A stretch of DNA of 64,000 bases from positions 124,001 through 188,000 of the forward strand of contig JANQQF010000039.1 in assembly GCA_028285035.1 (NCBI GenBank). The letters are read 5' to 3'. This DNA comes from Phycisphaerae bacterium. GTDB lineage: Bacteria > Chloroflexota > Anaerolineae > 4572-78 > J111. Position 1 is the stretch's first letter, and each line of letters starts with the position of its first letter. Positions 1-64,000 of this stretch are shown in pieces. Under the pieces are notes generated by a model. It did not search any database. It had not been told where the DNA came from and saw nothing but the letters and a program-made list of their open reading frames with translations. The position numbers and the translations under genes were made by a program.

Positions 1-94
1 TTTTACTGAGAAATCCTCCCAAATAATCGTTTGTAGACAGCCTGATAGGTGAATTTTGCACATCATTGATGCGCCCGGCAACCAATGACAAAAA

Positions 95-130
95 AACAGG
101 AGTCCGAAAGTGCACTTTCAGACTCCTGTT
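95..130 (-). terminator. Intrinsic terminator of the minus-strand two-component operon
   Basis: An 18-bp inverted repeat (arms 95-112 and 113-130, one mismatch) is followed, reading on the minus strand, by a run of six T. It lies 55 bases past the stop of the histidine kinase gene. The first 94 bases of the window show no gene. Confidence 0.75.
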
Positions 131-184
131 TGAAAATCATTTTTAGAGCATAGAATTATTGCATCAAATAATTACCATCCCCAA

Positions 185-1624
185 TCACCTCGGCAAATAT
201 ACCGCAAACGTCGTGCCGTGACCCAACTGGCTTGACACCTCGATGCGGCCGCCGTGGACCTGGGCCAGCCAGTGAGCGATGGCGAGGCCGAGACCGGCGC
301 CGCTGCCGCCGCTACCGTCGCTGGCTTGATGGGCGCGGGCTTTGTCGACGCGGTAGAAACGGTCAAAAAGATGGGGGATATTTTCGGCAGGGATGCCAGG
401 ACCGGTATCGCGGATTTCGATACAAACTTCTTCCGATTGCGCGGTGGCAATAATATCAACCTTGTCGTTGAAACGAGAGTACTTGATGGCATTGTCGATT
501 AAATTAAGGAACAAGCGGACCAGTTTATCTCGATCACCGATAAGGGGCAGGCTGTCCGGAGTATTCAGATTCAGGGTGACTTGTTTGGCCGCTGCCCGAC
601 TTTGCAAGTGGTCGGCCTGCTCATACAATAAATCAACCACATCGACGGTCCCCGTTTGAAACGGAATTTGGTTATTATCCGCGCGGGCCAAGAGAAATAG
701 TTCCTCAACCAATGCTGATAAACGATCAGCTGTTTGGTTCACCATTTCCAAGGTTTCTTGATACTCTTCAGGGCTACGGGACCGATTGAGGGCCACCTCG
801 ACATCTCCTTTGAGAATGGTCAACGGCGTTCGCATTTCGTGTGAGGCGTCGGCAATAAACCGCTTCTGTCGTTCAAACGCATCATCCAATCGCGCTAACA
901 TATCATCAAATGTCGCAGCCAAACGGCCCACCTCATCATTGGGCAAGTCCAGATTGAGCCGTTGATGTAAATGATCCGCACTGATCTCCTGCGCTGAGCG
1001 GGTAATCCGATCAATCGGGGCCAGAGCTCGACTGGCCAGGAACCAGCCACCGCCCCCCGCAGCAAAAAGGACAAAGGGCAAGCTAGCCCCAAAGAGAATG
1101 ATAAGCTGACGTTGTACATTTTGGATCGGCTCATAACTTTCCGCGACCTGGACAAAGCCAAGTAGGTTGCCTTCCAAAGTGACGGGCAACGTGTACGCAC
1201 GAATTGGCGTTGAATTAGCTAAGGTACCAAAACTTAGCTGAGCGCGGTTGGGGTTGAGAGTCGTTGTTTCGAAGGTCGCTCCACGAAAATCATTGGTATT
1301 AAATGTGCTTTGCCCCGATGAGTCAAGGATCTGCCAAAAAACGCCTTCTTCTGGGAGATAATTCAGGGTAAACTCAATGCCGTTGAGGCGGATTTTTCTG
1401 CCACCATATTCGCTCGACTCATTGTCTTCATAGCCCTCCTCCGACTCCTCAATTTCGCCAGCATTAAAGGCATCGACCATCTGTTTCGCCTCGCGCTGAA
1501 GCTGGCTATCCAGGCTCGCTGATAAGTTGCGGCTTAAGCCAATATAAACAATCACCCCAAAGATCAGCAAAATCAAGAGGAGAATGGCGGTATACCAGAG
1601 GGTTAAACGTAAGCGAATGTTCAT
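185..1624 (-). CDS. Two-component sensor histidine kinase (HAMP, HisKA, HATPase_c)
   Basis: Inner-membrane sensor kinase of 479 aa. A first membrane helix lies near residues 8-30, followed by an acidic periplasmic region of about 140 residues and a second helix near 175-200. Then come a HAMP linker, an H-box with the phospho-accepting His (DASHEMRTPL), an N-box (LNLIDNAIKY), a G1 box (DTGPGIP), an F box (FDRFYR) and a G2 box (GAGLGLAIA). All catalytic motifs are intact. The start overlaps the stop of the upstream response regulator by four bases (ATGA), so the two are translationally coupled and form a cognate pair. The signal sensed cannot be read from the sequence. Confidence 0.93.
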   Translation of the reverse strand: MNIRLRLTLWYTAILLLILLIFGVIVYIGLSRNLSASLDSQLQREAKQMVDAFNAGEIEESEEGYEDNESSEYGGRKIRLNGIEFTLNYLPEEGVFWQILDSSGQSTFNTNDFRGATFETTTLNPNRAQLSFGTLANSTPIRAYTLPVTLEGNLLGFVQVAESYEPIQNVQRQLIILFGASLPFVLFAAGGGGWFLASRALAPIDRITRSAQEISADHLHQRLNLDLPNDEVGRLAATFDDMLARLDDAFERQKRFIADASHEMRTPLTILKGDVEVALNRSRSPEEYQETLEMVNQTADRLSALVEELFLLARADNNQIPFQTGTVDVVDLLYEQADHLQSRAAAKQVTLNLNTPDSLPLIGDRDKLVRLFLNLIDNAIKYSRFNDKVDIIATAQSEEVCIEIRDTGPGIPAENIPHLFDRFYRVDKARAHQASDGSGGSGAGLGLAIAHWLAQVHGGRIEVSSQLGHGTTFAVYLPR

Positions 1625-2304
1625 TCTAGATCATCAATCTTGTAGCCAATTCCCCGGACCGTGTGAATTAAAGCAGGTTCACCGTTGGCTTCTAATTTTT
1701 GGCGTAAATGACGAATGTAAACATCGACCACATTAGAGGCCCCGTAGTAATCATAACCCCAGATATGCTCGCGGATCAAGGTACGGCTGAGCGGGCGGCG
1801 GGGATGACGAAGCAGATATTCCAAAAGAGCGTACTCTTTACTAGTTAACTCAATATCGCGTCCCCCTCGTTTGGCCTGATGGGTGACCGTGTCCAATTCT
1901 AAATCACCGAGCGAGAGCAGGGTGGTGGGAGCGGCGGTACTCACAGTTGTCCGACGAGTTAAGGCGCGTAACCGGGCGAGCAATTCTTTGAAGGCAAAAG
2001 GTTTGGGCAAATAATCATCGGCCCCAGCATCCAAACCAGTCACACGATCATCCACCTCATCACGGGCGGTGAGCATCAACACGGGAGTGCTCACGCCACG
2101 TTCCCGCATAATCCGGCAAACCTCAAAGCCAGTCAACCCAGGTAGCATCACATCAAGCAGGATCACATCATACTCAGCCCCAGCCACCCAATCCAGCGCC
2201 GATGTACCATCCCCGACAACATCGACAGCATAGCTTTCTTCTTCGAGCCCTTTCTTAAGAAAGCCCGCAATTCGTTCTTCATCTTCAACAATTAATACTC
2301 GCAT
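1621..2304 (-). CDS. OmpR/PhoB-family response regulator
   Basis: A 227-aa DNA-binding response regulator. The receiver domain (about 1-115) has the acidic pocket near the N-terminus (VEDEE), the phospho-acceptor Asp in VILLDVMLPG and the conserved Lys in LPKPF. The C-terminal winged helix (about 130-225) ends with the typical VRGIGYKID. It is the first gene of the pair with the kinase at 185-1624 and would be phosphorylated by it. Targets are unknown; autoregulation from the 2305-2400 region is plausible but no operator is recognised. Confidence 0.95.
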   Translation of the reverse strand: MRVLIVEDEERIAGFLKKGLEEESYAVDVVGDGTSALDWVAGAEYDVILLDVMLPGLTGFEVCRIMRERGVSTPVLMLTARDEVDDRVTGLDAGADDYLPKPFAFKELLARLRALTRRTTVSTAAPTTLLSLGDLELDTVTHQAKRGGRDIELTSKEYALLEYLLRHPRRPLSRTLIREHIWGYDYYGASNVVDVYIRHLRQKLEANGEPALIHTVRGIGYKIDDLE

Positions 2305-2417
2305 CTTGTTTTCCTTTGACAGGTATGGTTAGTGAGTCAGGTCCACACTCCAATCATACCTGAGTCTGGTGAAAAACGCATGAAATTTTAATGAAAAAAT
2401 TTTCATAATTCATTACC

Positions 2418-2524
2418 GTTAGGAGTTACGCAGTTCTGCGAGATAGCTGGTGTGACGCTCTCTATCACGCCCTTCAGACCAATGCTCTGCGTTGGTCCGA
2501 GTGCCTAAGTGCGTAACTCCTAAC
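2418..2524. repeat. MITE-like element with 15-bp perfect terminal inverted repeats
   Basis: The ends GTTAGGAGTTACGCA (2418-2432) and TGCGTAACTCCTAAC (2510-2524) are exact reverse complements and enclose about 77 bases with no ORF. The size and end type fit a non-autonomous miniature transposable element. No clear target-site duplication is visible. It occupies most of the gap 2305-2614; the rest is AT-rich and must hold the divergent promoters of the flanking genes. Confidence 0.6.
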
Positions 2525-2617
2525 TACGTTCCTTATTATCCTAATTAGGGGTTTATTCTATCGTGTGCTAATCTATCGCTTGAAAATAATGTTTTTTATG
2601 ACTGATGGAGAAGGATG

Positions 2618-3940
2618 ATGAGGAAAGATAAACCACGCTTACCAGATAATGATCTGGTTTTGGTTGTGAAAAACCCGCAAATTGCTGGTGCTTTGGGGGA
2701 GCTTTTAAGCGTGATTGGACAAGAGGGAGGAATGGTCGGTGACATCGAAACCCAATTCATTGGGACGGATCACACCTTCCGCGAACTTACAGTTTCGGTT
2801 TACAACGCCGAGCACTTAGATCATATCTTACAAACAGTTCGAGTAAAAACAAACGCACAAATTTTGGAGATCAAGGATTTGGTCTTTGATCGGCACGAAG
2901 GCGGCAAAATTCATAGCACGCGTCGCCAATCGATTGGGCAACTCCGCGATTTGCGGTACATCTATACCCCTGGCGTGGCCCGTGTCTGCCGAAAAATTCA
3001 TAAAGAGCCAGAACTAGCGGCACGATACACGAGCATTGGCAACAGTGTGGGGGTCTTTACTAACGGCACTCGAGTGCTAGGCTTGGGTAATATTGGTCCG
3101 GTAGCCAGTATGCCGGTGATGGAAGGGAAGGCGGTACTATATGATCAATTTGTCGGTATCAGTGCCACCCCCGTTTTGATTGATACTGAAGACCCTGACG
3201 AATTTATCGAGACCGTGGTTCGCGTGGCCCCCTCTTTTGGTGGAATTCATTTGGAAGACATTCAAATACCAGACTGTTTTCACATTGAAGACGAGTTGAT
3301 TCGTCTTTTGGATAAACCAGTGATGCACGACGATCAGCATGGAACAGCGACAGTATTGTTGGCAGCGGTATTGAGCGCACTCCGACACACTGGGCGTGAG
3401 GGTGATAACTCGATAAAATGTGCCCAAATTGGCTTGGGAGCCGCAGGTCTGGCCATCGCCAAAATTTTGATTGACTACGGTTATAACGTGACAGGTGTCG
3501 ATCTATTACCCGAGTCGCGACAACGTTTGCTTGATTATGGGGGGCAGACCGCTGATCTGAATGAGGCCGTTGCTGGGGCCGATGTGGTGATTGCGACTAC
3601 AGGTGTAGTCGGGTTGATCAAACCAGAGATGGTCCAGCCCAACCAAATCATCTTGGCGCTGTCCAACCCGGTGCCCGAAATTTTCCCCGAGGAGGCATTG
3701 GCGGCTGGGGCTGCCTTTGCTGCTGATGGCAAAAGCGTCAACAACGCCCTGGCCTTTCCAGGCCTATTCAAAGCCGCCCTTTTAGGAAAACAGCCAGCCA
3801 TCACAAGCGCAATGAAAATTGCTGCAGCCGAGGCCATTTCCAATTTGGCTGCAAATAACGAACTGGTGCCTAGTGTATTCCATCCTGATGTTCACGATCA
3901 GGTTATCCAAGCTGTGATGTCCACATTTGAGGAGGCATAG
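2618..3940 (+). CDS. ACT domain-containing NAD(P)-dependent malic enzyme
   Basis: Oxidative decarboxylation of malate to pyruvate. The N-terminal 85 residues form an ACT-like regulatory domain (begins near [10 protein letters not shown]), which in other enzymes binds small effectors. The malic-enzyme N domain follows with [28 protein letters not shown] and [10 protein letters not shown], then [16 protein letters not shown] and the NAD-binding motif [11 protein letters not shown]. All family signatures are intact. Two ATG codons are adjacent (2615, 2618). The GGAG at 2607-2610 is better spaced for the second, so that start is used. It is followed on the same strand by a 2-hydroxyacid dehydrogenase, so both act in C3/C4 acid metabolism. 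Confidence 0.92.
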
Positions 3941-3946
3941 GGTTAA

Positions 3947-4020
3947 TAGAGTTTTTGGAGTTCTTAGCGTTTATAGAGTAAAAAACTCTAAGAATTCTAC
4001 AAACACTATAAACACTAAAC
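3947..4020. repeat. Short tandem-word repeat forming an imperfect hairpin
   Basis: The gap between the malic enzyme and dehydrogenase genes is built of about eight loosely repeated nonamers. Those in the left half (like GAGTTCTTA) are partly complementary to those in the right half (like ATTCTACAA), so the RNA could fold into a long imperfect hairpin. It may act as a terminator or attenuator, but has no clean U-run. Confidence 0.45.
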
Positions 4021-4021
4021 C

Positions 4022-4960
4022 ATGAACAAATTGTTAATTCTTTCAGAAGACGCAAGCTTTTATCATCAATTTATTCAGGAAAAGCGCTTGTCAGACTTAG
4101 AGATTATTGCAACTAGCGATATCACTGAAGGCAAAGAAAAAGGGCAGGAGTGTAACCTCGTTTTTGGCGAACCGAGCCTGATCCAGCACGTTATATCAGA
4201 CTTGCCCCAAGTCGCGTGGGTGCAATCGACCTGGGCTGGGGTTGAGCCGTTGTTGAAGCCAACAATGCGTCGCGATTACGTCTTAACCAACGCCCGCCCT
4301 CTGTTCGGGCCGTTAATCTCAGAATATGTATTTGGCTATATCTTGGCCCACACGCAAGGCATTGACGAACGTCGCCGCGCCCAGCAGGAGCATAAATGGG
4401 AGGCTACAACCCCGACCACGCTCAGGGGCCAGATGATGGGTATTATGGGGGTCGGCGCAATTGGGGCGCACCTGGCCCAAACCGCCAAATATTTTAGGAT
4501 GAAGACCAAGGGTTACACCCGCAGAAGTACTGACTGTAAATTCATCGATCAATATTTTCATTCCCCCCACTTGCTTGAATTTATCGCCGATCTCGATTAT
4601 CTCGTTTGTGTGTTGCCCAATACTCCCGACAATCAGAATGTGATCAATGAGATGGTGTTACAGGCTTTACCCAATCACGCCCTTCTGTTTAATGTTGGAC
4701 GGGGTACGGCAATTGAGGATGAGGCACTGATCACTGCCTTGGAAACCGATCAGCTGGCCGGGGCGGTGCTAGATGTCTTTCGCGAAGAGCCGTTACCCGC
4801 TGAGCATCCTTTCTGGGACACACCCAATCTTCAAATCACCTACCACACGGCTGCCATCAGCCTCCCGATCGATACTGCTCCAATTTTTGTTGAAAATTAT
4901 GGGAAGCTATTAGCAGGACAGCCCCTTAAATATCAGATTGATTTTGCTAAGGGATATTAG
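4022..4960 (+). CDS. D-2-hydroxyacid dehydrogenase family protein
   Basis: A 312-aa NAD(P)-dependent oxidoreductase of the D-isomer-specific 2-hydroxyacid dehydrogenase family. The nucleotide-binding motif GIMGVGAIGAHLAQ lies near 140-155. The catalytic Arg is in FNVGRG, the Glu in REEPLP and the His in ITYHTAAIS. It resembles the GhrA-like glyoxylate/hydroxypyruvate reductase branch more than PGDH, but the substrate cannot be fixed from sequence. It lies 81 bases after the malic enzyme and may be cotranscribed. The stretch 4961-5190 after it has no gene. Confidence 0.9.
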   Translation: MNKLLILSEDASFYHQFIQEKRLSDLEIIATSDITEGKEKGQECNLVFGEPSLIQHVISDLPQVAWVQSTWAGVEPLLKPTMRRDYVLTNARPLFGPLISEYVFGYILAHTQGIDERRRAQQEHKWEATTPTTLRGQMMGIMGVGAIGAHLAQTAKYFRMKTKGYTRRSTDCKFIDQYFHSPHLLEFIADLDYLVCVLPNTPDNQNVINEMVLQALPNHALLFNVGRGTAIEDEALITALETDQLAGAVLDVFREEPLPAEHPFWDTPNLQITYHTAAISLPIDTAPIFVENYGKLLAGQPLKYQIDFAKGY

Positions 4961-5093
4961 TTTTAGCGGTTAGTGGGTATTTTAGATTTTGTTACCTCCA
5001 ATAAATCTAACAGGTATTCAAATAAACTTTGATTTGACTGAATTTCTCAATACTGATAATCGAAAGACTGTCAGGTCTTGTTGTCAGCAGGCG

Positions 5094-5114
5094 AAATCGT
5101 AAATCGTAAATCAC
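5094..5114. repeat. Heptamer tandem repeat (three units)
   Basis: Three consecutive 7-base units (AAATCGT, AAATCGT, AAATCAC) stand in the intergenic region upstream of the response regulator. They resemble the short tandemly repeated repetitive sequences known from cyanobacteria. Confidence 0.5.
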
Positions 5115-5190
5115 TTCATTCTTAGGGTTTTCTCAGGTGTGCCCCGTAAAATGAGAAAATAACGTAAATTTCACCTCACCGAGGCTAATG

Positions 5191-5868
5191 ATGACACAGA
5201 TATTGGTCGTTGATGACGACCCGAAATTGCTAAAAATGGTGCAGCGCACCTTGATTTATGAAGGCTTCAAGGTAATTACCGCCACGGATGGTAAAGAGGC
5301 GTTGCAGCGCGTTCAAACCGAAACGCCTGATTTGATTATTCTCGATTGGATGATGCCCAAGGTTGATGGCTTGGAAGTGGTCAATCGACTACGGGCGGCT
5401 GAGGATGAAATTCCGGTATTGATGCTAACCGCCCGCGATATGATTGAAGATCGGGTCGAGGGGTTGGATCACGGGGCCGATGATTACTTGGTCAAGCCAT
5501 TTGCCACGCAGGAGCTATTGGCCCGAATTCGCTCATTGCTGCGGCGGCTTGATAAAACGAGCAAAGATAAGCCCCTGTCTTATGCTGGCCTGTATCTTGA
5601 TGTCAAAACGCGCGAAACCCGCCGGGGTGATCGCCAATTTGATTTAACGCCCAAAGAGTTTGAGTTGTTTCATTATATGCTTCGTCACCCTCGCCAAGTG
5701 CTCACCCGTGACCAAATTCTGGAAGAGGTGTGGGGTTATGATTTTGGTGGTGATGATAATGTGCTGGAAGTATACATCGGTTATCTGCGGAAGAAGACTG
5801 AGGCCAATGGAGAACCCCGCTTAATTCAGACCGTACGCGGGGTCGGGTATGTGTTACGAGAGGATTAA
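5191..5868 (+). CDS. OmpR/PhoB-family response regulator
   Basis: A 225-aa DNA-binding regulator. The receiver domain has VVDDDPK at the start, the phospho-acceptor Asp in LIILDWMMPK and the Lys in LVKPFA. The winged-helix domain ends with VRGVGYVLRED. Of two adjacent ATG codons (5188, 5191), the second has the better spacing to the GAGG at 5181-5184. It precedes the histidine kinase at 5948 by 79 bases on the same strand, so they form a pair. It is clearly related to the regulator at 1621-2304 and probably arose from the same ancestor. Confidence 0.94.
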   Translation: MTQILVVDDDPKLLKMVQRTLIYEGFKVITATDGKEALQRVQTETPDLIILDWMMPKVDGLEVVNRLRAAEDEIPVLMLTARDMIEDRVEGLDHGADDYLVKPFATQELLARIRSLLRRLDKTSKDKPLSYAGLYLDVKTRETRRGDRQFDLTPKEFELFHYMLRHPRQVLTRDQILEEVWGYDFGGDDNVLEVYIGYLRKKTEANGEPRLIQTVRGVGYVLRED

Positions 5869-5883
5869 ACACTGTAAATAGTC

Positions 5884-5947
5884 ATTGGTAATTGGCATTC
5901 ATCGATGTTCAATAAATTACCATTTACTATTTACCGATTACCAAAAG
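5884..5947. repeat. Heptamer tandem repeats abutting a kinase start codon
   Basis: Units ATTGGTA and ATTGGCA (5884-5897) are followed by AAATTAC, CATTTAC, TATTTAC and CGATTAC (5914-5941). The two groups are roughly reverse-complementary, so a hairpin could form just before the ATG at 5948. No clear Shine-Dalgarno sequence remains, which suggests that the repeat affects translation of the kinase. Confidence 0.5.
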
Positions 5948-7345
5948 ATGTCAATTCGATTACGCCTTACCCTAATTTACAGCCTCATTCTTGGATTAAC
6001 GTTGATCTGCTTCAGTTCGGTTTTGTATTTCAGCCAAGTCCGTTTGACGATGGATGTCCTCCAAACTCGGTTGGCTTCGCGGATTGTGTCCGAATTAGAG
6101 CAGAATCGGAACAATCAAGGTCGAAATGATGATGGCCGTAATCCGCCCCGTCGATTTCGGCCACCAGGGCCTGTTGTCTATACGCAAGTCCGTGATTTAG
6201 ACGGCGAAATTATTGAACGTGACGTCAATCTTGGTGAAGATATCTTGCCCTTGAGTAGAGACGGGTTACTCCAATTGCAGGATGGCGACACCTGGGTTGA
6301 GTTGTATGAAGTCGAAGGTGAACGGTATCTTGTCCATAGCCGACCGGTTAGAATTAATGATGGCGAAATTCGTATTGTACAAGTGGCTGGCTCGTTGTTT
6401 GATCGCGATCAATATTTGACGACCTTGCGAAATGTCTTGATCGTCGGGAGTGCTGTTGCATTATTTGTGGCTTTTGGGGCAGGCTGGTTTCTAGCTGGAT
6501 TTACCCTGCGCCCGATTAATCGCATTCGCCAAACGGCCCAAACCATCGGCACTGAGCGTGATTTCACCAAACGGGTCGATTATGTCGGTCCCAATGATGA
6601 GATCGGTCAACTGGCTACAACTTTCAACAGTATGCTGACCGAGCTTCAAGCCTCGTATTTGCAGGTTGAACAATCGTTGCAAACCCAAAAACGGTTTGTA
6701 GCAGATGCCTCACACGAATTACGCACCCCTTTGACCACCATACGCGGCAACATTGAGTTGCTGCAACGTCACCCCACCATTACCCCGGAAGACAAAACAG
6801 ATGTCCTCGATGATATGGCCGAAGAGTCGGAACGATTGATGCGCTTGGTCAATGATCTGCTGGCATTGGCTCGAGTAGACTCCAAACGTAAGCTTAATCA
6901 AACTGGGGTCGACTTCAAAACAATTGTTGAGGACACCTGTCAACAAATCAAAAAGATTGCCCCTGAGCGTGATTTGGTCTGCCAAACGCCAGCGGAATTG
7001 TCTGTGTTGGGTGATCAAGATGCATTGAAACAAATTGTCTTAATTTTGCTCGATAATGCCTTGAAACATACGCCGAGTGAAACGAAAATTCGTGTTAGGG
7101 CTAACCAAACAAAGGATCACATCGTCCTATCCGTACAAGATACTGGCCCTGGCATTGCTCCCGCTTTAATTCCCCACATCTTTGATCGCTTCTACCAAGG
7201 CGACACCGCTCGAAGCGGCACCAGTACAGGGCTGGGCTTGGCCATAGCCAAAGAGTTGACCGAAGCCCAACAGGGTAGCCTAACTGTTGAGAGTGTCCTT
7301 GGGGATGGAGCAACTTTTGTTTTAACCTTACCTCGCCTAAAATAG
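5948..7345 (+). CDS. Two-component sensor histidine kinase
   Basis: Membrane sensor kinase of about 465 aa. From the ATG at 5948 the protein begins MSIRLRLTLIYS and enters the first membrane helix directly; an upstream in-frame TTG at 5885 would add 21 unlikely residues from repeat DNA. A periplasmic domain of about 140 residues containing an Arg/Asn/Asp-rich stretch follows, then a second helix, a HAMP domain, an H-box (DASHELRTPL), an N-box (LLDNALKHTP), G1 (DTGPGIA), F (FDRFYQ) and G2 (STGLGLAIA). All catalytic motifs are present. It is paired with the regulator at 5191. Confidence 0.92.
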   Translation: MSIRLRLTLIYSLILGLTLICFSSVLYFSQVRLTMDVLQTRLASRIVSELEQNRNNQGRNDDGRNPPRRFRPPGPVVYTQVRDLDGEIIERDVNLGEDILPLSRDGLLQLQDGDTWVELYEVEGERYLVHSRPVRINDGEIRIVQVAGSLFDRDQYLTTLRNVLIVGSAVALFVAFGAGWFLAGFTLRPINRIRQTAQTIGTERDFTKRVDYVGPNDEIGQLATTFNSMLTELQASYLQVEQSLQTQKRFVADASHELRTPLTTIRGNIELLQRHPTITPEDKTDVLDDMAEESERLMRLVNDLLALARVDSKRKLNQTGVDFKTIVEDTCQQIKKIAPERDLVCQTPAELSVLGDQDALKQIVLILLDNALKHTPSETKIRVRANQTKDHIVLSVQDTGPGIAPALIPHIFDRFYQGDTARSGTSTGLGLAIAKELTEAQQGSLTVESVLGDGATFVLTLPRLK

Positions 7346-7377
7346 TCTCCTATAGATTAATCATCAAGGAGACAACA

Positions 7378-8568
7378 ATGTCGGTTCTAACACCTAGACC
7401 CATTGCTCATCGAGCGGCAACCATTCCGGGGGAAGGGGCAGTTGATACCCTGCGACAGGCGCTCGCCCTGGAGGCCCAGGGGGTGGATATGATCCACTTA
7501 GAAATTGGTCAGCCCGATTTTCCAACGCCAGCCCACATCGTCGAAGCAGGCATCGCCTCGCTCAAAGCCGGACGCACCACCTACGGGTCCGCCCCTGGCA
7601 CACCCGAAATGCGAGAGGCTGTCGCTGACTACTTAAAGGAAACACGGGGCTTATCCTTTGCCTCACCGGAGCAGGTGATGATTGCGCCAGGTGGGAAGCC
7701 TGTCATTTTTCACACCATCACGGCCCTCGTTGAGCCGGGAGATGAGGTGATTCTGCCTGATCCTGGCTTCCCCACCTATGCGGCGGTGACTCAGTTTGCG
7801 GGAGCAACCCCGATTTCATTGCCATTGCGTGCAGCGACAGATTTTCGGATTGAGGTTGACGAATTGAAGAGCCTGATTACCGACCGAACCAAGCTCATAA
7901 TTCTAAACTCCCCCAGCAATCCCACCGGCGGCGTCATCGACCAACCGACCCTCGAGGCCATTGCCGAATTGGCCCTTCAGCACAATTTGTGGGTGCTTTC
8001 AGATGAAATCTACTCTCAACTTTATTATGACGATGCCCCGCCACCCAGTATCGCTGCCATCCCGGGAATGGCTGAACGAACGGTGGTGTTAGATGGCTTC
8101 TCAAAATCCTACTCGATGACGGGCTGGCGTTTGGGCTACGGTCATTACCCCAAACCGATGCTAACTGCCATCAACAACATCATCATCAACAATGTCACCT
8201 GTACCCCACTTTTTGTCCAAGATGCAGGTGTGGCAGCCCTGCGTGGCTCGCAAGATTGCATTTTAGAGATGTCCGCAGCTTATAAAAAACGACGGGATGT
8301 GGTGGTGCAGGCTTTGAATGAGATGCCGGGGGTGACGTGCAGCAATCCGGCGGGAGCGTTTTACGCGATGCCTGATATTTCCGGCCTCGATGTGCCCAGC
8401 ACCCGCCACTTTGTCAAACAACTACTTGAGGCAGGCGTGGCTATCTTGCCCGGTGAGGATTTCGGCGAGCACGGCACGCCCTATCTCCGCATCTCCTATG
8501 GCACGGCTGAAGAGAAGGTCGCGGAGGGGCTAGCGCGGATGCGGCGGGTGGTTGAGGGGTTGGTGTAG
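7378..8568 (+). CDS. Pyridoxal-phosphate aminotransferase, class I/II (aspartate aminotransferase-like)
   Basis: A 396-aa fold-type I PLP enzyme transferring amino groups between an amino acid and a 2-oxo acid. Visible motifs are the substrate/PLP site NSPSNPTGGV, the Asp of LSDEIYSQLYY that contacts the pyridine nitrogen, the Schiff-base Lys in GFSKSYSMTGWRLGY, and the C-terminal Arg in PYLRISYGT. A good GGAG stands before the ATG. It begins 32 bases after the kinase gene, possibly as read-through. The amino donor is not resolvable; AspB-like or broad-specificity enzymes share this pattern. Confidence 0.92.
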   Translation: MSVLTPRPIAHRAATIPGEGAVDTLRQALALEAQGVDMIHLEIGQPDFPTPAHIVEAGIASLKAGRTTYGSAPGTPEMREAVADYLKETRGLSFASPEQVMIAPGGKPVIFHTITALVEPGDEVILPDPGFPTYAAVTQFAGATPISLPLRAATDFRIEVDELKSLITDRTKLIILNSPSNPTGGVIDQPTLEAIAELALQHNLWVLSDEIYSQLYYDDAPPPSIAAIPGMAERTVVLDGFSKSYSMTGWRLGYGHYPKPMLTAINNIIINNVTCTPLFVQDAGVAALRGSQDCILEMSAAYKKRRDVVVQALNEMPGVTCSNPAGAFYAMPDISGLDVPSTRHFVKQLLEAGVAILPGEDFGEHGTPYLRISYGTAEEKVAEGLARMRRVVEGLV

Positions 8569-8623
8569 ATTGATGAGGATTAAAGAAATAAATCGGTAAT
8601 GCAAACAGTATGAGTATCGACTA

Positions 8624-8698
8624 CTCTACCCCCTCAATCCCCCCTGCAAGGAGGGAAGTTTCGAGTTCTCCTCTTTACAAGGGCCTAGAGGGGTAGAG
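8624..8698. repeat. GC-rich palindromic repeat element, copy 1
   Basis: A 75-bp element with inverted ends CTCTACCCCCTC (8624-8635) and GAGGGGTAGAG (8688-8698) and smaller C-run/G-run pairs inside. Related copies lie at 45725-45819 (reverse), 46385-46457 and, more diverged, 48061-48125. It has no coding content. It contrasts with its AT-rich surroundings, which supports a mobile or REP-like origin. Confidence 0.6.
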
Positions 8699-8762
8699 CG
8701 ATTGTTATCAATATATTACCGAATCAAATACTTAACCTTAATAAATCTACGGTTAGAGAGAA

Positions 8763-8781
8763 AGCCTGTTAGAAACAGGCT
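8763..8781 (-). terminator. Short hairpin, likely terminator for the membrane protein gene
   Basis: An 8-bp perfect stem (AGCCTGTT / AACAGGCT) with a 3-base loop. On the minus strand it is followed by a T-rich tract. It lies 21 bases beyond the stop of the gene at 8802. Confidence 0.55.
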
Positions 8782-8801
8782 GGATCGAAATACAATACCA
8801 A

Positions 8802-9503
8802 TCACGACACAGGTTCATACCCGCTGCCCATCGCAAATTTGTAGACAATGCTGTAGTAAAATGCGGTGGTAAAGGCCCACATCACCTCGGTGAGGGGGAT
8901 GGGGATGGTGCCGAGGTAGAAGGCTGAGGTGGCGAGGGGGAGTTTCCAGACGTCGATGAGATAATCGATGCCACCAGGAATGGAGAGAATGCCGGCGTAA
9001 AAACAGATCGTAGAGAAACCAAGAAGCAGGCTACTACCGAGGGCGACGCGGAAAAGGTCTGGCCGGAGAATGAGCATCGGTATGGCAAAAATGATGGCTA
9101 CGAGTGCACCAACCAAAATCGAATTGAGCGGTGTGTAGAGCGAGCCAAGAATAAAAATCCCCATTGCAAGTAGCGATAAGACAACCGCACTCCCAATATA
9201 ACGCGGAAATAATCCTTCGCGTGGTCTACGACGCAGCGCGATGTCATAGGCTATGCTCATAAAGCCCACAGTCCCAAAAGCAAAGAGTAAATCTTCCGTA
9301 AGAAATGACTGACCAAAAAGCATAAATTGAGGCAGAATGGGTTCGGGCAGCCAATAATCACGAAAGTAGAGTAGCTCAGAGATAGGGCCGTAGGGGATAA
9401 AGAGGAATGCGGGAATTAAGCCCTGCCGTCTGAGGTCAGGTCGAAAAAAGAGAAGCATTAGGAAAAAGATGATAATAAAAAGCGAGCCAAAAAGATAGAA
9501 CAT
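8802..9503 (-). CDS. Integral membrane protein with internal duplication, lycopene cyclase domain-like
   Basis: About 233 aa and almost wholly hydrophobic, with six to eight predicted membrane helices. The two halves resemble each other: each has an RPDL motif after a hydrophobic helix (FFRPDLRRQG and ILRPDLFRVA) and ends with LTE followed by a helix (FLTEDLLFAFG and PLTEVMWAFT). This twofold plan with an acidic residue before a helix recalls the lycopene cyclase domain of carotenoid synthesis, but the assignment is tentative and no other carotenoid gene is nearby. A TTG start at 9521 is possible; the ATG at 9503 leads directly into the first helix and is preferred. Confidence 0.6.
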   Translation of the reverse strand: MFYLFGSLFIIIFFLMLLFFRPDLRRQGLIPAFLFIPYGPISELLYFRDYWLPEPILPQFMLFGQSFLTEDLLFAFGTVGFMSIAYDIALRRRPREGLFPRYIGSAVVLSLLAMGIFILGSLYTPLNSILVGALVAIIFAIPMLILRPDLFRVALGSSLLLGFSTICFYAGILSIPGGIDYLIDVWKLPLATSAFYLGTIPIPLTEVMWAFTTAFYYSIVYKFAMGSGYEPVS

Positions 9504-9596
9504 TGTTGAGCTTACGAACAAAAAACTTCGTATATCACATTAGCTGCATAAATCGCCCTCACATCAATTACACTTTAGTGTCAGGGAGGAGAGGGT

Positions 9597-12500
9597 ATGC
9601 GAGTTATTTCTGTTCAGACCAAAGTTATTTTTATATTATTGTTGGGTTTCATTCTTCTGTCCAATTTAGTTTCACCAACATCATTGGCAAAATCTAAGAC
9701 CAGCCGAAGTCGTATTCCCCACCAAAACAGTAGTTATCACAATTTAGCGGGCGGACCATTGACCCAAAATTGGTCAAATACTAGCCTTATTTCAATCAAC
9801 GATAATTGGTCGAGCGTGCCAAGTATTGTAGGTTATCGTGGCGATGGCTTGACTGGCGTTGACGATGTTGACCCGCAAACTGTTTTAGGTGGTGGGGGTA
9901 CACCTGTCGATGTGATTGCTAATCAAACCGCCACTGGTCTTTCCACTGGCGGTGTCGCAGAATTTGAGATAAGTGATCCTGTTGTGGCGTTTCAGGGGTC
10001 AGCTACCGCAGACGCGCCTTATTTATTGCTTCATTTGAACACCACAAACGTACTTAATGTGCGAGTCAGATATGTGCTTCGTGATATTGACACACTGTCC
10101 ACGGCGACACAACAGGTGGCCCTCCATTATCGGGTGGGCACCAGCGGGAATTTCATCAACGTGCCAAGTGCTTACGTGGGAAATGCAAATAATGGCGGGA
10201 CCCGATCAATCAATGTCGTCCTGCCCGATGAAGTCGAGGGGCAAAGCCGGGTACAGGTGCGAATTATGACGACCAATGCGAGCGGATCAGATGCGTTCAT
10301 CGGTATCGATGATATTTCGATTTCAGCCACTCCCGATGATCCGCCTGAAGTCACTAGCACAACCCCATCGGATGGGGCCACAGGTATCGCAGTGACGGTC
10401 AGTCCGAAAGTTCGATTTAGCGAATCGGTCGTGGTCAGCAATGATTGGTTTCGCTTGAATTGCCCCATTAGCGGGGTACGCCGCCCCAGTCTAGGAAATA
10501 TCACTGTATCAGGTGGACCGACCAACTTCACGCTCAACCCAACGAACGATTTTGCCAAAGGGGAAACTTGTACGCTGACCATTGAGCGCAATGAGGTCGT
10601 TGATCAGGATGGCGCACCCGATCAATTGTCGTCCGATCACAGTTTTTCATTTACCACCATCATTGAAAATGCCGACTTATCACTGACAGTCAAAGTTGAC
10701 GACAGTGCCCCAAGCGAGCGGGATCAAATCAATTACACCGTCACCCTCGAAAACAATGCAAGTAGCAACAGTGATGCTACCGGAATTGTTGTTCAGGGAC
10801 GATTGCCTGATCCAACCATAGAAATCGAAAATATTAGCAATAGCTGTGGGGCCTCGCTGGTGGGTAGAGTGATGACGTGGTCAGTAGGCACCCTGAATAT
10901 CGGGGATAAAACGAGTTGCACTATTTCAGCCTCAGTGCGGGTAAACACAAATGGCAGTGATTTTAATTTTCGTGCTCAGGTGTTGGAGGTCAATGAAAAT
11001 GATACGGACTCGAATCCAGGAAATCTGAGTGGTGCTCCTGCTGAAGATGATGAAGATGGGGTAACGGTCACAGTTAGCGGATTTTCAGCAGTCTGTGATG
11101 ATCCTGCCAAGAAAATTCACGATATTCAAGGGAGTGGCTTAACCAGTCCGATGGTTGGTTCAATTCAAACGATTGAAGGGGTTGTGGTAGGCGAATTTCA
11201 AAATACAACGCGTGGCTTGAGCGGCTTCTTTTTGCAAGAGGAAGATAGTGATGTCGATAGCGATGCTAAAACAGCCGAGGGCATCTTTGTCTTTGATAAT
11301 GGCTTTGGCGTGGAAGTAAATGAAGGACAGGTGATTCGTACGACAGGCAGAATTCAAGAGGAAGAAACTTTTTCGGGCAGTGGCATATTCCGCACTGAAT
11401 TGGCCAACATCAGTCGGGTTATCGTTTGTAGCGACGGAGAAGTGGCCACTGCCAAAATCATTCATCTTCCGATGGCAACAGCCGATGATTGGGAGGCTTA
11501 TGAGGGAATGCTCGTGTCACTACCTCAGACTTTGGCCGTCACCAATCACTTTGAGTTGGGGACGTTTGGGCGGCTTAGCTTGGCTTATGGTGGACGTTTA
11601 ATACAGCCCACTCAAATTGTCACGCCTGGGCTAGATGCCATCAATTTTCAACAAGAAAATGATCGTCACTTAATCATTCTTGATGATGGTAACAATCAAA
11701 CCTACCCCGATCCTATTCCCTTTCCCCCTTATGGATTGAGTGCTACCACGCCCATACGAGCAGGAGATCAAGTTTCAGGATTGGTCGGGATTATTGATCA
11801 ACGTGCCACGCATTACCATCTGCAACCGACTAGCCCCCCAACATTTACACCTACCAATTTACGCCCTCCTCCACCAGCTATCAATGGTCGTCTCACAGTA
11901 GCTACCTTCAATTTAAATAACTATTTCAATAGCTTCACAAATTGTCAGGGAGGTATTGGTGGAGCGAGTATTCCTTGTCGGGGTGCAGAATCGAGCAGTG
12001 AGTTCAATCGGCAACGAGCGAAGCTTATCGAAGTGTTAATCAAAATTGACGCGGATATTGTAGGGTTGGTCGAACTGGAAAATGATGGTTATGGAGCCGA
12101 TAGTGCGATACAGGATTTAGTCAATGGATTGAATGAGCAGCTTGGCGTCGATGTTTATCGATTTATCAATAGTGATGAGGAAACGGGTACAATTAATAGC
12201 TTGGGGACAGATGCCATCAAGGTTGGGTTAATATACCGACCTTCTATCATCGACCCCGTTGGGCAACCGGTAACAAAACGGGATGAAGCCTTTTTAAGCT
12301 ATAACCGTCCTCCATTAGCCCAGACTTTTCGAGAAATCACGACCAACGAGACCTTTACGATTGTGGTCAATCATTTCAAATCAAAGGCAACAAGTGCAGG
12401 AGAAACAGATGATGCAGACAGTGGTGATGGGCAGGGGCTATCAAACGGCACACGAACTAAAGCTGCGGAAGATTTAGTCACTTGGTTAGCGACTGATCCG

Positions 12501-13748
12501 ACAGGCAGTAAAGATACAGATATTTTGCTCATCGGTGATTTTAATGCCTACGCTCAAGAGGATCCAATTCGAGTTCTGGAAGAAGGTGACTATGCAAATC
12601 AAGTGGCACGGTTCAACGATTTACATACATCGAGTTTCGGCTTTCAAGGACAATGGGGCACGTTGGATTATGTCTTAGCTACGAGTGATCTTCAGGTTCA
12701 AATTACTGATGCAAGGGTTTGGGCAATCAACGCTGATGAACCAATTCTTTTGGATTACAATGAAAATAATAAGACAATCGCTCAATTGGAAACGCTTTAC
12801 AATCCTGATGTCTATCGCTCATCAGATCATGACCCCCTATTGGTGGGTTTAACATTAGGACCAAAATTAGCGATCACAAAATCTGTATTCCCGAAGCAGA
12901 ACGTGACCTACAACGGAATGATAACTTATTCGGTTGTCTTAAGTAACAGTGGGTTAGCCCCAGCTCAGGATGTAAGCTTAACAGATACGTTGTCTATTAG
13001 TAGTAGTTTTGTGAGTTGGCTCACCGCTCCCATCGAGAGCAAGCATACTGCGGGTATGCTCACCTGGCAAGGGCATCTGTCAGCCAATTCTCAATTAGAA
13101 TTCACTTATGTTACTCAACATATGGGAGGGTATGAAGACACTTTAAGCAATGTCGCTCAGTATCATCATTCAAGCAGTCAAAATCGAATAGTCGTGACTA
13201 CCACAATTGAGGCCAATGAAAAAATCATCTATTTGCCAACAGTTTTCAAACAGGTTGGGACAACAGCCCCCGACTTAATTATTGAACAACTAATCACGTA
13301 CAGAGACAACATCACGATTGTCTTAAAAAATCAGGGAACGACCCCTGTTGTCGATGCCTTTTGGGTTGACGTTTATCTCAATCCTGATGTTGCACCTACT
13401 CAGGTCAATCAAACTTGGGAAAAGGTCGGGGATGAAGGGTTGGTATGGGGCGTCACAAATTTACCAATTTTAGTGGGAGAAACGATTACACTCACTATTG
13501 GTGATGCCACCTATCGGGCTGATTTAAGTCGATTTGTCACTGATTTGCAGATCAATGACAAAATTTATGCCCAAGTAGACTCGGCTAATCTCACAACAAC
13601 GTATGGTGGCGTGCTTGAATGGCACGAGCTTATGGGGGAACCTTATAACAATATAAAACAAACAACTGTTGCAACAACCACATCTGTAATAACCCGGCAA
13701 AATAGGCTTTCGTCATTGAATTCATCTGCTTTACCTCATAGACCATAA
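9597..13748 (+). CDS. Secreted multidomain endonuclease/exonuclease/phosphatase-family nuclease
   Basis: A 1383-aa exported protein, most like the ExeM/NucH group of extracellular nucleases. In order: a signal peptide (about 1-31); a beta-rich region; an SbsA-like Ig domain (about 255-355, begins TSTTPSDGATGI); a DUF11 repeat; an OB-fold-like region (about 505-620, GFFLQEEDSD); and an endonuclease/exonuclease/phosphatase domain (about 760-1085). The last carries TVATFNLNNYF, VGLVELENDG, LIGDFNAYAQ and SSDHDPLLV, which hold the metal-binding and catalytic Asn, Glu, Asp and His. A second DUF11 and a CARDB-like C-terminal domain follow, separated by YLPTVFK. A strong ribosome site (GGGAGGAG) precedes the ATG. 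Likely role: degrading external DNA for phosphate or nutrients. Confidence 0.88.
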   Translation: MRVISVQTKVIFILLLGFILLSNLVSPTSLAKSKTSRSRIPHQNSSYHNLAGGPLTQNWSNTSLISINDNWSSVPSIVGYRGDGLTGVDDVDPQTVLGGGGTPVDVIANQTATGLSTGGVAEFEISDPVVAFQGSATADAPYLLLHLNTTNVLNVRVRYVLRDIDTLSTATQQVALHYRVGTSGNFINVPSAYVGNANNGGTRSINVVLPDEVEGQSRVQVRIMTTNASGSDAFIGIDDISISATPDDPPEVTSTTPSDGATGIAVTVSPKVRFSESVVVSNDWFRLNCPISGVRRPSLGNITVSGGPTNFTLNPTNDFAKGETCTLTIERNEVVDQDGAPDQLSSDHSFSFTTIIENADLSLTVKVDDSAPSERDQINYTVTLENNASSNSDATGIVVQGRLPDPTIEIENISNSCGASLVGRVMTWSVGTLNIGDKTSCTISASVRVNTNGSDFNFRAQVLEVNENDTDSNPGNLSGAPAEDDEDGVTVTVSGFSAVCDDPAKKIHDIQGSGLTSPMVGSIQTIEGVVVGEFQNTTRGLSGFFLQEEDSDVDSDAKTAEGIFVFDNGFGVEVNEGQVIRTTGRIQEEETFSGSGIFRTELANISRVIVCSDGEVATAKIIHLPMATADDWEAYEGMLVSLPQTLAVTNHFELGTFGRLSLAYGGRLIQPTQIVTPGLDAINFQQENDRHLIILDDGNNQTYPDPIPFPPYGLSATTPIRAGDQVSGLVGIIDQRATHYHLQPTSPPTFTPTNLRPPPPAINGRLTVATFNLNNYFNSFTNCQGGIGGASIPCRGAESSSEFNRQRAKLIEVLIKIDADIVGLVELENDGYGADSAIQDLVNGLNEQLGVDVYRFINSDEETGTINSLGTDAIKVGLIYRPSIIDPVGQPVTKRDEAFLSYNRPPLAQTFREITTNETFTIVVNHFKSKATSAGETDDADSGDGQGLSNGTRTKAAEDLVTWLATDPTGSKDTDILLIGDFNAYAQEDPIRVLEEGDYANQVARFNDLHTSSFGFQGQWGTLDYVLATSDLQVQITDARVWAINADEPILLDYNENNKTIAQLETLYNPDVYRSSDHDPLLVGLTLGPKLAITKSVFPKQNVTYNGMITYSVVLSNSGLAPAQDVSLTDTLSISSSFVSWLTAPIESKHTAGMLTWQGHLSANSQLEFTYVTQHMGGYEDTLSNVAQYHHSSSQNRIVVTTTIEANEKIIYLPTVFKQVGTTAPDLIIEQLITYRDNITIVLKNQGTTPVVDAFWVDVYLNPDVAPTQVNQTWEKVGDEGLVWGVTNLPILVGETITLTIGDATYRADLSRFVTDLQINDKIYAQVDSANLTTTYGGVLEWHELMGEPYNNIKQTTVATTTSVITRQNRLSSLNSSALPHRP

Positions 13749-13846
13749 GCAAAGTTTAAAGGTGTTTTTAGCCAAAAACCCTGATTAATATCCATATATG
13801 TCAGATTTATTACACTTAAGAGTCTTAATTTTCTATAGAAATCAAG

Positions 13847-13881
13847 ATTCAAACCAGAATCAAACTGAACTATGCTACAAT
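13847..13881 (+). promoter_or_regulatory. Direct-repeat promoter box, site 1
   Basis: ATTCAAAC (13847-13854) is followed 11 bases on by AATCAAAC (13858-13865), then ten bases and a TACAAT -10 hexamer (13876-13881). The geometry is identical to sites 2 and 3. The repeat covers the -35 position, as expected for activation by an OmpR-type regulator dimer. Confidence 0.7.
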
Positions 13882-13933
13882 CGTAATCAGATTGATGTTC
13901 CCATCAAAAACAACACACGAAAGGTGTAATAAC

Positions 13934-14674
13934 ATGGCAGGAAAAAAAGTATTAATTGTTGATGACGACGTGGTTATGCGTCAGCTTGTGGGACATGTCG
14001 TCACTGGCACAGGAAATGAAATTGTAATGGCCAATGATGGGGCAGAAGGATTAGATCAATTCTATGAGCATCAACCAGATCTCGTTATCCTTGACCTCAT
14101 GATGCCAAAAATGACCGGCTGGGAAGTGTGCCGGCAAATTCGTCAATCTTCAAATGTACCGATTATTATGCTCACCGCGATGGGCCGTGAAAGCGATGAA
14201 GTACGTGGCTTTAAGGAAGGGGCGGATGACTATGTCACCAAACCGTTTAACGCCAACGTTCTACAGGCCCGTGTCGAAGCTGCTTTACGCCGAGGTAAGC
14301 TAATCACCCAAGAAGAGGCTCCCACAACCTACAGCGATGATTATCTCACTTTGGATCTCAGCCAGCGTCGGATGTTGGTGGATGGTAAGCTTGTCAAGTT
14401 GACAGCTACTGAATACCGACTTTTGGTTTATCTCTTCAAAAATGCTGGACAAGTCTTAACCTTCCGCCAAATTTTAGAAAATGTTTGGGGTGGGGAGTAT
14501 AGCAAGAACACGGATTACGTCCACGTTTACATCTGGCATCTTCGCAAGAAATTAGAACGAAATCCGAAATCACCTAAATACATCCTAACTGAGCACGGTG
14601 TCGGATATCGCTTTGAAAAAGCGACAACTCACTCAACCGCCCCTCGGTTTAAGAACGTAGCTGTTGCCGCCTAA
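13934..14674 (+). CDS. OmpR/PhoB-family response regulator (orphan)
   Basis: A 246-aa regulator. The receiver has VDDDVVM, the phospho-acceptor Asp in LVILDLMMPK and the Lys in VTKPFN; the winged helix ends with EHGVGYRFEK. The ATG at 13934 is used because it follows an AAAGGTG ribosome site and starts the receiver directly; an upstream ATG at 13892 would add 14 unlikely residues. No kinase is adjacent. Its promoter carries the direct-repeat box also found before the protease at 15776 and the regulator at 22013, so it is a candidate for the protein that binds these boxes. Confidence 0.93.
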   Translation: MAGKKVLIVDDDVVMRQLVGHVVTGTGNEIVMANDGAEGLDQFYEHQPDLVILDLMMPKMTGWEVCRQIRQSSNVPIIMLTAMGRESDEVRGFKEGADDYVTKPFNANVLQARVEAALRRGKLITQEEAPTTYSDDYLTLDLSQRRMLVDGKLVKLTATEYRLLVYLFKNAGQVLTFRQILENVWGGEYSKNTDYVHVYIWHLRKKLERNPKSPKYILTEHGVGYRFEKATTHSTAPRFKNVAVAA

Positions 14675-14700
14675 TCAAAAAAGTAATCCCTATCACAAGC

Positions 14701-14732
14701 AGGACGTATCATTCTTTGGTACGTCCTTTTTT
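14701..14732 (+). terminator. Intrinsic terminator of the response regulator gene
   Basis: An 8-bp perfect stem (AGGACGTA / TACGTCCT) with an 11-base loop, followed by six T that include the last stem base. It lies 27 bases past the stop codon of the gene at 13934. Confidence 0.85.
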
Positions 14733-14847
14733 CGTTCCACTCAAAATACCTCTCAATTATCCCAAATCTTCAATTGATGTAAAATAGCCACAAGTTCGCA
14801 GTTTCTTCTTTGATCGACTTAAACTTTTACAATAAGAGAGGTGTACA

Positions 14848-15636
14848 ATGGATTTACAACTTAAAGACAAAGTAATTATGGTGGCGGCTGGGAGCAAAGG
14901 GCTTGGATTTGGTATTGCCGAAGCTTGCGCCAAAGACAGCGCCATTGTCTCAATTGCCAGCCGTAATCAAGCTAACATTGACCAAGCGGCCGAAAAACTA
15001 CAGTCAGTCGGGGGCACAGTACACAAAGCCACAGTTGACGCCCGTGATGGTGCATCGATTCAACAGTGGGCTGATGCAGTTTTCGAGACATATGGCCGTA
15101 TTGACGGTTTAGTTGTCAACGCAGGTGGACCACCCGCTGGCCGGTTTGATGATTTTGAAGAAGCAGATTGGTATAATGCCTTTGAGTTAACCTTGATGAG
15201 CGCCGTCCGTATGATTCGGTCAGTATTGCCGACAATGCGTCAGCAGAAGCGTGGGTCAATTCTAACCGTAACCTCTCTTTCCATTAAAGAACCCATTGAT
15301 ACGATTTTACTTTCAAATGTGATGCGCTCAGGTGTGGTTAGCTTAGTCAAATCATTGTCTAAAGATTTGTCTGGAGAAGGTATTCGGATCAACAACCTGG
15401 TCCCCGGCACTATCCATACTGACCGCATCACCAGTTTAAATCAACATCGAGCCAAACGTTTTGGCACTACGCCTGAGCAGATACAGCAAGAGAGTGAAGC
15501 GGCTATTCCAATGGGGCGTTATGGTAAAATTGAAGAATTTGGGTCAGCCGGGGCATTTCTGCTCTCTGATGCTGCCTCATACATTAGTGGGGCTACACTG
15601 GTCGTGGATGGGGGGTTATCGAGAACTGTCTGGTAA
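14848..15636 (+). CDS. Short-chain dehydrogenase/reductase family protein lacking the Tyr/Lys catalytic pair
   Basis: A 262-aa Rossmann-fold protein. The cofactor motif GSKGLGFG lies near residues 12-19, VNAGG near 90, and the C-terminus has the usual ATLVVDGG. The Ser of the active site is present (TVTSLSI), but where YxxxK is expected, 13 and 17 residues later, the sequence reads SNVMR, so Tyr is replaced by Ser and Lys by Arg. FabG-like SDR proteins with an NVxRAG-type motif are known, so this may be a recognised divergent branch. It may use other residues, or may bind ligand without reducing it. It stands alone between a terminator and the site 2 promoter. Confidence 0.85.
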   Translation: MDLQLKDKVIMVAAGSKGLGFGIAEACAKDSAIVSIASRNQANIDQAAEKLQSVGGTVHKATVDARDGASIQQWADAVFETYGRIDGLVVNAGGPPAGRFDDFEEADWYNAFELTLMSAVRMIRSVLPTMRQQKRGSILTVTSLSIKEPIDTILLSNVMRSGVVSLVKSLSKDLSGEGIRINNLVPGTIHTDRITSLNQHRAKRFGTTPEQIQQESEAAIPMGRYGKIEEFGSAGAFLLSDAASYISGATLVVDGGLSRTVW

Positions 15637-15692
15637 TCAGCAATCATGCTCGAAATCTTAAAATATATTAGTGAATCGCAAATTCATTAACA

Positions 15693-15727
15693 ATTCAAAC
15701 TCGATTCAAACCCAAGTCTGATACAAT
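15693..15727 (+). promoter_or_regulatory. Direct-repeat promoter box, site 2
   Basis: ATTCAAAC at 15693-15700 and again, perfectly, at 15704-15711, then ten bases and TACAAT at 15722-15727. This is the cleanest example of the box. It lies 48 bases before the start of the C25 protease gene. Confidence 0.75.
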
Positions 15728-15775
15728 ATCAAATAACTGACCATTGACCACCTTCTTTTTTATTGGGAGTAAAAA

Positions 15776-18571
15776 ATGTTAAAACGATTGATATTGTTAT
15801 TTGGAATGCTAATTTTAGCATTCGGTTATGTTGCTGCGCCTAGTCAGGCCCAGGATGAGCCTCAGGGTGAGACTGGCTGGTCTTTCGAAATATTAGAGTC
15901 AGACGCAAATCATCTTTTACTGGAGCTGACTGTTCCCGCCTTCGACACTGAGGTCATTCAACAAGATGGAGTGACCTATCAGCGCCTTAACGTTGGCGAA
16001 GATTGGAGTGCTTGGGGCGAGGTTGGGCAACCCGAATTACCCCGTTATCACGTTCAAATCGGATTGCCTACTTACGGTGAGCCAGAAATCACGGTTTTGG
16101 AGTCTGAAAGCCAGCTTTATTCAGGCTACAACATTTATCCGAATCCGGACTTCATTGTCGGTGGCTCGGCTGATGCACCTGACATCGTTGATGTTTTTGC
16201 CATTGATGAAGCCACTTATAACACTGACACGGTCTTGCCAGGCCCTTTGTTTGAGGCAGCAGAGTTTGGCTTAATGCGCGATCAGGGACTATTTAATCTG
16301 CGACTGGCCCCCTTTCAATACAATCCTGTTCGTCAAGAATTAACCGTTATACAACGAATGCGCGTTCTCATTAACTTCCCCCAAAGCGGCATAATAATTA
16401 ACAGTGCACCGGCACCAACTCCTCCTACATTCCAAAAAATGTTTAGACAGTTCGTTGTCAATTACGACGATTTGCCTCAGTCACAAACCGCTCCCGCTTC
16501 TTCAGGTATTTCACTCAGCGGCTCTGTGGTTGAAGGTATCGGTGCCACCAATGCTACCTACATTATCATTTCCCACCCCAACTTCTATAATAAATCTCTC
16601 GACCTAGCCACTTACCGGGCTGGGCAGGGTGAAGATGTTGCTATCGTTAAAAGTACCGATATTTATGACGAATACAATAGCGGCACTAAGAGTGCAGAGG
16701 CGATTCGGGATTACCTAGTTGACGCCTATGCAAATTGGTCTACAAAGCCCGTGTATGTTGTGTTGATTGGCGATGGCGATGCAACTGCCCTGGAAACAGA
16801 TCCTAATAACTCAAATCTCATTACTGGATATGATCCAAGTGTATCTACTGACTTTATCCCGTCTCATTATGAGACCTTACTTGTATTTGGTCCAGCCCCT
16901 ATTGATTCTTGGTACGCCAAGATTCACGGTGATGACATTTACCCTGACTTGATTATTGGTCGTATTCCTGCCCGTAAATCGGCAGATGTGCAAACAGTTA
17001 TCGATAAAGTACAAGCCTACGAACAATCACCTGCCTCGGGCGATTGGACTCGTAAGGCCGTTCTTGTTGCAGATGACGCGGATCCAGGATTTGGTGAAGA
17101 TATGGATTATGTGGCTGATCTGCTACCAAGTAGTGTTACCCCAACAAAACTTTACTCTGGTGGTACCAATGTTCAGGACGTCGTGGGCCAAGGTGCTCTA
17201 TTGTTAGCCTATTCTGGTCATGGGAGTCAGGTTGGCTGGAGTTCGTGGAAAAATCACGGCAATATCTTTCAGCAGCATTATATTGATGACTTGGATAATG
17301 GTAACAAATTACCATTTATGACTGTGGCGAACTGTTCAAATGGCTACTTTGCTTATGCGGCGAAAGAGCGGGTATTAGCTGAAGAATTTTTACTTGTGCC
17401 TAATGAAGGTGGTATTGCTAGCTGGGCACCAGCCGCCTATTCATTCCCCAGTGTAAATACTGAAATTAACGAAGATATCCACGAAGCCTTATTTACCGAT
17501 GGTGATATTATCTTGGCTTCAGCAGCGACGACTGCCCGGATTTCATTCTATATAAATGATGGTCGTTTCCCGCTCAATTTATTTGAAGTATTTACCTTCT
17601 TTGGTGATCCAGCGGTTAAGTTGAGTATGCCACCAACCCTAACCCTAGGCGGACAAATATCGGATGCGACTGCTGTCACAGGAACTGATGTCACATATAC
17701 CTTAACCTACAATATCTCTGGGGCAGATCAAGCTCGAGATTTGACCTTGGTTAATACTTTACCAGATCACGTGACATTCCAATCGGCCTCTGTCGCCCCG
17801 TCTGCCATTGATGGGCAAAAATTAACCTGGAACTTAGGCACGGTAGCCAAAGGAACCTACCAAATTACAATCACGGCCACGGTGGCCAATGATGGTAGCT
17901 TGAGTAACGATGACATTCTATCCAACCTCGCTCAGTTAACCGATGCAACAGGTGGGGAGAAAGAAATTCAGGTTGATGCATCTGTCCTAACTACGGACGT
18001 TCCACCCGTCGCTAGTTACTACACATCTGCCCCAGATCAAGTAGGGCAAACAACAACATTCTATAGTCTGTCAGCAGGTTCCAATTTAACTTACGAATGG
18101 AATTTTGGAGATGGCACGATTGTAACTGGTGGGTCCACCATTAGCCACACTTATGCTGCCCAAGGAACTTACAATACAAGTCTCACTATAACTAACGGCG
18201 CAGGAAGTGACAGTGCAAGCCTTCCGGTTGAAATTCAGGAGGCTGGAGCAGAAATTGGCTCTCCTATCGCAAGTTTTACAAGTAATTCCCCAATAAAATT
18301 GGGTGAAACCACAGTCTTCATTAATACCAGTCAAGATGGCGGTGATGCGCCTGAGAATTTAGTGTATTCCTGGAATTTCGGAGATGGCTCAACAAGTAGT
18401 GAGAAGGATCCAATTCATATCTACACAACAGTAGGGGACTACACTGTTCGTCTAACCGTAACAAATTCAGCAACGTCTGCAAATAGCGACTCCGTCTCAA
18501 ATGTAGTTACTATCGAGTCGGCCCGAACAACGAATAATAGTATATACTTACCTCTGGTTATAAAACCCTAA
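15776..18571 (+). CDS. Secreted C25 (gingipain-type) cysteine protease with DUF11 and PKD domains
   Basis: A 931-aa exported protease. It has a signal peptide (1-25), a propeptide-like region to about 240, and a caspase-fold C25 domain (about 258-610). The catalytic His is His482 in YSGHGSQVG and the Cys is Cys520 in VANCSNGYF, the expected C25 dyad. A DUF11 domain (about 625-735) and two PKD domains follow, each with the WNFGDG motif. The protein ends with SIYLPLVIKP, an ending shared in type with the protein at 23102. It would degrade external proteins or process surface proteins. Expression is probably controlled by the direct-repeat box at 15693. Confidence 0.92.
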   Translation: MLKRLILLFGMLILAFGYVAAPSQAQDEPQGETGWSFEILESDANHLLLELTVPAFDTEVIQQDGVTYQRLNVGEDWSAWGEVGQPELPRYHVQIGLPTYGEPEITVLESESQLYSGYNIYPNPDFIVGGSADAPDIVDVFAIDEATYNTDTVLPGPLFEAAEFGLMRDQGLFNLRLAPFQYNPVRQELTVIQRMRVLINFPQSGIIINSAPAPTPPTFQKMFRQFVVNYDDLPQSQTAPASSGISLSGSVVEGIGATNATYIIISHPNFYNKSLDLATYRAGQGEDVAIVKSTDIYDEYNSGTKSAEAIRDYLVDAYANWSTKPVYVVLIGDGDATALETDPNNSNLITGYDPSVSTDFIPSHYETLLVFGPAPIDSWYAKIHGDDIYPDLIIGRIPARKSADVQTVIDKVQAYEQSPASGDWTRKAVLVADDADPGFGEDMDYVADLLPSSVTPTKLYSGGTNVQDVVGQGALLLAYSGHGSQVGWSSWKNHGNIFQQHYIDDLDNGNKLPFMTVANCSNGYFAYAAKERVLAEEFLLVPNEGGIASWAPAAYSFPSVNTEINEDIHEALFTDGDIILASAATTARISFYINDGRFPLNLFEVFTFFGDPAVKLSMPPTLTLGGQISDATAVTGTDVTYTLTYNISGADQARDLTLVNTLPDHVTFQSASVAPSAIDGQKLTWNLGTVAKGTYQITITATVANDGSLSNDDILSNLAQLTDATGGEKEIQVDASVLTTDVPPVASYYTSAPDQVGQTTTFYSLSAGSNLTYEWNFGDGTIVTGGSTISHTYAAQGTYNTSLTITNGAGSDSASLPVEIQEAGAEIGSPIASFTSNSPIKLGETTVFINTSQDGGDAPENLVYSWNFGDGSTSSEKDPIHIYTTVGDYTVRLTVTNSATSANSDSVSNVVTIESARTTNNSIYLPLVIKP

Positions 18572-18601
18572 TTTTAGCCTCATTCAACCCCAATGCAACA
18601 T

Positions 18602-18644
18602 AAAAAACGGGTGTTTTTGGTTAAACCAAAAACACCCGTTTTTT
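18602..18644. terminator. Strong bidirectional intrinsic terminator
   Basis: A perfect 21-bp stem (18602-18622 and 18624-18644) with A-run and T-run flanks. It lies 30 bases after the C25 protease stop and is the strongest hairpin seen in the window. Confidence 0.92.
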
Positions 18645-18760
18645 CTCATTCCAGACAAGTACAAAAATCCTAATTAACTTCCTGATGTTTTGTGTCAATA
18701 TAGAGATAGACATACACTTGATCAATCCATTCCAACTTAACATAGTTCAAATACTCAACG

Positions 18761-21700
18761 ATGAACGACTCCGAAAAGACCAAAACACAACTTATAGAAG
18801 AATTGGAAGCGCTTCGAGCAGAGGTTGAAACCTTGCACGCAGAGCATCTTCCTCCAAAACATCGTCCAAAATCTGAGCACCTCAAGCAGCTCCAAGCTAT
18901 ATATTTTTTGGGCGATATGATTAGTCAAGCCCGTACCCCTATAGAAATCTATGAAAATGCATTGAATGCCGTTCGGATTACCTTGCGAGCGGATGGGGTT
19001 GGGATTTCGCTGTTTGAACCCAGTGGGCAAGCCAGTTTTGTCGTGTCACGCGGCTTATCTGAAACCTTTCGAGAAGCAGCGCGAGCCTGTTTACCTTGGT
19101 CTGCTACTGAGCAAGCGCCACCCCCTCTATTTATTCCCAACATTCGAATTGCCCCAGTTGCCCCAATATTACGTGACCTGCTGCTTGACGAAAATTTTCT
19201 AGCGATTGGCATTTTTCCGCTGGCATCTCAACACAGGTTGTTTGGCCATTTACTTATTGCTTATAAAGAACGCCATCCATTTAGCGAAGATGAGCTTTGG
19301 TTAACCCAAACAATTGCTGGCAATGTTGCCTTTGCTACTGAACGAAAACGTACCGAAGATGCATTGCAATACAGCAAACAATTATATCATTTACTTGTTC
19401 AAAACTTGCCGAACACTGCTATCCTCCTCTTTGATCAAGAATTTCGTTATCTTATTGCAGAAGGAGAGATCCTTGCTCAATATGGTTTAACACACCAAGC
19501 CTTGGAAGGTCGTAAGCTAGGTGAAATCCTGCCTGATAAGATCACCGATCTTCTCATTCCTTCCTGTAAAACGGCTTTAGCTGGCAATGAAAATTCTTTT
19601 GAGATCGAATATAGTCAGCACAACTACATCGTCCAGACCTTACCTGTTGAAGATGAACAGGATGTTATCTTTGCTGGTATGGTGGTTATCCGAGACATAA
19701 CTGAGCAAAAAAGAAGCGAACGGAAGCAGCAACAGTTATTTGAGGCAGAACGTGAGCAAAGGCTATTAGCAGAAACTTTAGGCGAAGTGGTTTTAGCTCT
19801 TACCTCAAAGACCGATCTCGAGTCCGTATTGGATGAAATCCTTAAACAATTACAACGAATCATCTCATACAGCACTGCCAATATTATGCTGTTAAAAGAG
19901 GATACGTTACATATTGTTCGATGGCAGGGGTGGGAAGATTTTGGCGATGCCGACTTACTGACAACTTTGGAGCAACCACTTGCTCAGTTTCCATTGGATG
20001 CTCAGGTTATAGAGACCCAACAGCCAATGATTGTGCCGGATACCCATCAAAATGATAGCTGGGTTATTATGGATAAGTCCGCCTGGATTCGATCCTTTAT
20101 TGCAGTTCCATTGTGTCTTCACAAGAATGTTTTAGGTCTATTACGTTTAGATAGTCATATCCCAACCAAATTTTCTCAAAAAGATGTAGATCACCTTGTT
20201 CCTTTAGCAAATGCAGCTGCTGTAGCGTTAGAAAATGTACGGCTATATGAAGAGACCCAGTCAGCGCTTGCAAAGCGGGCGTCAGCAGAAGAGGCTGCAT
20301 TTACCTTAAATCGAAAATTTTTAATGTTACAATATGCAGGAGCGACAATTGCGGCGAGCTTGGACTTACCTCATATTTTGAGTACATTTAGCCAAGAAAT
20401 CGTTGAGTTACTGGATGTTGAAGGGTGTGTTATTTCTCAATGGGACCGAAACACAAATAAAATTCAGGTTGTTGCCAAACACGGTCCTGAGCAGTGGTAT
20501 CCTACTCGATCGCTTCATTCATCTTATCAGCTTACTGATATTCCTCTCATCAAATGGGTTTTAACGCAAAGACAAGCGGCCTCATTAACCCTCAATCAAC
20601 AAGACCTTGCACAAGTAGATTTGCAACACCTACAAGAACAAGGAATTAAGGCCCTACTGGTTCTGCCGATGGAGTTCCAAGGTCGAGTTGTAGGTTTAGT
20701 TGAAGTTATTGATACACAGGTTGAACGGATATTTTCAACTGAGGATGTTGCCTTTACCCAACTGTTGGTAAATCAAGCTGCCACTACAATTGAAAACGCC
20801 CGATTATTCGCCCGTGCGCAACAGGAGCTTGCTGATAAACGATTAACAGAACAAGAGCTACGTAGAATTGCCAGCCGTAATCAAGTTATTCTTGATGCAA
20901 TTCCTGATATGTTATTTTATTTCAACAATGAGGGTAATTTACTTGACTACAAAATTCATCAAGAAAATCAGCCTTCTCTTCCTACAAGTAATGGGCAGAC
21001 GCAAAATTCACAAAACCATACATATTGGTTACCTCCAGATTTCTCAGATCAAGCCTCAACACATATTCAACAGGCTTTAGAGAGTCAGCGGGTGAAGGTA
21101 TTTGAATATCAACGACCCGGTTTATTTGCTATGGAGGACTTTGAGGCTCGCCTAGTTGCTAGCGGGAAAAATGAAGTTCTTGCGATTGTTAGAAATATAA
21201 CCGAGCAGAAACAAGCAGAACGCCAATTAATTCGCACCGAAAGATTAGCTGCATTAGGCCAACTAGCTGCTGCTTTAGCGCATGAGATAAATAATCCTCT
21301 ACAAGCAATGAAGAGTAATTTGGATTTAATGTTAAATTACCCCATTAGCCCTGACGAATCGGAAAAATATTTACAGGTGCTTCAACGTCAAATTGAACGA
21401 GTTAATGAAATCACGCAACAAGTATTAAACTTTGCTCGGCCTCGTCCAGTACCGCAAGAAGAAATTTCAGTGGAAGAACAAATCAAACAAGTTTTGGCCC
21501 TAACAAGAACGCAGCTAGACCAACATAACATTAAAGTTATGATTGATGTCCAACCTGATCTGCCTGAAGTTATGGCTAATTCAAATCAAATTAGCCAAAT
21601 CTTTTTAAATTTAATTATCAACGCGATTGAAGCGATTGAAAAAGATGGACAAATTAATATATCCGCATATCTCGAAAAACCGTATATAACGATTGCTTTT

Positions 21701-21898
21701 ACAAGTAGTGGTCCAATTATTCCCAATCACATTTTACCGCACATTTTCGAGCCATTTTTCACCACAAAATCAGAAGGTAGCGGCTTGGGGTTATGGGTAA
21801 GTCATAGTTTAGTAGAACAACATCGAGGATCATTAACTGTCGAAAATTTAACTAACAATCACGGTGTTGTCTTCACCGTTCGCCTACCACAGCTATAA
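18761..21898 (+). CDS. Multi-GAF/PAS hybrid-input histidine kinase with degenerate ATP-site
   Basis: A 1045-aa soluble kinase with no membrane helix. It has an N-terminal coiled coil (about 4-30), a GAF-like domain (about 45-190), a PAS domain (about 205-320), two more GAF domains (about 345-505 and 525-685), a PAS-like domain (about 700-815), then HisKA and HATPase_c domains. The His is present (LAHEINNPLQ, NtrB-like) and the N-box is clear (NLIINAIEAI). At the G1 box, however, the sequence is FTSSGPIIP: the Asp that contacts adenine is Ser982 and the second Gly is lost. G2 (GSGLGLWV) is intact. The response regulator at 22013 follows on the same strand and is the likely partner. No clear ribosome site precedes the ATG. 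Confidence 0.88.
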   Translation: MNDSEKTKTQLIEELEALRAEVETLHAEHLPPKHRPKSEHLKQLQAIYFLGDMISQARTPIEIYENALNAVRITLRADGVGISLFEPSGQASFVVSRGLSETFREAARACLPWSATEQAPPPLFIPNIRIAPVAPILRDLLLDENFLAIGIFPLASQHRLFGHLLIAYKERHPFSEDELWLTQTIAGNVAFATERKRTEDALQYSKQLYHLLVQNLPNTAILLFDQEFRYLIAEGEILAQYGLTHQALEGRKLGEILPDKITDLLIPSCKTALAGNENSFEIEYSQHNYIVQTLPVEDEQDVIFAGMVVIRDITEQKRSERKQQQLFEAEREQRLLAETLGEVVLALTSKTDLESVLDEILKQLQRIISYSTANIMLLKEDTLHIVRWQGWEDFGDADLLTTLEQPLAQFPLDAQVIETQQPMIVPDTHQNDSWVIMDKSAWIRSFIAVPLCLHKNVLGLLRLDSHIPTKFSQKDVDHLVPLANAAAVALENVRLYEETQSALAKRASAEEAAFTLNRKFLMLQYAGATIAASLDLPHILSTFSQEIVELLDVEGCVISQWDRNTNKIQVVAKHGPEQWYPTRSLHSSYQLTDIPLIKWVLTQRQAASLTLNQQDLAQVDLQHLQEQGIKALLVLPMEFQGRVVGLVEVIDTQVERIFSTEDVAFTQLLVNQAATTIENARLFARAQQELADKRLTEQELRRIASRNQVILDAIPDMLFYFNNEGNLLDYKIHQENQPSLPTSNGQTQNSQNHTYWLPPDFSDQASTHIQQALESQRVKVFEYQRPGLFAMEDFEARLVASGKNEVLAIVRNITEQKQAERQLIRTERLAALGQLAAALAHEINNPLQAMKSNLDLMLNYPISPDESEKYLQVLQRQIERVNEITQQVLNFARPRPVPQEEISVEEQIKQVLALTRTQLDQHNIKVMIDVQPDLPEVMANSNQISQIFLNLIINAIEAIEKDGQINISAYLEKPYITIAFTSSGPIIPNHILPHIFEPFFTTKSEGSGLGLWVSHSLVEQHRGSLTVENLTNNHGVVFTVRLPQL

Positions 21899-21939
21899 TA
21901 AAATCTACTATTTCTTAAAAACTTAAGGATTTGTCCAGG

Positions 21940-21974
21940 ATTCAAACCCGATTCAAACTTTGGTGTAGTATAAT
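21940..21974 (+). promoter_or_regulatory. Direct-repeat promoter box, site 3
   Basis: ATTCAAAC at 21940-21947 and 21951-21958, then ten bases and a consensus TATAAT at 21969-21974. The spacing is the same as at sites 1 and 2. It lies 38 bases before the response regulator at 22013. Confidence 0.75.
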
Positions 21975-22012
21975 TGTAATTAAATGGACGTAATAGCTTT
22001 AGGGAGAGCCTT

Positions 22013-22915
22013 ATGATAGGTGTTAATAACAACAACATTGATTTGACCCAAGATATCAGTGTCTACTCATCACTACAAAATGATCACCTGGAAATACATC
22101 GTATTCTTATTGTTGATGATGAAGCTGACATTCGCTCGGCGCTAACTCGGATCTTACAACTAGAAGGATACGAGGCAACTGAGGCGCAATCAGGTCAAGA
22201 GGCTCTAAATCATTTACAGAATCAACGTTATGATTTAATGATCCTAGATATGCGTATGCCAGTTATGACCGGATTAGATGTCTTGGAAGTTGTACAAGCA
22301 AAATATCCGGACATCTTGGTTATCATTCTAACCGGGCAGGCTACACTTGAAAGTGCTATTACAGCTACAAAAACAGATATTGTGGTCAATTATTTATTAA
22401 AACCCGCCAGTACAGGAGAGGTTTTAAGAGCTGTTGAAGATGCACTGCGAAAAAAATCCGAACGGGTTCGGCAACAAAGATTAGTCAAGGCAGCAGCACA
22501 AGTCTTAACTATGCAAGTGACCAACACGCCCTCAAGTTCAACCGTACTTCCCGAGAAACCAACCAAACTCAATCTTCCTGCGGATGAGCGGATTTTACAC
22601 GTTCCTCCGATTACACTTGATCGGCGAAAGCGATTTATCACAATTATGAACGAAAATCCTGCGCGCGTCGTTGAGTTAACAAAAGGAGAGGTTGCTGTCT
22701 TAATTGCCCTAATGTGCAATCCCAATAAGACGCTCTCTTGTCACGAACTCGTTAGTATGGGGTTAGGCTATGATGTTGATGAGGCGGAAGCAGAAAGTGT
22801 AATTCGTCCCTATATTTTCCGTCTAAGACGAAAATTAGAGCCCACTTCAAAAAAGCCAGGTTTAATTCATACTGTCCGTCGTCGAGGCTATCGCTTTAAC
22901 GCTGTAGAAGCATAA
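22013..22915 (+). CDS. Response regulator with NtrC-like receiver and winged-helix output
   Basis: A 300-aa regulator. After a 28-residue leader comes a receiver domain (VDDEADI, phospho-acceptor Asp in MILDMRMPV, Lys in LLKPAS), a linker of about 60 residues, and a C-terminal winged helix ending VRRRGYRFNA. The receiver is of the DMRMP type usual in NtrC-like proteins, while the output is OmpR-like, a mixed build. The leader and linker are longer than usual for OmpR regulators (about 230 aa). It has its own promoter with the direct-repeat box, so it can be controlled separately from the kinase at 18761. Confidence 0.9.
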   Translation: MIGVNNNNIDLTQDISVYSSLQNDHLEIHRILIVDDEADIRSALTRILQLEGYEATEAQSGQEALNHLQNQRYDLMILDMRMPVMTGLDVLEVVQAKYPDILVIILTGQATLESAITATKTDIVVNYLLKPASTGEVLRAVEDALRKKSERVRQQRLVKAAAQVLTMQVTNTPSSSTVLPEKPTKLNLPADERILHVPPITLDRRKRFITIMNENPARVVELTKGEVAVLIALMCNPNKTLSCHELVSMGLGYDVDEAEAESVIRPYIFRLRRKLEPTSKKPGLIHTVRRRGYRFNAVEA

Positions 22916-22932
22916 ATAGAATTTTATTAAGT

Positions 22933-23022
22933 GTGTTACAGTTTAAAGTTAAAGAAAAGAAACTGTGACACCTCAAGGTTCGGCGGTTTATTCCACTAAA
23001 ATTTCTCTAAAACTAAACCGCC
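22933..23022 (+). terminator. Two successive hairpins, probable terminator region
   Basis: The first hairpin has a 12-bp stem with one G-T type pair (22933-22944 with 22960-22971). The second has a 9-bp perfect stem (GGCGGTTTA at 22982-22990 with TAAACCGCC at 23014-23022). Neither is followed by a strong T-run, so termination is possible but not certain. Confidence 0.4.
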
Positions 23023-23101
23023 AAACTCTTAACCTAGACTTTCCCTCAATGATTAAAAATCTTCATCTTGATTAGGTTATAACTTTTAGACGAGTGCTAT
23101 C

Positions 23102-24997
23102 ATGAGAAAATTTTTAATCATCATTACATTTTTGGTTGTTCTCTCTTTATTCATCAACGACTCAGCGCTTAGTACCTCTTTAGAACCAGCCTCTGACCTA
23201 ACAACAAGTCAAACAAAAACAATTACCCCCGCAGATGCTACAGCCTTAGCTGTAGCAATGGATATTGCGACGACAGATTTAGTTGCAGCTACGATTGGCA
23301 CCAGTGATCCTAATGGGGCGGGTACTAGTAATTCCTCTCTCAGCTTTTTCCCACAACAAGGGGATACTTTTGCTATTTTGTCGTCAGGTCGAGCAGAAAG
23401 CGCAGACGATCCTGACTCGAACAATAGTGAAGTTTTAGGTGGTGGTGGATCAACAGATGACATTAGTACTGCTCTGGATGGCCTCAATAATAATGCGGGG
23501 CAAGATTTAGTTCAGCTAACATTAACATTGACTCCCCCAACTGATGCAACAAGTTTAAGTTTTGATTTTGCCTTCTATTCCGAAGAATTTCCTGACTATA
23601 TTGATACCTCATTTAATGATGTATTTATTGCAGAGTTATGGACAGAACCATTTACCTCAGAATTGACTGTTGATGGAAGCAAAATTATTGCCTCTAAAAA
23701 CATTGCAATTGATCCAACGGGTCGCAACATATCGGTTAATTCTGCCTTCGGTTTCGATCCTGATAACCCCAATCCTGATACTGGAACTACCTATGACGGC
23801 ACCTCCGGTTTACTAAAGGCTACAGGGTGTTTACCAGAAACCCGCCCTACGGGCAATGTTGTTCTCATCCTATCCATCACAGATTTAAGCGACTCCATTT
23901 TAGACTCGGCTGTTTTTCTGGATAATTTTCAGTGGGATAATCCTGAATCTTGTACTTCTGGGGTAAACACTGCCGCAATTGATCTATCGCCCAAGATGGC
24001 TAGAAATCCAATAGATACCATCCACACTGTAACCGCAACAATTTCAGATGAAAATGGTAATCCACTCCCGGCTGAAACCGTAGGATTTAAAGTAGTCGGT
24101 GCAAACAACACTTCTGGCAGTGGCACATCTGATGTGAATGGGCAAGTATCATTTAGCTATAGTGGCACAGTTCTCGGTGATGATACAATCACCGCCTGGG
24201 CAGACTTAAATAACAATGGGACTCAAGATTCTAACGAAATATTTGCTCTAGCATTTGCGACTTGGGAAACGAAAACCAATTTGATAATTACGAAAAGAGA
24301 TTTAGATGATCCAGTTACAGCCGGAGAGCAATTAACTTATGTTATCGATATAACAAACAGCGGCCCAGAAATTGCAACCCAACTTCTTGTAACAGACACT
24401 TTACCACCCGCAGTCACCTTTGTCTCAGTTACTCCAAACGGATCAAATTGTAGTGAAGCGGCGGGCGTTATTTCCTGTCAAATTGAAACACTGGGCGCTT
24501 CTGAAAACCATCAAATAATTGTAACAACTGATGTTATATCAAGTGGGAATGGGAAGATTTTCAATCAGGTCAGCGTTGCTAGCTCTATTTTAGAGGAAGA
24601 TTACAGTGACAATACATTTAGTGAGAAGACAACAATTCAACCTCTCCTCGGCTCAATTACTGTCAGTAATCAAGCCGCAGAACTTGTGGGTGATCAAAAA
24701 ATCGGCTTTGAAAGTGATCCAAAAAATTTCCAACTCGGTGATAACCAAACAATCACCTTAAACGATCTTGTGACGGGGCAATACAAAATTGTCGAAACAT
24801 CATTTCCAAATCGCCTCTGGGGGTTGTTATGGGTTGAATGTGCTGATGAGTTTTTACCGATCCAACAATTTGAGGAAGGTCCTGGGGTGATTATTGATCT
24901 CGCTCCAGGTGAGGATTTAAGTTGCATATTCCACAATGAAAAAGCAGCATTTTACGAGGAAAATGCTGCCCTATATTTCCCTATCATCATAAAATAG
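23102..24997 (+). CDS. Secreted surface protein with choice-of-anchor, Ig-like and DUF11 domains
   Basis: A 631-aa exported protein with a signal peptide (1-23). Residues about 40-290 match the choice-of-anchor L type of domain (FAFYSEEFPDYIDTSFNDVF is typical). Residues about 295-395 look like a bacterial Ig (Big_1) domain, 395-500 is a DUF11 repeat, and the end resembles a prealbumin-like fold followed by ALYFPIIIK as the very C-terminus. That ending is similar to the YLPLVIKP end of the C25 protease. No enzymatic motif is seen; a structural or adhesive role at the cell surface is inferred. Confidence 0.82.
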   Translation: MRKFLIIITFLVVLSLFINDSALSTSLEPASDLTTSQTKTITPADATALAVAMDIATTDLVAATIGTSDPNGAGTSNSSLSFFPQQGDTFAILSSGRAESADDPDSNNSEVLGGGGSTDDISTALDGLNNNAGQDLVQLTLTLTPPTDATSLSFDFAFYSEEFPDYIDTSFNDVFIAELWTEPFTSELTVDGSKIIASKNIAIDPTGRNISVNSAFGFDPDNPNPDTGTTYDGTSGLLKATGCLPETRPTGNVVLILSITDLSDSILDSAVFLDNFQWDNPESCTSGVNTAAIDLSPKMARNPIDTIHTVTATISDENGNPLPAETVGFKVVGANNTSGSGTSDVNGQVSFSYSGTVLGDDTITAWADLNNNGTQDSNEIFALAFATWETKTNLIITKRDLDDPVTAGEQLTYVIDITNSGPEIATQLLVTDTLPPAVTFVSVTPNGSNCSEAAGVISCQIETLGASENHQIIVTTDVISSGNGKIFNQVSVASSILEEDYSDNTFSEKTTIQPLLGSITVSNQAAELVGDQKIGFESDPKNFQLGDNQTITLNDLVTGQYKIVETSFPNRLWGLLWVECADEFLPIQQFEEGPGVIIDLAPGEDLSCIFHNEKAAFYEENAALYFPIIIK

Positions 24998-25010
24998 GTT
25001 CACATTTAGT

Positions 25011-27836
25011 TTACTTTTCGACAACCTCTACCCCAGGAGGTATCTGGCTAATGAGGGGAAGTGTAAAGGTGAAAGCAGTGCCTTTGCCCAGCTCACTTTC
25101 AAAGGTCAGTTCACCCCCATGAGTTTCAATCATCTTTTTCGTAATTGACAAACCCAAACCTGTCCCAGGCTCATTGCGAATATTTTCATCCGCCGAACGG
25201 AAAAAGTTTGTAAACAATTTCGCTTGATCCTCTTCGGACATGCCGTATCCTGTATCCCCAACTGTCACCGAAATACCAGGTTCACCTTCTACAGAATGCG
25301 ACTCTGCACTAACCCAAATAGCACCATTCTCAGGCGTATATTTGTAGGCGTTGCTCAACAGATTTGTGACGATCTGAATGATACGGCCTTGATCTGCTCG
25401 TAACTCAGGAAGTGTATTATCCACCTCAATGCTTAAGTTCAGGTTTTTATTGTCAATTTGAGTACGCAATGATGATACAACTTCATCAATAACATCTTGT
25501 ATTAAGAATTGGGATAGTTCAAGCCGAATGCGGTCAGCCTCTATGCGACTGACATCAAGCAAATCTGTGACAAGACGGGCCATTCGATCCACATTATTGC
25601 CGATCACGCCCAAAAATTCTGTCTGCTTATCTGTCAAACCACCAGCTGCGCCCATTTTCATCAACTTGGCGTAACCTTTAATACTCGTCATGGGCACTTT
25701 AAGTTCGTGAGCCGCTACATTCATGAATTCAGTTTTCGCATCATTGGCTACACGTACTTGATCAAACAAATAAGCATTTTCAATAGCCATTGCCGCGTGA
25801 TTCGACATCAACTTAACAAAGCTCACATCATCTTTGGAAAAATAATCAGGCTCAGTACTTTCGAGGTCAATCACCCCAATAACACGTTCATCACGCATAA
25901 TCGGCACGACAAGGAGTGAGCGTGTCCGGTGATTTTTTGGAATATATTCAGGCATTTGGCTGATATCATTACTCCACCCAACTTCCCCCGTACGCGCTAC
26001 GCGTCCAATGACGCCTCGCTGCCACGGCCACGGGTCAATTTTGTATCGTCCCATCTCCATTGGCATCCCCCGCTGAGCTAACAGCAAAAGACCTTCTTCA
26101 TCCTCACGGACCAAGCCAATCAGTCCCATTGACAGCCCAAGCGCATCCATTACATTGGTGAGCGTAATATCCAAAACATTATTCAATACCAACGAAGATT
26201 GAAGCTCGTGATCAAACATTTGCAGGGCTTCAAGCTCTTGCACTCGCTCGGCCAAGGCCTGATCAGTCCGTGTAAAAATTTTCGCATTCTCAATAGCGAT
26301 AGCGGCTTGTGCGGCGAATGAAACAAGCAAGCTGCTATCCGCATCATCAAAAACCGAGCCATCTTGTTTATTGATAAGCTCAATAACCCCCACAACCTGC
26401 TGCTCAAAAGCAATCATTGGCACACAGATAATATCTTTGGTGCGAAAGTCTGTTGCTTCATCAAAGGCAACATTCCAACGTGGATCAGAGGCGACATCAT
26501 TGATAATTAAGGGCTTTCCAGACTCAGCCACAGAGCCGACAATCCCTTTGCCAACCGGGGTTTTCATTCCCATCAACTCCGACCCAGTTGGCCCTAAAAC
26601 CACCTCAAATGTCAGATTCTCACCCGTAGAGTCGACAAGCAACAAAGAGCCAGCCTCAGCGTGTAAAATCTGGACGGCCCGATCCATAACCCGTTGTAGC
26701 GCGGTTTCTAAATCCAGCGTAGAGCTAATCGCCATACTCACTTCGCTAAGGGTAGCTAAGTGGCTAGCACGTTTTTGAGCTTTTTCAATCAGTCGCGATT
26801 TTTCTATCGATAACGCAGATTGAGTAGCAAAAAATTCAATTAGCCAAATATCGTGATCATCAAATTTTCCACCATCAATATCGTGAACAAGCTGTAGAAC
26901 GCCTTGGGGTTTTCCACCCCAGCGTAAAGGTACCCCTAAAACAGAGCCAAATTCGGCATCCTTAAAAATTGGGGAGCGACCGGAGAAATTATGATAATTG
27001 TCGACACGAAGGGGTTGATCAGTAGCAAGGACTTGCCCTGCTACATCTTCACCAGCATTGAGTTGAATTCCATAGTATGCTTCATCACCTAAATTATGAC
27101 TAACCACGACAGTAAGCAAGTCATCTTGACGAGGGCCAGTTAAATAAACAAGACCACCTTTCGCTTGTAACAATTTAGTGGCCTGTTCCACAACAAGCGT
27201 AAGCAATTTATCAGGTTGGGCTTCAGTCTGAATTTGGGCAGAAATTGTTTGTAGGGCTTCAAGTTCAGCAGCTCGTCGATTTGCCTGTTCAAGTAATTGA
27301 GCATTTTCTAAGGCGATGGCAGTTTGATTAGCAAGCGTTGCCAACAAAACTAAATCATCTTCTTCATAAGCTGTATTTGAATTTTTACACCCCAGAGCAA
27401 CCCAGCCTAGTAAATATTCTGAGCCAGAAAGAGGCACACATAATTCAACATCTAACATTTTTAGACGAGCTAACTCCTCTTCAGAAATGTTAGATTGCGT
27501 TGCAGGATTATTTATCCTAGGCAACAAGAATTGATTTGTTTGGTGTAACCATTGAGATAAATCATCATTAAATCCAAATTGCACAGCAACCGAAGGCTGT
27601 TGTGCAACTTCTTCTAAAGGGTGAATGCTATAAACCCCTTGATTTTTATCTCGAAGGAATACACACAGAGAGGAAGGAGAAAAAATCTCGTCAATTTGTT
27701 GCAACAACATTCCCAAAATTAGATCAATTTCGAGTGGTGTTGTTATTAATTTGTGCCCATACTGCTGCAACAATTTAGTAACATCGACTACGTCTTCTGG
27801 GGCTGCTTCAGAGTCTCGCTTTAGCCATTGAATCAT
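25011..27836 (-). CDS. Multi-GAF sensor histidine kinase
   Basis: A cytoplasmic kinase of about 941 aa. Four GAF-type domains follow each other (about 50-200, 215-365, 380-535 and 550-705, each ending in an AIENA-like helix), then HisKA with the His in AAHELKVPM, an N-box (LLSNAYKYTP), G1 (DTGYGMS) and G2 (GTGLGLSIT). All catalytic motifs are intact. The ATG at 27836 is chosen; the frame stays open to a TTG at 27920, but that start has no ribosome site. There is no receiver gene beside it, so the partner is elsewhere. The gene is convergent with the surface protein at 23102, with only 13 bases between. Confidence 0.9.
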   Translation of the reverse strand: MIQWLKRDSEAAPEDVVDVTKLLQQYGHKLITTPLEIDLILGMLLQQIDEIFSPSSLCVFLRDKNQGVYSIHPLEEVAQQPSVAVQFGFNDDLSQWLHQTNQFLLPRINNPATQSNISEEELARLKMLDVELCVPLSGSEYLLGWVALGCKNSNTAYEEDDLVLLATLANQTAIALENAQLLEQANRRAAELEALQTISAQIQTEAQPDKLLTLVVEQATKLLQAKGGLVYLTGPRQDDLLTVVVSHNLGDEAYYGIQLNAGEDVAGQVLATDQPLRVDNYHNFSGRSPIFKDAEFGSVLGVPLRWGGKPQGVLQLVHDIDGGKFDDHDIWLIEFFATQSALSIEKSRLIEKAQKRASHLATLSEVSMAISSTLDLETALQRVMDRAVQILHAEAGSLLLVDSTGENLTFEVVLGPTGSELMGMKTPVGKGIVGSVAESGKPLIINDVASDPRWNVAFDEATDFRTKDIICVPMIAFEQQVVGVIELINKQDGSVFDDADSSLLVSFAAQAAIAIENAKIFTRTDQALAERVQELEALQMFDHELQSSLVLNNVLDITLTNVMDALGLSMGLIGLVREDEEGLLLLAQRGMPMEMGRYKIDPWPWQRGVIGRVARTGEVGWSNDISQMPEYIPKNHRTRSLLVVPIMRDERVIGVIDLESTEPDYFSKDDVSFVKLMSNHAAMAIENAYLFDQVRVANDAKTEFMNVAAHELKVPMTSIKGYAKLMKMGAAGGLTDKQTEFLGVIGNNVDRMARLVTDLLDVSRIEADRIRLELSQFLIQDVIDEVVSSLRTQIDNKNLNLSIEVDNTLPELRADQGRIIQIVTNLLSNAYKYTPENGAIWVSAESHSVEGEPGISVTVGDTGYGMSEEDQAKLFTNFFRSADENIRNEPGTGLGLSITKKMIETHGGELTFESELGKGTAFTFTLPLISQIPPGVEVVEK

Positions 27837-28089
27837 ATTAACTACCGGAAAGAGATTTCTCGTTACAGATGAAGATTGAATAGTATACAAGTTTGTTAAA
27901 AAACCAAAGAGCCATCGCAAGTTTTAATTGAGGATGTAGGAGAATTGGAATAGATATAATAATATTGATTTACCTTTGGCTACCTTGTAGAGTCAGTTTA
28001 ACACGGCGATTTGGGCGAGTCAAGATAATTTATGGTACTTTTTTCGGAGTTCTCTTTATAACCTCATCAAAATAATTTGATACAGTCCT

Positions 28090-31000
28090 CTATTCAACCC
28101 ATCTAACCTGAGCCTGAAATAGGGTGACTAACTTTCTTTCCAAATCTGGTGTAAAGTGGGTAGAGCTGTTAGGAAAATCGATTTGTACAACACGGGATGC
28201 AGTAGGAATATGAATAGCAAAATTGTGCTTCCCACCATTCTGGGTCAATAGATGATACATCTGGCGCAATCGATGCTTGTCTTGATCCAAATTCCCAGTA
28301 CAAGGCAATGTAATATGCAATCCTGCAGATAATTTTTGAGAAGTAGTTTGCTCTCTTTTTTGCGTTGCTGATAGAGAAGGCGTAGAAAGTAGATTTTTTA
28401 CAACAGGCAAGTCAACTGGCTGGCTTTGCTTTACTTCAGCATGATGGCCATTTGTTGTCTTTTTCGAACCTGAGCCATTCTCAACTCCATTTGTGACCAC
28501 CTCTGAAGGGGCTGAGTGACCATTACCCTCAAACATTGGCAGCTTATTTTCAACAGGCTCCGGCTCAACGTTGGATTCTGCAACCCCAGCAACAATCGTC
28601 AATTCGGTTGCAATATTGTCAGCTAAAATCTTAGCGCTATTACCTTTAGCATCAACCTTGCCTCGTACAACTAATAATTTATTCTCTACCAATAACTCTT
28701 TGAACAATGTGTAGGCACGAGGGAAAATAATCACTTCACAGATAGTCTGGATATCCTCAAGCTCAATAAAGGCCATCGGGTCACCTTTTCGAGTTTGATG
28801 GTGTCGAATTGACCTCACCAAACCAGCAACGGTAACCTGTTGCTCGTGTTTTGACTCATCCAGTTCACCTAACAATATTGTACCTGCGGCTTTAATATCA
28901 GCCATATATTTTTGAATGGGGTGAGCTGAGACATAAGCACCGACCAGCTCTTTCTCCCACTCCAAAACTTCTTTTTGGCTAATCGGAGGTGCATCTGGTA
29001 AGGGATGTAAGACTGAGCCTGTCTGTGGGGCATCGAAGTTACCTGCATCAAACATACTCATCTGTCCGGCATCCGCTGCTTTATGCATTGAGCTAGACAA
29101 ATTCACCATTCGGTCCATAATCGCCAGCAATTGATGCCGAGGCGCAAACTCATCGAAAGCACCGACTTTAATCAAACATTCTAAAGCACGGCGCCCTACT
29201 TGCCGCAAATCAACCCGATTACAAAAATCATCAATATCATGGAAAGGGCCACCCTCTTCCCTAGCCGAAACAATTGCCTTGACTGGGCCTTCCCCAACAT
29301 TTTTGACCGCATTCAAACCAAAACGAATTTTAGATGGCTCATCAGGCCGATCTTCAATCCCAAATTCAGTACCACCAAAATTAACATGAGGTGGTAAAAC
29401 TTCGATGCCGATGGCACGACATTCGCCGAGTAACATACCAATTTTATCGGTGGTGCCCTGTTCCACAGTGAGTAAGGCAGCCATATATTCAATCGTATAA
29501 TGCGCTTTCAGATAGGCTGTTTGGCAGGTAACTAAGGCATAGTCAGCAGCGTGGGCTTTGTTAAAGCCATAACGAGCAAAAAACTCAATATCGCCGTAAA
29601 TGGCTTCCGCGATCTCTCTTTCAATCCCATTTTCGATTGATCCATCGATAAATTTTGAGCGGTGTGCCTCAATCTGCTCTTTGATCTTCTTTCCTACAGC
29701 CTTTCGAATACGGTCCGCATCCCCCGGAGCATAACCTGCTAGTTGAGAGGCAATCTGGATAATCTGTTCCTGATAGACAATAATACCGTAAGTTTCCCCC
29801 AAAATTGACTCTAATCGAGGATGCTTAAACTCGACTGGCTCTTCACCATGCATCCGGGCAATGTAAGTGGGAATGTACTCCAACGGGCCTGGCCGGAAAA
29901 GCGAAATCGCAGCCACGATATGCTCAAATTTTGACGGCTTCATCTCGGTCAGAACGCGCCGCATTCCTGAGCCTTCCACCTGGAATACGCCTGTGACATC
30001 ACCACTGGCCAGGAGCTCAAAGGCCTTTTCAGGCGGGGGAAAATGGGGCAACTCCTTAAATGCCTCGGGATTATCCATTGGCAAGTTCTCAAGCGTAAAC
30101 TTGAGGCCGTGACGCTGCTCAATTAATTCTGCTGCTTTACGCATAATCGTTAGCGTCGACAGCCCTAGAAAATCCACTTTAAGTAAGCCAATCGACTCAC
30201 AAACCGGGAATTCAAATTGGGTGACTGACTCAGTAATGACCGAACCTTGTGCCCGCATCACCGGCACGTACTCTGTTAAATCCTGATCAGTAATAATCAC
30301 CGCAGCCGCATGAACGGATGAGTGTCGAGCCACACCTTCAAGATTCCGAGCAGAGTCAATTAATTCTTTGACATAATCAATCGAATCATACTTTTCTTTT
30401 AATTCAGGGGAGAAAAATTCGTGTTCTGAGTCTAAAGAGTTATCAATTGTAGCTGGTTTTCCAGGGATCGCAGAGATGTGTTTGGCAAGGACATCCACCT
30501 CACTTAAGGGGATGTCCATAGCACGACCAACATCCCGTACCGCGGCTCGGGCCTTCATTCGTCCAAATGACACAATTTGAGCCACTCGCTTATCCCCATA
30601 ACGATTGCGGGTATACTCGATCATTAATTCACGTTGATCATCGGGATAATCCAAATCGAAGTCTGGCATCGAAATTCGACCAGGGTTGAGAAATCGCTCA
30701 AAAATCAGATTATGTCGTAAAGGATCAATCAAGGTAATCCCAGCAGCATAGGCCACAATTGAACCCGCTCCGGAACCGCGCACGTTCCACCAAATATTTT
30801 GCTCACGCGCAAAACGACACAAGTCCCATACCAGTAAAAAGTAAATGGCAAAACCCATTTCATTGATAATTTTTAACTCGTGTTCCAAACGCTCCTGCAC
30901 TCGTGGCGAGTTCGCCTCGTCACCATATTTTTCTTGCAAGCCTTGTTCGGTTAAATATCGTAAGAAACCAGGATAATCCTTGTTATCGGCATACATCTTT

Positions 31001-31920
31001 GGCATCAGTTCTACGGGTTGTTCTGGTAAGTCAGGCAAATGGAAATCTTTATCTTCCAGATCAACCTCGCACATCTCAGCAATTTTGACCGTATTCGTGA
31101 AGGCGCTATCAGGCAGATCAGCCAGAGGACGGAAGGTTTCACGCATTTCATCGAGGCTCTTGAGATAATAGGCGTCATCAGACATCCGCATTCGGTCGCG
31201 TTGGGTCACAAGCGCAGATGTTTGTACACAAAGGAGCGTATCATGAGACTTGGCATCTTCGGCGGTGACGTAGTGCACATCGTTAGTCGTCACCATTTCG
31301 ATTTTGTATTTTTTGGCCCACTCAAACAAAGTCGAATTAATTTTGGTTAGCGCGGGAATACTGTGTTCTTGCAATTCGATAAAAAATCGCTCGCGACCGA
31401 ATACATCCAAATACCACTGTAGTCGTTCGAACGCCTTTTCAGGTTGCGGGACGCGACCATCTTCTGGATTCAGCAACCAAGGAATTTCAGCCGCCATACA
31501 GCCTGTAGTACAGATTAGGCCATCTGCATGCGCCGCAAGATAATCAGCATCAATACGAGGCTTGTAGTAGTAGCCATTCAATTGCGCGTCACTGCAAATT
31601 TTGAGCAAGTTTTTGTAGCCTGTCATATTTTGAGCCAAAAGCAGCAAGTGATGACGCATCTTATCTTTGTTTGGGTCACGATCCGTCATACTACGCCCGT
31701 GAGGGGTCATATAGGCTTCAACCCCAATAATGGGTTTAACACCAGATTTTTTACAATTCCGGAAAAACTCAATCGCGCCGTGCATCACGCCGTGGTCGGT
31801 CAAAGCCAAAGCCGGCTGTCCCAATCGAGCCGCCTCTTTTGCTAAGTCTTTCGTTCGCCCCAACCCATCAAGTAGTGAGTATTCACTATGCACATGAAGA
31901 TGACAAAAATCCGATGTCAT
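28090..31920 (-). CDS. dnaE: DNA polymerase III subunit alpha
   Basis: Replicative polymerase, 1276 aa, longer than the roughly 1160 of many DnaE proteins. The N-terminal PHP domain starts [13 protein letters not shown]. The palm has [12 protein letters not shown] and the fingers have [13 protein letters not shown]. The helix-hairpin region has [17 protein letters not shown] sequence ([12 protein letters not shown]) and YQEQIIQIA. An OB-fold lies near 1000-1090. The extra length is a low-complexity linker at about 1105-1195 and a short C-terminal domain. It is not in an operon with other replication genes. Confidence 0.97.
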
Positions 31921-32193
31921 AATTAGCCCCTATAACCATCATTTGAATATTAGCCATTTTAATTATTCTAGCCATTTGCACAATATGTGGTGCTATGTTT
32001 GGTGAAATGCTCTAGATGTAGTAGAAGAACATACGTTTTATGAGGATAAATTTATTATACCACACTTTAGGTGTTGTGCATCTCTTTTGTTCTGAAATTT
32101 TTTCAATAGTTAAAAATTTTAAGGTTCCGATGTTAATAGTAACAATTTCTTATACGCCTAGGCCATTTTTTGCCTCCTAATCAGCGGGTTTTG

Positions 32194-32202
32194 TGTTATG
32201 AT
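32194..32202 (+). promoter_or_regulatory. Extended -10 promoter element
   Basis: TGT-TATGAT matches an extended -10 (TGN followed by TATGAT). It overlaps the first in-frame ATG (32198), which argues that this ATG is not the translation start and that the gene begins at 32252. The divergent gap to dnaE (31921-32193) is AT-rich and otherwise shows nothing clear. Confidence 0.5.
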
Positions 32203-32251
32203 ATGTACGCGTAAATTTAACCATGTTGAGAATAAGGAACCTAGGGCAACT

Positions 32252-33607
32252 ATGCAGGGGATACTGCAATCACAACGACTAAATACCCTTCGAAGGTTTG
32301 ACCGATGGCAAATCACACGTTTCAGTTTAACCGCAACCAGCTTCGGATTGGTCATCATCTTCGCATTCTTTATTTTGTTGACTCCATTAGATACGGCCTG
32401 GGATATTCTTGAATTCCAGGGGGATCGGCTACCGATCATCATAAGTACAGGATTGATATTATTAGGGGCACCCTACTTGTATCGCTGGTCTGGCTACATT
32501 GTTGATTCAATTTTCTATCCAGATACAGCTGAATTTCGAGAAACCATTACCAAAGCTTGCCAAACGTTAACTGAGATTGATACCCGGCAGGAGTTGGAGG
32601 ATTTCCTATCAAAAACTTTAGTCGAAGAACTTCAGGTTGATTACATCCAACTTCAAAAGCAAATACGACGTGAGCCATTAAGGAATACCTTAATGTTGTT
32701 GTTGCAAATGGGAGAACGGGCGCTGGGCACCCTAATCATCGGTCCGAAATGTTCTGGGCGCTCCTATAACGCGGCAGAACGTAGAAGTTCTCGCCAGCTA
32801 CAGCGTCAGGTATCCCTAGTTCTTTCTGTGATCCAGCTAGCGGAGGCGCGACAAGAGGCAGACAAAATGGCGGCACAAAAAAATGTTTTCTTGACAAACA
32901 TTTCCAATGAACTTCGTACACCGCTCAATGCAGTCATTAACCTCACTGGTTTGGTTGCCGATGAAATAATGGGGCCAGTCGAAGTTGAACATAAGACCTA
33001 CCTCAGCCGAGCCGTCAGTGGTTCAGAATATTTGATGAATTTGCTCGACGACATCTTGGATATGACCAAGATTGAGACTGGTCAGCTAAATCTCAATATT
33101 GAAGTGATTGATTTAGGCGAAATCATCAATGATACGGTTTCGATGACGCAGGCCATGTTACAAGGCAATCTTGTTAAATTAAAAGCGACCGTTGACAACG
33201 ACCTCCCTCCCGTCATGGCGGATCGCTTACGAATTCGACAAATTTTATTAAATTTATTGTCAAATGCTGCAAAATTCACAAAAGAGGGTGTGATTTTAAT
33301 CACAGCAACCCATAAAGGAAGTAGGGTTTCAATTTCTGTGCAAGATACGGGGATTGGAATTGCCCCGGAAAATTTACCTTTGATTTTTCAAGATTATCAG
33401 CAGATCATTCATCAAGGTCGGAATGTCAAGCAGATAGAGAGAAAGCAACTAGGTACCGGACTAGGGCTACCAATTACGAAGGCTTTGGTTGAATTACATG
33501 GCGGAAAAATTAAAGTTGAGAGTGAAGAAAATCAAGGCACCAAATTCACGATTGATCTTCCTTTAACAGCCAAGCGTAAATCTGAAAGTAATGGGTACAA
33601 GATTTAA
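32252..33607 (+). CDS. Membrane histidine kinase-like protein with Asn in place of the phospho-accepting His
   Basis: About 451 aa. Two membrane helices lie near 25-50 and 62-78, then a degenerate GAF-like region containing LGTLIIGPK, then the HisKA-like helix. Its H-box reads TNISNELRTPL: the codon at 32906-32908 is AAT (Asn) where His is expected. The N-box (LLSNAAKFTK), G1 (DTGIGIA) and G2 (GTGLGLPIT) are intact, so ATP binding should be possible but autophosphorylation at the usual site is not. It lies two bases before the intact paralogue at 33610 and is followed by a receiver at 35918. It may act as a heterodimer partner or a regulator of the second kinase. Confidence 0.87.
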   Translation: MQGILQSQRLNTLRRFDRWQITRFSLTATSFGLVIIFAFFILLTPLDTAWDILEFQGDRLPIIISTGLILLGAPYLYRWSGYIVDSIFYPDTAEFRETITKACQTLTEIDTRQELEDFLSKTLVEELQVDYIQLQKQIRREPLRNTLMLLLQMGERALGTLIIGPKCSGRSYNAAERRSSRQLQRQVSLVLSVIQLAEARQEADKMAAQKNVFLTNISNELRTPLNAVINLTGLVADEIMGPVEVEHKTYLSRAVSGSEYLMNLLDDILDMTKIETGQLNLNIEVIDLGEIINDTVSMTQAMLQGNLVKLKATVDNDLPPVMADRLRIRQILLNLLSNAAKFTKEGVILITATHKGSRVSISVQDTGIGIAPENLPLIFQDYQQIIHQGRNVKQIERKQLGTGLGLPITKALVELHGGKIKVESEENQGTKFTIDLPLTAKRKSESNGYKI

Positions 33608-33609
33608 GC

Positions 33610-35910
33610 ATGTTTAGAACGTTACATCAGTACATTCCCAATTTATCAATGAATCAATGGTGGCAAATTGCACTGCTGAGCAGCGTCGGATTAGCAACTA
33701 TATTCATTATTGCCAATCTATGGCAAGGTTGGTTATGGGTTAATCAGCCATTTCCCGGATTTCTTCATCGTAATCAAGTTGTCTCCATTAGTGTCTTACC
33801 TGGTTGGTCAGCGGTTGATAAAGGCATCGATATGGGAGACATTATTCAGACGATCGACGGAGAAACCGCAACAAGCCTCTCATTCACGCCATCTACAGAG
33901 TTGAGCAATACTCCCATTAGCTATAAGTTTGAAAAGCCTGACCAAACCCAAGTTACGATCAGACTTGCACAGACAACATTTTCGCTCGGCAATTTTGCCC
34001 AGTGGTTATTAATCCCAGGGTTTTTGGGACTAATTCACCTTGGCTTTATTACAATTTTAAGCTATACCATTCCTCAAACGCCAGCGATTAAATTATACGG
34101 GATCCTCACTATCCTGCTTAGCTTTGCTTTTATTAGTTTTCCGGAACTCACACAGGGAACACAGTTCTATTTAACCCTGTATACCTCATCCGTTGGGGCA
34201 ATCTTGATGCCCCCGGTATTACTTCATTTTTTGCTATTTTATCCCTACCCTCGCATTGTCTTACGTGATTGGCCTTGGTTACTACCACTGATTTACTTGC
34301 CTGTTTTACCAGGTCTTATCCAAATTGCTAATTTACTTGAGAGTCCAGAAATTCTACGAAACTCGGACGAGATATTAGATTTATATACAGCTATCTATGG
34401 TCTTGCTGGATTAGGTTTAATATTCCAAGCCTTGTGGAAAGGTAATTTCCCTAAACGTAAGCGGGCCACAGTATTGTTGGCAGGCTTTATCATTCCAACA
34501 AGCTTTTTTGTATTACAAATTCTAAAAGCATTCGGCTTATCCAGTGTACTTCTCACACCAGTATATCAATTGGCTGACAGATATGTCCTTTGGAGTATTG
34601 CTGTAGCCGCTGCATTTTCAATTATTCGCTATGATGTGTTTGGAGCCAGCCGAGTTAGCCATAAACACATTCTTTTTATTGCTACTCTCAGTGGCTTATT
34701 AGGCTTATCACTACTACTTTTTGGATTTGCCAGCCCACTACCGATTGGTTTTAATCGCCTCGGACAAATTGATTATCTCTACATCATTTTAACGATTGCA
34801 ATTTTTTATCTATGTCGCTATCTCGTTCAACGTCTTATTCGATGGTGGAGTACGAGATATTCCGTCTATCGTTTAGAAGACTTTCGGACAAACACCCGTA
34901 TTCTGTCCCATGAGCTTCTCAAAATTTCTACTCGACGCGACCTCGAGGAGTTGATTAGTTGGAACCTAGCGACTGATTTTGGCCTACAATCGGCTGAGAT
35001 TTCAACGCGAAATACACCAAATATGCCGTACTCTATGGAGTTACCTTTGGCAATCCAAAACACCTCTCTTGGCACGCTATATTTGGGGCCAAAAATCAAT
35101 GGTGAGGTTTTTTCGGAGCAGGAAAAAGCTATTTTTGAAAGCGCATTGCAACAAATCGCCCTAACATTACTCAGTGTCGAGCTTGATGATGCCATTCAAG
35201 TCACAGAACAGTTAACTCGGCTTAAAAGTAAATTCCTGGCGAATGTAACGCACGAATTACGAACGCCACTTAATGGGATTATCAATTACATTGGCTTTAC
35301 CCTTGATGATGCTCAAACTCTGAATGACGAACAGATGATGTACTTAAAGCAGGCCTTTGATGGTGCCGAAAAACTACTTGATTTGATTAACAATATTTTA
35401 GATATGAGTAAAATAGAGGCGGGGCAAATGCAATTGATGTCCCACCCTGTTGACCTAAGGCAAATGATTTTTGATCTAACACCGATCATTCACGATCTTA
35501 TCGGAGAAAAACGTGTGCAGTTTATCACCGAAGTTTCTCCTACATTACCCATTTTTCAGGCAGACCAACATCGCATACGTCAAATCCTGCTCAATGTCTT
35601 ATCAAATGCAATCAAATTCACGCTCAAAGGCTGGGTTGAACTAACCGCATCTCAAAGAAATGGAGATGTTATTATCAAAATAGCTGATACAGGGCCCGGT
35701 ATCGATCAGAACACCTTACCGACAATTTTTGAACAATTCGCCACCAATAATCTCACGGATCAAATAAAAACGACGGGACCTGGTTTAGGCTTACCCATTA
35801 CAAAATCACTGGTTGAAATGCATCGGGGTGAAATCCTGGTCGACAGTCAGCCTAATGTAGGGACAACATTTACAATTACCCTACCACTTGAAAAAATCTA
35901 TCAAAATTGA
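33610..35910 (+). CDS. Polytopic membrane histidine kinase with N-terminal PDZ-like domain
   Basis: A 766-aa sensor. A first helix (about 17-38) is followed by an extracytoplasmic PDZ-like segment (about 50-120, VDKGIDMGDIIQTIDGE), about eight membrane helices up to residue 400, and a GAF-like region with LGTLYLGPK. HisKA has the His present (NVTHELRTPLNG), followed by the N-box (VLSNAIKFTL), G1 (DTGPGID) and G2 (GPGLGLPIT). The plan recalls ComP-like sensors. The GAF-like and kinase parts are paralogous to the preceding gene, with which it is surely cotranscribed. The receiver at 35918 follows after seven bases. Confidence 0.9.
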   Translation: MFRTLHQYIPNLSMNQWWQIALLSSVGLATIFIIANLWQGWLWVNQPFPGFLHRNQVVSISVLPGWSAVDKGIDMGDIIQTIDGETATSLSFTPSTELSNTPISYKFEKPDQTQVTIRLAQTTFSLGNFAQWLLIPGFLGLIHLGFITILSYTIPQTPAIKLYGILTILLSFAFISFPELTQGTQFYLTLYTSSVGAILMPPVLLHFLLFYPYPRIVLRDWPWLLPLIYLPVLPGLIQIANLLESPEILRNSDEILDLYTAIYGLAGLGLIFQALWKGNFPKRKRATVLLAGFIIPTSFFVLQILKAFGLSSVLLTPVYQLADRYVLWSIAVAAAFSIIRYDVFGASRVSHKHILFIATLSGLLGLSLLLFGFASPLPIGFNRLGQIDYLYIILTIAIFYLCRYLVQRLIRWWSTRYSVYRLEDFRTNTRILSHELLKISTRRDLEELISWNLATDFGLQSAEISTRNTPNMPYSMELPLAIQNTSLGTLYLGPKINGEVFSEQEKAIFESALQQIALTLLSVELDDAIQVTEQLTRLKSKFLANVTHELRTPLNGIINYIGFTLDDAQTLNDEQMMYLKQAFDGAEKLLDLINNILDMSKIEAGQMQLMSHPVDLRQMIFDLTPIIHDLIGEKRVQFITEVSPTLPIFQADQHRIRQILLNVLSNAIKFTLKGWVELTASQRNGDVIIKIADTGPGIDQNTLPTIFEQFATNNLTDQIKTTGPGLGLPITKSLVEMHRGEILVDSQPNVGTTFTITLPLEKIYQN

Positions 35911-35917
35911 GGATACA

Positions 35918-36325
35918 ATGACACAATTTGAAAATTGCAATGCTTTAGTTGTTGAAGATGATGTTTCCGGCTTGGCCATTATTTCTGTCATGCTACGACG
36001 TCTTGGCATAAAAACCGTCATGGAGCGCTATGCCAGCACAATTCCCGAACGCGTTGAGCGAATGTCTAAAATCGATGTTGTCTTTTTAGATTTAGGATTA
36101 CCAGATGGTGATGGATATGAGGTGTTGGAACATCTAAAATCATTGGAGGCACTCAAAGATACGCCAGTGGTTGCGGTCACGGCTCGCGATGCAAGTACAG
36201 AGATGGCTAAGGCGCAAGCAGCCGGATTTGATGGCTTTTTGGGCAAGCCCCTCAATCGTAATCGCTTTCCTGACCAAGTCCGTCGTATTTTAGATGGTGA
36301 GGGTGTTTGGGAAGTCTATCGCTAA
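35918..36325 (+). CDS. Stand-alone receiver (CheY-like) response regulator
   Basis: About 135 aa with only a receiver domain. The acidic pocket is in VVEDDVS, the phospho-acceptor Asp in VVFLDLGLPDG and the Lys in LGKPLN. The ATG at 35918 follows a GAGG ribosome site; an upstream ATG at 35888 overlaps the kinase gene and is less likely. It is the third gene of the kinase-kinase-receiver operon. With no output domain it would act by protein contact, or pass phosphate on in a relay. Confidence 0.9.
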   Translation: MTQFENCNALVVEDDVSGLAIISVMLRRLGIKTVMERYASTIPERVERMSKIDVVFLDLGLPDGDGYEVLEHLKSLEALKDTPVVAVTARDASTEMAKAQAAGFDGFLGKPLNRNRFPDQVRRILDGEGVWEVYR

Positions 36326-36370
36326 TCGTAAGCCTTTTCCACGAAGTCGGCAGTATCGTGTCAAAAAGCC

Positions 36371-37144
36371 TTAAGTTGGGTCACTGGTCCGATCAGGGGC
36401 CAGCCAAGTCATATAAATTGCGCCCCCAATCAATATCACCGCAGCAATCACCCACAAAATAGCCCAGATAATGGCCGGAATAAACGTTAGCTCGGCCATC
36501 GAACGTGCATCATTGGCTGGTGCAGCTAGAAATTGGGTGGACAAGCCAACGACAGTGAAGAGATCTGTGAAGGCGGTGAGGCCTGCCTGTATAGCAACGA
36601 CATGCAGCAAAAAGATTGTGATACTAGCACTCGCCCTAAGCGCCACCCATAGAAAAACCGCCCCAAAAATCAAGCTGGCAAATGTCGTTAGTAATCCACG
36701 CAAAAACAATCCCGCAAATATAGTGGGCACGGCGTATCTTAGGGCCAAAAGTATCATACCAGCCCCAAGAACTCCCATGGCAATCCGGCTACTGCGCTGA
36801 CTGTGCCCTAACATAATCAAGGCTGCGCCAAAGACAGCCACCCCGAGATATCCCGCTGGAATTACAATAAGCCGCCAGCCTCCCGCCGTGTAAGCTAAAC
36901 CCGACCCATTTGGCGAAATCTCAAATCGCAAGAAGGCTCCTCCCGTTAGCAAAGCCGCTAACCCGTGCCCTAATTCGTGTACAATTGTAATCAAAAGACG
37001 GAATGGGTAATTAATGATGTTGAGACCGGGGATAATGGCTATGACTAAGGTGAACACACCGGCCAATCCAATCAGGGTTAAAATCTGTTGGGTTGAAAGT
37101 GGCTTATCAGAATTGCTAAAGAGTGATTGTGTTGAATTCATCAT
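36371..37144 (-). CDS. M50B-like membrane metallopeptidase (copy A)
   Basis: A 257-aa polytopic protein with about seven helices. It carries a zinc-binding HExxH motif in VHELGHGLAALLTGG near residue 67, inside a helix, as in the peptidase M50B-like family of site-2-protease relatives. A paralogue lies at 38150. It is the last gene of a five-gene minus-strand run. The substrate is unknown; cleavage of a membrane-anchored regulator is the family theme. Confidence 0.82.
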   Translation of the reverse strand: MMNSTQSLFSNSDKPLSTQQILTLIGLAGVFTLVIAIIPGLNIINYPFRLLITIVHELGHGLAALLTGGAFLRFEISPNGSGLAYTAGGWRLIVIPAGYLGVAVFGAALIMLGHSQRSSRIAMGVLGAGMILLALRYAVPTIFAGLFLRGLLTTFASLIFGAVFLWVALRASASITIFLLHVVAIQAGLTAFTDLFTVVGLSTQFLAAPANDARSMAELTFIPAIIWAILWVIAAVILIGGAIYMTWLAPDRTSDPT

Positions 37145-37183
37145 TGCCCCATCAAATCAAATTATTCAAAAATGGCTCAATTC

Positions 37184-38011
37184 TTAGACGGCCCAACGAC
37201 GACAATGTTCCAAACTCGCTCGCATCGTCTCGATAATTTTAGCATCCGTCTCTCCGCCATACAAGGCATCTGGATGTAACTCCAACGTAATCACCCCTGG
37301 ATAATCATCTTTGGCCATCGTACTAATTAGCCGATCCAACTTTAGGTGCCCTTTTTCTGGCAATCGATGCTCACGGCCATCAAAATTACTCAAATGAACA
37401 TGATGCACACGACCTCGTAGCTGAGCATAGGCCTGATTGGGATCAATCCCCCACGTGCCCAGATGCGTTGTATCAAGTGTAATTTGGGGAAACCGAGCAA
37501 TCTCACCAATAGTATTCCAATAATGCCCGTTTAATCGCTGACCTAATACCTGACGCGCAGGCATATTTTCAATACATAATTTTACCTTTGTCTTGGACTG
37601 CAACGACAGATAGTCACTTTCTAACCAAGCAGCATATCTACGATCAGGGTTAGGTCCTAAAGGAAGGAGAATGCGTTTGTTTCCTAAACTAATGCTGGTC
37701 AAACCGATGCGGCGGGGGAGATGATGAACCACAACCTGCGCCCCAATGGCCTCGGCCAATTTCACCGAGGCTTCAATTCGGCCCATCTCTGAGGCTGGCC
37801 AGCCTGCTATCTTTGGTGAAAAGGGACTATGTATAACGCTCACGGGCAGATCATAACGGTCAATCAATTGTTGTAGATAGTCAGGTTGTCGGGTGTCCCA
37901 CCGATAATCAACCATCAACTCAATCCCATTAAATCCAGCTTGGGCAGCAAAATCAAAACAGCGTTCAATACTGTAGGTGTACAGTGAACCTGTTGAAAAG
38001 ATAAATTTCAT
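37184..38011 (-). CDS. Sugar phosphate isomerase/epimerase family TIM-barrel protein
   Basis: A 275-aa AP-endonuclease-2-like TIM barrel. It starts MKFIFSTGSLYTYSIERCFD. The likely metal ligands are Glu in CIENMPAR, His in TLDTTHLG, His in VHHVHLSNFDG and Glu in VITLELHPD, which fits xylose-isomerase-like enzymes. The substrate is not identifiable. It lies between two M50B-like protease genes on the same strand, with gaps of 39 and 138 bases, an unusual neighbourhood for a sugar enzyme. Confidence 0.85.
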   Translation of the reverse strand: MKFIFSTGSLYTYSIERCFDFAAQAGFNGIELMVDYRWDTRQPDYLQQLIDRYDLPVSVIHSPFSPKIAGWPASEMGRIEASVKLAEAIGAQVVVHHLPRRIGLTSISLGNKRILLPLGPNPDRRYAAWLESDYLSLQSKTKVKLCIENMPARQVLGQRLNGHYWNTIGEIARFPQITLDTTHLGTWGIDPNQAYAQLRGRVHHVHLSNFDGREHRLPEKGHLKLDRLISTMAKDDYPGVITLELHPDALYGGETDAKIIETMRASLEHCRRWAV

Positions 38012-38149
38012 ATCAACGTCCTATGACAAAATTCACTGTCACAGTTTAATGTAAATTAAGAAAATGGTCGAGTTAGGCAGAGGAAATTCTTACAGCGAGG
38101 ATTTGAGCGTAGAAAGAATTCTGATAGGCAGATTTACGATATGATTTCC

Positions 38150-38836
38150 TTAAATCAAACCTCGTAGCCAAGTAAACCAAAAGGCAAAGCCCAGCATACC
38201 AACCGCGCAAAAAAGCCACAAGGCCGCCCATAGACGAGGGGTACAGCCAGCCAAATCCGCCATCTGACTAGCATCATCATCACCATCAATGTTACGCGAC
38301 AAAGAAATCAAATGTCGAATAGTGGCTACCCCACCTTGAAGAGCCAAAAAATTAAGGAGAAATATGGAGATGAGCACGGGAGTCAGCCAGGCAACTCCAA
38401 TAAAAATGCTACCAAAGCCAAGACCAATCAAGGTCACTAACGGAGAACGTACCCCATAAAGTAGCACGACTAAAATCGAGAAACTACCAATCAAGGTGAG
38501 GGTGTAAGGTGCAAAGTCTGGGAGACTACTAAGAATCATCAGGGTCGCACTAAAGAGAGCGGTGCCAAGATAACCGGCGATGTTAATCAGGGCATTATCC
38601 CCGCCTCGCGTCCGGGCAAAGCCTCCGCCCCCCGCCACCAGAGAAATCTCGACGATGTGACCGTTGGTTAGGCCAGCTGCCAAAATATGTCCCACTTCAT
38701 GAATCATTGTGTAGAACATATCAAAGGGACGCCATAAAACTGGTACCAAATTCACCACTAATATCATCGTGATCACTGCACTGACAATCAAAATCGCTTG
38801 TAGGGAGTTTTGTGGTGTAACAAGTATCTCTAGCAC
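38150..38836 (-). CDS. M50B-like membrane metallopeptidase (copy B)
   Basis: A 228-aa polytopic protein with HExxH in MIHEVGHILAAGLTNG near residue 46 and a following Gly-rich loop (GGGGFARTRGG). It has the same overall plan as the protein at 36371, including the helix-GYLG(T/V)A(L/V)F motif after the active site, so the two are paralogues. It lies 118 bases after the VWA-SIR2 gene on the same strand and may be expressed with it. Confidence 0.82.
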   Translation of the reverse strand: MLEILVTPQNSLQAILIVSAVITMILVVNLVPVLWRPFDMFYTMIHEVGHILAAGLTNGHIVEISLVAGGGGFARTRGGDNALINIAGYLGTALFSATLMILSSLPDFAPYTLTLIGSFSILVVLLYGVRSPLVTLIGLGFGSIFIGVAWLTPVLISIFLLNFLALQGGVATIRHLISLSRNIDGDDDASQMADLAGCTPRLWAALWLFCAVGMLGFAFWFTWLRGLI

Positions 38837-38954
38837 GCTGGTTCTAGCCTCTGATAGTGTTTGTTATGTCTAGTTTAGCACAAACTATGTTAAGGTAAAA
38901 GATTTTAGGACCAAGGTTGATCTAACCAAGCCTCTTGCGAAATTACATCAAGAA

Positions 38955-41804
38955 TTAGGACAACTTTGACAAAGCCTGATGAAGGGCCACAAAAAATCGA
39001 TCAAATTGGCCAAATTCACCATCAATGTAGTTATTTTCGGCACTGCGTTCACGCAAAGACCGAACCAACGGAGCTTCAGCGGGAAGCGGAGCCTCATTCA
39101 CAAACCAAATCGCCCCGCCCTCTCGATCAATCGCTCGATTGAGATCATAGTCACGTGGCCCCGGTCCAATGACAATCAAATCACGGTTCATATATTCTCG
39201 TAAGATTCGCTCGTTTTTGCTGCCAACTTGAGAAATCTCGCTGGGGGTGAAGGCAAAATCTCGGGCCTCTACATCTCCGTGTAATTTCATCAATTTAACG
39301 GGTGGATCAACATTTTCTAATGTGGTCAAGGCCTCAAGGCTGGTTTGGGTATTACAAACAATGGTTTGGTAGGCAACCAAATTAGCTTGTAATTGTGTTT
39401 CTAAAAAGCGATCCAGGTTTGTGGTAAACATAATTTGCAGATAGCCCTGCTTGACCAAATCGGCTAAACGCGCATAGCCAATAGATGGCCCAACTTCATC
39501 AAAGTGTTTCTTTAGCAACGCATAGCGTTCCTGCGGGCTAAAACCGTCCAGTGTTCGATGAAATTCATCCAAATCGGTTGTTTGTGCCACAGCTTTGACA
39601 ACCTGTCGCATTGTTTTACTTCCCAACATCATCGAGGCTCCACTCCCCAAAACCAACACATAGGGAGGTTCTTTGCTTTCTTTACGAGAGTGCATCAAGG
39701 TCGCTAGCAAGGTTATATTATCTGGAATATCTGGATGCCGTCGACGCCACAAAAGCCACAGCATTAGCAACAAGAGCAGCAAGAGCAGGAAACTAAAGCA
39801 TGGCAAAAAGTAATTTGAACTTGGCAGATCTGTCACTGTTTCCCACATTGAAGGGGTTGGGGTGGGTGTAGATGTGGGGCTTGGGCTTGGCGTTGGTGAT
39901 GGCGTATCCGTGGGCACGACTTGGGCAACCTCAATAGGCGTCGAAGTAGGTGAAGCCGTTGGGCTTGGCGTTGATGTCGCGGTCGATGTTGGGCTGGATG
40001 TCGGTGATGGTGTAATTGTTGGCGTGGGCGTCGGCGACAGAACAACTTGGAAGACTAAGGGGGATGATTGATTATCAAACACCCGACCGCCCGGCAAGAT
40101 GGCTACTAATTTAGTTTGTACCGTGTAATCCCCCACCTCATCAATCGGTGTAAAGTTACCATTGTAAGTGACAACATTTTGATCTGTCGTTGAGGTAGTC
40201 ACATCATCTCGGCCCATCTCCACTGTTTCTACGGGTTCACCATCCTTACTTAAGGTGGCCGTCAACCGGATACCATCCAAAGGAATCGCGCCAGCCAAAT
40301 GGACCGCAGCTTCGATGGGGAGATCATCCCCAGGCAAATTCTCCTGCCCATCAAGCGGGCTAACCACATCAACCCAAGGTGCAGAAATCAAGGTAACCCA
40401 TTTGTGTTCAAAAATAGGGGTACCATTGGGCAAGATCGTCGAAAAAATTAGCGAGTATTCGCCCGTTTCCCCCAAAGCATCCAAACTGGCTGTGTAGGTT
40501 AGGCCATCTTTCGCCAATGGGACTTGACGACGAATATTCTCACCCTCAATTTCTACCTGAATACTTTGCACGGGGACATCGACCGGTTGTCCTTGCTCAT
40601 CGATGATGTTCGCTCGCAGATTCAGCGGTTGATCAACCGGGACAAACCCACTATGAGGCTGCTCAATATCAAGGGTTACATTAGGAAACACTAAGTAACT
40701 GAACTCGGCTTGCCCTTCTCCCTCCAATGTTACCTGCCAATTACCAACCCACGGCTCGGTGAAGGTGGCACGCCACACTTCATAATCAGGTCCACTCTGC
40801 CAACTCACCCCTTCATCTTCAGGGGTCAGCAGCTCCCCGCCCGCACTACCATCAGCCTGGGGTCGATAAATTTGGGCAACAAGATCAGGGTTTTCTTTCC
40901 CAGAGATAGTAAAAATGATTTGGTAATAGCTATCAAAAACTTGATAATCCAACACTTGGGTGCTGCGGAGTGCTAGAGGCGGCGTGGCTGGGGTGCATAA
41001 TAGTTCTGAGAAGATGTAGGTGCTGATGCCTTGCATCTCCTGCAATTTAGCTGCTTCTCGATAGTAGCCATTATTTCGCGAGGCCACACCTTGCCAAAAT
41101 TCACGATACAGCGTAATAAACTCGGGACTGGACGCTTCCACCAATTTATCCACGCCCATCCCAATCGTAAAGAGTGGCACGCCACTCACATTGCCACACA
41201 CCTCAACTGTCGACTCATACTGATCAAACTCGGCCAGCAAATCTCGGGTTTCAACCAGATACTCTTCAACAATATCCTGCCCTTTTTCTTCATCAACTTG
41301 GGAATTGGTCGGCTGCCCGTCAGAAATGAGAATGATCGCAGGTTTTCGTGTTGGATCGCCTTCCTCGTTAAGCAATGTCAGGGCAGCGTTGAGGGCTAGG
41401 TTAATATCCGTGTACTGCACATCTCCAATTGCTTCAAATTGCTGATGCACTGCCTCAAACCGGGTTTTGAGGGTGTCTGCTGCCTCGGGACTATCGACGA
41501 GGGTAAAAGGAATCACCTGAGGCTCAGTGCCAAAGGGGATGATCCCAACCCGATGGCCTGTCGTTGACGTTTCAGCGGCTAAAACATCGATAAAGAAGTT
41601 GACAGTATTGACCCGAATTCCTTCCGTATCGGTCTTATTCCACATCGTCTCTGATTCATCGACTAGAATGATAACATCAAGCCCAGGTAATATTCGATTT
41701 TGATTATCAGCATCGGATTGGCCGAGGGCCGGGTGGGGAAAACCAACAAATAAAAGCAGCAAAACAATATTAATTCCAATGTTTCGGATGAGGTCGGATT
41801 TCAT
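38955..41804 (-). CDS. Transmembrane VWA-domain protein with cytoplasmic SIR2-like domain
   Basis: A 949-aa membrane protein. It has a signal peptide (1-29), then an extracytoplasmic VWA domain (about 42-265) with an intact MIDAS (DESET at 49-53, SDGQ near 161), beta-rich Ig-like modules (about 290-590), and a Thr/Pro/Ser linker (590-652). A single helix (665-687) is followed by RRRH, which places the C-terminus inside. The cytoplasmic part (about 715-945) is SIR2-like, with GSGAS (720-724), TTNLD (794-798), KLHGD (840-844) and GPGPRDYD near 880. The Asn and His of NAD-consuming SIR2 enzymes are present. Such domains act as NADases in anti-phage systems or as deacylases. The protein would couple outside ligand binding to NAD chemistry inside; that role is inferred. 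The gene follows a receptor-like Ser/Thr kinase gene. Confidence 0.85.
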   Translation of the reverse strand: MKSDLIRNIGINIVLLLLFVGFPHPALGQSDADNQNRILPGLDVIILVDESETMWNKTDTEGIRVNTVNFFIDVLAAETSTTGHRVGIIPFGTEPQVIPFTLVDSPEAADTLKTRFEAVHQQFEAIGDVQYTDINLALNAALTLLNEEGDPTRKPAIILISDGQPTNSQVDEEKGQDIVEEYLVETRDLLAEFDQYESTVEVCGNVSGVPLFTIGMGVDKLVEASSPEFITLYREFWQGVASRNNGYYREAAKLQEMQGISTYIFSELLCTPATPPLALRSTQVLDYQVFDSYYQIIFTISGKENPDLVAQIYRPQADGSAGGELLTPEDEGVSWQSGPDYEVWRATFTEPWVGNWQVTLEGEGQAEFSYLVFPNVTLDIEQPHSGFVPVDQPLNLRANIIDEQGQPVDVPVQSIQVEIEGENIRRQVPLAKDGLTYTASLDALGETGEYSLIFSTILPNGTPIFEHKWVTLISAPWVDVVSPLDGQENLPGDDLPIEAAVHLAGAIPLDGIRLTATLSKDGEPVETVEMGRDDVTTSTTDQNVVTYNGNFTPIDEVGDYTVQTKLVAILPGGRVFDNQSSPLVFQVVLSPTPTPTITPSPTSSPTSTATSTPSPTASPTSTPIEVAQVVPTDTPSPTPSPSPTSTPTPTPSMWETVTDLPSSNYFLPCFSFLLLLLLLLMLWLLWRRRHPDIPDNITLLATLMHSRKESKEPPYVLVLGSGASMMLGSKTMRQVVKAVAQTTDLDEFHRTLDGFSPQERYALLKKHFDEVGPSIGYARLADLVKQGYLQIMFTTNLDRFLETQLQANLVAYQTIVCNTQTSLEALTTLENVDPPVKLMKLHGDVEARDFAFTPSEISQVGSKNERILREYMNRDLIVIGPGPRDYDLNRAIDREGGAIWFVNEAPLPAEAPLVRSLRERSAENNYIDGEFGQFDRFFVALHQALSKLS

Positions 41805-41887
41805 AGGTCGATTCCTAATCGGATTTGAGTCAATGGTGGGTGTTTAACGAGTTGATGAGAAGATTACTTTTTTATTGATTTAGGAAT

Positions 41888-41944
41888 GGTTACAAAACTG
41901 TAGTTTCGTAATCAAATTGGTATCAAAACTTAGTTTTGATACCA
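41888..41944. repeat. Two tandem hairpins between the kinase and VWA-SIR2 genes
   Basis: A perfect 12-bp stem with a TTA loop (TGGTATCAAAAC at 41918-41929, GTTTTGATACCA at 41933-41944) and a neighbouring imperfect one (41888-41913). They may stabilise or attenuate the transcript that runs from the kinase into the VWA-SIR2 gene. No strong T-run is present on either side. Confidence 0.5.
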
Positions 41945-41958
41945 GATTCACTAAAATT

Positions 41959-44016
41959 CTAATTTCCAACATCAGACATAGCACAGCGAAAGCCAGCGAA
42001 ATTGTAGGTATATTCTGGGTTGATGTTGTAACGGAAGGCGGTTTGGGCATACAGCGCCTCAAAGAACCACGAACCACCTCGCAAAATTTTCTCCGAGCCT
42101 TCGGTCGGACCGAGTGGGTTATCCGACGAGCTACGACTATAATAGCCAGCCGAATACCAATCGGCCACCCATTCGCCAACATTGCCCGTCATATCAGCCA
42201 CACCGTATGGAGCATCGCCAGCCGGGGAAAAGCTTCCAACAGGCAAAGTATCTTGTTCCCCAAATTCGCTCGTATTGGCTTTCTGCGAGTCAAAGCTTGC
42301 CCCCCAAGCAAAGGCATTTTCACCAGCGAGATCAGGACCACGGGCGGCCTTTTCCCACTCGGCCTCTGTGGGCAATCGCTTACCTGCCCAAGTACAATAG
42401 GCCATCGCATCTGCCCAACTGACCAATACCACCGGATGATCCATTTTATCAGCTATATCGCTCTCAGGACCGTGGGGATGTTGCCACGTGGCCCCAGTCG
42501 CCTCTTGCAATGCCTCATCCTCAAGCACCCAGCCCCAGCCTTGCTGTTCGGCTGTAGTTTGATAATCTTCAGCCTGGACAAAGTCGGCAAACTGGGCATT
42601 GGTCACCTCATATTGATCCAGCCAGTAGGCATCCAGATACACTTGTCGGACGGGCTGTTCATCCTCACCTAAAGTATCGCTTCCCATTGTAAAGGGTCCC
42701 TCTGGGACAAAGGCCATCGGCCCCCCAGCCAATTCTTCAAGACGAATTTCAATTTCAGGTGTGCCCGGTGACACTTTCAGAGAAACTGGGGTAGGCGTCA
42801 GATCAGACATCGTGGGCTGAGTTATATCAGGCATTTCGGTTGGTGTCGCTGTTGGGGAGGTGAATTCAGCAGCAGAGTCTTCGGCCACAGGTTCAACAGA
42901 TGGGGCTAAATTTGGGGCTTCCAATGTCTCAGAAATATCCTCCATCAGCGCCGTTGCGAATGGGGCCGAGGTGCTCCACACAAGTAGGGCTGTCAAACCA
43001 ATCAAAATTAACAAAACTAAACTCAACGCCAACCTAGCCCAAGGAAGGCCACGCCGCTTCTTCTTGACGGGCTTAACCTGGGAGGGTGTCACGGTTGGGG
43101 CCATCATTGGGGTATGGATGGATTGGGTGTTGAAATCTGAAATCGGTTGGGCTGGAGGCAGAGCATTCATGAACGGGTGCGCGACAATATCTGGATCACT
43201 TTGGGCGTGGGCATTCCGTACGGCAATCACAAACTCTTCCATGCGCTGGTAACGATCTTCGGGCGATCGCTCCAAGGCCTGCATTATTACCTGCTCCATT
43301 TCCTCAGGTAGATCAGACCGAAGTTGACGCGGTGGAGTAATCGGATCAACCACCTTTTTCATTAAAACTGTCAAGGGATTATCCAAGCCAAAGGGCGTTT
43401 GCCCCGTTACAGCCTCGTAGAGCAATGTACCCAGTGCATAAATATCACTTCGCCCATCCACGGGTTGCCCCTGAGCTTGTTCTGGCGACATGTAGTAGGG
43501 GGTGCCCACACTGGTGCCGCTCATCGTAAGCTGTTGGCTTTCTTCCGCCGTTTTCACCAGGCCAAAATCAGATAGTAGGAACCAATTTTCCTCAGCCACC
43601 AAAATATTGGCGGGTTTGATATCGCGATGGACAATGCCTTGCTGGTGAGCATAAGCTAGCGCATCACCGACCTGACTAATGATATTCACGCTGTAGCCCA
43701 AATCTTGCGGCCAGCCCAAGCGTTGTTGGAGGGTGCCACGCTGGACATACTCCATCACCAAATATAAAATGTCATCCTGGCGACCATAATCAAAAATCGT
43801 CAGGATGTTGCGATGGCGGAGTTTGGCAATACTTTTGGCTTCTCGTTCAAAGCGGGCGATAAATTCGGGGCGTTTGGTGACATCAGCCGTCAAAATTTTA
43901 ATCGCAACATATCGATCCAGGGCCGACTGGTAGCCTTTGTAAACAGCCCCCATTCCGCCTTGACCGATTTGCTCTAAAATTTCATACTGACCGATAGTTG
44001 AATCTTTGATGTGCAT
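41959..44016 (-). CDS. Receptor-like Ser/Thr protein kinase with extracellular FGE/sulfatase-modifying-factor-like domain
   Basis: A 685-aa membrane protein. The cytoplasmic Hanks-type kinase (about 11-270) has the P-loop GQGGMGAVYKG, Lys40 in VAIKIL, HRDIKPANIL (130-139), DFG (150-152) and SPEQ, so it should be active. After a linker with a KKKRR stop signal comes one membrane helix (326-347), a Thr/Pro-rich stalk, and a C-terminal FGE-like domain (about 432-680) with FTMGSDT, YEVTNAQFADF, LPTEAEWEKAA, NVGEWVADW and RGGSWF. In bacteria this fold often binds ligands rather than making formylglycine. It is first in the minus-strand run leading to the VWA-SIR2 protein and the membrane proteases. 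Confidence 0.92.
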   Translation of the reverse strand: MHIKDSTIGQYEILEQIGQGGMGAVYKGYQSALDRYVAIKILTADVTKRPEFIARFEREAKSIAKLRHRNILTIFDYGRQDDILYLVMEYVQRGTLQQRLGWPQDLGYSVNIISQVGDALAYAHQQGIVHRDIKPANILVAEENWFLLSDFGLVKTAEESQQLTMSGTSVGTPYYMSPEQAQGQPVDGRSDIYALGTLLYEAVTGQTPFGLDNPLTVLMKKVVDPITPPRQLRSDLPEEMEQVIMQALERSPEDRYQRMEEFVIAVRNAHAQSDPDIVAHPFMNALPPAQPISDFNTQSIHTPMMAPTVTPSQVKPVKKKRRGLPWARLALSLVLLILIGLTALLVWSTSAPFATALMEDISETLEAPNLAPSVEPVAEDSAAEFTSPTATPTEMPDITQPTMSDLTPTPVSLKVSPGTPEIEIRLEELAGGPMAFVPEGPFTMGSDTLGEDEQPVRQVYLDAYWLDQYEVTNAQFADFVQAEDYQTTAEQQGWGWVLEDEALQEATGATWQHPHGPESDIADKMDHPVVLVSWADAMAYCTWAGKRLPTEAEWEKAARGPDLAGENAFAWGASFDSQKANTSEFGEQDTLPVGSFSPAGDAPYGVADMTGNVGEWVADWYSAGYYSRSSSDNPLGPTEGSEKILRGGSWFFEALYAQTAFRYNINPEYTYNFAGFRCAMSDVGN

Positions 44017-44261
44017 GTATGCCTCGTTGGTGTTGAAGTCGATTTGATAAAACAGCAGATCGTCTAATAGATAAGAAAAAAAGGCATAGCATCGTGCTAT
44101 AATTGACAGACTCGCATCAATGCTTACTTAAAATTATAAAACGGCTCCCTGTAAAATCAATGATACTAAGAGGCTATTGGGGTGGTAAGAAGTGGTAAAT
44201 AAAGACAGGAAGTAGGGTTTTGGGGCCGGTGAGGCGACAAATGTCCTATAAATTGGCAGAT

Positions 44262-44309
44262 AGTGCGTAGTGCATAGTATGAATTTGACGTTACTACGAA
44301 CTACGCATT
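44262..44309. repeat. Heptamer tandem repeats forming an imperfect palindrome
   Basis: Units TAGTGCG, TAGTGCA and TAGTATG (44261-44281) face ACTACGA and ACTACGC (44293-44306) in complementary orientation; 15 of 18 bases pair. It lies in the 347-base gap 44017-44363 between the divergent kinase and methyltransferase genes. No other structure is clear in that gap. Confidence 0.5.
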
Positions 44310-44363
44310 CGTAAAAAATCTAAATCGTATTTACTCTGAAATAACAATAATCAAGGGCTACCA

Positions 44364-45224
44364 ATGTCCAACCATAAAAACTCCCTTTGGAAACTTTATA
44401 ACCGACCACAGCGGCCCGAGGCTTGGACCAAAGGCGGCACCTTGCCGTGGCACGAGCCAGCCTTTGCCGAACGAATGCTGCGGGAGCATTTGGATGATAG
44501 CCACGGTACGGCCTCGCGCACACAGGCTGAGCGTGCATTACAAATTGACTGGCTGTGGCACCACTTAGAATTGCAGACGAATAGCCATTTATTTGACATA
44601 ACCTGCGGTCCTGGGTTGTATGCGGTGGAATTCGCCAAACGGGGATGTCAGGTGACGGGCAATGATATTAGCCCCGTTTCTATCAGTTACGCGCGTGATT
44701 TAGCAAAGAGCGAGGGTGTTCCCGAAAAATGTCATTTTGTTGAGCAGGATATTCAGCAGATGGATTACACGGGGGCCAATTTTGATGCTGCCCTGCTGCT
44801 TTACGGCCAACTGGCCGTTTTCCCCAAAGACACAGCTCAAACCATTCTCAACACCATTTCTGACAGTCTTCGGTCTTGGGGACGACTATGTCTAGAGATG
44901 CTCAATCCCAACAAAATCGACAAAACCGATAGCACCTGGTGGTTCACTGACGACAGCGGCCTTTGGGGAGATACCCCCTTCCTCCACCTCGGTGAGCGCT
45001 TCTGGGACCCCACCACCCAAATCTCCACCGAACGTTACCAGATTCTCGATTTAGCGAGCGGCGGGATACGCGAAATCTTTTTGTCCGATCAATTGTACGA
45101 GCCTGGAACGATGACCACGATGTTGATGGAAGCTGGCTTCTCCCTGGTCACGATTTATCCAGCGTGGAAGGGAATATCGCTATATGATGCCGAGGAGTGG
45201 CTGGTGTATGTGGCGGAGAAGTGA
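44364..45224 (+). CDS. Class I SAM-dependent methyltransferase
   Basis: A 286-aa Rossmann-fold methyltransferase. Motif I (LFDITCGPGLYAVEFA) lies near residues 78-93, the acidic end of beta-2 is in VTGNDISPVSI, and FDAALLLYGQLAVF corresponds to motif IV. The N-terminal 75 residues are an accessory segment rich in Trp and His. The substrate is unknown. It stands alone, divergent from the receptor kinase, and is followed by the repeat-rich gene-free stretch. Confidence 0.85.
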   Translation: MSNHKNSLWKLYNRPQRPEAWTKGGTLPWHEPAFAERMLREHLDDSHGTASRTQAERALQIDWLWHHLELQTNSHLFDITCGPGLYAVEFAKRGCQVTGNDISPVSISYARDLAKSEGVPEKCHFVEQDIQQMDYTGANFDAALLLYGQLAVFPKDTAQTILNTISDSLRSWGRLCLEMLNPNKIDKTDSTWWFTDDSGLWGDTPFLHLGERFWDPTTQISTERYQILDLASGGIREIFLSDQLYEPGTMTTMLMEAGFSLVTIYPAWKGISLYDAEEWLVYVAEK

Positions 45225-45341
45225 AGCTGAATCCCCTAACGGGTGCATTTCAATTTGGGGACAACCCTGTCTTCGACCCTCGCGTGGGACTAAAGCCGCC
45301 ACGCTATCTTAGGTGAAAGGAGGCGAACGCCCCCTCAGTCA

Positions 45342-45393
45342 GCCTGCTTTAGCGGGCTTCAACCTAACATAGCTCGGGGATTTATTCCCGAGC
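45342..45393. repeat. Pair of small palindromes
   Basis: AGCCTGCTTTAGCGGGCT is a nearly perfect palindrome with a TTTA centre, and GCTCGGG (45372-45378) pairs with CCCGAGC (45387-45393) around an 8-base loop. The two lie about ten bases apart and resemble REP-type intergenic elements. Confidence 0.45.
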
Positions 45394-45461
45394 GAGGCAC
45401 GGCAGCAACGCTCGCCCCACCACTGAAGGACACCAGCCCCTAACAACCAACATAAAGCTGT

Positions 45462-45570
45462 AGGCCATCGGCCCGACTACTTAAGGGGCAAACACCCGCT
45501 CACGCCGATTGCCTCCCCCGTGATCTGGAGCTAGGCTGACCGATGATGGAGGGATCACCACCTGCTCTAT
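45462..45570 (+). repeat. Direct repeat A, copy 1
   Basis: It shares AGGCCATCGG, the stretch ending CTCACGCCGAT and the stretch ATGGAGGGATCACCACC with 46317-46389. This copy carries about 30 extra bases between the last two blocks. Confidence 0.55.
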
Positions 45571-45613
45571 TCCCTCCCTTTCCTTCGGAAAGGCCGTCCC
45601 CCCTATAAGAGCA
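45563..45613. repeat. Small palindromic element with TGCTCT / AGAGCA ends
   Basis: The ends are inverted repeats, and a perfect 7-bp hairpin (CCTTTCC TTC GGAAAGG) sits inside. The flanking sequence is shared with the copy of the GC-rich palindromic element at 46385, which suggests alternative insertions at the same kind of site. Confidence 0.45.
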
Positions 45614-45724
45614 GCGACTCCCCTCCTTGCTACAATTACCCATAAGTCAGGGAACTGCGAGAGGGGTGATAATTGCAACCAAGTGAGAGGCATTTGCCTA
45701 ACGACTGATGGGGGTCATCGAGCA

Positions 45725-45819
45725 TTTCTCCCCCCTCTAACGCGCCATTCTGGCGACCTCACCGGGGGGAGGACCAAAGCAGCTTCCCTCCTTGCAGGGG
45801 GGATTGAGGGGGGTAGAGC
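45725..45819 (-). repeat. GC-rich palindromic repeat element, copy 2 (reverse orientation)
   Basis: Its right half, 45782-45819, is the reverse complement of the left half of copy 1 at 8624, apart from one extra C/G in a homopolymer run. The middle is different and longer. The ends carry the C-run/G-run signature. Confidence 0.55.
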
Positions 45820-45933
45820 GGCCCGATTAACCCAAATACTACAATCATCAAAGTCAGTTAGTCCTAAATTCACCCAACCCCTTGCTTTTTTCCCTAATTT
45901 TGCTTACCCCACTTATGGGTAACGATAAGCCCC

Positions 45934-46016
45934 CTGGGAGGGGCTGGGGGAGGTAGAAATTTTCGATAAAACATCCAGCCTACTACCTTACATACCACTA
46001 ACTTAACACCATTGCC
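45934..46016 (+). repeat. Direct repeat B, copy 1
   Basis: About 83 bases nearly identical to 46435-46517, exactly 501 bases away. The best block is CCAGCCTACTACCTTACATA, continuing to ATTGCC at 46011-46016. It ends exactly where homology of the truncated beta-propeller gene copy begins. Confidence 0.65.
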
Positions 46017-46182
46017 ACTGCTCCGGCAGCACACTCTTCGCCGCCACGGCTCCCCCGCTCGCCGCCAGCAGCTTCAGCAGCGTCCGCCGCGCGATCACTT
46101 GCTCCGCTTCTTGGTTTGGTTGGAAGGGCGGATCCTCAGTCAGATCTGATGAGGGTAAAAAATTGTGGTCCTGTTGGGTCAT
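46003..46182 (-). pseudogene. Truncated copy of the Tat-exported beta-propeller gene
   Basis: It encodes about 59 aa that match the N-terminus of the protein at 46665-47864 nearly residue for residue, through the twin-arginine signal (IARRTLLKLLAASGG) to VLPEQW, then reads QWC and stops in repeat DNA. The upstream leader and hairpin are also duplicated. The break coincides with the end of direct repeat B. It is a 5' fragment left by a partial duplication and could at most make an exported peptide. The ATG at 46182 follows GGAGG. Confidence 0.8.
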
Positions 46183-46232
46183 TTTTTCCTCCATATTGGG
46201 GGTGATAGTTTAAGGTCTCTAATAGTAGAGGC

Positions 46233-46264
46233 GAGGGAGATTTTGGCAAACCAAAATCTCCCTC
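46233..46264. repeat. Perfect 14-bp hairpin upstream of the gene fragment
   Basis: GAGGGAGATTTTGG, loop CAAA, CCAAAATCTCCCTC. The same hairpin stands upstream of the intact gene at 47916-47947, with the loop reversed and one base pair changed on both arms. Confidence 0.75.
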
Positions 46265-46316
46265 TATCTTTTCAGTAAAATCAGGTGTGGATATTCTAAA
46301 TGCCGCGTAGGGGCTC

Positions 46317-46389
46317 AGGCCATCGGGCTGAGTGTTCGACGACCGAACACCCCCTCACGCCGATAATGGAGGGATCACCACCGGCTCTA
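46317..46389 (+). repeat. Direct repeat A, copy 2
   Basis: Second copy of the segment at 45462-45570, lacking about 30 internal bases, and running straight into the palindromic element at 46385. Confidence 0.55.
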
Positions 46390-46457
46390 CCCCCCTCAAT
46401 CCCCCCTCCAAGGGGGGAGGCGACTCCCCTCCTTGGAGGAGGGGCTGGGAGAGGTAG
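46385..46457 (+). repeat. GC-rich palindromic repeat element, copy 3
   Basis: It starts CTCTACCCCCCTCAATCCCC like copy 1 and ends GAGGTAG. Internal arms (CTCCAAGGGGGGAG; CCTCCTTGGAGGAGG) form nested hairpins. It is joined on the right to direct repeat B copy 2 (46435-46517). The rest of the gap up to the next terminator has no gene. Confidence 0.6.
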
Positions 46458-46605
46458 AAATGTCCGTTAAACCCTCCAGCCTACTACCTTACATAACACT
46501 AACTTAACACCATTGCCCCGCAAAGGAGAGAACCTTTCCAAAAGAAAGAGGCGGGAGTAGAAATGATCGTTGCCCCGCCCCGCCCAATTTCACCACCCCA
46601 CAAAA

Positions 46606-46629
46606 AAAGCCCACCAAACGGCGGGCTTT
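46606..46629 (-). terminator. Intrinsic terminator of the beta-propeller gene
   Basis: Stem AAAGCCC / GGGCTTT extended by CC/GG across one mismatch, with an AAAC loop. On the minus strand it is followed by a run of T. It lies 36 bases beyond the stop codon at 46665. Confidence 0.8.
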
Positions 46630-46664
46630 CGATCATCTCACGTCAGGCCAACTTAACCGCCCCT

Positions 46665-47864
46665 CTAACAAGAAGGCACCGTCCCGATAAAGCTGCCAAG
46701 GGAAAAAGGAGTATTCCCCACCGTGATTTCAGTGGCAAAAGGAGTAACACCCCCCCCCATTATATCAAACACCAACACCGTGTTCCCACCAGAGTTCGTC
46801 ACATAGACCTTACTCCCATCCGGCGTCACTGCCACACCTTGAGCAGTAGTCATCATCACCGTCGGCAAAACAAGAGAAAAGCCCGTATCTATCGTCGTAT
46901 CAATCCAGGCCAGCCCGCCGGCGCCGGGACTAGGATTGACCGCCACATAGGCCGTGAGTCCATCCGGCGCGACTACCACGCCTTGAGGATCAGACGGCAT
47001 CATGATAGTGGCACTGACCGTATCCGTCGCCGTATCAATCACCGACACTGTGCCGTCACCGCTATTCGTCACATAGACTTTGCTTCCATCCGGCATTACC
47101 GCCACGCCTGCAGGAAAACTTCCCACTGGGATGGGCACGCCAATGACCGTATCTGTCGTCGTATCAATCACCGACACTGTGCCGTTACCAGCGTTCGCCA
47201 CATAGGCCTTCCCACCCGACGTCACAGCCAAGGTTAAAGGAGCATTTCCCACCGGGATGGGACTCCCACTGACCGTACCTGTCGTTGTATCAATCACCGA
47301 CACTGTGTTGTCAGCAGCGTTCGTGATATAAGCCAAGACTTTATTGACCGCAGCCACCGTAATCATAAAGCTTTGCGTATCGGTCAAACCGCCTGCATCT
47401 TCCACCTGCAACGTTATCGTGTGGCTTCCCACATCGCTCACACTGCTCGGCGTCCCACTCAAAGTGGCTGTCCCATCCCCATTGTCCGTCAAGGTCAACC
47501 ACATGGGCAGGGTCGTCGTCGCCGTGATTGTCCGGGTGTCGCCCGCATCGGGATCACTGGTCGTGATGTTGTAGCTGTAGGCGGTGTCACAATCAATGGT
47601 TGTAATTGGGAGGCTGGTGAAGCTTGGCGCACCACTCATCACCGGCGAAGTCTGGGCGTGGGCGGGCAGGTAGCCCACCTCAACCAACGGCGTGCCCCAC
47701 TGCTCCGGCAGCACACTCTTCGCCGCCACGGCTCCCCCGCTCGCCGCCAGCAGCTTCAGCAGCGTCCGCCGCGCGATCACCTTCTCCGTTTCCTGGTTTG
47801 GTTGGGAGGGTGGATCCTCAGTCAGATCCGATGAGGGTAAAAAATTGTGGTCATTTTGGCTCAT
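46665..47864 (-). CDS. Tat-exported YVTN-type beta-propeller protein
   Basis: About 399 aa. A twin-arginine signal (IARRTLLKLLAASGG, near residues 29-43) ends at a likely AHA site, followed by a putative cadherin/Ig-like domain (about 75-165) and five or more YVTN beta-propeller repeats (AYVANAGNGTVSVIDT, VYVTNSGDGTVSVIDT and similar). Such propellers serve as binding scaffolds; no enzymatic residues are evident. The ATG at 47864 is preferred because GGAG, which overlaps an upstream in-frame ATG at 47876, is then at the right distance. A 5' fragment of the same gene lies at 46003. Confidence 0.82.
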   Translation of the reverse strand: MSQNDHNFLPSSDLTEDPPSQPNQETEKVIARRTLLKLLAASGGAVAAKSVLPEQWGTPLVEVGYLPAHAQTSPVMSGAPSFTSLPITTIDCDTAYSYNITTSDPDAGDTRTITATTTLPMWLTLTDNGDGTATLSGTPSSVSDVGSHTITLQVEDAGGLTDTQSFMITVAAVNKVLAYITNAADNTVSVIDTTTGTVSGSPIPVGNAPLTLAVTSGGKAYVANAGNGTVSVIDTTTDTVIGVPIPVGSFPAGVAVMPDGSKVYVTNSGDGTVSVIDTATDTVSATIMMPSDPQGVVVAPDGLTAYVAVNPSPGAGGLAWIDTTIDTGFSLVLPTVMMTTAQGVAVTPDGSKVYVTNSGGNTVLVFDIMGGGVTPFATEITVGNTPFSLGSFIGTVPSC

Positions 47865-47915
47865 TTTTTTCTCCATATTAGGGGTGATATTTTAAGATTT
47901 CTAATAGTAGATACA

Positions 47916-47947
47916 GAGGGGGATTTTGGTTTGCCAAAATCCCCCTC
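47916..47947. repeat. Perfect 14-bp hairpin upstream of the beta-propeller gene
   Basis: GAGGGGGATTTTGG, loop TTTG, CCAAAATCCCCCTC. It lies between the divergent beta-propeller and M1 peptidase genes. Relative to the copy at 46233 it is inverted and carries one compensated base-pair change (A-T to G-C). Confidence 0.75.
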
Positions 47948-48008
47948 ACCTCACGGCGCAAAACCCTCCCCCAAACCGTTGAGTAAAAAAACAAATTCGG
48001 AGGCGGAC

Positions 48009-49835
48009 ATGCGATACGATATTAGAAATAAAGGTGAATCTCATTTGGAGCAATGTTTAGCTCCCCCGTCCCCCCAGAGGGGGGAGAAAATCATCGCAGT
48101 TCCCTCCTCTGGAGATCTAGGAGAGCAAATTTACGACCGATTCAAACACCTTACCTTTACAACCCTATTCATCACCTTAACGGTCATCTTGCTCGGTTGC
48201 CAAAGCCAAGCCCCGCAGGTCGCGGAAGAAGTTGTTGAAGAGATTGCCCCAACCGCAACGGTAGCCGCAGTTGAGGAGGTTGAAGAGCCAGATACCCCAA
48301 CTCTCGAACCCACCGAGCCGCCTCCAACAGCCACAGCTACTAACCTACCACCTACCGATACGCCTATTCCTGAACTAACCGAAACACCCGTTAAAGCCAC
48401 TGCCGACGAAGCAGAGATACCACTCAGTCCGATTTTTGATTTAGCCTGGGATGATCGCACGCCTTTTGAAGCAGGTCTGATTTCGTCAGAGCAAGGGATT
48501 TTAGATGAGCTTGATGGGGCTACCGTTTATCACATCGAAATGAGCCTTAGCGACGATATGCAGATGGTGACAGCTCGTCAAGCTATTCGCTACACAAATA
48601 CAGAGCAAGAGGACTTGGCCGAGGTCTATTTTCGATTATTCCCCAATTTAGCGGGAGGAAGTACGGTCGTTGAAAACTTGACAGTCGATGGTGAAGCAAT
48701 CGAGCCAATCTACGAACTTGAAGACAGTGCGATGCAAGTACCGTTGGCAACATCGCTCCAACCTGGTCAAGCCATCGAGATTGCAATGGACTTTACCGTG
48801 ACCGTGCCCGACACCGAGGGCGGCAACTACGGCACCTTTGCCTATCTCAACAATATTTTGGCCCTAGCCCACTTCTATCCGATGATTGCGGTTTATGATG
48901 ATGAAGGTTGGAACCTCGAAATCGCTCCTGCCATCGGCGACGTGGTTTATGCCGACGCCAGCTTTTATCTGGTGCAGATCACCGCTCCAGATGATCAACA
49001 GCTCGTCACATCTGGTGTTGAAATCGAGCGCGAAGAAAAAGACGACCAGCAAATTATCACCGTCGCGGCTGGGCCAATGCGTGATTTTTATTTAGCAGCC
49101 AGTGACACCTATGAGATGGTCAGCACCACTGTAGGCGAAACGACCATCAACAGCTTCGCCACCGCCGATTTAACCGAAGGCTCTGAAAATGCCCTGCAAC
49201 ACGCTGCTGATGCAGTTGAGAGTTTTAACGAACGTTTTGGCATCTATCCCTACACCGAATTTGATATGGTACCCATCTCTACGCAGGCTTTAGGCATCGA
49301 ATATCCCGGCATCGTGGCGAACCTCATCATCCTCTACGATACCGAGGCCCAACTCGGCAATCTGCCCAGCAGCGTCCTGCTCGAAGCCACCGTCGTACAC
49401 GAGGTCGCCCATCAATGGTTTTACGCCTTGGTTGGCAATGACCAGCTCGATGAGCCGTGGTTAGATGAGGCGATGGCCCAGTTTGCCACGCTAGTCTACT
49501 ACTCCGATGTATATGGTCCCGCCGGGGCAGCCGGCTTCTATCAATCGCTCGAAGGTCGCTGGAATCGGGTTGATCAGGCTGACATTCCGATTGGTCTACC
49601 CGTCCGTGACTACACCGCCCAGGAGTATGGGGCGATTGTTTACGGACGTGGGCCGCTCTTTGTAGAGGCCCTCTCTACCGAAATGGGCAGTGACATCTTC
49701 GGTGATTTCATTCTTGATTACAGCCTTAAGTTCCGTTATGGTATCGCCAGCAGCCAGGATTTTCAAGATTTAGCCGAAGCCCATTGCGATTGTGAGTTGA
49801 AAGGCTTATTTGCGGAGTGGGTGTATGCAGAATGA
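48009..49835 (+). CDS. M1-family (gluzincin) peptidase lipoprotein
   Basis: About 608 aa. The ATG at 48009 is preceded by a perfect GGAGG with five bases between. The N-terminal region is unusually long: about 46 residues precede the hydrophobic signal core (TLFITLTVILLGC), whose LLGC is a lipobox. Residues about 18-38 of that region are encoded by a GC-rich repeat element. After a Thr/Pro/Glu linker comes an M1-like peptidase with HEVAHQW (zinc site) and the third ligand Glu in WLDEAMAQF, 19 residues after the second His. The aminopeptidase GAMEN-type motif is not evident. It would be anchored outside the cell and cleave peptides. Confidence 0.85.
   Translation: MRYDIRNKGESHLEQCLAPPSPQRGEKIIAVPSSGDLGEQIYDRFKHLTFTTLFITLTVILLGCQSQAPQVAEEVVEEIAPTATVAAVEEVEEPDTPTLEPTEPPPTATATNLPPTDTPIPELTETPVKATADEAEIPLSPIFDLAWDDRTPFEAGLISSEQGILDELDGATVYHIEMSLSDDMQMVTARQAIRYTNTEQEDLAEVYFRLFPNLAGGSTVVENLTVDGEAIEPIYELEDSAMQVPLATSLQPGQAIEIAMDFTVTVPDTEGGNYGTFAYLNNILALAHFYPMIAVYDDEGWNLEIAPAIGDVVYADASFYLVQITAPDDQQLVTSGVEIEREEKDDQQIITVAAGPMRDFYLAASDTYEMVSTTVGETTINSFATADLTEGSENALQHAADAVESFNERFGIYPYTEFDMVPISTQALGIEYPGIVANLIILYDTEAQLGNLPSSVLLEATVVHEVAHQWFYALVGNDQLDEPWLDEAMAQFATLVYYSDVYGPAGAAGFYQSLEGRWNRVDQADIPIGLPVRDYTAQEYGAIVYGRGPLFVEALSTEMGSDIFGDFILDYSLKFRYGIASSQDFQDLAEAHCDCELKGLFAEWVYAE
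48061..48125 (+). repeat. Palindromic repeat element inside a coding N-terminus
   Basis: A C-run/G-run palindromic segment (CTCCCCCGTCCCCCC ... GGGGGGAG, then TCCCTCCTCTGGAG ... GGAGAG) similar in plan to copies 1 to 3. It is read in frame between the ATG and the signal peptide of the M1 peptidase lipoprotein. Confidence 0.5.
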
Positions 49836-50708
49836 TTAGCTAACAATCGGAATGGCATAATAAATGGTAGGATTCTCGGGATGGTCGCTATACTCAGGAC
49901 CATAGAACTCAATGTCGGGACCATAGCTGTGCTGTTTGCCGGATTGAAGGAGCCAGCTTGAGTAGATGTAGCTGACCGTATCATCCAAGTTACGGACAGC
50001 CCCGTGACAAGCAAATCGGGCGACGGTCGTCTCCGGCACTTCGATCTTAACCATCTCAGAGGGAATGTGGTCGACAGCGTCTATCTCAGTCGCCGCAAAA
50101 TATTCTAGCTGGTCTGTCTTCTCTGGCGTTTGGCGGATGATGCCATAACACATTTCGGGAATTGCACCGTTGACAGTTTGTAGCTGGTGCAAAAAGTCAT
50201 CCCATAGTGGCGGCAAGGTCTCGGCGATATTGTTTTTCTCCGAGTCGACGCTGTAGAACACGGTTCGAAGGCCGATCAAACTCAACTTAGGTTGCACATA
50301 AATCTCCGGCTCCAACGAGATATTCTGATTGATATTCCGTAGATAGTCGGTATCAAATTGCACTTTCCGGACGAAGAGATTTTTGTTCGCCAACTTGCGA
50401 TAGGCATTGGGGGTCATATCGTATACCTTCTTAAAGGCCCGAGTAAAACTTTCCTGCGACTCAAAACCAGCTTCCAGGGCGATATCAATGATTTTAAGGT
50501 TAGGTTGCAGGAGTTTATCCAACGCGTTCGCCAGTCGTCTAGAGCGAATGTAGGTCTTCAAGGTCTCATTGGTGAGCGCCTTGAAGATACGTTGATAATG
50601 CCACTGGCTCATATTGGCCGCTTGGGCCACTTGAGCCAGCGTGAGATCGTTGTCTAGATTGGCCTCGATAAAATCAACACCAATCTGGACCTGTTTAAGC
50701 GTATCCAC
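49836..50708 (-). CDS. AraC-family regulator with GyrI-like effector-binding domain
   Basis: A 290-aa transcription regulator. Two AraC helix-turn-helix motifs are at the N-terminus (about 8-105; TLAQVAQAANMSQWHYQRIF and IIDIALEAGFESQESFTRAFK), followed by a GyrI-like/effector-binding domain (about 125-290, with PLWDDFLHQL). This is the order of the Rob/SoxS-like ligand-responsive subgroup. It is directly followed by nothing on its own strand and is convergent with the M1 peptidase (stops adjoin). The SnoaL-like gene lies just upstream on the same strand (9-base gap), so the two are likely cotranscribed. Confidence 0.9.
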   Translation of the reverse strand: MDTLKQVQIGVDFIEANLDNDLTLAQVAQAANMSQWHYQRIFKALTNETLKTYIRSRRLANALDKLLQPNLKIIDIALEAGFESQESFTRAFKKVYDMTPNAYRKLANKNLFVRKVQFDTDYLRNINQNISLEPEIYVQPKLSLIGLRTVFYSVDSEKNNIAETLPPLWDDFLHQLQTVNGAIPEMCYGIIRQTPEKTDQLEYFAATEIDAVDHIPSEMVKIEVPETTVARFACHGAVRNLDDTVSYIYSSWLLQSGKQHSYGPDIEFYGPEYSDHPENPTIYYAIPIVS

Positions 50709-50717
50709 TCGTAATTT

Positions 50718-51080
50718 TTATCCTTCTGGCGTTTCAAAAAATCCAGTCATCGCGACTAAAATGCCCTGCTCATTATACTCGCCGTAGCTGATGCCATCCC
50801 CTAGCATAACATCATCCCCGTTTCGCATCTCCCAGGTCGCAATGCTTTTATTATTGTGACAGGAAAAGGTTTTTGTCACAAAATGGCCGCCCGGAATCTG
50901 CTGATGAAAACTCTGCATATAGGCCACAAGCTCATCCCAGCCTGTGGCTGTCATCAGCGGGTCTTGATACTGACAGTTTGAGGCCAGCGACTTCCCAAAC
51001 AAGGCTCGTTTTTCATTTTCCGTTTCGGCCTTCCAAGCAGCCACATATGTTTCCCATGTTTGTTGATAGTTATTACTCAT
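50718..51080 (-). CDS. SnoaL-like (NTF2-fold) protein
   Basis: About 120 aa with an NTF2-like fold. W-x-x-Y-x-A-A-W at the start, LASNCQYQDPLM and GWDELVAYMQSFHQQIPGGHF are typical of SnoaL-like polyketide-cyclase-type proteins. The ligand is unknown. The ATG at 51080 is preferred because GGAG, overlapping an in-frame ATG at 51092, then serves as ribosome site. It is first in a two-gene unit with the AraC regulator. Confidence 0.82.
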   Translation of the reverse strand: MSNNYQQTWETYVAAWKAETENEKRALFGKSLASNCQYQDPLMTATGWDELVAYMQSFHQQIPGGHFVTKTFSCHNNKSIATWEMRNGDDVMLGDGISYGEYNEQGILVAMTGFFETPEG

Positions 51081-51104
51081 TTTTTTCTCCAAATTAGATT
51101 TTTT

Positions 51105-51176
51105 AGGGCTTACGGAAAGAAATGTCTGGTTTCGGCAAGCTCAACCGACAGTTTATCCCTATTCTGCGTAAGTCCT
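51105..51176. repeat. Short element with imperfect inverted ends
   Basis: AGGGCTTACGGA (51105-51116) pairs imperfectly with TCTGCGTAAGTCCT (51163-51176). The ends resemble those of the MITE-like element at 2418 (TAGGAGTTACGCA). The 46 bases between include a weaker inner palindrome. The rest of the gap 51081-51366 is AT-rich and contains the operator-like site at 51300. Confidence 0.45.
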
Positions 51177-51299
51177 ATTTTTGACTGATGAGGATAGTAT
51201 AAAACCAATTTGAAGACTTGTTTTGATATTTTGTGCGGTCTTTACTACAAAATAAATCTTTAACAATTTGCCTCTTTCAAAAAAACGAATAAAATCACA

Positions 51300-51318
51300 A
51301 ACATCATACGTTTGACGT
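51300..51318 (+). promoter_or_regulatory. Operator-like palindrome, site 1
   Basis: AACATCATACGTTTGACGT, identical in 18 of 19 bases to the site at 54968 just before the FadR-family regulator gene. It lies 49 bases before the fused dehydrogenase start. It is a probable binding site for the regulator at 55017. Confidence 0.75.
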
Positions 51319-51366
51319 ATAACCAATTCCCACATAAGCAACTTATACGCAGGGAGGCGTTTGACA

Positions 51367-54306
51367 ATGACGACCACACACATTGATGATTTTATGGCTG
51401 AGTTGGGTAAACGGGTGCAGGGTGATTTGCGGACTGATTTGTACAACCGGATGCTCTACAGCACCGATGCCAGTATTTATCAGGTGATGCCCCACGGAGT
51501 CTTACTCCCCAAATCGATCGAAGATATCCACGCAGCGGTCGAATTGGCTGCGAAACATAAAGTACCCATTCTACCCCGTTCTGGTGGCAGCAGTTTGGCT
51601 GGACAGGCGGTCAATGAAGCCTTAGTCATTGATGTGACTCAACATCTGGATCAAATGATTGAGGTCAATGTCGAAGAACAGTGGGTACGGGTACAACCCG
51701 GCTTGGTGCTGGACCAGCTCAACCTACAACTCAAGCCGACAGGCCTTCAATTTGGCCCCGACCCAGCCAGCAGTGGGCGGGCGGCAATGGGTGGAATTGT
51801 GGCGAACAATACCACGGGGGCGCATTCGATTATGTATGGGATGACCGCCGACCACGTCCTCGAAGCCGATGTCATTTTGAGCGACGGTACCCCAACCACA
51901 TTTAAACCACTCGAAGCGGGTGAATTAGAATTATACAAACAACGCAGCGGGCTAGAAGGCAAACTGTATCGCACGATAGATCGCCTCCGCCACGATGAAG
52001 CCGACACCATCCAGGCTGGTACCCCCCGTCATTGGCGACGCTGCGGCGGCTACACCATCGACCGTTTTATCGATGGTGACATCAGCTATCAATGGCCCAA
52101 AGATTCACGCTTCAATATGGCGAAATTGATGAGCGGCTCGGAAGGTACCCTCGGCGTCATCACCGGCCTCAAGCTCAACTTGGTGCCTATCCCTAAACAC
52201 ACTGTCCAGGCCGTCATCCACTACGATGATTTGTACGTCGCCCTCGACTCAACCCAGATTATTTTGCAAACAAACCCCTCATCTGTTGAACTGCTCGATG
52301 AGTTGAGTATGGATTTATGCCGGACCCAGCCGACATACGCTCGAATGTTAGAGACATTTACTGAAGGTCGACCGGCGGCGGTGCTACTCACCGAATTTTA
52401 TGGGGAGAGTGAAGCTGAGGCGCAGGCCAAATTGGCTCAACTTGAAGCGCATTTGAAAAAAGAAAAAGTGGGCTACAGCACCATTGTGCCTGTCACCTCG
52501 GCAGCAATTAAGCAAAATGTGTGGAGTGTCCGTAAGGCGGGGCTGGGCCTGCTGATGAGCATCCGAGGCGACCACAAACCCATCCCATTCATCGAAGACT
52601 CAGCAGTGCCTGTCAAACATCTGGCCGAGTATGTGGGGCACATCCAAAAGTTTTGCGATGACCTAGACACGAAGGTCGTTTATTATGCTCACGCCAGCGG
52701 CGGTTGTCTCCACATCCGCCCTATTATCAATACCAAGGTCGCCCGTGATGTTGAAAAACTGCCCCAAATCAGCAATTTCGCTGTAGGGCTGTTGGGTGAA
52801 TATGGTGGGGCCTGGTCCAGCGAACACGGCGACGGTCGGGCGCGAAGCTGGCTAAATGAGAAATTTTACGGCAAGGGTTTGTATAGCGTTTATCAGGAGA
52901 TCAAACAAACCTTTGATCCCAACAACCTTCTCAATCCTGGCAATATCGTCAATGTGCCGGAAGGAATGCAAACTAGTAATCTTCGATTTGGGGCTGAATA
53001 CAATGTCATTCCTCTGCAAGAAAATCTTGATTTTAGCCACGATCAAGGTTTTCACCGAGCGGTTGAGATGTGCAATGGGGCGGGAGTTTGCCGGAAATTG
53101 ACCACAGGCGCAATGTGTCCCAGCTTTATGGCCACCCGCGAGGAAGAACATAGCACCCGAGGGCGTGCCAATGCGCTCCGGGCAGCTCTGTCAGGCACAA
53201 TTCCCACCGACGAATTTACCAGCAAGCGACTGTACGAGACGATGGATTTATGTGTTTCGTGCAAGGCCTGTAAAACTGAGTGCCCCTCATCGGTGGATAT
53301 GTCGAAAATCAAATTTGAATTCTTGTCACATTATTATGAAAAGAACGGTACGCCACTACGGGCCAAACTGTTTGGTGACATTCACGACCTCAGTCGCCTG
53401 AATAGTGGGCTGATCGCGCCATTGGTGAATGGCGTACTCAATAATGGATTGGTCAAATGGGGGATGGAGCGATTGCTCGGCATCAGTCGTAAACGTACCC
53501 TACCTCAATTTGTCGTCGAACCCTTCACGCGTTGGTTCAAACAACATAAAAAGAATCGACCTGCTCAAAAAGATCGTCCCATCGTGGCGCTTTTCAACGA
53601 CACCTTCCACACCTACAACTACCCTCACATCGCCATCGCGGCAACGGAGGTGCTCGAGGCCGCAGGCTTTGAGGTGGTGTTACCAGGGCACCGCTGTTGT
53701 GGCCGACCGATGATGTCAAAGGGCTTAGTCAAGCAAGCCCGCAAAGCTGCCCAACAAACTATTGAGCGATTAGCTCCACTTGCCCAGAAGGGCATCCCGA
53801 TTGTGGGCCTAGAGCCAAGTTGTTTGCTCTCAATGCGGGATGAGTACGCCGCTCTGTTGCCCAACGACAAACGGGTTGATCTTGTGGCCGAACATTGTTT
53901 TACCTTTGAAGAATTTATTAGCAAATTGGCAGAGACCGGAGAACTCAAGCTCGACTTTGTGGAGGAGCCACGTAACGTCCTGCTCCACGGCCACTGTCAT
54001 CAAAAGGCCTTGACAGGAACCGAGGCAAGCAAAACAACTTTAGCCCTGCCTGGTTATAGCGTAACCGAGGTCGACAGCAGTTGTTGTGGGATGGCCGGCT
54101 CGTTTGGCTATGAAGTCGAACATTACGACATCTCATTGAAGATGGGCGAACGACGCCTATTCCCAGCCGTACGCGAAAAAGCGGATGACACACTGCTTGT
54201 CGCGGCTGGGGTCAGTTGTCGGCAGCAAATTAAGCATGGTACGGGGAAACAAGCATTACATCCAGCGGAAGTACTGCGACAGGCGTTGGTGGAAGACAGT
54301 AATTAG
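51367..54306 (+). CDS. Fused FAD-linked oxidase / Fe-S oxidoreductase (D-lactate or D-2-hydroxyacid dehydrogenase type)
   Basis: About 979 aa joining a GlcD-like half and a GlcF-like half. The N-terminal FAD-binding domain (about 40-220) has LPRSGGSSLAGQAV and DPASSGRAAMGGIVANN. The FAD-oxidase C domain (about 280-535) contains HASGGCLHIRP and EHGDGRARSW. Fe-S motifs follow at about 570-655 (CNGAGVCRKLTTGAMCPS, CVSCKACKTECPS), then two CCG domains (HRCCGRPM, DSSCCGMAGSFG). The same fusion is seen in YdiJ-like enzymes, which oxidise D-lactate or D-2-hydroxyglutarate and pass electrons to the respiratory chain. GGAGG lies ten bases before the ATG at 51367; a TTG at 51361 is possible. The operator before it ties it to the lactate module. 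Confidence 0.92.
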   Translation: MTTTHIDDFMAELGKRVQGDLRTDLYNRMLYSTDASIYQVMPHGVLLPKSIEDIHAAVELAAKHKVPILPRSGGSSLAGQAVNEALVIDVTQHLDQMIEVNVEEQWVRVQPGLVLDQLNLQLKPTGLQFGPDPASSGRAAMGGIVANNTTGAHSIMYGMTADHVLEADVILSDGTPTTFKPLEAGELELYKQRSGLEGKLYRTIDRLRHDEADTIQAGTPRHWRRCGGYTIDRFIDGDISYQWPKDSRFNMAKLMSGSEGTLGVITGLKLNLVPIPKHTVQAVIHYDDLYVALDSTQIILQTNPSSVELLDELSMDLCRTQPTYARMLETFTEGRPAAVLLTEFYGESEAEAQAKLAQLEAHLKKEKVGYSTIVPVTSAAIKQNVWSVRKAGLGLLMSIRGDHKPIPFIEDSAVPVKHLAEYVGHIQKFCDDLDTKVVYYAHASGGCLHIRPIINTKVARDVEKLPQISNFAVGLLGEYGGAWSSEHGDGRARSWLNEKFYGKGLYSVYQEIKQTFDPNNLLNPGNIVNVPEGMQTSNLRFGAEYNVIPLQENLDFSHDQGFHRAVEMCNGAGVCRKLTTGAMCPSFMATREEEHSTRGRANALRAALSGTIPTDEFTSKRLYETMDLCVSCKACKTECPSSVDMSKIKFEFLSHYYEKNGTPLRAKLFGDIHDLSRLNSGLIAPLVNGVLNNGLVKWGMERLLGISRKRTLPQFVVEPFTRWFKQHKKNRPAQKDRPIVALFNDTFHTYNYPHIAIAATEVLEAAGFEVVLPGHRCCGRPMMSKGLVKQARKAAQQTIERLAPLAQKGIPIVGLEPSCLLSMRDEYAALLPNDKRVDLVAEHCFTFEEFISKLAETGELKLDFVEEPRNVLLHGHCHQKALTGTEASKTTLALPGYSVTEVDSSCCGMAGSFGYEVEHYDISLKMGERRLFPAVREKADDTLLVAAGVSCRQQIKHGTGKQALHPAEVLRQALVEDSN

Positions 54307-54803
54307 TGCTTATGCTGACCATTCCCATTGGGAAACTTGGCCTTCAGAGCTTCAACCACGACGGGCGGAGCCAAATGCTCGATAGGGCCATGGTTACGGG
54401 CAATGTCTTTAAGCAGAGATGAGCTTAGGAAAGAATATTCCTGACGAGCCATTAAACAAATTGTATCGATGGTTGGAGCAAGGGTGTGATTGGTTAGAGA
54501 GAGTTGGAACTCCCACTCAAAATCAGAGATCATTCGGAGGCCGCGCACAATGACTGACGCATCAAATGTTTGGGCCAACTCAATGGTCATTGAGTTGTAG
54601 GTGTGAATGGTGATATTAGGAATGTGCGCTAACGCATCTTTTGTTAATTGGTAGCGTTCATCTGTAGAAAAAAGTAGATTTTTCATTGGTTTACTAAATA
54701 TACCGATGATGAGTTCATCAAACATACGAGCGGCGCGCTCTGCAATATCTACGTGGCCACAGGTAATCGGATCGAAACTGGCGGGATAAATCGCTCGAAT
54801 CAT
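54303..54803 (-). CDS. coaD: Phosphopantetheine adenylyltransferase
   Basis: A 166-aa enzyme of coenzyme A synthesis that adenylates 4'-phosphopantetheine. The nucleotidyltransferase motif YPASFDPITCGHVD holds the HxGH-type site (here TCGH), and RGLRMISDFEWEFQ and SFLSSSLLKDIA are CoaD signatures. Length matches the family. Its stop region overlaps the end of the convergent dehydrogenase gene by four bases. It is a housekeeping gene set into the lactate region. Confidence 0.96.
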   Translation of the reverse strand: MIRAIYPASFDPITCGHVDIAERAARMFDELIIGIFSKPMKNLLFSTDERYQLTKDALAHIPNITIHTYNSMTIELAQTFDASVIVRGLRMISDFEWEFQLSLTNHTLAPTIDTICLMARQEYSFLSSSLLKDIARNHGPIEHLAPPVVVEALKAKFPNGNGQHKH

Positions 54804-54967
54804 TGAGCAGAAACTCCTCTAATAATGAGTTTTTTGGAGACGCCCTAGAAAAATCGGCGGTCATCATACACATTCGTACTATTCTAGCAAACTTGAATTA
54901 CAACTGAGTTACAAAAGCCAGTCCGGTTTGCGGCTTGATAAAAATCGTGCTAAACTATCAAACATCA

Positions 54968-54986
54968 AACATCATACGTTTGATGT
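54968..54986 (+). promoter_or_regulatory. Operator-like palindrome, site 2 (autoregulatory)
   Basis: AACATCATACGTTTGATGT. The inner 18 bases are a palindrome with one mismatched pair. A further partial copy (ATCAAACATC) lies just before it. It stands 31 bases before the GTG start of the FadR-family gene. Both half-sites are complete here, while site 1 has one changed base. Confidence 0.78.
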
Positions 54987-55016
54987 CTACATATAAAATA
55001 TCAATGGAGATTTGTC

Positions 55017-55739
55017 GTGGCCGAAGCAGGCTCCCCGTTTCATAACCTTAAACGAAATAACGCTGTCGAAGAAATCATCGACAATTTCAAAGAAGCCTTA
55101 ATCGAGAGGAGCCTCCAGCCTGGGCAACGTCTGCCATCTGAGACCGAGCTTGTTGAGCAATTTGGGGTTGGGCGCGGCACCATTCGAGAAGCGATGAAAA
55201 TGCTCCGAGCCTTGGGCGTGGTCAAAATTCAACAAGGTGATGGCACCTATATTGCTGATCAACCATCCGCTGATCTCCTCAACCCCCTTATTTTTGCCCT
55301 GTTATCAAATATGGGATCGGGCACCGAACTCGTTGAATTGCGGGCCTTAATCGAGATCGGTTCATATCAAATCGCAGCCAAGCGAGCCACGGAAGCTGAC
55401 TGGGCAGATATTTTGGACAAAGAGCAAGCATACATCAAATATGCTCGGACATCTCCACTAGATTATGACCAACTCACACGGTTGGATTTAGATCTCCATA
55501 CATCCCTCATCGACGCCTCCCACAACCAACTCATCATAAAAATCGGTCACACTGTCGAAGAGATGTTCTTCGCCTCAATTCGATCTACCTTGGAAAACGC
55601 ACCAACGTTAGAACCTATCATTGACGGCCATCGTGAGATCGTTGAAGCCGTTCAAAGTGGAGATCCGCACACGATAGATCTAGCTACACGAAAACATCTC
55701 ACCTTCCTAGGCAAAGAAGTTGGAGCGGATTTGTTTTAG
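55017..55739 (+). CDS. FadR-family (GntR superfamily) transcription regulator
   Basis: A 240-aa regulator with an N-terminal GntR winged helix (about 15-80: LQPGQRLPSETELVEQFGVGRGTIREAMKML) and a helical FCD ligand domain (about 95-235) with Asp and His residues that commonly hold a metal (DLDLHTSLIDAS, IIDGHREI, RKHLTFL). Family members such as LldR and GlcC sense lactate or other hydroxy acids. The start is GTG at 55017, preceded by GGAG. Two operator-like palindromes (51300, 54968) and the neighbouring lactate genes point to regulation of hydroxy acid use. The ligand is inferred. Confidence 0.92.
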   Translation: MAEAGSPFHNLKRNNAVEEIIDNFKEALIERSLQPGQRLPSETELVEQFGVGRGTIREAMKMLRALGVVKIQQGDGTYIADQPSADLLNPLIFALLSNMGSGTELVELRALIEIGSYQIAAKRATEADWADILDKEQAYIKYARTSPLDYDQLTRLDLDLHTSLIDASHNQLIIKIGHTVEEMFFASIRSTLENAPTLEPIIDGHREIVEAVQSGDPHTIDLATRKHLTFLGKEVGADLF

Positions 55740-56145
55740 AGGCATCATTTGAACTGATACTTGGCACTACTACAAGACGTGTAATCTAAGTGTCGTCTTG
55801 TTTCAAAGTAGTTGAGAAACTTGAATAACAAAACTTCTCAAGTAGAGAGGTCACCTAATATTAAAACTATCAAGTTTCTTAAATGCTAACGCCAAAAAAG
55901 GAGGTATGCTAGCGAATAATTGACAACTATTGATATGATTTTTGGAAAAATTTTACATTTTGGGCAGGCGTTGGCAGGGAACTGTAATCTATCAAAATTT
56001 ATACTGGCGTTAGACACTGGTGCGATATGTTTGAGTTCTCAATTGCTAAGGCATTGGGTTGGGCACTTAATTCTTGGCTACCAACATCCTACCCAAAATG
56101 TAACGGTATTTTTTATTATTTAGGAATTATTTGAGCGAGTAGCCT
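55740..56145 (+). other. Intergenic region with hairpins before lutA
   Basis: It is a gene-free stretch of 406 bases. ACAAGACG (55772-55779) and CGTCTTGT (55794-55801) form an 8-bp stem followed by TTTC, a weak terminator for the regulator gene. TTGAGAA and TTCTCAA near 55812-55838 form another hairpin. A 67-aa ORF at 55920 shows no protein-like features. No copy of the operator palindrome is seen here, so control of lutABC by the same regulator is not shown. Confidence 0.5.
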
Positions 56146-56874
56146 ATGTCTAATTCAAAACATGTCGCCTTATGTGTAACCTGTACAGTCGATCAATTGA
56201 TGCCAGAAGTTGGTGTAGCAACTGTCAAAGTTTTACGTCGAGCAGGATGTACCGTCGATTTTCCTACCGAACAAACTTGTTGTGGACAACCATTTTTTAA
56301 CAGCGGCTTTCGCACCGAGGCAAAACATTTAGCGCAACGAACGATTGCGGCCTTTGCAGGTTACGATGCAGTTGTACTACCAAGCGGTTCCTGCACCACA
56401 ATGATTCGAGAGGAATATCTTCACCTATTTGAAGATGATCCTCAATGGTATAAACACGCTAAAGAATTAGGACAAAAAACGTTTGAGTTAAGCGAATTTC
56501 TACAGCATCAGACTGACTGGGAGATACCCTCAGCCGAAGCTACCCATAATATTACCTATCACGACTCCTGCCATATGTGTCGGATGTTAGGGCTGCGAGA
56601 GGAACCAAGAAAAACCTTAAGCGAAGCGGGTTGCCAGATTACAGAGATGGCTGAGGCAGATCGCTGTTGTGGCTTTGGTGGCCTATTTTCGGTACGAATG
56701 CCGGAAGTTTCTAACGCGATGACGGGCGAAAAACTGCGACAGGCTAAAGCAACAGAAGCCACAACACTTGTCACGGCCGATCCTGGCTGTTTGATGCAGA
56801 TGCGGGGTTTGTCAGATGAAGCGGGGGTTCAGGTTGAACACCTTGCGATCGTGCTGGAGGAGCTGACCCGATGA
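56146..56874 (+). CDS. lutA: Lactate utilisation protein A (Fe-S oxidoreductase with CCG domains)
   Basis: A 242-aa protein of the LutA/YkgE type. It starts with CVTCTVDQLMPEVGVA, the usual LutA opening, followed by two Cys-rich CCG domains (QTCCGQPFFNSG near 45 and ADRCCGFGGLFS near 170). With LutB and LutC it forms an iron-sulfur complex oxidising L-lactate to pyruvate. Its last four bases overlap the lutB start (ATGA). Confidence 0.94.
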   Translation: MSNSKHVALCVTCTVDQLMPEVGVATVKVLRRAGCTVDFPTEQTCCGQPFFNSGFRTEAKHLAQRTIAAFAGYDAVVLPSGSCTTMIREEYLHLFEDDPQWYKHAKELGQKTFELSEFLQHQTDWEIPSAEATHNITYHDSCHMCRMLGLREEPRKTLSEAGCQITEMAEADRCCGFGGLFSVRMPEVSNAMTGEKLRQAKATEATTLVTADPGCLMQMRGLSDEAGVQVEHLAIVLEELTR

Positions 56875-58295
56875 GCGCAACCATGTCACAATTTCGACAC
56901 AGTGCCTTCATTGCTGTCGAAGATATCAAGCTACAAAGTGCCCTAGAAGGGGCCACAACTAAATTTGCCACGGGGCGAGTCAATGCTTTGGCCGAGGTGC
57001 CGGATGTTGAACCTCTCCGCGATCATTTCAAGCAGCTACGGAGCGCAACGTTGGCTCGACTGGCTGATCATTTAGAAACATTTGAGAAAAACGCCACAGC
57101 GGCTGGGGCCAATGTCCATTGGGCGACAGACGGTGATGAGGCCCAACGCATTGTGTTAGACATTGCCAAACGCAATAACGTTAAACTTGTCACCAAAAGC
57201 AAGTCAATGGCTTCAGAAGAAATTCATCTCAACGAGGCTTTGAGCAAGGCAGGGATCAAGCCAGTGGAAACTGATTTAGGTGAATGGATCATTCAATTGG
57301 CCAAGGATCCCCCTTTCCATATTATCGCCCCGGCCATTCACAAAACACGCTTCGAAGTGGCGGAGATGTTAGCCGAGCAAACTGGGCAACAGATTTCACC
57401 CGATGACATTCCAGCCCTGACCGAAGCCGCTCGGCAAATTTTACGCAAGGATTTTTTGGCAGCAGACATGGGCGTTTCCGGTGGTAATATCCTCGTCTCA
57501 GAGACGGGCAGTTTGGTTTTAGTGACAAATGAGGGAAATGCCCGCTTAGTGACAAGCGCTCCGCCGGTTCATGTTGCAATTGTCGGCATCGAAAAAGTAG
57601 CACCTACGTGGGACGACGTCGCTCCGTGGTTATCGCTTCTCGCTAGAAGCAGTACGGGACAACCTTTGAGTATCTACACCACCATCGTGACTGGCCCCGC
57701 TCGGACAATTGACGCCGATGGCCCCAAAGAAGTTCACATCATTTTGCTGGATAATGGTCGCAGTCAACTTATTGGCAGTAAATATGAAGAGGTGCTGCAA
57801 TGTATTCGCTGCGGAGCTTGCTTGAATGCCTGCCCAGTCTATAAAGAAGCAGGTGGACACGCCTATGGCAGCCCCTACAGTGGGCCAATTGGAGCGGTAG
57901 TCACTCCGCTACTCTCCGGCCTTGAAGAATATGAAGCCCTACCCCACGCCAGTTCATTATGCGGGGCCTGTAAAGATGTCTGCCCAGCCCGAATAGACCT
58001 GCCTCGGATGCTTTTAGAGCTACGGGCCGACGAGGTCGAGCAACGCATTTTGCCCTGGTGGGAAAGTATGGCCGAGCGGGCAGTAGCCTTGGGAATGTCC
58101 AGTGAGCCATTCTTCCGCTTTGGCACGTCTATCGCTCGTCGGCTACAAAAGCCGATGATGCGCAATGGTCAACTCCACCTCCCCTTGAGTCTCAACCCAG
58201 GGAAAGGGCGAAAGTTACCAGTGATGGCCGAACGCTCATTCCGTGAAATCTGGGCTTCAGGCGAACTGGAGGAACGCAATGGAGGGTCGAAATGA
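56871..58295 (+). CDS. lutB: Lactate utilisation protein B (LUD domain, 4Fe-4S)
   Basis: A 474-aa protein with an N-terminal LUD domain (about 60-295; LVTKSKSMASEEIHLN, DFLAADMGVSGGNILVSETG) followed by two 4Fe-4S motifs (CIRCGACLNACPVYKEAGG near 310 and CGACKDVCPARIDLP near 362). This is the LutB/YkgF plan at normal length. It overlaps both neighbours by four bases, so lutABC is a tightly coupled operon. Confidence 0.95.
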   Translation: MSATMSQFRHSAFIAVEDIKLQSALEGATTKFATGRVNALAEVPDVEPLRDHFKQLRSATLARLADHLETFEKNATAAGANVHWATDGDEAQRIVLDIAKRNNVKLVTKSKSMASEEIHLNEALSKAGIKPVETDLGEWIIQLAKDPPFHIIAPAIHKTRFEVAEMLAEQTGQQISPDDIPALTEAARQILRKDFLAADMGVSGGNILVSETGSLVLVTNEGNARLVTSAPPVHVAIVGIEKVAPTWDDVAPWLSLLARSSTGQPLSIYTTIVTGPARTIDADGPKEVHIILLDNGRSQLIGSKYEEVLQCIRCGACLNACPVYKEAGGHAYGSPYSGPIGAVVTPLLSGLEEYEALPHASSLCGACKDVCPARIDLPRMLLELRADEVEQRILPWWESMAERAVALGMSSEPFFRFGTSIARRLQKPMMRNGQLHLPLSLNPGKGRKLPVMAERSFREIWASGELEERNGGSK

Positions 58296-58921
58296 GTTCA
58301 CGTGACCAAATATTGAGTACACTCCGGGCTAAATCAAGAACCGTTGAACACCCAGCCCCGTGGACCTCACGCCGAACTTATCCCGATTTGGCAGATCAGT
58401 TTGAGAAAGCACTCACCGCAGTCAAGGGTGAAGTCTATCGTGCCAAAGACCTAGCTGAAGCAATGGAGCAGGTTGATGTCATCCTGCACGAAGTTCAAGC
58501 TAGGCGTGTAGTTGTAAACAACGTTGCCCCCTTTAACAAAATCAACCCTGCTGAACGTTGGTCCAATTTTGAGTGGCACGTGGTAGGTGAAAGCCAGAGC
58601 AATTTACGTGAGATATGTGAAACCGCCGAGGTCGGGCTGAGTGGGGCGGACGTTGCGCTGGCCGAAACAGGCAGTGTGGTCGTCAGCAGCAGTGCTCAAA
58701 AAAGTCGACTTGCGACACTGCTCCCCCCTATTCATCTGGCCGTTGTCCCTACGTCAAAATTAACGACTGATTTGTTCACTTGGACCGCCAGCCGGAAAGG
58801 TGAAATGCCTGCAAACGCTGTGATTGTTAGCGGCCCTAGCAAAACGGCTGATATTGAGCAAATCTTAGCCATTGGAGTGCATGGACCAAAAAGATTTATT
58901 GTGGTTTTGTATGATGATTAG
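58292..58921 (+). CDS. lutC: Lactate utilisation protein C (LUD domain)
   Basis: A 209-aa LUD-domain protein of the LutC/YkgG type. The C-terminal half has VGLSGADVALAETGSVVV and VSGPSKTADIEQILAIGVHGP, both family hallmarks. It is the last gene of lutABC. The TRAP transporter genes follow after 217 bases on the same strand. Confidence 0.94.
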   Translation: MSSRDQILSTLRAKSRTVEHPAPWTSRRTYPDLADQFEKALTAVKGEVYRAKDLAEAMEQVDVILHEVQARRVVVNNVAPFNKINPAERWSNFEWHVVGESQSNLREICETAEVGLSGADVALAETGSVVVSSSAQKSRLATLLPPIHLAVVPTSKLTTDLFTWTASRKGEMPANAVIVSGPSKTADIEQILAIGVHGPKRFIVVLYDD

Positions 58922-59138
58922 GCGACGAGCAATTGCGATAAGTTATGGGAATCCGTATACTACGGACCGTAAATACGGGCTGATCGATCGAAATTTCGAG
59001 ACACAAATTCCCAACTTATCCAATTTAATCATAACTGACCACAATGTTGTATCAGAAACCAAACAAAGGAGTGTAGAAGATGTTGAAATGTAGTTCGTTA
59101 TGTGTCGCTGCCTTCCTCTCAGCCATAGGGGGTGTTCA

Positions 59139-59867
59139 ATGCGACTAGCTGGCATTATCATTGTTGCGATTAGTTTACTTGCCATTTTTTGGGAAGTATT
59201 TGGCTATGGTTCCTGGCTGATTTTTTATGGTAGCCCCGTTGGGGGGATGATCGGAATTGTCGGCTGTATGCTCGGTACAGTGCTTATCACCATTCCTGGC
59301 GCTATGCGCGAAATTCGAGAGAAGAGTATGAACAACTTTCTCGAATGGTATGTCACATTTGTTGATAACTTTAGCGATAATCTTGGCTATGGTGTCGGCT
59401 GGTTCACCACCTTGATGGTAGTCGTTGTCTTTGTCAACGTGCTATTTCGCTACGTTTTAGGTCAAAGCTTCTTGGCCTTACAAGACTTGTCTTGGTATGT
59501 TTTTGGGGTCATTTTTATGGTCGGCGCGGCCTATACCCTCCGGCACGATCGCCACGTGCGTGTTGATGTTGTTTATGTAAACTTGTCACCGAAAGCCAAG
59601 GTGTGGGTCAATCTCATCGGCTCACTCTTCTTCTTAGTTCCCCTGTGCATTCTCGGCATTTGGGTCTCGTGGGGCTTTGTTGAACGTTCTTGGACTCTTC
59701 AGGAAACCTCGCCCGATGCAGGCGGGTTAGATGCCCGCTATCTAGCCAAAGCGATGATGCCAGTGGGCTTTATCCTCATTATGATTCAAGGTTTCTCACT
59801 ATTCTTTAAATCAATTCTTCAACTGATGGGGCGAATGCCTATCGAAGAACATGGAGGCGCGCACTAA
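59139..59867 (+). CDS. dctQ: TRAP transporter small membrane subunit with extra N-terminal helices
   Basis: About 242 aa. The DctQ core (about 75-235) has four helices, with FRYVLGQSFLALQDLSWYVF and LRHDRHVRVDVVY typical of the family. Before it stand two further helices (about 3-20 and 30-50) that ordinary DctQ proteins of about 160-180 aa lack. The ATG at 59139 follows a GGGGG-rich ribosome site. Its stop overlaps the dctM start by one base (TAATG). Confidence 0.9.
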   Translation: MRLAGIIIVAISLLAIFWEVFGYGSWLIFYGSPVGGMIGIVGCMLGTVLITIPGAMREIREKSMNNFLEWYVTFVDNFSDNLGYGVGWFTTLMVVVVFVNVLFRYVLGQSFLALQDLSWYVFGVIFMVGAAYTLRHDRHVRVDVVYVNLSPKAKVWVNLIGSLFFLVPLCILGIWVSWGFVERSWTLQETSPDAGGLDARYLAKAMMPVGFILIMIQGFSLFFKSILQLMGRMPIEEHGGAH

Positions 59868-61225
59868 TGCTTGGGATCATCCTGTTTGGTATTGTTTTAG
59901 CCATGTTACTCATTGGCTTCCCTGTGGCGTTCACTCTAGGTGGAGTTTCAACCATTTATGGGTTAGCTACCTTTGGATTAGACTTTTTCAATCTCTTGCC
60001 CCTGCGAATTTGGGGGGTAAATACGAATATCCTCTTATTGGCTGTGCCCTTATTTGTATACATGGGTGTAATGTTGGAAAGCTCGGGGCTAGCCGAAGAA
60101 CTGTTGGAAACGATGGCCTTGTTATTTGGGCGCTTACGTGGCGGTTTGGCTTTGTCAGTGGTTGTGGTCGGTGCGATGTTAGCCGCATCGACTGGCATTG
60201 TAGGTGCAACCGTGGTCACAATGGGACTCCTCAGTCTACCAACGATGCTCAAGCGAGGTTATAGCCCGGAACTGGCCACAGGCACCATTGCCACATCTGG
60301 AACATTGGGTCAAATCATCCCACCCAGTATCGTTCTAGTTCTCTTAGGTAGTGTACTACAAATCTCGATCGGGGATATGTTTATTGGTGCGGTTATTCCT
60401 GGTTTAATTTTGGTTGTTTTGTATGTAATTTATATTTCGATTATTGCCATTATCCGTCCAGATTCGGCTCCAGCTATGCCACCAGAAGAGCTGGCAACCT
60501 TTAAAGGGCGTGAGATGGTGATCCGTATCCTCCGCGCCTTTATCGCCCCTATCGTCTTGATTGTTGCGGTATTAGGGTCAATTTTCGCCGGAATCGCTTC
60601 ACCAACAGAAGCGGCTGGTGTTGGAGCAGTGGGTGCTACCTTCCTTACTGTCATTCAAGGCAAATTGAATATGACGACCTTGAACAAGGTAATGAAAGAA
60701 ACCGTTTTCTTAACCTGCATGGTCTTCATCATCCTAGTCGGGGCTACAACCTTTGCCTTGGCCTTCCGAGGTTTAGGCGGGGATGAATTTTTACAGGAAA
60801 TCGTCTCTCACGCCGAGTTAAGCCCAATGGTGTTTCTCGCCATCTTCATGATTGTTATCTTTATTGCCGGATTCTTTATCGATTTTATCGAAATCACCTT
60901 CATCCACGTCCCGATTGCCGCGCCCATTTTCACTGCAATGGGCGTTGACTTGTTATGGGTCGGCATTTTGATCGCCATTAACTTGCAGACCTCATTCCTG
61001 ACCCCGCCGTTCGGCTTCTCCCTGTTCTATCTCAAAGGGGTGTCGCCACCGGAGATCAAGACCACCCATCTCTATCGGGGGATCATACCTTTTGTGATTA
61101 TTCAGCTCATTGGGATGATGATTGTGGTGTTCTATCCAGAAACTGTGACCTGTTTGCCCGAGATTGCGTTGAATGCCTCACGTGACATCTCTGTACCATT
61201 CAGTGAGTTACGCTGTTTGCGATAA
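59867..61225 (+). CDS. dctM: TRAP transporter large membrane subunit
   Basis: A 452-aa polytopic subunit of about 12 helices. It starts MLGIILFGIVLAMLLIGFPV, and contains GTLGQIIPPSIVLVLLG and a C-terminal TSFLTPPFGFSLFYLKGV, all typical of DctM. It forms the transport channel with DctQ, driven by a sodium or proton gradient. A GGAGG in the end of dctQ serves as ribosome site. A strong terminator follows. Confidence 0.95.
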   Translation: MLGIILFGIVLAMLLIGFPVAFTLGGVSTIYGLATFGLDFFNLLPLRIWGVNTNILLLAVPLFVYMGVMLESSGLAEELLETMALLFGRLRGGLALSVVVVGAMLAASTGIVGATVVTMGLLSLPTMLKRGYSPELATGTIATSGTLGQIIPPSIVLVLLGSVLQISIGDMFIGAVIPGLILVVLYVIYISIIAIIRPDSAPAMPPEELATFKGREMVIRILRAFIAPIVLIVAVLGSIFAGIASPTEAAGVGAVGATFLTVIQGKLNMTTLNKVMKETVFLTCMVFIILVGATTFALAFRGLGGDEFLQEIVSHAELSPMVFLAIFMIVIFIAGFFIDFIEITFIHVPIAAPIFTAMGVDLLWVGILIAINLQTSFLTPPFGFSLFYLKGVSPPEIKTTHLYRGIIPFVIIQLIGMMIVVFYPETVTCLPEIALNASRDISVPFSELRCLR

Positions 61226-61247
61226 ATTGCAGTTTTGTAATCATTAA

Positions 61248-61279
61248 AAAAGGCAGATAGCTCTGACTATCTGCCTTTT
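61248..61279 (+). terminator. Intrinsic terminator of the lut/TRAP operon
   Basis: A perfect 13-bp stem (61248-61260 and 61267-61279) with a 6-base loop and T-rich end, 22 bases after the dctM stop. Confidence 0.9.
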
Positions 61280-61296
61280 ATTTTTGCTTCAAACAA

Positions 61297-61327
61297 AAAA
61301 CAGGCTGAGAAATCTCAGCCTGTTTTT
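61297..61327 (-). terminator. Intrinsic terminator of the TRAP binding-protein gene
   Basis: A stem of about 14 bp (AAAACAGGCTGAG / CTCAGCCTGTTTT) with a 4-base loop. On the minus strand it is followed by T-rich sequence. It faces the terminator of dctM, closing the two convergent units separately. Confidence 0.85.
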
Positions 61328-61347
61328 ATTGAAATTCAGTTCACATC

Positions 61348-62562
61348 TTAAGCAGTGGGGCGTTGAACGAGGTTGTAGTAGGCTCGCTCAGAGATGTTGC
61401 CGTACTCAGCGGCACCTTCCTGGAAGCTTCGGAATGACTCGAAGACTTTCTTAGAAATAGCATCACTGTCAGCAATTTCAACGATAACTTCTTCAGCCGC
61501 TGCTCGCAGGCCTTCCATAACTTCATCGGGGAACTGGCGCAGGTCAACACCTTCTTCATTGACCAACTGTTGCAAGGCTTGGTTGTTACGACCTTCAAAT
61601 TGGGCCAACATCCAGGTGTTCTGAGTCATTGCTGCATCCCGAACGATCAACTGCAAATCTGCTGGCAAGGCTTCAAAGGCTTGGCGATTGACTTGAAGCT
61701 CAAGCACTGAACCTGGCTCGTGCCAACCGGGGTAGTAGTAGTATTGGGCAACTTTATGGAAACCCATTACTGAGTCGTGCAACGGTCCTACCCACTCAGT
61801 CGCGTCAATCACACCACGCTCCAAACTGGTGTAAATCTCACCACCAGCAATCAGCTCGGCTGATCCACCAACCTTGGCAATGGTTTTACCACCCATTCCA
61901 GGAATACGCATTTTTAGACCTTCGTAGTCACTAAGTGAGTTGATTTCTTTGTTAAACCAGCCACCCATCTGAATACCACTGTTTCCACAAGGAAGTGGTA
62001 AAATGTTATTGTCTTTGTAGACTTCTTCCCACAATTCCATACCGCCACCTGCAAAGAGCCAACCGTACATCTGCTGGGCGTTCATCCCGAAGGGAACAGA
62101 CGTAAAGAACTGGGTGGCAGGTAATTTACCACCCCAGTAGTATGCTGCGGTGTGGCCCATTTCAGCCGTTCCGGCATCAACAGCATCAAACACTTCCAGA
62201 CCACCCACCAATTCACCAGCCCCAAATACTTGAACTTTTAGACGACCTTGTGACATTGTGTCAATATCTTCAGCAAACTTCTGAACACCTTCCGCAAATA
62301 CAGGCAAAGTGATTGGCCAGCTCATCACCACTTTCCACTCAATGGTTTGGTTGGTATTAACGTTGACTTCCTGGACAACTTCTTCAGTTGCTTCCGCTTG
62401 GGTTGCAGCTTCTTCAGCAGGTGCTTCAGTGGGTGCAGCTGGTGCAGGCGTTGCCGCACTTTCCCCAATGCTACATCCACCAACCAACACACCAGTTGTT
62501 CCAGCGACCCCTGCCACTGCCGCTTGTTTCAAGAAATCTCGTCGATTATACGTCTTTGACAT
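61348..62562 (-). CDS. dctP: TRAP transporter substrate-binding protein (2-oxo/hydroxy acid type)
   Basis: A 404-aa exported binding protein. The leader has a twin-arginine motif (NRRDFLKQAA) and a possible lipobox (VGGC at about 26-29), then an Ala/Glu/Pro spacer. The mature part has the DctP fold with GAGELVGGLEVFDAV, ATEWVGPLHD and WHEPGSVLELQVN. This subgroup includes TakP and the Thermus TTHA0766 calcium-lactate protein, which supports lactate or pyruvate as substrate. It is convergent with dctQM rather than in the same operon. An AGGAGGA ribosome site precedes the ATG. Confidence 0.93.
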   Translation of the reverse strand: MSKTYNRRDFLKQAAVAGVAGTTGVLVGGCSIGESAATPAPAAPTEAPAEEAATQAEATEEVVQEVNVNTNQTIEWKVVMSWPITLPVFAEGVQKFAEDIDTMSQGRLKVQVFGAGELVGGLEVFDAVDAGTAEMGHTAAYYWGGKLPATQFFTSVPFGMNAQQMYGWLFAGGGMELWEEVYKDNNILPLPCGNSGIQMGGWFNKEINSLSDYEGLKMRIPGMGGKTIAKVGGSAELIAGGEIYTSLERGVIDATEWVGPLHDSVMGFHKVAQYYYYPGWHEPGSVLELQVNRQAFEALPADLQLIVRDAAMTQNTWMLAQFEGRNNQALQQLVNEEGVDLRQFPDEVMEGLRAAAEEVIVEIADSDAISKKVFESFRSFQEGAAEYGNISERAYYNLVQRPTA

Positions 62563-62766
62563 TTACTCCTCCTAGAGTTTTGATAAGGTGTTTAAATATT
62601 CAATTGGGTTGGGCGGCCCTATTATAACACGGACAAAAATGGATGACAAACTATTAAAAACTCAGGTATGGTATCCTCAAATTTAATTATTCCCCATTCC
62701 TTTGTATAATGAAAGATGTCATCTAAGATTGAATGACTAGTCCTGAAAGAGTGTATGGAGAACAAG

Positions 62767-63714
62767 ATGTCCAATAACGAATTGATTATGACCTTAGGTA
62801 AAGTCATTATTGCCGCAGCTTGGGTTGACGGCCGAATTTCAATGGAAGAGGTCAATTGCTTAAAAGATCTCCTCTTTCGAATGCCGCATGTTGAAAGTGA
62901 TGATGAAATGCAGATGACTGCCCGAGACTGGGCCCGGCTGGAGATTTATCTCGACTCACCCGTTGAGGCCGATGAACGAGCCCGGTTAATCGAGGATTTG
63001 CGAGTGACCTTAAAATCACCCGAAGATAAAGCGCTTGTTTTTTCCCTGTTACAAACTTTGATTGAAGCTGATGGGGTGGTGACCGAAGAGGAAAAGGCAG
63101 TCGTCGAGGAGATCAAACTTGCCCTTGATGACTTGAGCCTGGGGTTGATCGGACAATTGGGGCGATTGATTCAAGGTCCCATTCAGCGCCGAACTGAGGC
63201 GATTGCCAATGCGCCAAATCGGGAAGAACATTTTGAAGAGTATATTCGAAATAAGGTTTACTATAATGTACGTCAAAGACTAAACATGGATGCTACTCAG
63301 TTAGGAATTGATGATGAGGACTTGCGTAAGCTCAGCTTGGCTGGCGGATTAATGGCGCGAGTCGCCTTTGTCGATCAAGTCATTACCAATGATGAGTATG
63401 CGATGATGGTAGAGGCTCTACAAACAGGATGGAAGGTGACCCAAGAAGCGGCGGCTTTGGTAGCCGAGGTTGCTATCTCTGAAGTCAGTGCCGATCTTGA
63501 CTACTTCCGTCTCATCCGCGAGTTTTTCAGCAGCACAGACGAGAGCGAGCGTGTCGATTTCCTTAATACTCTTTTTGCCGTTGCTGCCGCTGATGGACAA
63601 ATTTCTTCACAGGAAAGCCGAGAAATCCGACATATTTCACGTGATTTGAACTTATCACAGCAACAATTTGTAGAGGCCAAGGAAAAAGCAGAAAGCCAGT
63701 CAGGCTCTGCTTAA
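62767..63714 (+). CDS. TerB-like domain protein, three repeats
   Basis: About 315 aa, soluble and all-helical. Three TerB/DjlA-like acidic motifs are seen: AAWVDGRISMEEV near the start, IEADGVVTEEEKAVVEEI near 105, and AAADGQISSQESREI near 280. A weaker fourth motif (VDQVITNDEYAM) lies near 205. Such domains bind metals or partners in tellurite-resistance and stress proteins. The function here is unknown. The ATG at 62767 follows a GGAG that overlaps an upstream in-frame ATG at 62755. Confidence 0.8.
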   Translation: MSNNELIMTLGKVIIAAAWVDGRISMEEVNCLKDLLFRMPHVESDDEMQMTARDWARLEIYLDSPVEADERARLIEDLRVTLKSPEDKALVFSLLQTLIEADGVVTEEEKAVVEEIKLALDDLSLGLIGQLGRLIQGPIQRRTEAIANAPNREEHFEEYIRNKVYYNVRQRLNMDATQLGIDDEDLRKLSLAGGLMARVAFVDQVITNDEYAMMVEALQTGWKVTQEAAALVAEVAISEVSADLDYFRLIREFFSSTDESERVDFLNTLFAVAAADGQISSQESREIRHISRDLNLSQQQFVEAKEKAESQSGSA

Positions 63715-64000
63715 CCCTGTGTTGAAAACCGTCTCAGTTGTGTGTATATCAGAATGGCTACCACAGCCAACAGTGGCGGCAAAGTTAACCACTGTAATCC
63801 ACTGGTCAGTGTAGATTGATCAGCGAGACGCCCAGTAAACCACGCGCCAATTCCACCAGGTGCCCAGCCTAAACCCAGCACTAATGATGAGGCCAGCCCC
63901 ACCCCCCGTGGCCATATCTCCTGGGCCATCACAATGGCTACAGGAAAACTTGCCCCGGTCATAATTCCCATTCCACTCGCTAGGATGACTTGCCCATAAA
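63711..64000 (-). CDS. MFS transporter, C-terminal part (gene continues beyond the window)
   Basis: The frame is open to the window edge, so only the last 95 or so residues are visible. ASFPVAIVMAQEIWPRGVG and GLGWAPGGIGAWFTGRLAD match the last helices of MFS drug-efflux proteins of the fosmidomycin-resistance (Fsr) type. Its stop overlaps that of the convergent TerB-like gene. Confidence 0.82.
   Translation of the reverse strand, partial: YGQVILASGMGIMTGASFPVAIVMAQEIWPRGVGLASSLVLGLGWAPGGIGAWFTGRLADQSTLTSGLQWLTLPPLLAVVAILIYTQLRRFSTQG

Follow-up and report, generated by a model that had tools for sequence, protein, structure and literature searches.

The window, meaning the whole 64,000-nucleotide stretch of DNA analysed here, carries on its minus strand an ORF with an ATG start (38955..41804) that encodes a 949-residue receptor-like protein with VWA, transmembrane (TM) and SIR2 parts. 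Its features, all read on the same strand, follow one another in a simple order. A signal-peptide-like segment (residues 1-28; 41721..41804) contains a hydrophobic stretch at residues 5-23 and, by eye, a cleavage site after ALG. Next come a VWA domain (residues 42-269; 40998..41681), placed by Pfam, conservation and modelling; all-beta modules (residues 277-587; 40044..40976), placed by the model and its Foldseek matches; and a Thr/Pro-rich stalk evident in the sequence (residues 588-666; 39807..40043). A membrane helix with an Arg run after it (residues 667-685; 39750..39806), recognized by hydropathy and positive-inside counts, leads to a cytoplasmic SIR2 module (residues 690-949; 38958..39737), which Pfam, a structure model, fold matches and conservation all indicate. 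The Pfam matches over cut-offs are VWA_2 at residues 44-164 (E 5.6e-8), VWA at 43-172 and SIR2_2 at 791-893 (E 1.7e-6). Beyond the SIR2 match Pfam finds nothing more on that side of the helix, where the module ends the protein, and NCBIfam gives no match for the receptor.

Most of this layout had been proposed in an earlier note made from the letters of the window. The signal peptide that it described corresponds to the N-terminal hydrophobic segment of signal type found by hydropathy at 5-23, its Thr/Pro linker to the stalk at 588-666, and its single membrane helix followed by positive residues to segment 667-685 with a basic inner flank and Arg run. The claim of a VWA domain with an intact MIDAS (DESET) is also upheld, with Pfam VWA matches and D49, S51, T53, T132 and D162 all present. 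The receptor fits the VWA metal-site pattern of DxSxS, Thr and Asp, with Thr standing for the last Ser in DESET. An alignment of 67 relatives, the window receptor among them, was counted over the sequences that cover each site: all 60 have D49, S51 and T132, all 61 have D162, and at position 53 there are 59 Thr and one Ser. An AlphaFold model of residues 30-600 (pLDDT 85, pTM 0.80) has one alpha/beta VWA fold and then all-beta modules. Its Foldseek matches are adhesin, fibronectin-III/Ig-type and VWA structures, in keeping with the Ig-like modules named in the note.

The orientation of the protein can be read from its charges. Hydropathy finds two hydrophobic segments, 5-23 and 667-685, and the N-terminal one is also present in 51 of 57 relatives. 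Among 65 VWA-type proteins with a helix, the 15 residues ahead of the membrane helix contain 0-1 Lys/Arg and the 15 behind it 3-8. Because Lys and Arg pile up after the helix, the positive-inside rule places the SIR2 side in the cytoplasm.

The SIR2 motifs GSGAS (720-724), TTNLD (794-798) and KLHGD (840-844) are as first described. The module had been set at residues 710-949; its identity as SIR2 stands, and its start moves to nearer residue 694. An AlphaFold model of residues 690-949 adopts a SIR2 fold (pLDDT 94, pTM 0.92), and its best fold matches are the defence NADases SPARSA and ThsA. The catalytic pair is N796 (39417-39419, minus strand) and H842 (39279-39281, minus strand). Neither of the two outcomes that the note named as refuting, a C-terminal part without a SIR2 fold or loss of this pair in most homologues, was seen: among relatives covering the sites, 64 of 65 retain the Asn and all 64 retain the His. 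The Asn exception is an Asp in P0079; P0069 lacks the stretch with the His, and in P0070 and P0080 both positions are empty. P0064 may be inactive, since Gly replaces its catalytic Asn; P0064, P0069 and P0079 are either inactive copies or assembly faults.

The receptor scores 28.7 bits against the SIR2_2 (PF13289) gathering cut-off of 24.5 bits, and it shows the SIR2 Rossmann fold of this family together with the catalytic Asn and His. Deacylases of sirtuin type depend on a four-Cys zinc ribbon. No zinc-ribbon CxxC pair occurs in any of 52 SIR2 modules, and deacylation looks less likely because these cysteines are missing. A search of PDB sequences with the SIR2 profile found 12, of which 11 are defence-type SIR2 chains and one is a marginal deoxyhypusine synthase. 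PADLOC matches to the receptor fall in the SIR2 part and are not specific (PDC-S65 and SIR2-pAgo types; ThsA at E 0.05), and those for the neighbouring kinase gene lie mostly over its kinase domain.

That kinase gene departs from the assumption, implicit in the earlier note, of a lone receptor. Directly upstream on the minus strand, 41959..44016 encodes a 685-residue protein in which Pfam matches mark a Ser/Thr kinase, joined by a membrane helix to an FGE-sulfatase-like ectodomain. An orthologous kinase-TM-FGE gene lies directly upstream and on the same strand in all four contexts where that side is sequenced (the window, G001, G049 and G212; the G013 contig begins at the receptor gene). These proteins have 685-700 residues, and the other three copies are 52-54% identical to that of the window. 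By ORF coordinates, 154 bases separate kinase and receptor in the window, and 48, 5 and 86 bases in the others. Kinase matches are common in these genomes, with 20-41 per genome at E 1e-40, but in G001, G049 and G212 the neighbour outscores all others by a clear margin. In the order of G001, matches above 360 bits occur only in the two receptor-bearing genomes; the best elsewhere in that order reaches 341 bits and 40% identity. The two genes are thus kept together as a pair.

The four aligned partner kinases keep HRD and DFG. In the same alignment the FGE part (41980-42717 in the window) ends in RGGSW.F and seemingly lacks a Cys pair there. Active FGE enzymes carry such a pair, and because it is missing, this part is more likely a binding domain, perhaps a sensor. 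The 154-base gap contains a 12-pair hairpin (41918..41944, minus strand) overlapped by a promoter-like match (41897-41926), both located by consensus scan only. The hairpin could be a terminator, an attenuator or a regulatory site, and with these two elements in the gap a single kinase-receptor transcript is not assured.

Two other Pfam-assigned genes lie near the pair in three of the four contexts: a downstream M50B-like membrane peptidase (38150..38836, minus strand) and a divergent methyltransferase (44364..45224, plus strand). Farther off, the window encodes a C25-family peptidase with PKD domains (15776-18571), and about 2.4 kb upstream of the pair in G049 an ORF reads as an ordinary sirtuin (L033 3622-4392, plus strand). 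Hypermutation of the partner FGE domain by a diversity-generating retroelement (DGR) was considered and rejected: none of the repeats of at least 40 bases listed in 30000-56000 lies at the kinase gene. The 36 ORFs scanned, out of 41 in the window, include no reverse transcriptase. Repeats do lie at 45937-46517 and 47697-47911, one of 80 nt occurring twice (91%) and one of 215 nt occurring twice (93%); the second copy of the longer one reaches into the start of gene 46665-47876.

The domain order recurs among database relatives. A SIR2 query (residues 690-949) recovered 68 proteins, counting that of the window; 52 of them share its type. An ectodomain query (residues 35-600) recovered 76. With both pooled into 92 relatives, VWA, helix and SIR2 follow in that order in 57, again including the window protein, as called from the VWA motif, membrane helix and SIR2 motif. 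One of these fusions, P0037, has DESG instead of DESE in its MIDAS and is left out of the motif-based count, which therefore stands at 56. The SIR2 modules of VWA type form one branch of 41 rows, P0037 among them, with support of 100/100 in a tree that took in 111 of 163 modules. By a similar measure, a membrane helix appears in none of 33 loci with other SIR2 relatives, a control that includes weak rows, several ORFs cut by locus ends and nine loci without the Asn motif. Since the build recurs with its residues kept, forms one branch and has no helix-bearing counterpart in the other SIR2 loci, it appears to stem from one unusual joining that has long been maintained.

Receptors of this build are rare in sampled genomes, yet they are found in tens of protein clusters. 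Among 396 genomes drawn from the class of G001 (the genome with locus L001), four have a full-length relative. In that search 185 of the 396 genomes pass E 1e-3 with a full-length profile, but many listed rows are the Thr/Pro stalk or a VWA stretch alone, so only the four full-length matches are counted, with at most two candidates scored per genome. Such relatives occur in two of 25 genomes of the order of G001, in both of two genomes of the order of G049, and, in a sample of 400 from the phylum, in just one, which is again G001. The few source names given for full-length relatives (P0047, P0052 and P0071) are Anaerolineae, and the window itself probably belongs to a Chloroflexota bacterium. 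Spread on mobile elements was rejected as an explanation: the plasmid search gave no match, and a single phage record matches the SIR2 part only, at 24% identity.

Outside the membrane-bound build, the SIR2 subfamily is fused to a variety of other domains. Relatives at 36-44% identity carry CHAT-TPR (for example, P0053 and P0057), AAA/STAND (P0058 and P0059), caspase-TPR (P0060), TPR-EAD7 (P0061), amidase (P0063) and bDLD1-TPR-FHA (P0064). Another search adds fusions to PF13365, a trypsin-like family, and to TIR (P0113). Similar to the former is an ORF at L048 (1528-2904, plus strand) with a SIR2 module and then an apparent trypsin-like protease. These fusion partners are parts of the conflict systems described in PMC7159879 and PMC8195603.

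A split sister form is a further departure from the picture of a lone receptor. Nine sister ectodomains at 40-42% identity lack SIR2 (P0083-P0090 and P0092; P0083 is a partial record, and P0088 is the protein encoded at G049:C52), and seven of them end in a tail of about 55 residues. The same tail lies C-terminal of SIR2 in 35 proteins without VWA, a number that came from a tail-bearing query and says nothing about frequency, and in none of the 56 VWA-SIR2 fusions. Two tails compared directly, in a single comparison, share 44% identity over 62 residues (E 2e-15). One genome, G049, encodes a VWA-TM-tail protein as well as a SIR2-tail protein. By eye, the tail is also present on AAA/STAND, CHAT-TPR, TIR-FGE and kinase proteins; it is therefore a general adaptor and no proof that VWA and SIR2 proteins pair. 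It has no Pfam match over cut-off and possibly constitutes an undescribed effector-associated domain. Examples of this helical element are residues 307-373 of the L045 ORF 1222-2343 (minus strand) and residues 679-747 of P0084. In P0113, SIR2, the adaptor tail and TIR share one chain, giving it two NAD-cleaving-type domains. The existence of both fused and split forms suggests that the ectodomain serves to draw SIR2 to the membrane when something outside is sensed.

The reading that we prefer, with about an even chance of being correct, is a single-pass surface receptor that turns on the NADase attached to it, under the gating of its kinase partner. It builds on the architecture, the topology given by charge, the predicted fold, the catalytic residues and the conserved kinase neighbour. 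The Thr/Pro stalk would hold the VWA and beta-sandwich ectodomain off the membrane, where its metal site could bind a protein or surface ligand. Binding would then cluster the cytoplasmic SIR2 domains, which may hydrolyse NAD+ or produce a signal derived from it, and this would stop or kill the cell. The kinase-TM-FGE neighbour would act as a second surface sensor, likely gating the response by phosphorylation.

A broader and more tentative version of this model is a bacterial death-receptor system. Here the ectodomain would come in two builds, one fused to SIR2 and the other recruiting an NADase through like-with-like association of tails, with the kinase-TM-FGE protein setting the threshold. 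The adaptor of about 55 residues, found at the end of soluble SIR2 proteins and also in one SIR2-TIR protein, would be the recruiting element, much as Fas recruits caspase through FADD.

Other roles for the same parts were also weighed. A surface receptor with which filaments or cells make contact, adhere or recognise their own kind, whose SIR2 domain gives a sublethal NAD-derived signal or local NAD drop and has no anti-phage role, would account for the adhesin and VWA receptor matches of the ectodomain and for a chromosome-type setting that has no defence genes in the ORFs scanned and no plasmid match. We consider it unlikely, as this SIR2 subfamily otherwise travels with suicide-type domains. 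Release of SIR2 by intramembrane proteolysis, with the adjoining M50B-like peptidase cutting the helix, draws on a peptidase gene that follows the receptor by 118 bases in the window and 101 in G001. However, this gene is not found beside the receptor in G049 and lies about 1.5 kb off behind another ORF in G212, and PF13398 proteins are not all proteases, so that the proposal seems quite improbable.

The remaining two alternatives concern the SIR2 domain itself, and we give each of them little credence. A membrane-bound, NAD-dependent protein deacylase, possibly with the partner kinase as a substrate, is at odds with the lack of CxxC in all 52 modules and with the predominance of defence-type chains (11 of 12) among the PDB sequences found. 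A sensor of NAD or ADP-ribose without catalytic activity, passing its signal outward to the ectodomain, has a precedent in integrins, whose VWA domains can be regulated from inside, and a few relatives do lack the Asn or His; the near-complete retention of both residues speaks against it.

To our knowledge, the SIR2 and TIR NADases that have been characterised in bacterial immunity all respond to intracellular signals. If the surface receptor model is true, bacteria would have an extrinsic, death-receptor-like route. This would matter for how bacteria that form filaments or aggregates detect a threat before it enters the cell, and for parallels with the logic of animal death receptors. The SIR2 part is small and confidently modelled. 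Surface sensors are predicted for related conflict systems in PMC10907252, but none is joined directly to a SIR2 enzyme in the literature searched.

Among known systems, defence SIR2 enzymes stop phage-infected cells by destroying NAD. SPARSA, Thoeris ThsA, KomC, DSR2, HerA-SIR2 and Avs5 have the SIR2 fold and Asn/His motif in common with the receptor and are among its best fold matches. These NADase effectors are cytosolic and triggered inside the cell; unlike them, the SIR2 domain described here is attached to an ectodomain through one membrane-spanning helix. ThsA has SIR2 followed by SLOG, with a ThsB TIR gene nearby, and SPARSA combines an APAZ domain with a short pAgo gene. The receptor SIR2 is terminal, and the 36 of 41 window ORFs scanned contain neither TIR nor pAgo, nor the MoxR expected of a vWA-MoxR ternary conflict system.

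EAD and bacterial Death-like conflict systems of multicellular prokaryotes, as presented in PMC7159879 and PMC8195603, likewise link this SIR2 subfamily with bDLD1, EAD7, caspase, CHAT and STAND. There, SIR2 is one of 13 effector domains of an EAD10-linked system, and one component class has extracellular domains with TM helices (PMC8195603). The window protein differs in that its VWA is extracellular and not a co-chaperone VWA; it has no Pfam match to EAD or bDLD, domains that do occur on relatives of its SIR2 module. DGR-diversified C-lectin/FGE conflict systems, some of whose sensors are predicted in PMC10907252 to be periplasmic or on the surface, share an FGE part with the kinase-TM-FGE partner. 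Unlike them, the partner gene has no template-variable repeat pair among the repeats listed.

The resemblance to metazoan death receptors (TNFR1 and Fas) with their Death-domain adaptors is one of logic only. An ectodomain connects to an adaptor common to soluble effectors, or to the effector itself; there is no sequence relation, and the bacterial adaptor is an unnamed helical hairpin. The earlier note knew of no described system with this architecture, and no VWA-SIR2 or membrane-anchored SIR2 receptor appeared in the full-text literature searched, a scope outside which most subscription papers and bioRxiv preprints fall. The parts of the receptor are of known kinds and their joining is new to us. 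If receptor function is shown, VWA-TM-SIR2 would become a new class.
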